IMG/VR virus record: IMGVR_UViG_3300031857_001578 | Coordinates: 1-21,906 of that record | Origin: a virus | DNA: 21,906 nucleotides | Direction: 5' to 3' (one strand) | Shown: one piece after another, positions 1 to 21,906 of the stretch | How positions within the stretch are numbered: the stretch's first letter is position 1 | Layout: each line of letters begins with the position of its first letter | The notes under the pieces: generated by a model | The model's input: only the letters and a program-made list of their open reading frames with translations | The model's database searches: none | What the model was told of the DNA's origin: nothing | Made by a program: the position numbers and the translations under genes

Positions 1-682
1 CCAGAATCTTGCTATTGAGTTCACCGATGCGAATCAGGTCGTCTTTTTCTTGCCGCGACAAATCGGCATTCATCAAAATCTGACGACGCGATGCCGCAGT
101 CAAACCGTCAAGACCAAATACCACGCCTTGGTATTTGTCCTTCAACTTTGCCAGTTCGGTAGACAGCGCGATAATGCCGTCTTGGTAGTTTTGGCTTGGA
201 CGACCAACTGTCAGTTCAGCAAGCTGCTTTTTCAGCCCGGCCACATTGCCCACGTCTGCCAGTTCGTCGAACGACTTCTTTGTTTGTTCGATTTCGTCTC
301 TGGCTTGCTTCATCCGCATCGAAATCGCCACGCCAGCAGACAACAACGCGGCAACCACAAGTCCGCCAGGCCCGAACATCGTGGCAATCTGCGAACCGGC
401 CTCGATGATGCGCGTCCCGGCGTCCGCGGTCAGCGATCCTGTACGGGCGATAGACTGCCCCACCGCGGCAAACCCGATGGCGGCCTTGGCCGCACGATCC
501 CCAGCGATTTGCGTCCCGGCCCCGGCATCCCTCATTGCCTTACCAGTCGACGTAACCTGCGAGGTCGTGGTCTTCATCTGCGCGGCGACGGCAGCGGTCT
601 CGCCCTTCAGCCGCTTGAGGGCGGCCTCGACGACCGCCGCCCCCTCCTCCTTCACTAGCATCTCGACGCTGAAAACCCGCAT
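1..682 (-). CDS. Tail tape measure protein, N-terminal part (runs off the left edge)
   Basis: An open frame starts at ATG 682-680, 3 nt after the stop of the frameshifted chaperone, with GGAG about 9 nt upstream, and continues to base 1 without a stop, giving 227 residues. The start MRVFSVEMLVKEEG, followed by alanine- and lysine-rich helical sequence, a hydrophobic stretch at about residues 101-120 (TMFGPGGLVVAALLSAGVAI) and then charged coiled-coil-like sequence, fits a tape measure protein. In siphophages this protein sets tail length and sits inside the tail tube. Its place directly after the two tail-assembly chaperones is the standard order. Composition changes inside the gene: I count 119 G/C in bases 1-240 (about 50%) against 43 of 60 in bases 601-660. 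The identification is strong from position and moderate from sequence alone. Confidence 0.85.
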   Translation of the reverse strand, partial: MRVFSVEMLVKEEGAAVVEAALKRLKGETAAVAAQMKTTTSQVTSTGKAMRDAGAGTQIAGDRAAKAAIGFAAVGQSIARTGSLTADAGTRIIEAGSQIATMFGPGGLVVAALLSAGVAISMRMKQARDEIEQTKKSFDELADVGNVAGLKKQLAELTVGRPSQNYQDGIIALSTELAKLKDKYQGVVFGLDGLTAASRRQILMNADLSRQEKDDLIRIGELNSKIL

Positions 683-685
683 CGC

Positions 686-1398
686 TTACTCCGGCTGGGG
701 TTGGGCCTCTGCCGCCCGTGCGACTGCCTGCTGCATCCGGTCGGCCAGGTGCGCCATCCGTTCCCGCGTATCCTCAAACATCTGCGACAACCGACCCGCC
801 GCCTTCAGGTATCGCATCTCCATCTTCTGCAAGTCCTGCGGCTGATGGAACGCCACGGCCACCAAGCCCGCGAGGTCCGTCCGATCCCCCAACCGCGTCA
901 CCGCTTGCTCCCGCTCCATTACCCGCAACTCGGCCCACGTCCAGAGGGTCAGGGCGAAGCTCTCCTGCGCCACCTCACCCACCCCGCGGCCCGTTCGCGT
1001 GGCCGTCTCCACCACCACGCGCCGGATGTACTGCTCCACCGACCACGCAACCGAGACCGAGGGTTCAGCCCCGGTTGCGTCCGTCAGTTTTTTTCCGCTT
1101 GCGCCTCAAGCATCGACTCCACCTCGGCCACCTGTCCGCGGCTCAACTGCACCAGCGCCGCCACCTGATCGACCGAGAGTTGCGTCACTTCCTTCTCGGT
1201 CAGGTCCGGGCAGGATGACCGCACCACGTCCAGCAGGGCTCCGAGCATCGACTCGCCGGAGTCCTCCACCGACTGCACCGAGGCAATCCGGTGGGCAGAG
1301 GCTCCGGTCAGCGGCTTCACCACAATCTCGCGCCCGAACAGCTTGACACGCGGCAGGCGGTTCGGGTTCGTCAGGGCGTCAAGATCGAGGAGAGGCAT
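686..1398 (-). CDS. Tail assembly chaperone GT fusion made by -1 ribosomal frameshift
   Basis: This is the long product of the G/GT pair. Translation starts at ATG 1398, reads the 104 codons of the short form, slips back one base on A AAA AAC (1093-1087) and continues in the -1 frame from CTG at 1087 to the stop at 686-688. The product is about 237 residues. There is no stop between the slip site and the T part; the bridging residues are LTDATGAEPSVSVAWSVEQY. The T part is helical and charged and ends in AEAQPQPE. In phage lambda, gpG and gpGT chaperone the tape measure protein and recruit tail tube subunits, and the fusion is made at a low rate. A GTG at 1039 could start the T part alone, but I see no need for it given the complete frameshift signal. 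Confidence 0.85.
1045..1093 (-). promoter_or_regulatory. Programmed -1 frameshift element: slippery heptamer plus stem-loop
   Basis: On the minus strand the heptamer A AAA AAC lies at 1093-1087, in the correct phase of the short-form frame (GAA AAA AAC, then TGA). After a 6-nt spacer (TGACGG, 1086-1081) there is a perfect 9-bp stem, ACGCAACCG at 1080-1072 pairing with CGGTTGCGT at 1053-1045. The 18-nt loop can itself form a GGG/CCC mini-stem. Heptamer, spacer of 5-9 nt and downstream stem are the known parts of bacterial -1 frameshift signals. All parts are directly visible; only the efficiency is unknown. Confidence 0.9.
1084..1398 (-). CDS. Tail assembly chaperone, short form (gpG-like)
   Basis: This 104-residue protein starts at ATG 1398, which overlaps the tail tube stop as TGATG. 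It opens MPLLDLDALTNPNRLPRVKL, with a short beta-rich N-terminus followed by helices (EKEVTQLSVDQVAALVQLSR), as expected for gpG-like chaperones. These hold the tape measure protein unfolded during tail assembly. The gene ends GAA AAA AAC TGA, so its last codons form the slippery site that allows a share of ribosomes to make the GT fusion. The gene lies between tail tube and tape measure, which is where this family is found in siphophages. Length is normal for the family. Confidence 0.85.
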   Translation of the reverse strand: MPLLDLDALTNPNRLPRVKLFGREIVVKPLTGASAHRIASVQSVEDSGESMLGALLDVVRSSCPDLTEKEVTQLSVDQVAALVQLSRGQVAEVESMLEAQAEKN

Positions 1399-1976
1399 CA
1401 GACGCTCGCGATGTATTCGATGCGGTACGGCGCGTCACCCGTGTTGGTGAAGCCGGAAAGCGCCGGGTCGAGGCGGGCCTCAATCTCCAGCGCGATGGCA
1501 ACCTCGGCCCCGTCCTGCGAGGTGACGTCGTACTTGATGCAAAGCGCGGAGGGGAACCGCACCTGCACGAACGACCCGTTGCCGCGGAGCCAGATGGCCC
1601 GAACGTCGGAGAGGTAGTCGCCCGCGATGAGCAGGCCAGCAGCCCGCTTCGGCGCGTACGAGGTCGAGGCCGTCCACGCGCCCGTCGTCGCGACCGTGGC
1701 CCCCGGCTCGACCTGGCCGACGTTGGTCGTCGAGAGCTGGATGACCGTGCCCGTGATCTTCGGCATCTGCATCATCTTGCGGTCGAGCAGCTTGACCGGC
1801 GACCGCTTGCCGTCGAAGTCGATGTTGCGGTAGGTGAGGCCGGGGTCAAACTTGAGCCCCCCAGCGAACGCCCCGAACACGGCGGTCGAACCCGCGGGGC
1901 CGACGTACAGGACGCCAGAGTCCATCAGCACGTCTTGGGGAAAGGAGGAGGTGTAGCCTGTCAGCGGTGCGGTCAT
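1398..1976 (-). CDS. Major tail (tube) protein
   Basis: The 192-residue protein starts at ATG 1976. Sequence is beta-rich and glycine/threonine-rich, with segments such as DSGVLYVGPAGSTAVFGAF near the N-terminus and EVAIALEIEARLDPA near the C-terminus, typical of siphophage tail tube subunits of about this length. It follows the tail terminator by 30 nt and its stop overlaps the chaperone start as TGATG. That order (terminator, tube, G/GT, tape measure) is the main support. Tube proteins polymerise as stacked hexamers around the tape measure protein and form the DNA channel. I did not recognise a specific subfamily from residues alone. Confidence 0.8.
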   Translation of the reverse strand: MTAPLTGYTSSFPQDVLMDSGVLYVGPAGSTAVFGAFAGGLKFDPGLTYRNIDFDGKRSPVKLLDRKMMQMPKITGTVIQLSTTNVGQVEPGATVATTGAWTASTSYAPKRAAGLLIAGDYLSDVRAIWLRGNGSFVQVRFPSALCIKYDVTSQDGAEVAIALEIEARLDPALSGFTNTGDAPYRIEYIASV

Positions 1977-2006
1977 AGGTCCATCCGGGGTGAAGGGTAC
2001 AACGGG

Positions 2007-2498
2007 TTAGGCGCGGGCCGTCAAGACGACCGGCCAGAGGTACAGCTCAAAGTTACTGACAACCCCGACCACCGCACTATCCGCGGGGTCGGTCATCTGC
2101 GGGATGGTCTGGCGCGTCCGGCTCCGGCCCACGACGAGCCCAGAGGACGAGAGCGTCAGCCCGGTGAGGCATTGATCCACAATGTCCATCGCCGACTCCA
2201 CGAGCGGGAGCTGGCTGTCGGGACGGCCCACCGCCTGCACCTCGAGGACCGCCGTCTCCCGGTAGCCGTTGAACGCCGAGAGACTGGTCCGGTCGAGCCG
2301 AAGGGTCAGGTACGGGAAGACCGGGTTGTCCGGCGCGGCCCGCACCCACACGCGATCCCCCACGAAGTCCTCCAGCATCTCGGTCTGGCTGGACTCATAC
2401 GCCAACAACTGCTGGCGCAGGGTCGCGTAGAGCTGAACCGTGGAGGCGGTCGACGGGAGCGGCGTACTACCTGGGACGACGTACTTGGGCAGCGTCAT
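2007..2498 (-). CDS. Tail terminator protein (gpU / gp17-like)
   Basis: This 163-residue protein starts at ATG 2498, overlapping the previous stop as ATGA. An N-terminal helix (STASTVQLYATLRQQLLAYE) is followed by strands such as FPYLTLRLDRTSLSAF and TAVLEVQAVG, a second helix (LPLVESAMDIVDQCLTG) and C-terminal strands ending FELYLWPVV. This pattern resembles the tail terminator / minor tail U family, which caps the tail tube and joins it to the head. Position between the gp10-like neck gene and the tail tube gene supports the call. Sequence identity to a named family was not tested, so the name rests on fold pattern and order. Confidence 0.7.
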   Translation of the reverse strand: MTLPKYVVPGSTPLPSTASTVQLYATLRQQLLAYESSQTEMLEDFVGDRVWVRAAPDNPVFPYLTLRLDRTSLSAFNGYRETAVLEVQAVGRPDSQLPLVESAMDIVDQCLTGLTLSSSGLVVGRSRTRQTIPQMTDPADSAVVGVVSNFELYLWPVVLTARA

Positions 2499-2986
2499 CG
2501 GACGGGTCTCCCGCGCTCGAGGTAGCGGTTCAGGACGCGGTTGTAGGTCGCCGTCATCGCCTGCAAGGAATCCAGCAGGACCGGCTTGAATATCTCGACC
2601 CGCTCATACTTACGCGTGAAGATATTCTGGTGACCCATCTCCCACGCGAGCGCGATCTGCCCGACCATCGACGGCATCTTGGTCGACATCGCCAGCTTTC
2701 GGAAGAACTTCTTCTGCGCCTTCTTCGATTTCGGCTTCGCCATAATCCCATCTGGGACGCCGACCTTGGTGTACCAGCCGTTGCCGCCGAACATCGGCTC
2801 CTCGCGCTGGACGTGCTGGACAATCTGCGCCGTCGAACGGAACGCACCCGAGGTGTAGTAGCCGCGCATCATCCGCTTCTTGATATTGCCCTCGTACAAG
2901 GCCGCCGCCGCATCGAGCGCCAGCCGCGAGGCGTCCCGATACTGCTTCAGAAACTCCGGCGACAAGTCGCGGACTTTCACGCTCAT
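2495..2986 (-). CDS. HK97 gp10-like neck / tail completion protein
   Basis: This 163-residue basic protein starts at ATG 2986 (ATGA overlap with 2983). It begins with a helix containing LKQYRDASRLALDAAAALYE, has a lysine-rich middle (MAKPKSKKAQKKFFRKLA) and ends with a stretch containing LAWEMGHQNIFTRKYER and RVEIFKPVLLDSLQAM. The RP/KP-containing C-terminal helix after a GH-type turn is typical of HK97 gp10-like proteins, which sit at the head-tail interface. In most siphophages this gene directly follows the head-closure gene; here eight genes stand between them. Confidence 0.65.
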   Translation of the reverse strand: MSVKVRDLSPEFLKQYRDASRLALDAAAALYEGNIKKRMMRGYYTSGAFRSTAQIVQHVQREEPMFGGNGWYTKVGVPDGIMAKPKSKKAQKKFFRKLAMSTKMPSMVGQIALAWEMGHQNIFTRKYERVEIFKPVLLDSLQAMTATYNRVLNRYLERGRPVR

Positions 2987-3342
2987 TGCGCGTACCGGGG
3001 CTCGGTCACGACCAGCGGCGTCACGACCTTGAGGTCGCTCTGCACCCCGCCCGTCACGATCTGATAGATGGTCTCGCCCGCGTAGCTCGCGAGGACCGCC
3101 GTCGACGTCCCCGGCACGACGTAGTAGTACGTCCCCGTGACGCTGCTCTCGGTCATATTCAAGCCCGTGAGCCCTGCGATGGCCGTCACCCCGAGCGCGT
3201 CCTCGTAGAACCCCGCCGTGACCGACGCGGCCCCCGTCCAGACGATGTAGGTGTTCGTCGTCGGGTCGTACTTCGACAAGGCCTGCCGCACCAGGTAGGC
3301 GTTGTTCGGGTGGATCTGCTTGCTCGTCGCGGTCGTTGCCAT
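2983..3342 (-). CDS. Unknown beta-rich virion-region protein (119 aa)
   Basis: It starts at ATG 3342 with GGGG 6-9 nt upstream. The N-terminus (TSKQIHPNNAYLVRQALSKY) is helical; the rest is beta-rich with many T, V, G and Y residues, for example VTGTYYYVVPGTSTAVLASY. There is no signal peptide, membrane segment or catalytic motif that I can see. It follows the 18-repeat protein by 8 nt and overlaps the gp10-like gene by 4 nt, so it is co-translated with neck and tail genes. A small virion or assembly protein is likely. I do not recognise the family. Confidence 0.75.
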   Translation of the reverse strand: MATTATSKQIHPNNAYLVRQALSKYDPTTNTYIVWTGAASVTAGFYEDALGVTAIAGLTGLNMTESSVTGTYYYVVPGTSTAVLASYAGETIYQIVTGGVQSDLKVVTPLVVTEPRYAQ

Positions 3343-3350
3343 CGTCGCCC

Positions 3351-4850
3351 CTAGACTAGTCCCTGTGAAGAATCTAGCACGGTGACCTCATTCGCGCCTC
3401 GGTCCCGCGCCACGACCTGCGGCCCGGACTCCTCAAGCACCCGCCGCGCCACCCCGCCCTCGTCCACCGCCCAGACCTCCGCGCCCGAGCGATCCTCAAC
3501 CAGCCCATACGGGGCGGACAAGTCGCGCCCCGTCGCCCGCACAAAGACCACCGGCGCAATAGCAATCGAGGGCCGGAAGCCCGTGTACGTCCCCGCCCCG
3601 ACCCCCGGACGGATGACCGTGCCCAGCACCACCGCGGGAGCCAGCCCGGCATACGTCCCCTGCCCGGTCTGCGTGGCCGCCACCTTCGGCAGCCGGACCA
3701 CCGGCGCGAACCCGGTGTACGTCCCAGCCCCCACCCCGGTCGCCACCGCCACGTTGGCCGAGACCACCACCGCGGGCGTCTGCCCCGTATACAGCCCCGC
3801 GCCGACGCCAGGCTGGACCCTGACGGCCTCGCGCAGGGTGGGGGCCTGTCCGGTATAGGTGCCCGTCCCGACCCCCGGCAGGACCGTGACCGCGCCCCCC
3901 GTGACGATGGTCGGCGCATACCCCGTGAGCGTGGCCTGCCCGGTCTGGGTGACCGCGGTCGTGGCGATAACGGGAGCCAGCCCCGTGTACGTCCCGGTCC
4001 CCGTCTGGGTCGCCGCCCGGACCCCATCGATCGCCGCGGGGGCGAAGCCCGTCGCCGTGACCTGCCCCGTCTGCGTCGAGACGACCACCGTCGAGAAGAT
4101 GGTCGGCGCGAACCCCGTATAGCTCCCGGCCCCCGTCCCCGGCTGGACGATGACCGCGTTGCCGACCACCACCGCGGGAGACTGGCCCGTATAGGTGCCC
4201 TGCCCCAGCGCGGTCGTGACGGTAATCGGCTCGGCCAAGCTCGGCGCGAAGCCCGTGTACGTCCCCAGACCCGTGGCCGTGGCGACAAACTGGTTCGCCG
4301 TCGTGACCACCGCGGGGGCTTGCCCGGTGTAGGTGCCGGTCCCCGTCTGCGTGGCCACGCTGGCCGAGGCGGTAATCGTGGGCGCGAAGCCCGTGTAACT
4401 GCCCGTCCCCGTCTGGCTCGAGGCGACCACCGGGAGCGACAGCGCGGGCGCAAATCCGGTATAGGTGCCCTGCCCCGTACTCGTGGGGACGGCGACCGGG
4501 GTGACCAGCGTGGGCGCGAGGCCCGTGTACGATCCCGTCCCGGTCTGCGTCGCGACATCGACCTCGATGGTCAACGTCGGCACGAAGCCGGTATACGTCC
4601 CCGTCCCGGTCTGGGTGCTCGCGCTCTGGTTGTTCCCCGCGATGACGGTCGGCGTCAGCCCTGTATAGGTGCCCGCCCCCGTCTCGGTGGCGACCGCGAT
4701 GTTGTTCGTGACCGCAACGGTCGGGACGAACCCCGTATACGTCCCCTCACCCAACCCCGTCGCGATGACTACCGGCGCGAGGTACGCCGCGACAAATCGC
4801 TGGGCGTTGAATGGCCCACGGTTCCTGATACCGGAGTTGCCGCGGGCCAT
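3351..4850 (-). CDS. Repeat protein with 18 TYTG-type units (probable virion fibre/decoration)
   Basis: This 499-residue protein starts at ATG 4850. After about 30 residues (ending RFVAAYLAPVVIA) it consists of 18 imperfect units of about 20-25 residues with the core TGxGTYTGFAPT followed by a variable strand. Variants include TATG (unit 11), TLTG (13), LYTG (15) and TYAG (17). A 69-residue C-terminal region without the repeat contains YGLVEDRSGAEVWAVDEGG and QVVARDRGANEVTVLDSS. Alternating small, Thr and hydrophobic residues suggest stacked beta strands such as a solenoid or string of hairpins. There are no cysteines or catalytic motifs. Location between head-closure and neck genes suggests a structural protein exposed on the virion; the function itself is inferred. 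The name of the family is unknown to me. Confidence 0.85.
   Translation of the reverse strand: MARGNSGIRNRGPFNAQRFVAAYLAPVVIATGLGEGTYTGFVPTVAVTNNIAVATETGAGTYTGLTPTVIAGNNQSASTQTGTGTYTGFVPTLTIEVDVATQTGTGSYTGLAPTLVTPVAVPTSTGQGTYTGFAPALSLPVVASSQTGTGSYTGFAPTITASASVATQTGTGTYTGQAPAVVTTANQFVATATGLGTYTGFAPSLAEPITVTTALGQGTYTGQSPAVVVGNAVIVQPGTGAGSYTGFAPTIFSTVVVSTQTGQVTATGFAPAAIDGVRAATQTGTGTYTGLAPVIATTAVTQTGQATLTGYAPTIVTGGAVTVLPGVGTGTYTGQAPTLREAVRVQPGVGAGLYTGQTPAVVVSANVAVATGVGAGTYTGFAPVVRLPKVAATQTGQGTYAGLAPAVVLGTVIRPGVGAGTYTGFRPSIAIAPVVFVRATGRDLSAPYGLVEDRSGAEVWAVDEGGVARRVLEESGPQVVARDRGANEVTVLDSSQGLV
3561..4760 (-). repeat. Eighteen tandem coding repeats of about 66 bp
   Basis: The region encodes residues 31-430 of the repeat protein. 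Units average 22 codons, with the most conserved DNA over the GGx ACx TAx ACx GGG block. Units differ at many third positions and in the variable half, so the array is not a recent simple expansion, but its length could change by recombination or slippage. Confidence 0.9.
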
Positions 4851-4858
4851 CGGTCAGC

Positions 4859-5098
4859 CTACTCCGGCTGCGCCATCACGACGTCAGACACCGGACGCCC
4901 GAGCCGCGTGGCCAGCGCCGCGCAGAGGTCGTCGTCCGTCCAGTCCGGCTTGTCGAGCGGGGCGTTCGTCTCGGAGAGCTGCTCGTTCCCCGTCCGCGGC
5001 ACGCTCACGCCCTGCACCTCGTCGGCGATGACATAGGCGTACTCGACCGCAACGGTCTGCGTAGCGGGCGTGATGTAATAGCTCGTGATGGTGATCAT
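4859..5098 (-). CDS. Unknown small protein (79 aa)
   Basis: ATG 5098 opens MITITSYYITPATQTVAVEY, a beta-rich beginning, followed by an acidic helical half containing DKPDWTDDDLCAALATRLGR. The gene sits 11 nt after the LamG-like gene and 8 nt before the repeat-protein gene, so it belongs to the accessory virion block. There is no clear ribosome binding site upstream; translation may depend on the preceding gene. No membrane segment or known motif is visible. It may be a chaperone or small subunit for one of its neighbours, but this is only a guess from position. Confidence 0.7.
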   Translation of the reverse strand: MITITSYYITPATQTVAVEYAYVIADEVQGVSVPRTGNEQLSETNAPLDKPDWTDDDLCAALATRLGRPVSDVVMAQPE

Positions 5099-5109
5099 CG
5101 GTTGTTGGG

Positions 5110-5808
5110 TTAGGCGATGGTGAATCGGAAAGGCGGTTCCGCGGCAGTGGGCAGCGCGGTCCCCGTAATGGTCAAGTCGTTGCCGCTTTCGCTTTCATCG
5201 CGAACCCCGCCCGCGGCGTTGAGCGTGTACTGCGTCGATTGCGCACCGAAGTACCGGCCCTTGCATCCCGGCACCGACTCGAACGGGTTCATCAAGTGAT
5301 GAATGTCGCTTGGGTCAATAACAACATCTGGGAAAACCTGAATGTCAAACAACTCGCCCCGATACTCCGGCAGCGTGGAGATGCTGTTTCCGATGCTTGT
5401 CGTCAGCCCCGTCGTGGTCGAGGTCAGGTCGCGGGTGTTCGTGCCTCGGGTCAATAGTTCGCCGTTGACATACACGAGCACCGCGTTGTCGGCATCATTG
5501 AACGTCACCGCGCAATGCGCCCACCGCCCGGAGGTTGCGAGCGCATTACCCGTGGTGTTCGTGGTCGTCAATCCTGCCGACCCGTAAATCACTACGCTGA
5601 CCTGCCCGTCGGTCTGGAACCCGACGCCGTATCCGTTGCGAGCAGTGCCTTGGTTGAAGTGTGCGAATACATTGCCCTGCGCCGGATACAGCGGGTTGAT
5701 GGAGTGATTCCACCGATGCCACCACGAAACCGTGAAGCCCGTCGTCGCGTTGAGACCGGTGAGCCCCGTGCGCGAAATCGTCTGCTGGTATTTCGAGATG
5801 GCGGGCAC
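5110..5808 (-). CDS. LamG / concanavalin-A-like lectin-fold virion protein
   Basis: This 232-residue protein uses a GTG start at 5808 with GGAGG about 10 nt upstream, overlapping the end of the preceding gene. It shows the pattern of LamG-type jelly rolls: GFTVSWWHRW (residues 24-33), GRWAHCAVTFND (94-105), LVYVNGELLT (111-120) and YRGELFDIQVF (149-159). Such domains bind carbohydrates or act as adhesive decoration in phage fibres. The C-terminal 60 residues (CKGRYFGAQSTQY, then DESESGNDLTITG) repeat a shorter beta pattern often found after LamG domains. G/C is low here: 60 of 120 in bases 5281-5400, compared with 42 of 60 at 7801-7860, which may mark recent acquisition. The ligand is unknown. 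Confidence 0.75.
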   Translation of the reverse strand: MPAISKYQQTISRTGLTGLNATTGFTVSWWHRWNHSINPLYPAQGNVFAHFNQGTARNGYGVGFQTDGQVSVVIYGSAGLTTTNTTGNALATSGRWAHCAVTFNDADNAVLVYVNGELLTRGTNTRDLTSTTTGLTTSIGNSISTLPEYRGELFDIQVFPDVVIDPSDIHHLMNPFESVPGCKGRYFGAQSTQYTLNAAGGVRDESESGNDLTITGTALPTAAEPPFRFTIA

Positions 5809-5810
5809 GT

Positions 5811-6281
5811 TTACTGCGCCTCCATCACAACCGGGACAATCTGGAACGTGAAGTTCGACGCCGTGGCATTGAGCGCCTGACCCGTCGCGTTCCAGACGAC
5901 GAACGAATATTTCGCCGAGAGATCGTAAACGAGGAAGGACTTGATGTAGGTCGTGTTTGTGGCGTTTGTCACGATGATACTCCCGACCTGCTCGGCGTTC
6001 GTCGGCTCGGTCGCGACCGCGGCGTCTGCCGTGCCGAGATTGCTGTCTGCTAGGTCCGTCGTCCCGTCGTTCGACCGACGAATCAGATACAGCTTGATGG
6101 GCGTACTCGCTGTTGGAGCCGTGCCTCCCGTCGTGGCGCGGAGGTAGACCTGTGCCGCTGGTGCGCGAGTCGTGGTGTTATCCACGACCGCGCAGATACG
6201 CCCCGCCCCGCTTGCCAGCGAGGTGAGCGTAATCGTCGGAGTGACGATTGTTTTATATGTGACCAGCGTTTGGGACGGCAT
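5811..6281 (-). CDS. Unknown beta-sandwich-like virion-region protein (156 aa)
   Basis: ATG 6281 overlaps the previous stop as TAATG. The protein is rich in T, V and A, has strands such as KTIVTPTITLTSLASG and YIKSFLVYDLSAKYSFVVWN, and ends FTFQIVPVVMEAQ. This looks like a beta sandwich with no signal peptide or membrane segment. Position in the block between head-closure and neck genes suggests a small virion decoration or a fibre subunit. It is more AT-rich than the head genes. I do not recognise the family, and no enzymatic motif is present. Confidence 0.75.
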   Translation of the reverse strand: MPSQTLVTYKTIVTPTITLTSLASGAGRICAVVDNTTTRAPAAQVYLRATTGGTAPTASTPIKLYLIRRSNDGTTDLADSNLGTADAAVATEPTNAEQVGSIIVTNATNTTYIKSFLVYDLSAKYSFVVWNATGQALNATASNFTFQIVPVVMEAQ

Positions 6282-6736
6282 TAGTCAGTCGTCGCGCCAG
6301 ACAGCGTGAAGATGCCCGAGGCGTTGAACTGGATCGTGAGCGTATTGCCGCTGGTCACAGTCACGTCAGCCGGGGCGGTGTCGAGGAGGCAGACGCAAAT
6401 CAGCACCTTCGACGCCGAGGTGTCGTCATAGATGACCGCGTAACGGGCCGTGATGGACCCGCCCGAGGCCGTCCACGTCGCGTCCGTCGCGTCGAACGTC
6501 GCCGTCCCGCTGCTCTGCGTCCACGTCACCCCGGACAGCGTGTTGCCGCCAGTGGTATAGCCGGTGCCGCTGGCGACCTCGTTGGTCAGCCCCGCATACG
6601 TCGACTCGGTGAGCGTGTTCGCGTCAGACGACGACGTGAACAGCGCAATCTTAAAGGTGTGCGAGTTCAGGTCGGTCGTGCCGTCACCGATGTAAAGCTT
6701 CGCGGTATCGTACAGCTTCCACTTGCCAGCAGCCAT
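6281..6736 (-). CDS. Conserved-looking phage structural protein (151 aa)
   Basis: It starts at ATG 6736 with GAGGA about 12 nt upstream. The sequence opens KWKLYDTAKLYIGDGT, then HTFKIALFTSSSD, LTNEVASGTGYTTGG and ends with a strand series including NTLTIQFNASGIFTLSGA. This arrangement (a short-peptide KIALFTS strand, then a TNEV-GTGYTTGG turn, then a terminal TIQFNASGIF strand) is one I associate with a widespread family of small phage virion proteins found near head or tail genes. The exact role is unknown. The stop overlaps the next start as TAATG. Confidence 0.75.
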   Translation of the reverse strand: MAAGKWKLYDTAKLYIGDGTTDLNSHTFKIALFTSSSDANTLTESTYAGLTNEVASGTGYTTGGNTLSGVTWTQSSGTATFDATDATWTASGGSITARYAVIYDDTSASKVLICVCLLDTAPADVTVTSGNTLTIQFNASGIFTLSGATTD

Positions 6737-6772
6737 CGTGCTATCCTCGTGAGGGGGTAAAGGGTCGGAAGG

Positions 6773-7033
6773 TTAGAGGGTCATCGCCTGCGTCAATCGC
6801 TCGAACGCCATCGCGGTCGTGGGACCGGTCGCCGTCACCACCTGCCCGGACGCCGCCTCCCAGCGGAGCGCGATCGCCGCGTCCCCCACCGGCACCGCGG
6901 CCAGCGTCCCGCCGTAGGTGGCAACGAACCGCTCGGCGCGAGCGCGGTCGGTCGGCCAGAAGCCGGAACGCCGAACGTCGTGCCCGCAAAGCTGCCGGGT
7001 GTCGAGGCCCGACACGAACTCCTCGTCGATCAT
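6773..7033 (-). CDS. Unknown small protein (86 aa)
   Basis: ATG 7033 overlaps the preceding stop as ATGA. The protein opens MIDEEFVSGLDTRQLCGHDV and continues with mixed helical and beta sequence including RAERFVATYGG and IALRWEAASGQ. It has a single cysteine and no membrane segment. It lies between two beta-rich virion-like genes and is probably co-translated with them. A 36-nt gap follows. I cannot assign a function. GC content and codon use match the surrounding head genes rather than the AT-richer genes that follow. Confidence 0.7.
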   Translation of the reverse strand: MIDEEFVSGLDTRQLCGHDVRRSGFWPTDRARAERFVATYGGTLAAVPVGDAAIALRWEAASGQVVTATGPTTAMAFERLTQAMTL

Positions 7034-7575
7034 CGGATGAAGCCCACCGCGGAGAGCGTCAAGCTGGTCGCCGTGACGCTCGTGGTGTCCGTCTCATTCC
7101 GCACATAGACCGAGATGATGTCGTTCGCCGCGGTCGGGATCAGCGTCGAGAGCGAGAACCCGTAGCCGTCGCCCGAACTCGACAGGACCGCCGAGATGTG
7201 GACGTTGGTCAGCGGCGTCCCGTTCTTGGCGAACGTCAGGCCGTAGGTCTTGTTATTCGCCGCACAGACCAGCTCGACGTTGGCCGTCACAAGCAGCACC
7301 TGATTGACCGCCTTGGTCGCTCGGAGTTCGTTGTTCGCGTACTGCGAGAACCCGTCCTGTCCGAGCGAGGTGTCCAGCGCCGTCGTCCCGGCCAGCTTGT
7401 ACCAGGTATCGGTGAGCGCGAACGTGGTCGCCGCCGACGCCGTGAGGTCCAACTGGCCCCGGCTCGGGAACAGGCTGACCACCACGTCCCGGATGTCCTC
7501 GGGGCTGATGTCGCCCGACGTGTTGTCCGGCAACTGCGCGAGGAGCGCGGATAGAACCTTCGGGGTCTCTGCCAT
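7030..7575 (-). CDS. Virion accessory protein with fibre-type N-terminus and C1q-like C-terminus
   Basis: ATG 7575 overlaps the head-closure stop as TAATG. The N-terminal 40 residues contain LPDNTSGDISPEDIRDVVVS, a helix typical of the attachment region of phage fibre or whisker proteins. Residues from about 45 on are a run of strands (TTFALTDTWYKLAGT, NQVLLVTANVELVC, AVLSSSGDGYGFSLSTL, ISVYVRNETD) with the spacing of a TNF/C1q-like jelly roll. Such proteins trimerise and can bind surface sugars. This is the first gene of the accessory block after head closure, suggesting a head or neck fibre. The N-terminal match is the firmer part; the jelly-roll call is inference. Confidence 0.7.
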   Translation of the reverse strand: MAETPKVLSALLAQLPDNTSGDISPEDIRDVVVSLFPSRGQLDLTASAATTFALTDTWYKLAGTTALDTSLGQDGFSQYANNELRATKAVNQVLLVTANVELVCAANNKTYGLTFAKNGTPLTNVHISAVLSSSGDGYGFSLSTLIPTAANDIISVYVRNETDTTSVTATSLTLSAVGFIR

Positions 7576-8015
7576 TACTCGAAGCCCTCGTCAAACCCGG
7601 TGGTGAACGCCGACGTCGCGACGAGATGCACCCCGTCCGAAACGTCTGCCGCATCGTACAAGATATACTGCCCGTAGGCCGTGGGGTCGATGGCCTCAAG
7701 CGTCACCTGCTGACAGGCCATCTGCCGCACCGCATAGACCCCGCGCACGAACCAGAGGGTCTCGTCCCCCTCGAGCTTGACGATCCCATACGGGTCGACC
7801 GGCACATAGTCCGCGACCGTGGCGACCGCGGTTGTCCGGCTGTCCGTATGCGCCTGCGGAGCCCCGGCCACCGTGAAGGTGTTCGCCGTGGCATCGACGC
7901 GCCCCCAATAGACGCCCGTCTTCGTGTAGACGGGGCGCTGGAAGCCGTCGGCCCCGTCGTCCCCCCGGCTGAAGAAGCCGAGCCGCTGGTCCAGCAGGCC
8001 GGGTGCGATATACAT
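7575..8015 (-). CDS. Head closure / head-tail joining protein
   Basis: The true start is ATG 8015, which overlaps the connector stop as TAATG; the frame stays open upstream but that part is a shadow. The 146-residue protein begins MYIAPGLLDQRLGFFSRGDD, followed by TKTGVYWGRVDATAN and later YGIVKLEGDETLWFVRGVY. This matches the small beta-barrel head-closure proteins (SPP1 gp16 / HK97 gp7 type): an N-terminal LLDxR segment followed by a 'GxxWGRV' strand. It plugs the connector and gives a binding surface for the tail. Placement directly after the connector supports this. Confidence 0.75.
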   Translation of the reverse strand: MYIAPGLLDQRLGFFSRGDDGADGFQRPVYTKTGVYWGRVDATANTFTVAGAPQAHTDSRTTAVATVADYVPVDPYGIVKLEGDETLWFVRGVYAVRQMACQQVTLEAIDPTAYGQYILYDAADVSDGVHLVATSAFTTGFDEGFE

Positions 8016-8578
8016 TAGCCCGCCACCGGCAGCTTCAAGGCCCGCAAGGTCTTGAGCACCCGCGCCGCGGTCTCCCGCGAGACGTCCCAGGTGATGGTCG
8101 TCGAGGCGCTGGTCTCGCTCGCCGCGTTCGGCGTCCGCTTCTGGTACAGGTCCGCGGCCAAGTCGATGATGCATTGCGAGAGAATCGGCTCCCACGCCGT
8201 GTAGTGCTGGGAGAGCGACAAGCCGCAGAGCGCGGTGACCGTGTACCGGGGGTTGCTGAAGCTGTACCCGGTCTCGGCGTAGATCATCCCCGCCGCGCCG
8301 TCGGTCCAGTACTCGGTGCTCGGCATCGTCACGCCGTCGACGTCGACGATGGAGGTCACGCTAATGGGCCGACGCGGAAAGACGAGGGACGTGACTGGCA
8401 CGTCGGCGTCCGTCTCGCACCGGTCGACGTAGGTCTGCGAGACCGCCGTGATGGGGCAGTCCATCCAGAGTTCAAGCTGCGCCGTCGCCCGAGCGAGGAG
8501 CGCGGTCAAGAGCGTGTTCTCCGCGTTCGACTCGATGCGGAGGTAGGACTTCAGGTCACTGACGGTAGGGAGGGCCAT
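8015..8578 (-). CDS. Head-tail connector protein (HK97 gp6-like)
   Basis: This 187-residue protein starts at ATG 8578, 23 nt inside the end of the glycosyltransferase gene, with AGGC upstream. It begins LPTVSDLKSYLRIESNAEN followed by helix LLTALLARATAQLELWM, the pattern of gp6-like connectors (VTLEEAKxxLRIxxxxED, then a helix). Later TAWEPILSQCIIDLAADLYQ and ETAARVLKTLRAL are further helices of the ring. In HK97-like phages this protein forms a ring below the portal. Its normal neighbour is the capsid gene; here the GT-B glycosyltransferase stands between them. Confidence 0.85.
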   Translation of the reverse strand: MALPTVSDLKSYLRIESNAENTLLTALLARATAQLELWMDCPITAVSQTYVDRCETDADVPVTSLVFPRRPISVTSIVDVDGVTMPSTEYWTDGAAGMIYAETGYSFSNPRYTVTALCGLSLSQHYTAWEPILSQCIIDLAADLYQKRTPNAASETSASTTITWDVSRETAARVLKTLRALKLPVAG

Positions 8579-9845
8579 TCCGCTTTGCCTCGGTCAAGAT
8601 GGTCGCATACTTGGCACCGACGACCGCGTAGTCGTGATGAGCCACGACGTAGGCGTGAACGCGCTCGGCCTCCTGCTGATAAAACCTAGCATCCGTCGCG
8701 AGTCGCGCCAACTGGTCGCGGATGCCCTGCTCGTCGTTGGCAATCGTCCACGGCACCTCGATGCCGAGCTTGAGGAGGTCGGCCTGCGCCTCGGAATCGC
8801 CCGCCAGCACCGGCATCCCCATCGCGCCACCCTCCAGCCCGGACCCCTGCATCCCCAGCCAGAAGCTGTCAAAGACCGCATCGCAGGACGCCTTGAGCCG
8901 CAACGCCGCGCCGTGCTCGAGCCCCTCGATGAGCACCGGCTCGACCTCGATGCCCTGATGCATCGTCAGGTACTCGCAGGCCCGCAAGAACTCCGCGGTC
9001 CCCTTGATAGACCGGCGCGTCGGCGAATGGGCGACCCGGAACTTGCGCCCCTTGCGCGGGCCGGGGGCCTCGTCCTTCCGCACCGCTTGATAGTCCGCGA
9101 CCGGCATCGGAATCGGCAGCCAATGCTTGACCTTGAACCGGTGGTGATAGGGCCGCGCCCCGAAGACCACCGCGTCCATCCGGTCGTCGTTCCCGGCCTC
9201 GTTCACGCGAATCGAGCCCGCGGGGTTCGCGGGGTCCACCGAGCCGTGATAGGTCAGCGACTGGATCAGCCCCGGTCGCGTCCCCTGGCGCAGGATGTTC
9301 CGCAGGACGTAGTAGTCCATATGGCTATGCACGACGTCGGCGGTCAGATACAGCAGCTCGACCGTCGCCGCGTCGGTGTCGACATCCCATTGCCGGAGGT
9401 CGCAATGCGGGTTGCTATGCCCGTACCGCACGAACGCCGAGACCACGCCCGGCACCGCGTTCGCCGCGGAGTGATACCGATAGACCGAGGAGCCGGGATC
9501 GTACGCGGTCACCTGGAGCACCTTGAGCGCGGACGGGTCGTAGGGCATCGCCTCGTGCTGACTCGGCACCACCGACGGCGAGAGGACGCGGCCCGCCGCA
9601 TCCCAGAGCCGGTCGATGGTCGCCTGCGACGCGACCAACCCACCCGCTTCCCATCCGGGCACCGCCTCGGACGGGACGAGAATCCATTCGCCCTGCTTGC
9701 GCTTGACGCCCGCGAGGGTGCAGTTCGTCCGCACCAGCACCCGCGTCTCCGTCTCGACGGGAGCCGGAGCGTCCAGCGCGAAGGGGGCGGTGGCCCCCTC
9801 CGGCTGTGACTGCTTCGAGCGCCGTGCCTTACGAGGCAGGCTCAT
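8556..9845 (-). CDS. GT-B glycosyltransferase inserted between capsid and connector genes
   Basis: ATG 9845 lies 17 nt inside the end of the capsid gene, giving 429 residues. Residues 1-33 are basic and low complexity. Residues 34-75 (RVLVRTNCTLAGVKRKQGEW, ending in a GGLVAS segment) look like a small phage domain. From about 108 on the sequence is a GT-B enzyme: VVHSHMDYY (171-179) closes the first Rossmann half, VAHSPTRRSIKG (271-282) opens the second, and GSGLEGGAMGMPVLA (334-348) is the donor-site region of GT4-like retaining transferases. These move a sugar from a nucleotide donor to an acceptor. Acceptor is unknown; capsid or another virion protein is a reasonable guess from position. 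The glycosyltransferase call is firm, the substrate is not. Confidence 0.85.
   Translation of the reverse strand: MSLPRKARRSKQSQPEGATAPFALDAPAPVETETRVLVRTNCTLAGVKRKQGEWILVPSEAVPGWEAGGLVASQATIDRLWDAAGRVLSPSVVPSQHEAMPYDPSALKVLQVTAYDPGSSVYRYHSAANAVPGVVSAFVRYGHSNPHCDLRQWDVDTDAATVELLYLTADVVHSHMDYYVLRNILRQGTRPGLIQSLTYHGSVDPANPAGSIRVNEAGNDDRMDAVVFGARPYHHRFKVKHWLPIPMPVADYQAVRKDEAPGPRKGRKFRVAHSPTRRSIKGTAEFLRACEYLTMHQGIEVEPVLIEGLEHGAALRLKASCDAVFDSFWLGMQGSGLEGGAMGMPVLAGDSEAQADLLKLGIEVPWTIANDEQGIRDQLARLATDARFYQQEAERVHAYVVAHHDYAVVGAKYATILTEAKRNGPPYRQ
9780..9801 (-). other. Strong GC hairpin 27 nt after the capsid stop
   Basis: In the transcript GGAGGGGGC (9801-9793) pairs with GCCCCCTTC (9788-9780) around a CACC loop, 9 bp with one G-U pair. 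It lies within the first codons of the glycosyltransferase. There is no U-tract after it, so it is not a simple intrinsic terminator; it could stall transcription or protect the capsid mRNA end. Confidence 0.45.
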
Positions 9846-11181
9846 CCAGCACCACGAACGGGCTGTGCTCGTCGACCTTGTTCCCCGAGCCGTCGATCTT
9901 GTAGGCGTAGGTCGAGGTCGGGAGCGGAATGCCACCGGCGCGAGCGACGAACCGGTAGGTCGTGATGTCCTCGACGAACTTGTAGTGGATTGACGACTCG
10001 ACGGTGAGCGCCTGACGCAGGCCCATCGCGTAGAAGTCGCCGTTCACGAGGACGACATCGCCCTCCGTCCCGAGCGTCGGAAGGAGGTCCGTCACCACGA
10101 CCGGGAGGCCGAGGAGCTGGAGCGGGGCCTTCTCGCGCAGGTTCGGGAGGAACGTGACCATCGTGTTATTGGTCGTCTGCATCGCGAAGAGCTTCGCGAG
10201 GACGCGACGCGAAATCATCCAGCACGAGTTCGGGCCGTGCGTATGGCGCTCGTACATCTTGAACGCATCCGCCGCGGTGAAGTCGGTAGCGGTCGCACGG
10301 GCGACCTTGATGATTGAGGCGTTGTTCGTGTTGAACGCGCCCAGCGGGGCCGAGGAGCCGGACCCGTCGATGGTGATGTCTTCGTTGATCTTATTGATAA
10401 TCTGCCCGCCCACGGCCTGCGTGACCTCGGACGGCAGCTCGCCGGTGAAGTCGTCGCCGAGGAGCTCGTCGCCGAACTCCGTCACCGCGGCGTACTTGTA
10501 CATCGTGAGCACCCGCTGACCGAACGATGGCTCGCGGCTCGGCTTGGTCGAGCCCTCGCCGACGATGGTCACGTTGGCAATCTTACCGGCCATCGGGCGG
10601 TTGAGCGTGGTCGTGCCCTCGTCCTGAATCAGGTACGGGATACGGAGCGAACGCCCCGGCACGTTATAGCGGCGGGCGACCTGGAAGAGCCCCGACTGCG
10701 TGTTGCTCGTCGAGAAGATCTCCGGCACCTGCGTCAGCGGGAGGAGGTACTCGCCGCCGTTGGTGGAGCCCGTGATGGTGCGGGTCATCAGGTCGACACG
10801 CTTGAGCGCCTCGGCCTCGCTCGCGTTGCTCGGGCCCTTGCTCACGGCGCGGAGATACGCGCCCATGTTCTTGAAGCCCTTGCGGAGCTCGCGACGCACC
10901 TCGTCCTGCGCCTCCTGCATCCCGTTGAACCCGGCCTTCTCGCCGTTGGCATCAACGCGGACCAGCCCCTCGTCGCCCCCCTGGCGCGCAATCTCGGCGT
11001 CGGCGGTGAACTCGGCAGCGGCCTGCGCCCGCATCTCGGTGGCCTTGATGTCGGCCATCCGCTTCTCCACTTCCTCGGCGGTGAAGCTCGCCTCGGGGTT
11101 GAGCAGCTCGGCCCGCATCGCGTGGGCCTTCTCGCGCAGCTCGTTCGCAGCGCGGTTCTTGGTGACCAGCGTGTTCTTCAT
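9829..11181 (-). CDS. Major capsid protein (HK97 fold)
   Basis: ATG 11181 is 10 nt after the protease stop with AGGA upstream; 450 residues. Residues 1 to about 100 are a charged coiled coil (ELREKAHAMRAELL, EEVEKRMADIKATEMRAQ), the delta/scaffold domain cut by the protease in HK97-like phages. The mature part contains LPLTQVPEIFSTSNTQSGLF, the RIPYLIQDEG strand, GEGSTKPSREPSFGQ, the long spine helix region FTGELPSEVTQAVGGQIINK and SCWMISRRVLAKLFAMQ, and a C-terminal TTYRFVARAGG strand, in the order of the HK97 capsid family. It builds the icosahedral shell. The last 17 nt also encode the start of the glycosyltransferase. Confidence 0.95.
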   Translation of the reverse strand: MKNTLVTKNRAANELREKAHAMRAELLNPEASFTAEEVEKRMADIKATEMRAQAAAEFTADAEIARQGGDEGLVRVDANGEKAGFNGMQEAQDEVRRELRKGFKNMGAYLRAVSKGPSNASEAEALKRVDLMTRTITGSTNGGEYLLPLTQVPEIFSTSNTQSGLFQVARRYNVPGRSLRIPYLIQDEGTTTLNRPMAGKIANVTIVGEGSTKPSREPSFGQRVLTMYKYAAVTEFGDELLGDDFTGELPSEVTQAVGGQIINKINEDITIDGSGSSAPLGAFNTNNASIIKVARATATDFTAADAFKMYERHTHGPNSCWMISRRVLAKLFAMQTTNNTMVTFLPNLREKAPLQLLGLPVVVTDLLPTLGTEGDVVLVNGDFYAMGLRQALTVESSIHYKFVEDITTYRFVARAGGIPLPTSTYAYKIDGSGNKVDEHSPFVVLDEPAS

Positions 11182-11191
11182 GGTTCGATTC

Positions 11192-11986
11192 CTAGTAAGT
11201 CGTGACGAATGTCGACCGCACCGCTTTGATGCGATCGTCGAGCGTGGCATACCGGACCGATGCCGCGGTCGAGGTGGGCGTCTCGGTCACCACAGGGGCG
11301 ACCGGGGGAGCCGTCTCGGAGCGCGTCTCCGGCAGGTAGCGGACCAGCACCGCGTGACGTTGTTCCTCGGTCAGCGCATCCAAGGCAACGCGAGCGGCAA
11401 GCGTGAGCAGGTCGGCGTCCGTGCGCTCGGCGACGACCTCCTCGACAACAGCGTCCGACCCCTCGTTCCGGGCCGAGGCGACCTCGGCACCCGGCACCGC
11501 GGGCATCGGCGTGATAGAGACTTCGCGCAACTCGATCTCGGTGAACCGCTCGACCGGCTTGCCGTTCACCGTCACCATCTCCGACGTCCGCGGGATGAAC
11601 CCGATGCTGAACCCCGTCGAGGCCCCCGAGGCGAGGACGGCCTTGACGTACTCGAGCGCGGCCCGGCCCTCGGCAGTATCAAACACGTCGGCGGTCATCA
11701 CCAGCGCGTCCCCGGCGTCACTCATCGAGGTCACGACCCCGACGTGCGCCTTCGACGTGCGCTCGTGATCCATCAGCAGCGGCACCTTGCGAGCGGACAC
11801 CCGCCCGTCGATAGACCGCTTCGCGCACTTGCGCGAGAACATCGTCCCGTAGGAGTCGACGACCTCGTAGGTCAGGGCCACGCCAGAGACGCGGCCCGCG
11901 ATGCCAGGCGGCAGGTCGGACTCGGCGCGGACCTCGAGGGTCGCGTCGGTCAGGTGCCAGAGGGTAGAGCGTGGGGTCTTAGTCAT
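11192..11986 (-). CDS. HK97-type prohead protease (S78) with C-terminal extension
   Basis: I choose ATG 11986, with AAGGGA upstream, over an in-frame ATG at 12022 that overlaps the portal gene; 264 residues. The protease domain (about 1-175) contains GRVSGVALTYEVVD, LLMDHE with H74, GASTGFSIGF with S127, and ELREVSITPMPAVPGA with E155, in the order of the HK97 gp4 catalytic set. It matures the prohead by cutting the capsid delta domain and itself. The last 90 residues are acidic and helical, then proline/threonine-rich, and may act as scaffold. The next gene is the capsid, as usual. Confidence 0.93.
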   Translation of the reverse strand: MTKTPRSTLWHLTDATLEVRAESDLPPGIAGRVSGVALTYEVVDSYGTMFSRKCAKRSIDGRVSARKVPLLMDHERTSKAHVGVVTSMSDAGDALVMTADVFDTAEGRAALEYVKAVLASGASTGFSIGFIPRTSEMVTVNGKPVERFTEIELREVSITPMPAVPGAEVASARNEGSDAVVEEVVAERTDADLLTLAARVALDALTEEQRHAVLVRYLPETRSETAPPVAPVVTETPTSTAASVRYATLDDRIKAVRSTFVTTY

Positions 11987-11996
11987 CCGCGGTCCC

Positions 11997-14702
11997 TTAT
12001 TCGGTAGTATACGCCAGCACACACCGGCAGTTGATCACCTCGTCCGCTGGACCACTCGGGTCGAGCGGATACATCAGCCCATTCGAGAACGGCTGGTCAA
12101 TCGGCACCGGCCCCTCGGCCATACAGGCCGTGTGCGTCTCACGGGTCTCGGCGTCCGAGAACGCGAGCCACTCCTTCGTCCGGTAGAGGTCGCCCATCTC
12201 CTTCGCCTGATCCCACGAGCCCTGCGACAGCGCCCCCGCGGACTCGGTGCGGGCAATCATCGTCGAGCGGGCGTCGACCCGCTCCTCGCCATAAACGGCC
12301 CGGCCCACGAGGCGGGAGGTCTCCTCGACCGTCAGCCCGGCCCGCTCCGACGCCTCGATGACGGCCAAGACCTCGCGGGCGGTGGTGTCCCCAATCAGCC
12401 CCGCCAGCCGGGCGGTGCGCTTGCGGATGGCCTCACGAACCGACGCCACCGAGCGGCCCGCCAGGCCCGCCTCCTGCACGTCGGCCTTCAGGTCGGCCCC
12501 GCTGCCCGCCACCTCGGTCGCGCCAAACGCATACGACTTGGAGACCAGCGGGGTGAAGCCCTCGCGCCAGTTCTCCTCGAGGTCGCCGGTCGCGCTGTAC
12601 GCCTCGCGGACGCGGGCTCGGGCGGTTGCGAAGTCTCCCGCGCTGGCGATGGACTTGGTGACCTTGGGCCGCTCGGCGCGGAACAGCGCCTCCGCGGTCG
12701 CCTTATAGGTCTGCTCGGTGCGATCGAGTTCCTGCATCGCCCGCTCCCAAAGGCCGCGCTTGCGGCTCATCGCCTCGTCGGGCTCGGGCATCGGCTCGAC
12801 CGGCATCCCCTCGGACTTCTCCTCGAGCGCGTCCTTCGCCTCGCGGATGACCTTCCGCATATGGTCGAGCCCGCGGTCGCCGACGGCGAGCCACTTGATT
12901 TGCGCCACGACCCCGGCGAGTTGGAAGTCGCCCTTGTGCCGAGCGACCCACGCCTCGCGCAACCGGATGGCGTTCTCCTCGGCCTCCCCATCGGGCACCC
13001 CGCCCCGCTTGGCAATCGGCGCGAGCTTGCGGAACTGCTCGTTCCCCTTGACGTTGCCGCCCTTCGACCAGATGGCAGGCCAGTTCTCCTTCAGGTCTTC
13101 GGCCTCACCGACCGGGAAGAGCGCGTGGTTCGAGTTGCGGAGCGTCACCTTCTTGTCGTCCCCGTCCTCGGGGAAGTTGGTCACCGGCTCGGCGCGTGAC
13201 GCCTCGACCTCCTCCTCAACCTCGTCCTCGTCGTCGGCCTCGTCCTCGCCCTCTTCCTCGAGGTCTTCGGCTTCCTCCGGCTCCTCGCCTTCGGCCTCCA
13301 TATCCTCGGCGGGCGTTGGCTGACCACCGGCAGGCGGCTCGTTGTCCGTCGCGGGCGGCTGGTCGAGGATGGTCGACGGGTCAATCACCGCGACCGCGGC
13401 GGGAATCAGGTCACGGCCCGCGGTCTTCAGGATGCTATCGGTCGGCATCGGCAACGGCGACAGCTTGAGCGCCGAGCGGCTTTCCTCCCACGTCCGCAAC
13501 CCCTCGAGGAACTCGGCCCGGATGCGCGTCGACGTGGTGTTATCGTCCTCGACGAGATCGCGGAGGACGTCGTGGTCGTAGCTCACCCAGACGTCACCGA
13601 ACTCCGGCGCGAGCCAGTGGTTCAGCTCGTCCTCAAGCGCGGCGAACATCGGCTCGATGGTGTGCTGCACCAGCCGCGAGCGGGCCTCGACGTACTGAAC
13701 GCCCGAGAGCCCCGCATCGCTGGACGCCGACGCGATGCCAATCATCCGCGGGTCAACCCCGAACGCAGCGCAGATGTCCTCACGCGAGACGCGCCGGAGG
13801 TCCGGGAACTCCAAGTCGGAGAGCGTAAACCCGAGCGGCTTGATGTCCTTCACCGCCCCGAAGAAGGCAGGCGTCCCCCGCTTGCCGCGGTCCACCACAC
13901 GAGCGCGATACCGGTCCTGCATCGCGGTAGCGTCCTCGGTCGTCGCCTCGTCGGCCATCAGCACGGCGAAGGTCGGCGTCCCGTCGTTCGTGACCACCTG
14001 GCGGACGTACTGCGTCGCCTCGTTGTCCGCGGTGATGGACCCGATGGCCGTCGCCCCACGGGGGTAGCCGAACACGTCGGCCTCGAACGGGCGACCCATC
14101 TCGAGGTCGCGGAAGTGGAGGATGTCCTCGACCGGGACGTTGACGATGATGCCCGCCCAGTTCGCGTAGTCGTAGCGCCGCGGGTCGCCCTCGGTGTCGA
14201 TCCAGACCTGCTGCACCGACTCGGGGTTGATGGCGCGGAGTCCCGTCGGGGCGCGACCGGGTGCCGTGCGCTCCATCTGGAAGAAGGCGTTCCCGTAGCC
14301 GAGGAAGTCGACCGCGAACCGGGTGCGGAACTGCCGCGCCGTGAACCGCGGGCCGGGCATATCGAGCAACTGCTGAAGCGGGTGGGCCTCACCGACGCGG
14401 CTCTCATAGTTGCCGCGCTCCTTCAGCACGACGAGCGGGACCGAGCCGATGACGTCCGCGATAACGCGGATGCAGGCGTGGACGACCGGGTGCTTGTTGA
14501 ACCCCTGCTTGCGGATCGTCGAGCCGTCGTAGCGGTACTCGCCGGGGTTCGCCGTTCGCACCAGCGTCATCTGTTGCTGGCCGTTCGGGAGGTTGGGGTA
14601 GGTCTGCGGAATGATGGCGCGGGACTCGCCCGGCTCACCGCGCAACACGCGGAGCGCAGAGCTCACGCGGCGCAGGAATGGTTCACGGTCAGGAATAGAC
14701 AA
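11997..14702 (-). CDS. Portal protein fused to MuF-type head morphogenesis domain (901 aa)
   Basis: A single frame codes 901 residues. Residues about 45-430 are an HK97-type portal (KHPVVHACIRVIADVIGSVP, ADVFGYPRGATAIG, CAAFGVDPRMIG). Residues 455-503 are a strongly acidic linker. Residues 518-620 (RNSNHALFPVGEAEDLKENW, then GDFQLAGVVAQIKWLAVG) form a separate domain. Residues about 660-900 are a MuF / SPP1 gp7-like domain with ARSTMIARTESAGALSQGSW and a terminal CRCVL motif. Normally portal and MuF are separate genes. The portal is the DNA gate; MuF proteins are internal head proteins bound to it. The only upstream start is TTG 14702, with GGGG before it; GTG 14666 is an alternative. The 82-nt gap before it, back to the terminase stop, holds only a weak, bulged stem. 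Confidence 0.9.
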   Translation of the reverse strand: MSIPDREPFLRRVSSALRVLRGEPGESRAIIPQTYPNLPNGQQQMTLVRTANPGEYRYDGSTIRKQGFNKHPVVHACIRVIADVIGSVPLVVLKERGNYESRVGEAHPLQQLLDMPGPRFTARQFRTRFAVDFLGYGNAFFQMERTAPGRAPTGLRAINPESVQQVWIDTEGDPRRYDYANWAGIIVNVPVEDILHFRDLEMGRPFEADVFGYPRGATAIGSITADNEATQYVRQVVTNDGTPTFAVLMADEATTEDATAMQDRYRARVVDRGKRGTPAFFGAVKDIKPLGFTLSDLEFPDLRRVSREDICAAFGVDPRMIGIASASSDAGLSGVQYVEARSRLVQHTIEPMFAALEDELNHWLAPEFGDVWVSYDHDVLRDLVEDDNTTSTRIRAEFLEGLRTWEESRSALKLSPLPMPTDSILKTAGRDLIPAAVAVIDPSTILDQPPATDNEPPAGGQPTPAEDMEAEGEEPEEAEDLEEEGEDEADDEDEVEEEVEASRAEPVTNFPEDGDDKKVTLRNSNHALFPVGEAEDLKENWPAIWSKGGNVKGNEQFRKLAPIAKRGGVPDGEAEENAIRLREAWVARHKGDFQLAGVVAQIKWLAVGDRGLDHMRKVIREAKDALEEKSEGMPVEPMPEPDEAMSRKRGLWERAMQELDRTEQTYKATAEALFRAERPKVTKSIASAGDFATARARVREAYSATGDLEENWREGFTPLVSKSYAFGATEVAGSGADLKADVQEAGLAGRSVASVREAIRKRTARLAGLIGDTTAREVLAVIEASERAGLTVEETSRLVGRAVYGEERVDARSTMIARTESAGALSQGSWDQAKEMGDLYRTKEWLAFSDAETRETHTACMAEGPVPIDQPFSNGLMYPLDPSGPADEVINCRCVLAYTTE

Positions 14703-14784
14703 ACGTGCGCCCCGTGGGTGAAGGGGTGGGAGTCGCCACCTTCAACCTTACGCGAAAGCAAGCAAGGGCGCAAGCCTCACCACG

Positions 14785-15984
14785 TTAGACCACGAACACG
14801 CTCGGCCCCTTCTTGATGAGCGGAGCCAAGGCGTACCGCACGGCGTCCCACACGTGGTCGTTGCCGGGGTGCAAGGCCGGTAGGACTTCCTCGGTGCGCG
14901 GGTCGGTCTTGTATCGCCAGAGCCGAGCTTCCTCAATGGCTCGCTTGCACCGCGGGTGGATCACGATGTCGGTATAGGTGCGGAGGTGCTGGATGCCGTC
15001 TTGCACCGAGCCGGACCACTTGGGCGCGGCCTCGCATCGGAACCCCCGCTTCCGCATCTCGGCGATGGTCTCGGGCCGGGCCGCGTCCGCTCGGATGACG
15101 TACTGCCGGACGTCGGGGATGGTGTCGAACACGCGAGCCGTCGCATCGCTGTCAAGCTGGACCCCGCCCACGTCATACTCGACGTAGAGCCGCCCGTCGT
15201 GGAGCCAGAGCTTAACGAGGGTCGTCGGGTCGTGCGCGAAACCCCAGTCCGCGCCGAAGTACGGACCCTGCCAGCCCTCGCCAGGCGTGAACTCGGCGAC
15301 CCGCCACTTGCCAGCAAGCACCTGCGCGTCCGACCGCGCCCACGGCTTCCCGCCCCAGACGTGCGCGTGGGCCTCGGGGTCGGCCTTGAGCAGGGCGTCG
15401 GCCTCCTCCTTCAGCACCGCGGGGAACCACGGGTTGTCAAGGTAGCTAACCAGCCGGACGACCGACCGCTCGGGGGGCGACTTGACGAACCGCTGATAGG
15501 TGGGGTCAGACTCAAGCGCGGGGTTGAACGTCACCCAGATCTCGGAGCCCGGCTTGCGGATTGTGGGCACGAGGGTGCGCCAGCTATGGTCGGAGACGGC
15601 CTCGGCCTCCTCGACCCAGCAGAGGTCGATGCCTTCCGTCGATTTGATTTGCGCGATGTCTCGCCGCAACCCCTTGAACAGGAACTCGGTCCCGTTGGCA
15701 CCCAAGATGGCCGACTCTTGGATGGTGTAGAAGCCGGAAAGTCCGAGGAGGTCGATCTGGTCCGCGAGGACGCGATGCACCGAGTCGCGGATGCTCGCTT
15801 GATACTCGCGGGCGCAGAGGATACGCAGCGGGGTGGAGAGCCCGTGGATGAGCAGGGCGCGGGCGTATTGCCACGACTTCGCCGAGCCACGGCCCCCGTA
15901 GGCCACGCGGTAGCGCAACTGCCCAAGCGTCGGCGTGTAGAGGAACCCGAACGCCTTGGGCGTAGGGACCGAGAGCGCGGTCAC
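14785..15984 (-). CDS. Terminase large subunit (PBSX / XtmB type)
   Basis: A GTG start at 15984 overlaps the small-subunit stop as GTGA, giving 399 residues; the longer upstream frame is a shadow. The ATPase domain shows Walker A GGRGSAKS (30-37), a Walker B-like IDLCWVEEAE (119-128) and WVTFNPA (150-156, coupling motif region). The nuclease domain shows acidic residues D246 (FGADWG), D300 (IRADAARPE) and D380 (HVWDAVRY). The N-terminal LRYRVAYGGRGSAKSW and DNPWFP segments are typical of PBSX-type terminases. The enzyme pumps DNA into the prohead through the portal and cuts the concatemer. Confidence 0.95.
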   Translation of the reverse strand: MTALSVPTPKAFGFLYTPTLGQLRYRVAYGGRGSAKSWQYARALLIHGLSTPLRILCAREYQASIRDSVHRVLADQIDLLGLSGFYTIQESAILGANGTEFLFKGLRRDIAQIKSTEGIDLCWVEEAEAVSDHSWRTLVPTIRKPGSEIWVTFNPALESDPTYQRFVKSPPERSVVRLVSYLDNPWFPAVLKEEADALLKADPEAHAHVWGGKPWARSDAQVLAGKWRVAEFTPGEGWQGPYFGADWGFAHDPTTLVKLWLHDGRLYVEYDVGGVQLDSDATARVFDTIPDVRQYVIRADAARPETIAEMRKRGFRCEAAPKWSGSVQDGIQHLRTYTDIVIHPRCKRAIEEARLWRYKTDPRTEEVLPALHPGNDHVWDAVRYALAPLIKKGPSVFVV

Positions 15985-16250
15985 CCTTCTTCGATGGAGG
16001 GGGCGATGAGTTCGACGCGAATCGCGGACGGGGCGATGGGCTTGTCGCCGCTGGTCACGTCGATGGGAATCAGCTTGGTGGCGAGCGGGTAGAACTTCTC
16101 GGGGTTCGCGGCCCCCCACTCGTGGAGCGGGATCTGCTCGTTGACGAGCGCGAACGCCTCAATCCACGCCTCGCGCACGGTCTTGGTGGCCTTGTTGGGG
16201 GTGCCCTTCTTGCGGCCCCCGGTCTTGGGCATCCCTTTCGGTCGTGCCAT
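15981..16250 (-). CDS. Probable terminase small subunit (89 aa)
   Basis: ATG 16250 opens MARPKGMPKTGGRKKGTPNK, a basic tail typical of small proteins encoded just before PBSX-type large terminases. Next comes KTVREAWIEAFALVNEQ and NPEKFYPLATKLIPIDV, then a TSGDKPI segment. The NPEKFYPLATKLIPI segment and position support a small terminase or terminase-associated DNA-binding role. The protein is shorter than many small subunits, which often have 120-200 residues, so it may be a compact version. Its stop overlaps the large-subunit start as GTGA, so the two are translationally coupled. It is the first gene after a candidate promoter. Confidence 0.7.
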   Translation of the reverse strand: MARPKGMPKTGGRKKGTPNKATKTVREAWIEAFALVNEQIPLHEWGAANPEKFYPLATKLIPIDVTSGDKPIAPSAIRVELIAPSIEEG

Positions 16251-16260
16251 ATGTGTACCT

Positions 16261-16288
16261 AATCTAGGACAGAATGGACGGGCGTCAA
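16261..16288 (-). promoter_or_regulatory. Candidate sigma-70 promoter for packaging/structural genes
   Basis: On the minus strand TTGACG (16288-16283; 5 of 6 to consensus) is followed after 16 nt by TAGATT (16266-16261; 4 of 6). It fills the 42-nt gap between the GT2 stop and the small terminase start; the start codon begins about 10 nt beyond the -10 box, so the leader would be very short or translation nearly leaderless. Position helps the call, but the -10 match is only moderate. Confidence 0.5.
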
Positions 16289-16292
16289 CTTG

Positions 16293-16934
16293 TCACGCCT
16301 GCGGGTTGAAGAGCAGGTCGGGGTGCTTGGCGTAGAGCGCGGCCTTCGCTTGCTCGTGGTTGCTGGACGTGGTGACGCGGTGGCCGTCGTGCGTGTAGTG
16401 CGTCCAGCCCAGCATCGGGAGGTGGACCGCGGTGCCGCCGGACTTGAAGACGCGGACCCAGAAGTCCCAGTCGTGGACGTACTCGAGGGTCATATCGTAG
16501 CCGCCGACCATGTGCCAGGTGGCAGCGCGGACGACCGAGCTCTGCCAGATGCGGTTGCCGCTGACCATCTGGGTCAGGGTGACGATCGTGGGCGGGAAGT
16601 AGCGGTCGCGGTCGGTGACGTGCGGGCCGGAGCGGTGGGCGAGCCGGACGTTGCTATGGGCGATGTCGGCCCCGGTCTCGTCGAGGGTCTCGACTGCCGC
16701 GGCGAGATAGTCCGGCTCGAGGGTGTCGTCGTCGCCCAAGATGACGAGGTAGCGGCCTGTGGCGATTTGGGCCAAGCGGTTCCACGCGGTCTGGAAGTTG
16801 GCCGGGTCTTGGCAGTAGTTGACGAGGACTTGTATGTCGGCCTGACTGATGCCGCGCTGCGCCCAGACGGACTCGAGGGCGTAGGGGAGCAGGTGGGGCC
16901 GGTGCGAGGCGATGAGGACGGAGACGGCTGGCAT
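16293..16934 (-). CDS. Family 2 glycosyltransferase (GT-A fold)
   Basis: ATG 16934 directly follows the preceding stop (TAGATG); 213 residues. N-terminal VSVLIASHRPHLLPYALESV (4-23) is the nucleotide-sugar binding start of GT2 enzymes. RYLVILGDDDTLEPDYL (61-77) contains the metal-binding DDD at 68-70. IWQSSVVRA and YVHDWDFWVRV (152-162) correspond to the acceptor/catalytic base region with D155 or D157. This enzyme transfers one sugar from a nucleotide donor. It is short but complete for a stand-alone GT2. Neighbours are the packaging genes and small unknown genes, so the target may be a virion protein, or host surface glycan. The family call is firm; substrate is unknown. Confidence 0.88.
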   Translation of the reverse strand: MPAVSVLIASHRPHLLPYALESVWAQRGISQADIQVLVNYCQDPANFQTAWNRLAQIATGRYLVILGDDDTLEPDYLAAAVETLDETGADIAHSNVRLAHRSGPHVTDRDRYFPPTIVTLTQMVSGNRIWQSSVVRAATWHMVGGYDMTLEYVHDWDFWVRVFKSGGTAVHLPMLGWTHYTHDGHRVTTSSNHEQAKAALYAKHPDLLFNPQA

Positions 16935-17060
16935 CTACTCCTCGGGATCGCCGAGCGTCTCCGGCGGCGGTGGGGGTGGTGGGAAGGTCTGCTGCCAGTT
17001 CGCCTCGAGCACCTCGGGCGGGACGGACAGCGGGCGCGGGGTGTCACCTTTGCCGGTCAT
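16935..17060 (-). CDS. Small proline-rich protein with a seven-proline run (41 aa)
   Basis: This reading frame, ATG 17060 to TAG 16935, translates to MTGKGDTPRPLSVPPEVLEA, then a middle with NWQQTF, seven prolines in a row at 27-33, and an acidic end TLGDPEE. It overlaps the upstream stop as ATGA and its own stop touches the GT2 start (TAGATG). No function can be assigned. Seven prolines normally need EF-P for translation, so ribosomes may pause just before the glycosyltransferase start. It could be a small structural protein or a translational leader for GT2. Confidence 0.6.
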   Translation of the reverse strand: MTGKGDTPRPLSVPPEVLEANWQQTFPPPPPPPETLGDPEE

Positions 17061-17173
17061 CGGCGGCTCCGGGTGGTGAAAGGGGTGGTGAGGGTTGACA
17101 GGATGGCGAGGACGGCGAGGAGCGCCCCGAGCAAGACGATGGTCGCGACCAGCTCGAGGGCTCGCCGGATCAC
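17057..17173 (-). CDS. Single-membrane-span peptide (38 aa)
   Basis: GTG 17173 overlaps the preceding stop as GTGA. The peptide begins VIRRALELVATIVLLGALLA and continues VLAILSTLTTPFTTRSRR: a hydrophobic helix of about 20 residues with a basic N-terminal edge and basic C-terminal tail. A membrane location is likely. Holin-like, spanin-like or unrelated roles are all possible, and nothing in the neighbouring genes shows lysis functions. Its stop overlaps the next start as ATGA. Confidence 0.6.
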   Translation of the reverse strand: MIRRALELVATIVLLGALLAVLAILSTLTTPFTTRSRR

Positions 17174-17391
17174 TTGGCCTTCGCGTCGGCCTTCTTGCGG
17201 GCCTGGCGGGTCGCCCACGCCTTCCGGCCTCGGGCCTTGTATGCGAGCCCCTGCTCGAGTTGCGCGAGGTCGTAGCCGCGCTTGTGGGCCTCGTCGAGGT
17301 CGGCAGCGTCGACCCGGTGCGTCATTAGGATGCCGACGAGGATGCCGAGGCCGAGGCCGAGGACGTGCGTGACGACTGCTTGGCTTGCCAT
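17170..17391 (-). CDS. Small protein, possibly membrane-anchored (73 aa; shorter form 51 aa)
   Basis: With ATG 17391, preceded by GGAGA at a good distance, the protein has a hydrophobic N-terminus (VVTHVLGLGLGILVGILM, residues 6-23) followed by a basic tail ending RQARKKADAKAK. This start puts 67 nt inside the preceding HTH gene. A second start, ATG 17325, overlaps that gene's stop as TAATG, the coupling used many times in this phage, and would give a 51-residue soluble basic protein without the membrane segment. Both are open; third-position GC is high in both overlapping frames and does not settle it. Function unknown. Confidence 0.6.
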   Translation of the reverse strand: MASQAVVTHVLGLGLGILVGILMTHRVDAADLDEAHKRGYDLAQLEQGLAYKARGRKAWATRQARKKADAKAK

Positions 17392-17882
17392 TGAAGTCTC
17401 CGTGCCGCGATGCGGGCGGCGTAGCGGTGGGAACAAGTGAGGAGATAGGACCGGCGACGCTTGGCGGCACTCTCGGCGCGGCGTTCCGGGCTGTGATACC
17501 AGCGGTGGCGATCGGTGAGCGCGGCGACCTGCTCGGGCGTCCAGACGTAGCGGAGCCGAGCCCCCGCGGTTGAGGTCTGCCGGGTCGCGGTCAGGCCGAG
17601 CCCCTTGGCATACGAGAGCAGGCGCTGGCGCGAGACGCCGATGAGCTTGGCGACCTGCTCGGTGTAGAGGTGGCCGGAGGGCAGGGTCGGGAGCGAGGCG
17701 TGGCCGTTCCCCTTGCGCTGACCCTTGACGACGGGCGTCGGGATGGCGCGAGCGGGAGCGGCCCGATAGGACGCATCGGAGACGATGGGGCCGGGGCCAA
17801 GGCGCGTGGCCGCGGTCGGCTTGTCGGGGGCGTCCGTCGTGCGGACGATCCGCCCGGCATCGTCGAGGAGGTGCCAGCGCAT
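17325..17882 (-). CDS. Helix-turn-helix DNA-binding protein (185 aa)
   Basis: ATG 17882 is 3 nt after the preceding stop. Residues 73-98 (YTEQVAKLIGVSRQRLLSYA and on) form a MerR/excisionase-type HTH, followed by VWTPEQVAAL (113-122), a second helix pair often found in such proteins. The C-terminal half is basic (RRAESAAKRRRSYLL) and ends in a Ser/Ala run that overlaps the next gene. The N-terminal 60 residues are low complexity. It may regulate the late genes or take part in DNA handling. The GVSRQR recognition segment is shared with the small HTH protein at 18482-18679, so the two may recognise related sites or be distant relatives. Function beyond DNA binding is unknown. Confidence 0.7.
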   Translation of the reverse strand: MRWHLLDDAGRIVRTTDAPDKPTAATRLGPGPIVSDASYRAAPARAIPTPVVKGQRKGNGHASLPTLPSGHLYTEQVAKLIGVSRQRLLSYAKGLGLTATRQTSTAGARLRYVWTPEQVAALTDRHRWYHSPERRAESAAKRRRSYLLTCSHRYAARIAARRLQWQAKQSSRTSSASASASSSAS

Positions 17883-17885
17883 CGG

Positions 17886-18098
17886 TTAGTGGGCCTCGGC
17901 GCGGACCATCTGGTTCAGGGCCGCGCTGACGCAATGCCAGAAGGTCCATTTGAAGACGTCGGACTCGCTGACGGGGCGGCACTCGAGCGCGGGGGCGATG
18001 CAGAGGTGCCGATGCCCACGCGATCCGGCGATGAGGCGGGCCTTGATGAGGCCGTGCTTGGCGACCAAGCCCTGCGCGACACGTTGCTGACGGGTCAT
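17886..18098 (-). CDS. Unknown small protein (70 aa)
   Basis: ATG 18098 overlaps the preceding stop as TAATG; an earlier in-frame methionine is not needed. The sequence opens MTRQQRVAQGLVAKHGLIKA and contains RGHRHLCIAPALECRPVSES and a helical end FKWTFWHCVSAALNQMVRAE. Three cysteines are too dispersed for an obvious zinc site. No family is recognised. It belongs to the first operon downstream of the promoter at 18422-18450. Confidence 0.65.
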   Translation of the reverse strand: MTRQQRVAQGLVAKHGLIKARLIAGSRGHRHLCIAPALECRPVSESDVFKWTFWHCVSAALNQMVRAEAH

Positions 18099-18379
18099 TA
18101 CGCAACCCTCCGCGCCACGGCCACGAGATCGCCGTGACACGAGGCAACGAAATCGCGAGCGGCCTCCGGGCGACGCTGGATGCCAGCGAGGAACTGGTTG
18201 GTCAGCTCGGTCACGACCGCCTGGCCGTGCTCCACCGCGGCCTCAAGCGTCAACCCCTGCTGCATCCCGCGATAGACTTGCTCGACGAAATACTGCGCGG
18301 AGCGCGTATCGACGCCGCACATCTCGGCGAAGGCGGTCAAGCTGGTCTCGTACTTGGCGCAAATCTCGGTGCTGGTCAT
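18098..18379 (-). CDS. Unknown helical protein, first gene after the 18.4-kb promoter (93 aa)
   Basis: I choose ATG 18379 (GGAG about 8 nt upstream) over an in-frame ATG at 18430, because the latter lies at the -10 box of the promoter and would precede the expected transcript start. The protein is all-helical: TSTEICAKYETSLTAFAEMC, then RSAQYFVEQVYRGMQQGL, then AVVTELTNQFLAGIQRR and ARDFVASCHGDLVAVARRV. No motif is recognised. Being the first gene under a strong promoter, it may be made early or in quantity. Confidence 0.7.
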   Translation of the reverse strand: MTSTEICAKYETSLTAFAEMCGVDTRSAQYFVEQVYRGMQQGLTLEAAVEHGQAVVTELTNQFLAGIQRRPEAARDFVASCHGDLVAVARRVA

Positions 18380-18421
18380 CTCGGTCTCCGATGGGAGGTC
18401 GGCGTCATTGCCGACCCGTGA

Positions 18422-18450
18422 AGAATACACCGCCCCTATACGCCTGTCAA
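18422..18450 (-). promoter_or_regulatory. Near-consensus sigma-70 promoter
   Basis: On the minus strand a perfect TTGACA (18450-18445) is followed by exactly 17 nt and then TATTCT (18427-18422; 4 of 6 to TATAAT). It stands in the 102-nt gap between the small HTH gene and the 93-aa gene, the largest non-coding gap in the window. The predicted start is near 18415, giving a leader of about 36 nt. This is the best promoter in the window. Confidence 0.8.
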
Positions 18451-18481
18451 GTCCCCACCTATCCCCTTGTCAGTACGTCAC

Positions 18482-18679
18482 TTACGGCGTCGCGGCCACC
18501 CGGACGGCCCAGAAAAACCCCGTCTTCGTGCGGCTTGACGGCTCCTGACGGGCCTCGATGGTGCCGCTCTTGATGCGCTGGTGGATACGCTGACGGCTCA
18601 CGCCGAGCACCTTCGCGGCCTCGGTCACGGTGAGCCAGCCGGTCGATACGTCGGGGGTGACGATGGTCACGTCGGTCAT
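18482..18679 (-). CDS. Small excisionase/MerR-like helix-turn-helix protein (65 aa)
   Basis: ATG 18679 overlaps the RusA stop as ATGA. Residues 15-40 (WLTVTEAAKVLGVSRQRIHQ and on) form the standard helix-turn-helix found in excisionases and small regulators; RIKSGTIEARQEP is the wing. The C-terminus ends FFWAVRVAATP. It is the last gene before the promoter at 18422-18450, so it could bind that region, but no operator repeat was recognised. An Xis role is less likely because no integrase is seen in this window. Confidence 0.8.
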   Translation of the reverse strand: MTDVTIVTPDVSTGWLTVTEAAKVLGVSRQRIHQRIKSGTIEARQEPSSRTKTGFFWAVRVAATP

Positions 18680-19035
18680 ACGGTGCGATCCTCTACGGTG
18701 AGATGTAAGGCCCCGTCTTTGGGGCGGTCCTGCCGGTACAAATGCAACTCAACGACCTGCGCGTCGTCGTCCCAGACAATCCCGTTCAACGCATCCAGCG
18801 CGACCTTGGCGCGGTTGTCCAAGTCGCCGCGACGGGCCGAGCGATACCAAACTAGCGTGACCGCGATGGGCTTGCCAGATGGGAAGGCGATGCGGCCCTT
18901 GGTGACCGCGTGGGCGATTGCCGCTAGGTGCGCCTTGTACGCCTTGGCCTCCGCGGAGAGGTAGGCGTGGCCGTTGCCGATGCGCCAGTAGCGATTCGCG
19001 CTCGGCGGTTCCGGCAACCAGAGGTCAATCGTCAC
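18676..19035 (-). CDS. rusA: RusA-family Holliday junction resolvase
   Basis: A GTG start at 19035 overlaps the HNH gene by 11 nt; 119 residues, the usual RusA length. The hallmark RRGDLDNRAKVALDALNG is at 68-85, with D71 and D73 of the active site and K77, followed by WDDDAQVVEL (88-97) giving the further acidic residue. N-terminal LPEPPSANRYWR is the typical RusA beginning. The enzyme cuts four-way DNA junctions as a dimer, clearing recombination and replication intermediates before packaging. In phages it commonly sits near single-stranded DNA-binding protein and HNH genes, as here. Confidence 0.96.
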   Translation of the reverse strand: MTIDLWLPEPPSANRYWRIGNGHAYLSAEAKAYKAHLAAIAHAVTKGRIAFPSGKPIAVTLVWYRSARRGDLDNRAKVALDALNGIVWDDDAQVVELHLYRQDRPKDGALHLTVEDRTV

Positions 19036-19384
19036 CGGTCCCTCGGGTCAGGGCGTACTTGAACTGGGTGACGTAGGCCAGGTAGCCGAGCTTGGAGACC
19101 GGGAAGCCGAGCGCCCCCCAGCCCTTCGCGTGTTGCAGGCGGTGACACGGCCCGCAGAGAGGCACGGTCTCGGTGTAGTCAGCCTTCCGGCCCATGCCGC
19201 CAGACTTGATGTGCGCGGTCTCGCACGGCCCGCGACCGCAGGCGACGCAGGGCTGGGCGGCGATCCACGCGACCCGCTGGAGCGACCCGTACACGCGGGC
19301 GAAGTCCGCGGGGGTGCGCTTCTTGGCCTTGGGCTTCGCCTTGCTGGTCAGCTTGGTCTTGCGCTTCAAGGGGGTGCGCTTCAC
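19025..19384 (-). CDS. HNH-type nuclease with Cys-His zinc site
   Basis: I prefer GTG 19384, which overlaps the methyltransferase stop as GTGA, over ATG 19405; 119 residues. A lysine-rich N-terminus (KRTPLKRKTKLTSKAKPKAK) precedes PCVACGRGPCETAHIKSGG (45-63) and VPLCGPCHRLQH (74-85). Cysteines 46, 49, 77 and 80 and histidines 58, 81 and 85 form a zinc-stabilised HNH/beta-beta-alpha site, as in the phage DUF968/Ref-like and DUF1364-like nucleases. The basic tail would bind DNA. Such enzymes act in recombination or DNA processing. The exact subfamily is not certain. Confidence 0.85.
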   Translation of the reverse strand: MKRTPLKRKTKLTSKAKPKAKKRTPADFARVYGSLQRVAWIAAQPCVACGRGPCETAHIKSGGMGRKADYTETVPLCGPCHRLQHAKGWGALGFPVSKLGYLAYVTQFKYALTRGTGDD

Positions 19385-19959
19385 GCTTTCCTCCGGCAAG
19401 CCCATGCGACCTGCTGCCAGTCGTCCTGATGATACGGGGTGAGCCCGTGCGCCTCGCTCACCGACGCGACCGTCTCGTCCGTAATCTCGAGCCAGTCCCA
19501 GACCTGACCGCGCATCATGTAGTTAAAGAACGCATACGTCGGCGAGTAGTCGTGGGCCATGATGACATCCCCCGGCTTGAGCGCGGGCGCGAACGTGGTG
19601 AACTCCCGCGCCTTGTCGCCCCCGTCGCAAAGCACGACCGACGGCCCGGCCTCGCCGATGAACTCGACGAGGTGGTGCCGGACGGCGAAGGTGTCCGCGG
19701 TGAGCTGGTGAAGGGCGGGGTGCGCCAGGTGGGGCCGCTCGACCCCGCTGTGGTCCACCGTCCAGAGCGGCACGTCGGCCCCGACCAGCTCGTCCAGCAG
19801 GTCGCGGAGGAGGAGCGTCAAGCCGCCGTCGGCAGTCCCGATCTCGAGCACCCGCCGCGGTCGGATGTCGGTGAAGAGGGCGCGAAAGGTCGTGGCGACC
19901 TCGGCCCGCTGTTGCATCGTGACGCCGCGGTAGCTGGTGAACATTCCGTCGCGCTTCAT
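19381..19959 (-). CDS. Class I SAM-dependent methyltransferase, CmcI-like
   Basis: ATG 19959 overlaps the preceding stop as ATGA; the longer frame upstream is a shadow. The 192-residue protein has motif I VLEIGTADGG (37-46), a Rossmann strand PLWTVDHSG (64-72), PSVVLCDGGDKAREF (106-120) and KPGDVIMAHDYS (128-139). The CDGG and AHDY segments are those of the cephalosporin hydroxylase / rhamnosyl O-methyltransferase group, where they bind a metal and the substrate. These usually methylate a hydroxyl of a sugar or small molecule. With two glycosyltransferases in the window it could methylate a sugar. It lies among replication genes, so a DNA target is possible but less likely from the motifs. 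Confidence 0.85.
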   Translation of the reverse strand: MKRDGMFTSYRGVTMQQRAEVATTFRALFTDIRPRRVLEIGTADGGLTLLLRDLLDELVGADVPLWTVDHSGVERPHLAHPALHQLTADTFAVRHHLVEFIGEAGPSVVLCDGGDKAREFTTFAPALKPGDVIMAHDYSPTYAFFNYMMRGQVWDWLEITDETVASVSEAHGLTPYHQDDWQQVAWACRRKA

Positions 19960-20153
19960 TCTGGCCTCCCGTATCGCTCGGCGGTGTGGCGGGCGAGCTG
20001 CACCTTCGCCCAATGCTCGGGATAGAACCGCGAGATGACGCGGTTCCCGAGGTGCTGCGTGGTCAGGTCCATCGGCACCGGCACGAGCCGCGAAGAGACC
20101 TTCTCCTGCCAGGTGCGCTCGGCCAGCTTGGCCTCAATCTCATCAATCGGCAT
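19956..20153 (-). CDS. Unknown small protein starting MPIDE (65 aa)
   Basis: ATG 20153 overlaps the preceding stop by 11 nt. The sequence begins MPIDEIEAKLAERTWQEKVS and continues with basic segments (VISRFYPEHWAKVQLARHTA) ending RYGRPE. It is helical and has no cysteines. Its first five residues equal those of the 130-aa gene upstream because both starts lie in the same 16-bp repeat. No function is recognised. Confidence 0.65.
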   Translation of the reverse strand: MPIDEIEAKLAERTWQEKVSSRLVPVPMDLTTQHLGNRVISRFYPEHWAKVQLARHTAERYGRPE

Positions 20154-20154
20154 C
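20139..20154. repeat. 16-bp direct repeat, copy 2 (with 20521-20536)
   Basis: Reading minus strand, this copy carries GATGCCGATTGATGAG. It contains the stop of the 130-aa gene and the start of the 65-aa gene. The identical 16 bases occur at 20521-20536, 382 nt away, in the same direction. Confidence 0.9.
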
Positions 20155-20535
20155 CGTCGCTCCGTGGTGACAGTCGGCGTAGTCCGTCACAAACTCGCCC
20201 GTAATCGTTTCGTGGTATCCAACCTCCTTTCGCCCAGTCCCGCCACATTGCTTGCACGTCAAAGCGCGAATCTTGGCGCGGAGCCGCAGGTTCTCGGACA
20301 CCAACTCGTTGCGCCAATCACGAGCCATATCTTCATCTGTCAACGCCAGCGACATCTCCCGACGCTGACACTTGACGATGCGGTAGGGGCCGAACTCCGG
20401 GTACTTGACCTGCCAATGCTCGCTCATCTCTTGCAACGCCTCGCGGAAGGTATCGTACTCTGCTCCCGTATTCTTGGCGTCACGAACCTCGTACCATTCC
20501 CACGAGGTCTGCCACCTCGACTCATCAATCGGCAT
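20143..20535 (-). CDS. Unknown protein with coiled coil and CxxCGGTG zinc-finger-like motif (130 aa)
   Basis: ATG 20535 overlaps the previous stop by 11 nt; the frame continues upstream but is a shadow. The first 65 residues are helical with many W, Y and E (SRWQTSWEWYEVRDAKNTG, FREALQEMSEHW). Then follow WRNELVSENLRLRAKIRAL, a short coiled coil, and CKQCGGTGRKEVGYHETI, with a later DYADCHHG. The first CxxCxGxG is intact, as in DnaJ-type zinc fingers; the second is degenerate. The gene is flanked by two copies of a 16-bp repeat. Composition is a little lower in GC (about 57-58% in sampled lines). Role unknown, probably DNA- or protein-binding. Confidence 0.7.
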   Translation of the reverse strand: MPIDESRWQTSWEWYEVRDAKNTGAEYDTFREALQEMSEHWQVKYPEFGPYRIVKCQRREMSLALTDEDMARDWRNELVSENLRLRAKIRALTCKQCGGTGRKEVGYHETITGEFVTDYADCHHGATDAD

Positions 20536-20536
20536 C
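20521..20536. repeat. 16-bp direct repeat, copy 1 (with 20139-20154)
   Basis: This copy carries the stop of the 52-aa gene and the start of the 130-aa gene (…DAD stop over MPIDE). Flanking bases differ from the other copy on both sides, so the repeat is exactly bounded. Confidence 0.9.
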
Positions 20537-20683
20537 GCTGATTCTCGCAGGTTGGGCGCGGCAGGCCGCGCAGATGGGGGTGTCGTCTTCGTCGGTATCG
20601 TCCCCGCAGAGGCGGCAGACCTCGGCCTGTCGGCGAGCGAAGTCGTCGATGCCGGTGTTCTCCCAATTGTCATTATCGGCCAC
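20525..20683 (-). CDS. Small zinc-ribbon protein (52 aa)
   Basis: A GTG start at 20683 with GGGAGG upstream overlaps the winged-helix gene by 11 nt; the longer open frame upstream is a shadow. The protein contains VADNDNWENTGIDDFARRQA, then CRLCGDDTDEDDTPICAACR: two CxxC pairs (23/26 and 38/41) 11 residues apart, a short zinc ribbon. The rest is acidic. Small zinc-ribbon proteins are common among phage early genes, often of unknown role. Confidence 0.7.
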   Translation of the reverse strand: MADNDNWENTGIDDFARRQAEVCRLCGDDTDEDDTPICAACRAQPARISDAD

Positions 20684-21035
20684 GCGCCACCTCCCGACCG
20701 AGGTCCGTGATGCGACAGACATTCGCCTCGACGCCATAGCTCGTGACGGCGGTTTCCCCCGTGGGGATGATATAGCCAAGCCGTCGGAGATCGGAACACC
20801 GCTTCCACCCGTTCGGCACTCCGGCGATCTCGCTGGCTTGTTCGTCCGTCTGCGGGCCGTCAAGATAGGCGCGAAGAATCCGCGTTGCTTGCGAGGCTCG
20901 TCGCGGGGCGTTGGCGCGGTCGGCTTTGTGACTCGTCTCCGGGTCCGTGGTCCGCGCATTGTGTTGCTCGGCAGCAAAGAGGCCGAAATCCAGCGCCAGC
21001 CGCTTGCGGTAGAGGTACATCTCGGTCTCGTCCAT
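20673..21035 (-). CDS. Winged-helix-like DNA-binding protein (120 aa)
   Basis: ATG 21035 overlaps the previous stop as TAATG, so the longer upstream frame is not used. After MDETEMYLYRKRLALDFGLF and TTDPETSHKADRANAPRRAS comes ATRILRAYLDGPQTDEQASE followed by IAGVPNGWKRCSDLRRLGYI: a helix-turn-helix with recognition helix and a wing (TGETAVTSYGVEANVCRITD). This pattern, including the 'TSHKA' segment, is found in phage and plasmid DNA-binding proteins near replication genes. It may be a regulator or a replication accessory protein. Confidence 0.7.
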   Translation of the reverse strand: MDETEMYLYRKRLALDFGLFAAEQHNARTTDPETSHKADRANAPRRASQATRILRAYLDGPQTDEQASEIAGVPNGWKRCSDLRRLGYIIPTGETAVTSYGVEANVCRITDLGREVARGR

Positions 21036-21409
21036 TAGCGGGGCTCCGAGGCGACGTAGCGCGACAGGGTGTTGCCGCGGGTGATGCGGTCGGTGATGGA
21101 CTGGATGGCGTTCTCGGTCATCAGCCATTCGGCCCGGCCCGCCTCGAGGGTGTCGAGGAAGGTGAGGTACGTCGGGTGCGTCCGGCTCATCGCCTCGACC
21201 TTCCCCTCGGTCGCCTTCTCGCCGGAGTCCGTCAGATCGCGTCGGACCTGTAGCTCGGCCATCGCCAGCGAGACCTTCCGGCGGTGCTCCGCGGTCCCGA
21301 ACGGGCCGTAGAGGGCGTACAGACTCGCGGCCTGCGCGACCAGCTTGCCGCGGAGGTCCAGCAGTTCGTCCAGCGGTTCGATGCCGATTCGTGCTTCGAT
21401 GTCACGCAT
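21035..21409 (-). CDS. Conserved-looking phage helical protein (124 aa)
   Basis: ATG 21409 overlaps the zinc-ribbon gene stop by 8 nt. Sequence is helical; it contains LYALYGPFGTAEHRRKVSLA, GEKATEGKVEAMSRTHPTYL and ENAIQSITDRITRGNTLSRY. The order 'YGPFGT ... EGKVEA ... HPTYxxFLD ... ENxIQxITDRIxRGN' is one I associate with a phage protein found beside single-stranded DNA-binding and recombination genes. No biochemical role is known to me. Its location beside the probable SSB fits. Confidence 0.7.
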   Translation of the reverse strand: MRDIEARIGIEPLDELLDLRGKLVAQAASLYALYGPFGTAEHRRKVSLAMAELQVRRDLTDSGEKATEGKVEAMSRTHPTYLTFLDTLEAGRAEWLMTENAIQSITDRITRGNTLSRYVASEPR

Positions 21410-21884
21410 CTCGTGACGCCTCCGATGAGAGGGTGGTGGATTCCTGCCGCATCTTCGCCAACATCTGCCGCTGATAGTATCGCCGCCAGCGGGCCGCGCC
21501 TGCCTTCTTGGCGATGGCCGAACGTTGGGCCGGGGTCACGCTCGCGTTCCGGCTGGCCGTCCGCTCCGCCACAATCTCCCGCCAGGGCCGCTGGGGTTGG
21601 GTCGCCTTGATCTTCGCCCGCCGTTCCCGCGCCCGCCGGGCCGCGTTCTTGTTATACGCCTCGACGTCGCGCTTCCGGTACTTCGCGCAGTATCGCTGAT
21701 GCTGGATGACCAGACACCTCGCGCACCACTTGGCGTTGTGCGCCTTCCCGGCCACCGGGGCCGGGCATCCGGCGCAGATGCCAGCCTTGCGGCGGGCGCA
21801 ACCGGGGCAGGTGTACGTCACCCGCCCCAGTCGGTCAATCCGCTCCACTAGCACCGCCCGACACTTCTGGTATTCGCAGCGCAT
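21402..21884 (-). CDS. Cysteine-rich zinc-binding, basic protein (160 aa)
   Basis: ATG 21884 overlaps the SSB stop as TGATG. The N-terminal 65 residues hold many Cys pairs: MRCEYQKC, then TCPGC (25-29), GICAGC (35-40), WCARC (52-56) and RYC near 65, forming a zinc-ribbon or treble-clef array. From about 65 on the protein is strongly basic (KYRKRD, ARRARERRAKIKATQPQRPW) with a C-terminal helix (SAIAKKAGAARWRRYYQRQM). DNA or RNA binding is likely. I cannot name a family. Confidence 0.7.
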   Translation of the reverse strand: MRCEYQKCRAVLVERIDRLGRVTYTCPGCARRKAGICAGCPAPVAGKAHNAKWCARCLVIQHQRYCAKYRKRDVEAYNKNAARRARERRAKIKATQPQRPWREIVAERTASRNASVTPAQRSAIAKKAGAARWRRYYQRQMLAKMRQESTTLSSEASRDA

Positions 21885-21906
21885 CAGAACGGTAGATCGT
21901 CGTCGG
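21884..21906 (-). CDS. ssb: C-terminal end of single-stranded DNA-binding protein (partial)
   Basis: Reading into the window from the right, the frame codes DDDLPF followed by TGA at 21886-21884. The acidic tail ending in DLPF or DIPF with a terminal phenylalanine is the hallmark of bacterial and phage SSB proteins, used to recruit partner proteins. Only six residues are visible, so the call rests on this tail, its exact place at the stop codon, and the RusA/HNH neighbourhood. The stop overlaps the next start as TGATG. Confidence 0.75.

What the first reader, a model, noticed from the sequence alone, without database searches (positions are those of the whole stretch)
2983..7575. Eight-gene accessory virion block between head-closure and neck genes
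In HK97/siphophage order the head-closure gene is normally followed by the gp10-like and terminator genes. Here eight genes, mostly beta-rich and including a LamG-like lectin, a C1q-like protein with a fibre-type N-terminus and an 18-repeat protein, stand between them. All are on the same strand, with short gaps or overlaps. This suggests a set of head/neck decorations or whiskers that may bind host or environmental glycans.
Basis: partly seen in the sequence, partly recalled or inferred. Interest (0 to 1): 0.7.

Follow-up and report, generated by a model that had tools for sequence, protein, structure and literature searches.

The report
Swappable adhesin-fibre cassette among neck genes
An uncultured, probably freshwater phage carries, in the middle of its head-to-tail joining genes, a set of genes that most likely builds an optional sugar-binding fibre; close relatives carry entirely different fibre genes at the same spot, or none, so this looks like a plug-in slot for changing what the phage sticks to.

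Summary
In detail: eight same-strand genes (7575-2983) lie between the head-closure and Neck1/gp10-like genes of a siphophage-type head-tail gene cluster. Comparison with 61 complete intervals from related uncultured phages (27 distinct) splits the block. g1 (TNF/C1q-like jelly roll) and g2 are standing genes, present even in relatives with nothing else there (11 of 27). g3-g8 are the variable cassette (16 of 27; gap 1.3-6.6 kb). Relatives carry clear tail-fibre, fibre-assembly, endosialidase-chaperone, lyase-like and LamG genes there. In two relatives without the cassette, the same fibre domains sit fused to the tail-tip protein (52% identity over 317 aa). g8, in every cassette, is a predicted immunoglobulin-type sandwich whose top structural matches are neck-collar and lateral-fibre anchor proteins. 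A shaft-like protein with 20/22/24-residue repeats and a conserved C-terminal tail usually stands directly before it. The LamG gene g5 was exchanged by recombination between near-identical phages (dS 1.13 against 0.06-0.16 in most flanking genes). Best reading: an optional, swappable adhesin-fibre module resembling the lactococcal neck passage structure, but split over several genes. An adhesive virion fibre is well supported; attachment at the neck rather than the tail is not shown. New variant of a known kind.

The parts
7030..7575 (-). g1, 181 aa: N-terminal helix segment (nearly invariant PKVLSALLAQLPDNT.G.IS.EDIRD.VVSL) plus TNF/C1q-like jelly roll; standing gene of this phage subgroup, not part of the variable cassette
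   Evidence: alignment A2; AF2 pLDDT 81, jelly roll 35-181; VIA Z 15.1 EDA-A1, 14.2 cyanophage A4 portal-tail chain, 13.9 A-1(L) short tail fibre; phrog_24754 tail fiber E 3.7e-8
6773..7033 (-). g2, 86 aa: small conserved protein of unknown role; present in nearly all relatives, with or without the cassette
   Evidence: no family hits
6281..6736 (-). g3, 151 aa: phrog_644 family, first gene of most large cassettes; relatives in other phages lie beside minor-tail, needle or fibre genes
   Evidence: phrog_644 E 2.1e-30; contexts; alignment A3
5811..6281 (-). g4, 156 aa: cassette protein, low GC3 island with g5, raised dS
5110..5808 (-). g5, 232 aa: LamG/ConA-like lectin-type domain; candidate glycan-binding tip; most diverged gene, replaced by recombination
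   Evidence: Pfam Laminin_G_3 E 8.7e-16; phmmer to pentraxin PTX3 and S-layer protein structures E 5e-4 to 7e-4; dS 1.13 against 0.06-0.16 in most flanking genes; GC3 0.76
4859..5098 (-). g6, 79 aa: small cassette protein, also in the cassettes of L054, L059, L085, L107, L122, L125 and L126
3351..4850 (-). g7, 499 aa: shaft-like repeat protein, 18 repeats of 20/22/24 residues and a conserved C-terminal tail (RD.SGPY...D.S...)
2983..3342 (-). g8, 119 aa: Ig-type beta sandwich, candidate anchor/ring protein; in 16/16 expanded cassettes, 0/11 minimal ones
   Evidence: alignment A1; AF2 pLDDT 86.5; fold matches Sf14 gp30 whisker Z 9.3, Bas63 collar Z 8.6, DT57C and T5 fibre-anchor chains Z 7.7 and 7.4; distribution
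7575..8015 (-). head-closure gene (upstream flank, assigned by position)
2495..2986 (-). gp10/Neck1-like gene (downstream flank)
   Evidence: distant homologue hits phrog_5 E 0.0016; synteny

Best explanation
g3-g8 form a swappable adhesin-fibre module of the virion, inserted in the neck-gene cluster. Proposed mechanism: g8 (Ig-type sandwich) forms a ring or anchor on the virion, most likely at the neck beside gp10/terminator. g7 is the fibre shaft, with a conserved C-terminal tail that docks on g8, perhaps by donating strands as LtfA does to LtfC in DT57C. g5 (LamG) is the glycan-binding tip, with g3, g4 and g6 as small connector or tip proteins. Exchange of the middle genes changes what the phage sticks to. 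Shown here: gene order, the optional and variable content, the fibre genes in the orthologous slot, fibre domains shared with the tail tip, recombination at g5, repeat register, the tail-g8 linkage and the predicted folds. Inferred: presence in virions, docking, location at the neck, glycan binding.
For: (1) The same HC-gp10 slot in L051, L054 and L078 holds fibre-type proteins (phrog_6722 E 6.7e-31; fibre assembly phrog_4912 1.2e-10; phrog_5668 7.3e-17; Peptidase_S74 1.8e-6); L066 has a PL14-like protein and L068 a LamG protein. (2) In two relatives without the cassette (L091, L088) the tail-tip protein is 2435 and >=2218 aa, against 1108 aa in this phage, and carries the fibre domains of L051/L054 (52% over 317 aa, E 2.5e-47; 81% over 85 aa). 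(3) g8 is in 16/16 expanded and 0/11 minimal intervals, never elsewhere; its six best Foldseek PDB hits are all phage collar or tail-tip chains, VIA Z 9.3 and 8.6 for Felix-O1-type collar/whisker proteins. (4) The protein before g8 has a conserved C-terminal tail in 14 of 16 cassettes (13 by HMM, L108 by eye), 0-17 nt from g8 where the HMM detects it; an HMM built without the window still finds it in g7 (i-E 5e-4). (5) Repeat spacings are even (20/22/24 or multiples) in 96 of 97 cases over seven proteins, as alternating beta strands require. (6) dS peaks at g5 and g4-g5 have GC3 0.76 against 0.82-0.95 elsewhere. (7) g3 relatives flank minor-tail, needle or fibre genes in other phages.
Against: No virion data. 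g8 has no detectable profile similarity to NPS, BppU, LtfC or gp30; its match is fold-level, and Z 9.3 is only a little above the 7-8 typical of models without a clear match. The window's own cassette lacks the large fibre genes of L051/L054/L078. Neck location rests on gene position and one fold match. The complementarity with tail-tip length is not general: L095 (minimal) has a tip of only about 1460 aa.
Confidence: 0.68

Rival explanations
1. The fibres are ordinary side fibres attached to the tail or tail tip; only their genes happen to lie among the neck genes.
For: g8's fold also matches lateral-fibre anchors (DT57C and T5 tail-tip chains, Z 7.7 and 7.4; Foldseek ranks these first); fibre domains are shared with the tail-tip protein; TP901-1 shows that gene position need not equal virion position.
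Against: g8 is always upstream of Neck1/gp10 within the same interval and never in the tail-tip region; the two best VIA matches are neck collar/whisker chains.
Confidence: 0.3
2. g3-g8 decorate the capsid surface (Hoc-like or head fibres) rather than neck or tail.
For: beta-rich proteins with Ig and lectin folds occur as capsid decorations, e.g. Hoc-like gp20 of Sf14 (PMC11821841); phrog_3758 'virion structural protein, head and packaging' genes occur in some related cassettes.
Against: fibre, fibre-assembly and S74 chaperone genes in the same slot of relatives; no similarity found to capsid-binding domains.
Confidence: 0.1
3. The slot is a neutral insertion hotspot holding unrelated, possibly non-structural genes (morons).
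For: highly variable content and length; several proteins have no family.
Against: recurring architecture (repeat protein plus g8 towards the end, g3 at the start of the larger ones), same strand, tight packing, consistently fibre/lectin/lyase-type content; purifying selection on the window genes that could be compared (dN/dS 0-0.40 against L002).
Confidence: 0.07

Closest known systems
Neck passage structure (NPS) of lactococcal 936 and TP901-1 phages
   Same: Optional (73 of 113 936-group phages), BppU-type beta-sandwich collar with fibres ending in swappable carbohydrate-binding or pectin/alginate-enzyme-like domains (PMC6669499); in ASCC284 the gene sits among head-tail joining genes.
   Different: There one 500-900 aa polypeptide; here anchor, shaft and lectin are separate genes, placed before gp10 instead of after the terminator; no sequence or profile similarity; neck attachment unproven here.
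LtfC / p132 lateral tail-fibre anchor ring of T5 and DT57C
   Same: Stand-alone ~120-140 aa beta-sandwich encoded next to its fibre gene (PMC10713586).
   Different: In T5-like phages it sits at the tail tip; profile comparison negative.
Sf14 gp30/gp31 neck whiskers and Bas63 collar protein (Felix-O1-like myophages)
   Same: Best VIA structural match of g8 (Z 9.3, 2.8 A over 97 residues); a neck appendage (PMC11821841).
   Different: Myophage; whisker genes lie right after the portal gene; profile comparison negative.
C1q/TNF-like tips of phage fibres (cyanophage A-1(L) short tail fibre CBD; a chain of the cyanophage A4 portal-tail complex)
   Same: Jelly roll of g1, Z 13.9-14.2.
   Different: g1 is a small stand-alone protein, kept by relatives that lack the cassette.

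Membership tests
Neck passage structure (NPS) | BppU_N-type beta-sandwich collar domain | tested here: inconclusive
   g8 fold is Ig/BppU_N/LtfC-like, but hhalign to the NPS N-terminus gives Prob 0.15 and to BppU 1.25
Neck passage structure (NPS) | collar domain, shaft and binding domain in one polypeptide | tested here: not met
   separate genes g8, g7, g5
Neck passage structure (NPS) | optional presence with swappable carbohydrate-binding modules | tested here: met
   16 of 27 intervals; LamG, PL14-like, fibre variants; allele exchange at g5; sugar binding itself not tested
Neck passage structure (NPS) | located at the head-tail junction of the virion | not testable with these tools
   needs proteomics or cryo-EM
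LtfC/p132 fibre anchor | small beta-sandwich ring protein encoded next to the fibre gene it anchors | tested here: inconclusive
   fold matches and adjacency to the repeat protein; profile comparison negative
LamG/ConA-like lectin domain (g5) | Pfam Laminin_G_3 above gathering cut-off | tested here: met
   58.9 bits, cut-off 27.6; sugar binding not tested
C1q/TNF jelly roll (g1) | jelly-roll fold of the TNF/C1q type | tested here: met
   AF2 model, VIA Z up to 15.1; trimerisation not tested
Tail fibre genes in the slot (relatives) | match to curated tail-fibre families | tested here: met
   L051, L078; for g3-g8 of the window itself there is no tail-fibre family match

The most novel reading that the evidence does not exclude
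A multi-gene ('split') neck passage structure in uncultured siphophages: a free-standing Ig ring protein (g8) serves as a universal socket at the neck into which different fibre sets plug, and the adhesin can move in evolution between this neck socket and a fusion to the tail-tip protein.
Probability: 0.35. Interest if true: 0.65.

Novelty: new variant of a known kind. Interest (0 to 1): 0.52.

Why it matters
It gives a concrete, testable case of where host-binding modules can be placed on a siphophage: a socket gene (g8) that marks every cassette, fibre sets that differ between relatives, and loss of the cassette in a clade in which two members have a tail tip that carries the same fibre domains. 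None of the tested conserved or cassette genes (MCP, g1, g4, g8) has a close homologue in cultured phages, so this is adhesion biology not represented in the model systems.

Tried and rejected
DNA search (distant mode) of the block in 50,697 phage records: no match. g1, g4 and g8 by tblastn in phages: none. g8 in bacterial genomes: none. PDB sequence search with g1, g3 and g8 profiles: nothing meaningful. hhalign of g8 against NPS, BppU, LtfC and gp30 families: negative, at the level of the control alignments. hhalign of the neck genes against TP901-1 single sequences: uninformative. A general inverse relation between cassette size and tail-tip length: suggestive in L091 and L088, contradicted by L095, so not claimed. 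Repeated independent loss of the cassette: the HC+terminator tree needs only one change, so 'accessory' means variable content plus one loss; the tree is small and rooted on a distant sequence. Positive selection on g5: rejected, dN/dS is 0.24; the divergence is mostly synonymous and points to recombination. Host: one 3.8 kb MCP-bearing contig in an Actinomycetales MAG, too weak to assign.
Full report
WHAT IS THERE. The window is a complete 21.9 kb IMG/VR record, a fragment of a phage genome. The structural genes run on the - strand: TerL, portal, protease, MCP, glycosyltransferase, adaptor, head closure (HC), block g1-g8, gp10-like, terminator, MTP, chaperones. All eight block genes are on one strand, tightly packed. 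Adaptor and MTP are supported by family hits; gp10 by a distant relative hitting phrog_5 'tail completion or Neck1'; HC and terminator only by position. TP901-1 shows the reference order adaptor - closure - Neck1 - terminator - MTP with nothing inserted.

SYNTENY. An MCP search gave 80 related uncultured loci, a g8-profile search 37 loci, many of them new. Cultured phages have no close relatives. Of 61 complete HC-gp10 intervals, 27 are distinct. Eleven are minimal (775-796 bp: g1 and g2 only). Sixteen are expanded (1.27-6.6 kb). So g1 and g2 are standing genes; deeper relatives (L051, L059, L066, L068, L078) lack g1. g3-g8 are the variable cassette. g8 occurs in all 16 expanded and none of the 11 minimal intervals, and never outside the interval. 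A tree of HC + terminator needs one change for g8 presence (shuffled labels: mean 8.8, minimum 4), that is, one loss in the clade of minimal phages as rooted on L141.

WHAT THE SLOT HOLDS ELSEWHERE. L051: an 824 aa tail-fibre protein (phrog_6722 E 6.7e-31), a Gly-rich/minor-tail-like protein, a fibre-assembly-like protein (phrog_8716 and phrog_4912), then a repeat protein and g8. L078: a 1211 aa fibre with S74 endosialidase chaperone. L066: a polysaccharide-lyase-14-like protein; L068: a LamG protein. L028 and L054: 'virion structural' phrog_3758 genes. These are adhesion-apparatus genes, which gives the slot its meaning even where individual genes, as in the window, have no family.

LINK TO THE TAIL TIP. 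A near-identical contig (G001) extends the window downstream: tape measure, a 146 aa protein, a 1108 aa tail-tip protein, a glycosyltransferase. Two phages without the cassette, G009 (L042/L091) and G003 (L013/L088), have tail-tip proteins of 2435 and at least 2218 aa. Their C-terminal extensions are homologous to the cassette fibres of L051 and L054 (52% over 317 aa, E 2.5e-47; 81% over 85 aa). The same fibre domains are thus used in the neck-cluster gene of one phage and the tail-tip gene of another. A minimal phage with an ordinary tail tip (L095) shows that this is not a strict rule.

PROTEINS OF THE WINDOW'S CASSETTE. g8: AF2 model (pLDDT 86.5) with an Ig-type sandwich. The first six Foldseek PDB hits are all chains of T5/DT57C tail tips or the Bas63 connector (E 1.6e-4 to 3.6e-3). 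By VIA-align, Sf14 neck Z 9.3 (2.8 A, 97 residues), Bas63 Z 8.6, DT57C Z 7.7, T5 Z 7.4. The Sf14 chain is, by length and numbering, gp30, a whisker protein, and the matching Bas63 chain is named collar protein (PMC11821841). BFVD hits include BppU_N and LtfC/p132-type annotations. Profile comparison with NPS, BppU, LtfC and gp30 is negative, so this is a fold resemblance, not shown homology.

g7: 18 repeats. All 17 spacings are 20, 22 or 24 residues; across seven such proteins 96 of 97 spacings are even, as expected if each residue must keep its inside/outside side of a beta strand. (The motifs were fitted per protein and the proteins are related, so these are not independent counts.) Its C-terminal tail (RD.SGPY...D.S...) is shared by 14 of 16 cassettes (13 by HMM, L108 by inspection), 0-17 nt before g8 in the HMM-detected cases and with no other convincing match among 12,352 ORFs. 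An HMM trained without the window still detects it in g7 (i-E 5e-4). The constant pair repeat-tail plus g8 suggests that the tail docks on g8, comparable with the strand donation of LtfA to LtfC in DT57C (PMC10713586).

g5: LamG, E 8.7e-16. Against L002 (93% nucleotide identity, MCP 98%) dS is 0.06-0.16 in most flanking genes, 0.21 in the glycosyltransferase gene, 0.30 in g3, 0.49 in g4, 1.13 in g5, then 0.13 in g6 and 0.12 in g7. This is the footprint of a recombinational exchange centred on g5. g4-g5 also have GC3 0.76 against 0.82-0.95 elsewhere. g3: phrog_644. Relatives stand directly after or near minor tail proteins in mycobacteriophages, between needle-head and needle genes in Pam1, beside a tail protein in EBPR siphovirus 2, between capsid and tail-tube genes or near a pectate lyase in spring-water podophages. 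g1: jelly roll of the TNF/C1q type (Z up to 15.1; short-tail-fibre CBD of A-1(L) 13.9).

CLOSEST KNOWN SYSTEM. The neck passage structure of 936/TP901-1 phages is optional, has a BppU-type sandwich ring as collar, trimeric shafts and swappable carbohydrate-binding or enzyme-like ends (PMC6669499). In the 936 phage ASCC284 its gene sits among the head-tail joining genes, in TP901-1 far from them. The window's cassette shares the logic but is split over separate genes, at a different position, without detectable sequence similarity. It works like an NPS; membership is not claimed, because one defining feature (single polypeptide) is not met and another (neck location) was not testable.

CONFIDENCE. 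Adhesin/fibre cassette of the virion: about 0.85 by my judgement. Full model with g8 as anchor: 0.68. Attached at the neck specifically: about 0.5, hence the novel reading at 0.35.

Noticed in passing
window 9935-8556 (-): Glycosyltransferase-like ORF between MCP and adaptor; several relatives keep only a ~90 aa small protein homologous to its N-terminal part, so the GT looks inserted or fused. Its N-terminal ~140 residues also hold most of its differences from L002.
   Followed up: partly
L086:9854-11089; L087:11503-13709: One or two further glycosyltransferase-like genes follow the tail-tip gene in this phage group (judged from translations); targets unknown.
   Followed up: no
window 16934-16293 and 20013-19381 (-): A family-2-like glycosyltransferase and a methyltransferase-like gene upstream of the terminase genes (judged from translations only).
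   Followed up: no
L149:3998-5872 (Stenotrophomonas phage TPWB-10): A protein with an NPS-like N-terminus (31% to TP901-1 NPS, E 1e-6) after the tail protein in a Gram-negative phage.
   Followed up: no
L153: 3.8 kb contig in an Actinomycetales MAG encodes a 72% MCP relative; the only hint at a host, possibly a binning artefact.
   Followed up: no
L087, L090, L093, L095 tail-tip C-termini: Collagen-like GPTG repeats end the tail-tip protein in several relatives.
   Followed up: no
L094 (G014), 34 kb record: MCP and terminator lie at opposite ends of the record in the same orientation, so this record may be a circularly permuted near-complete genome.
   Followed up: no
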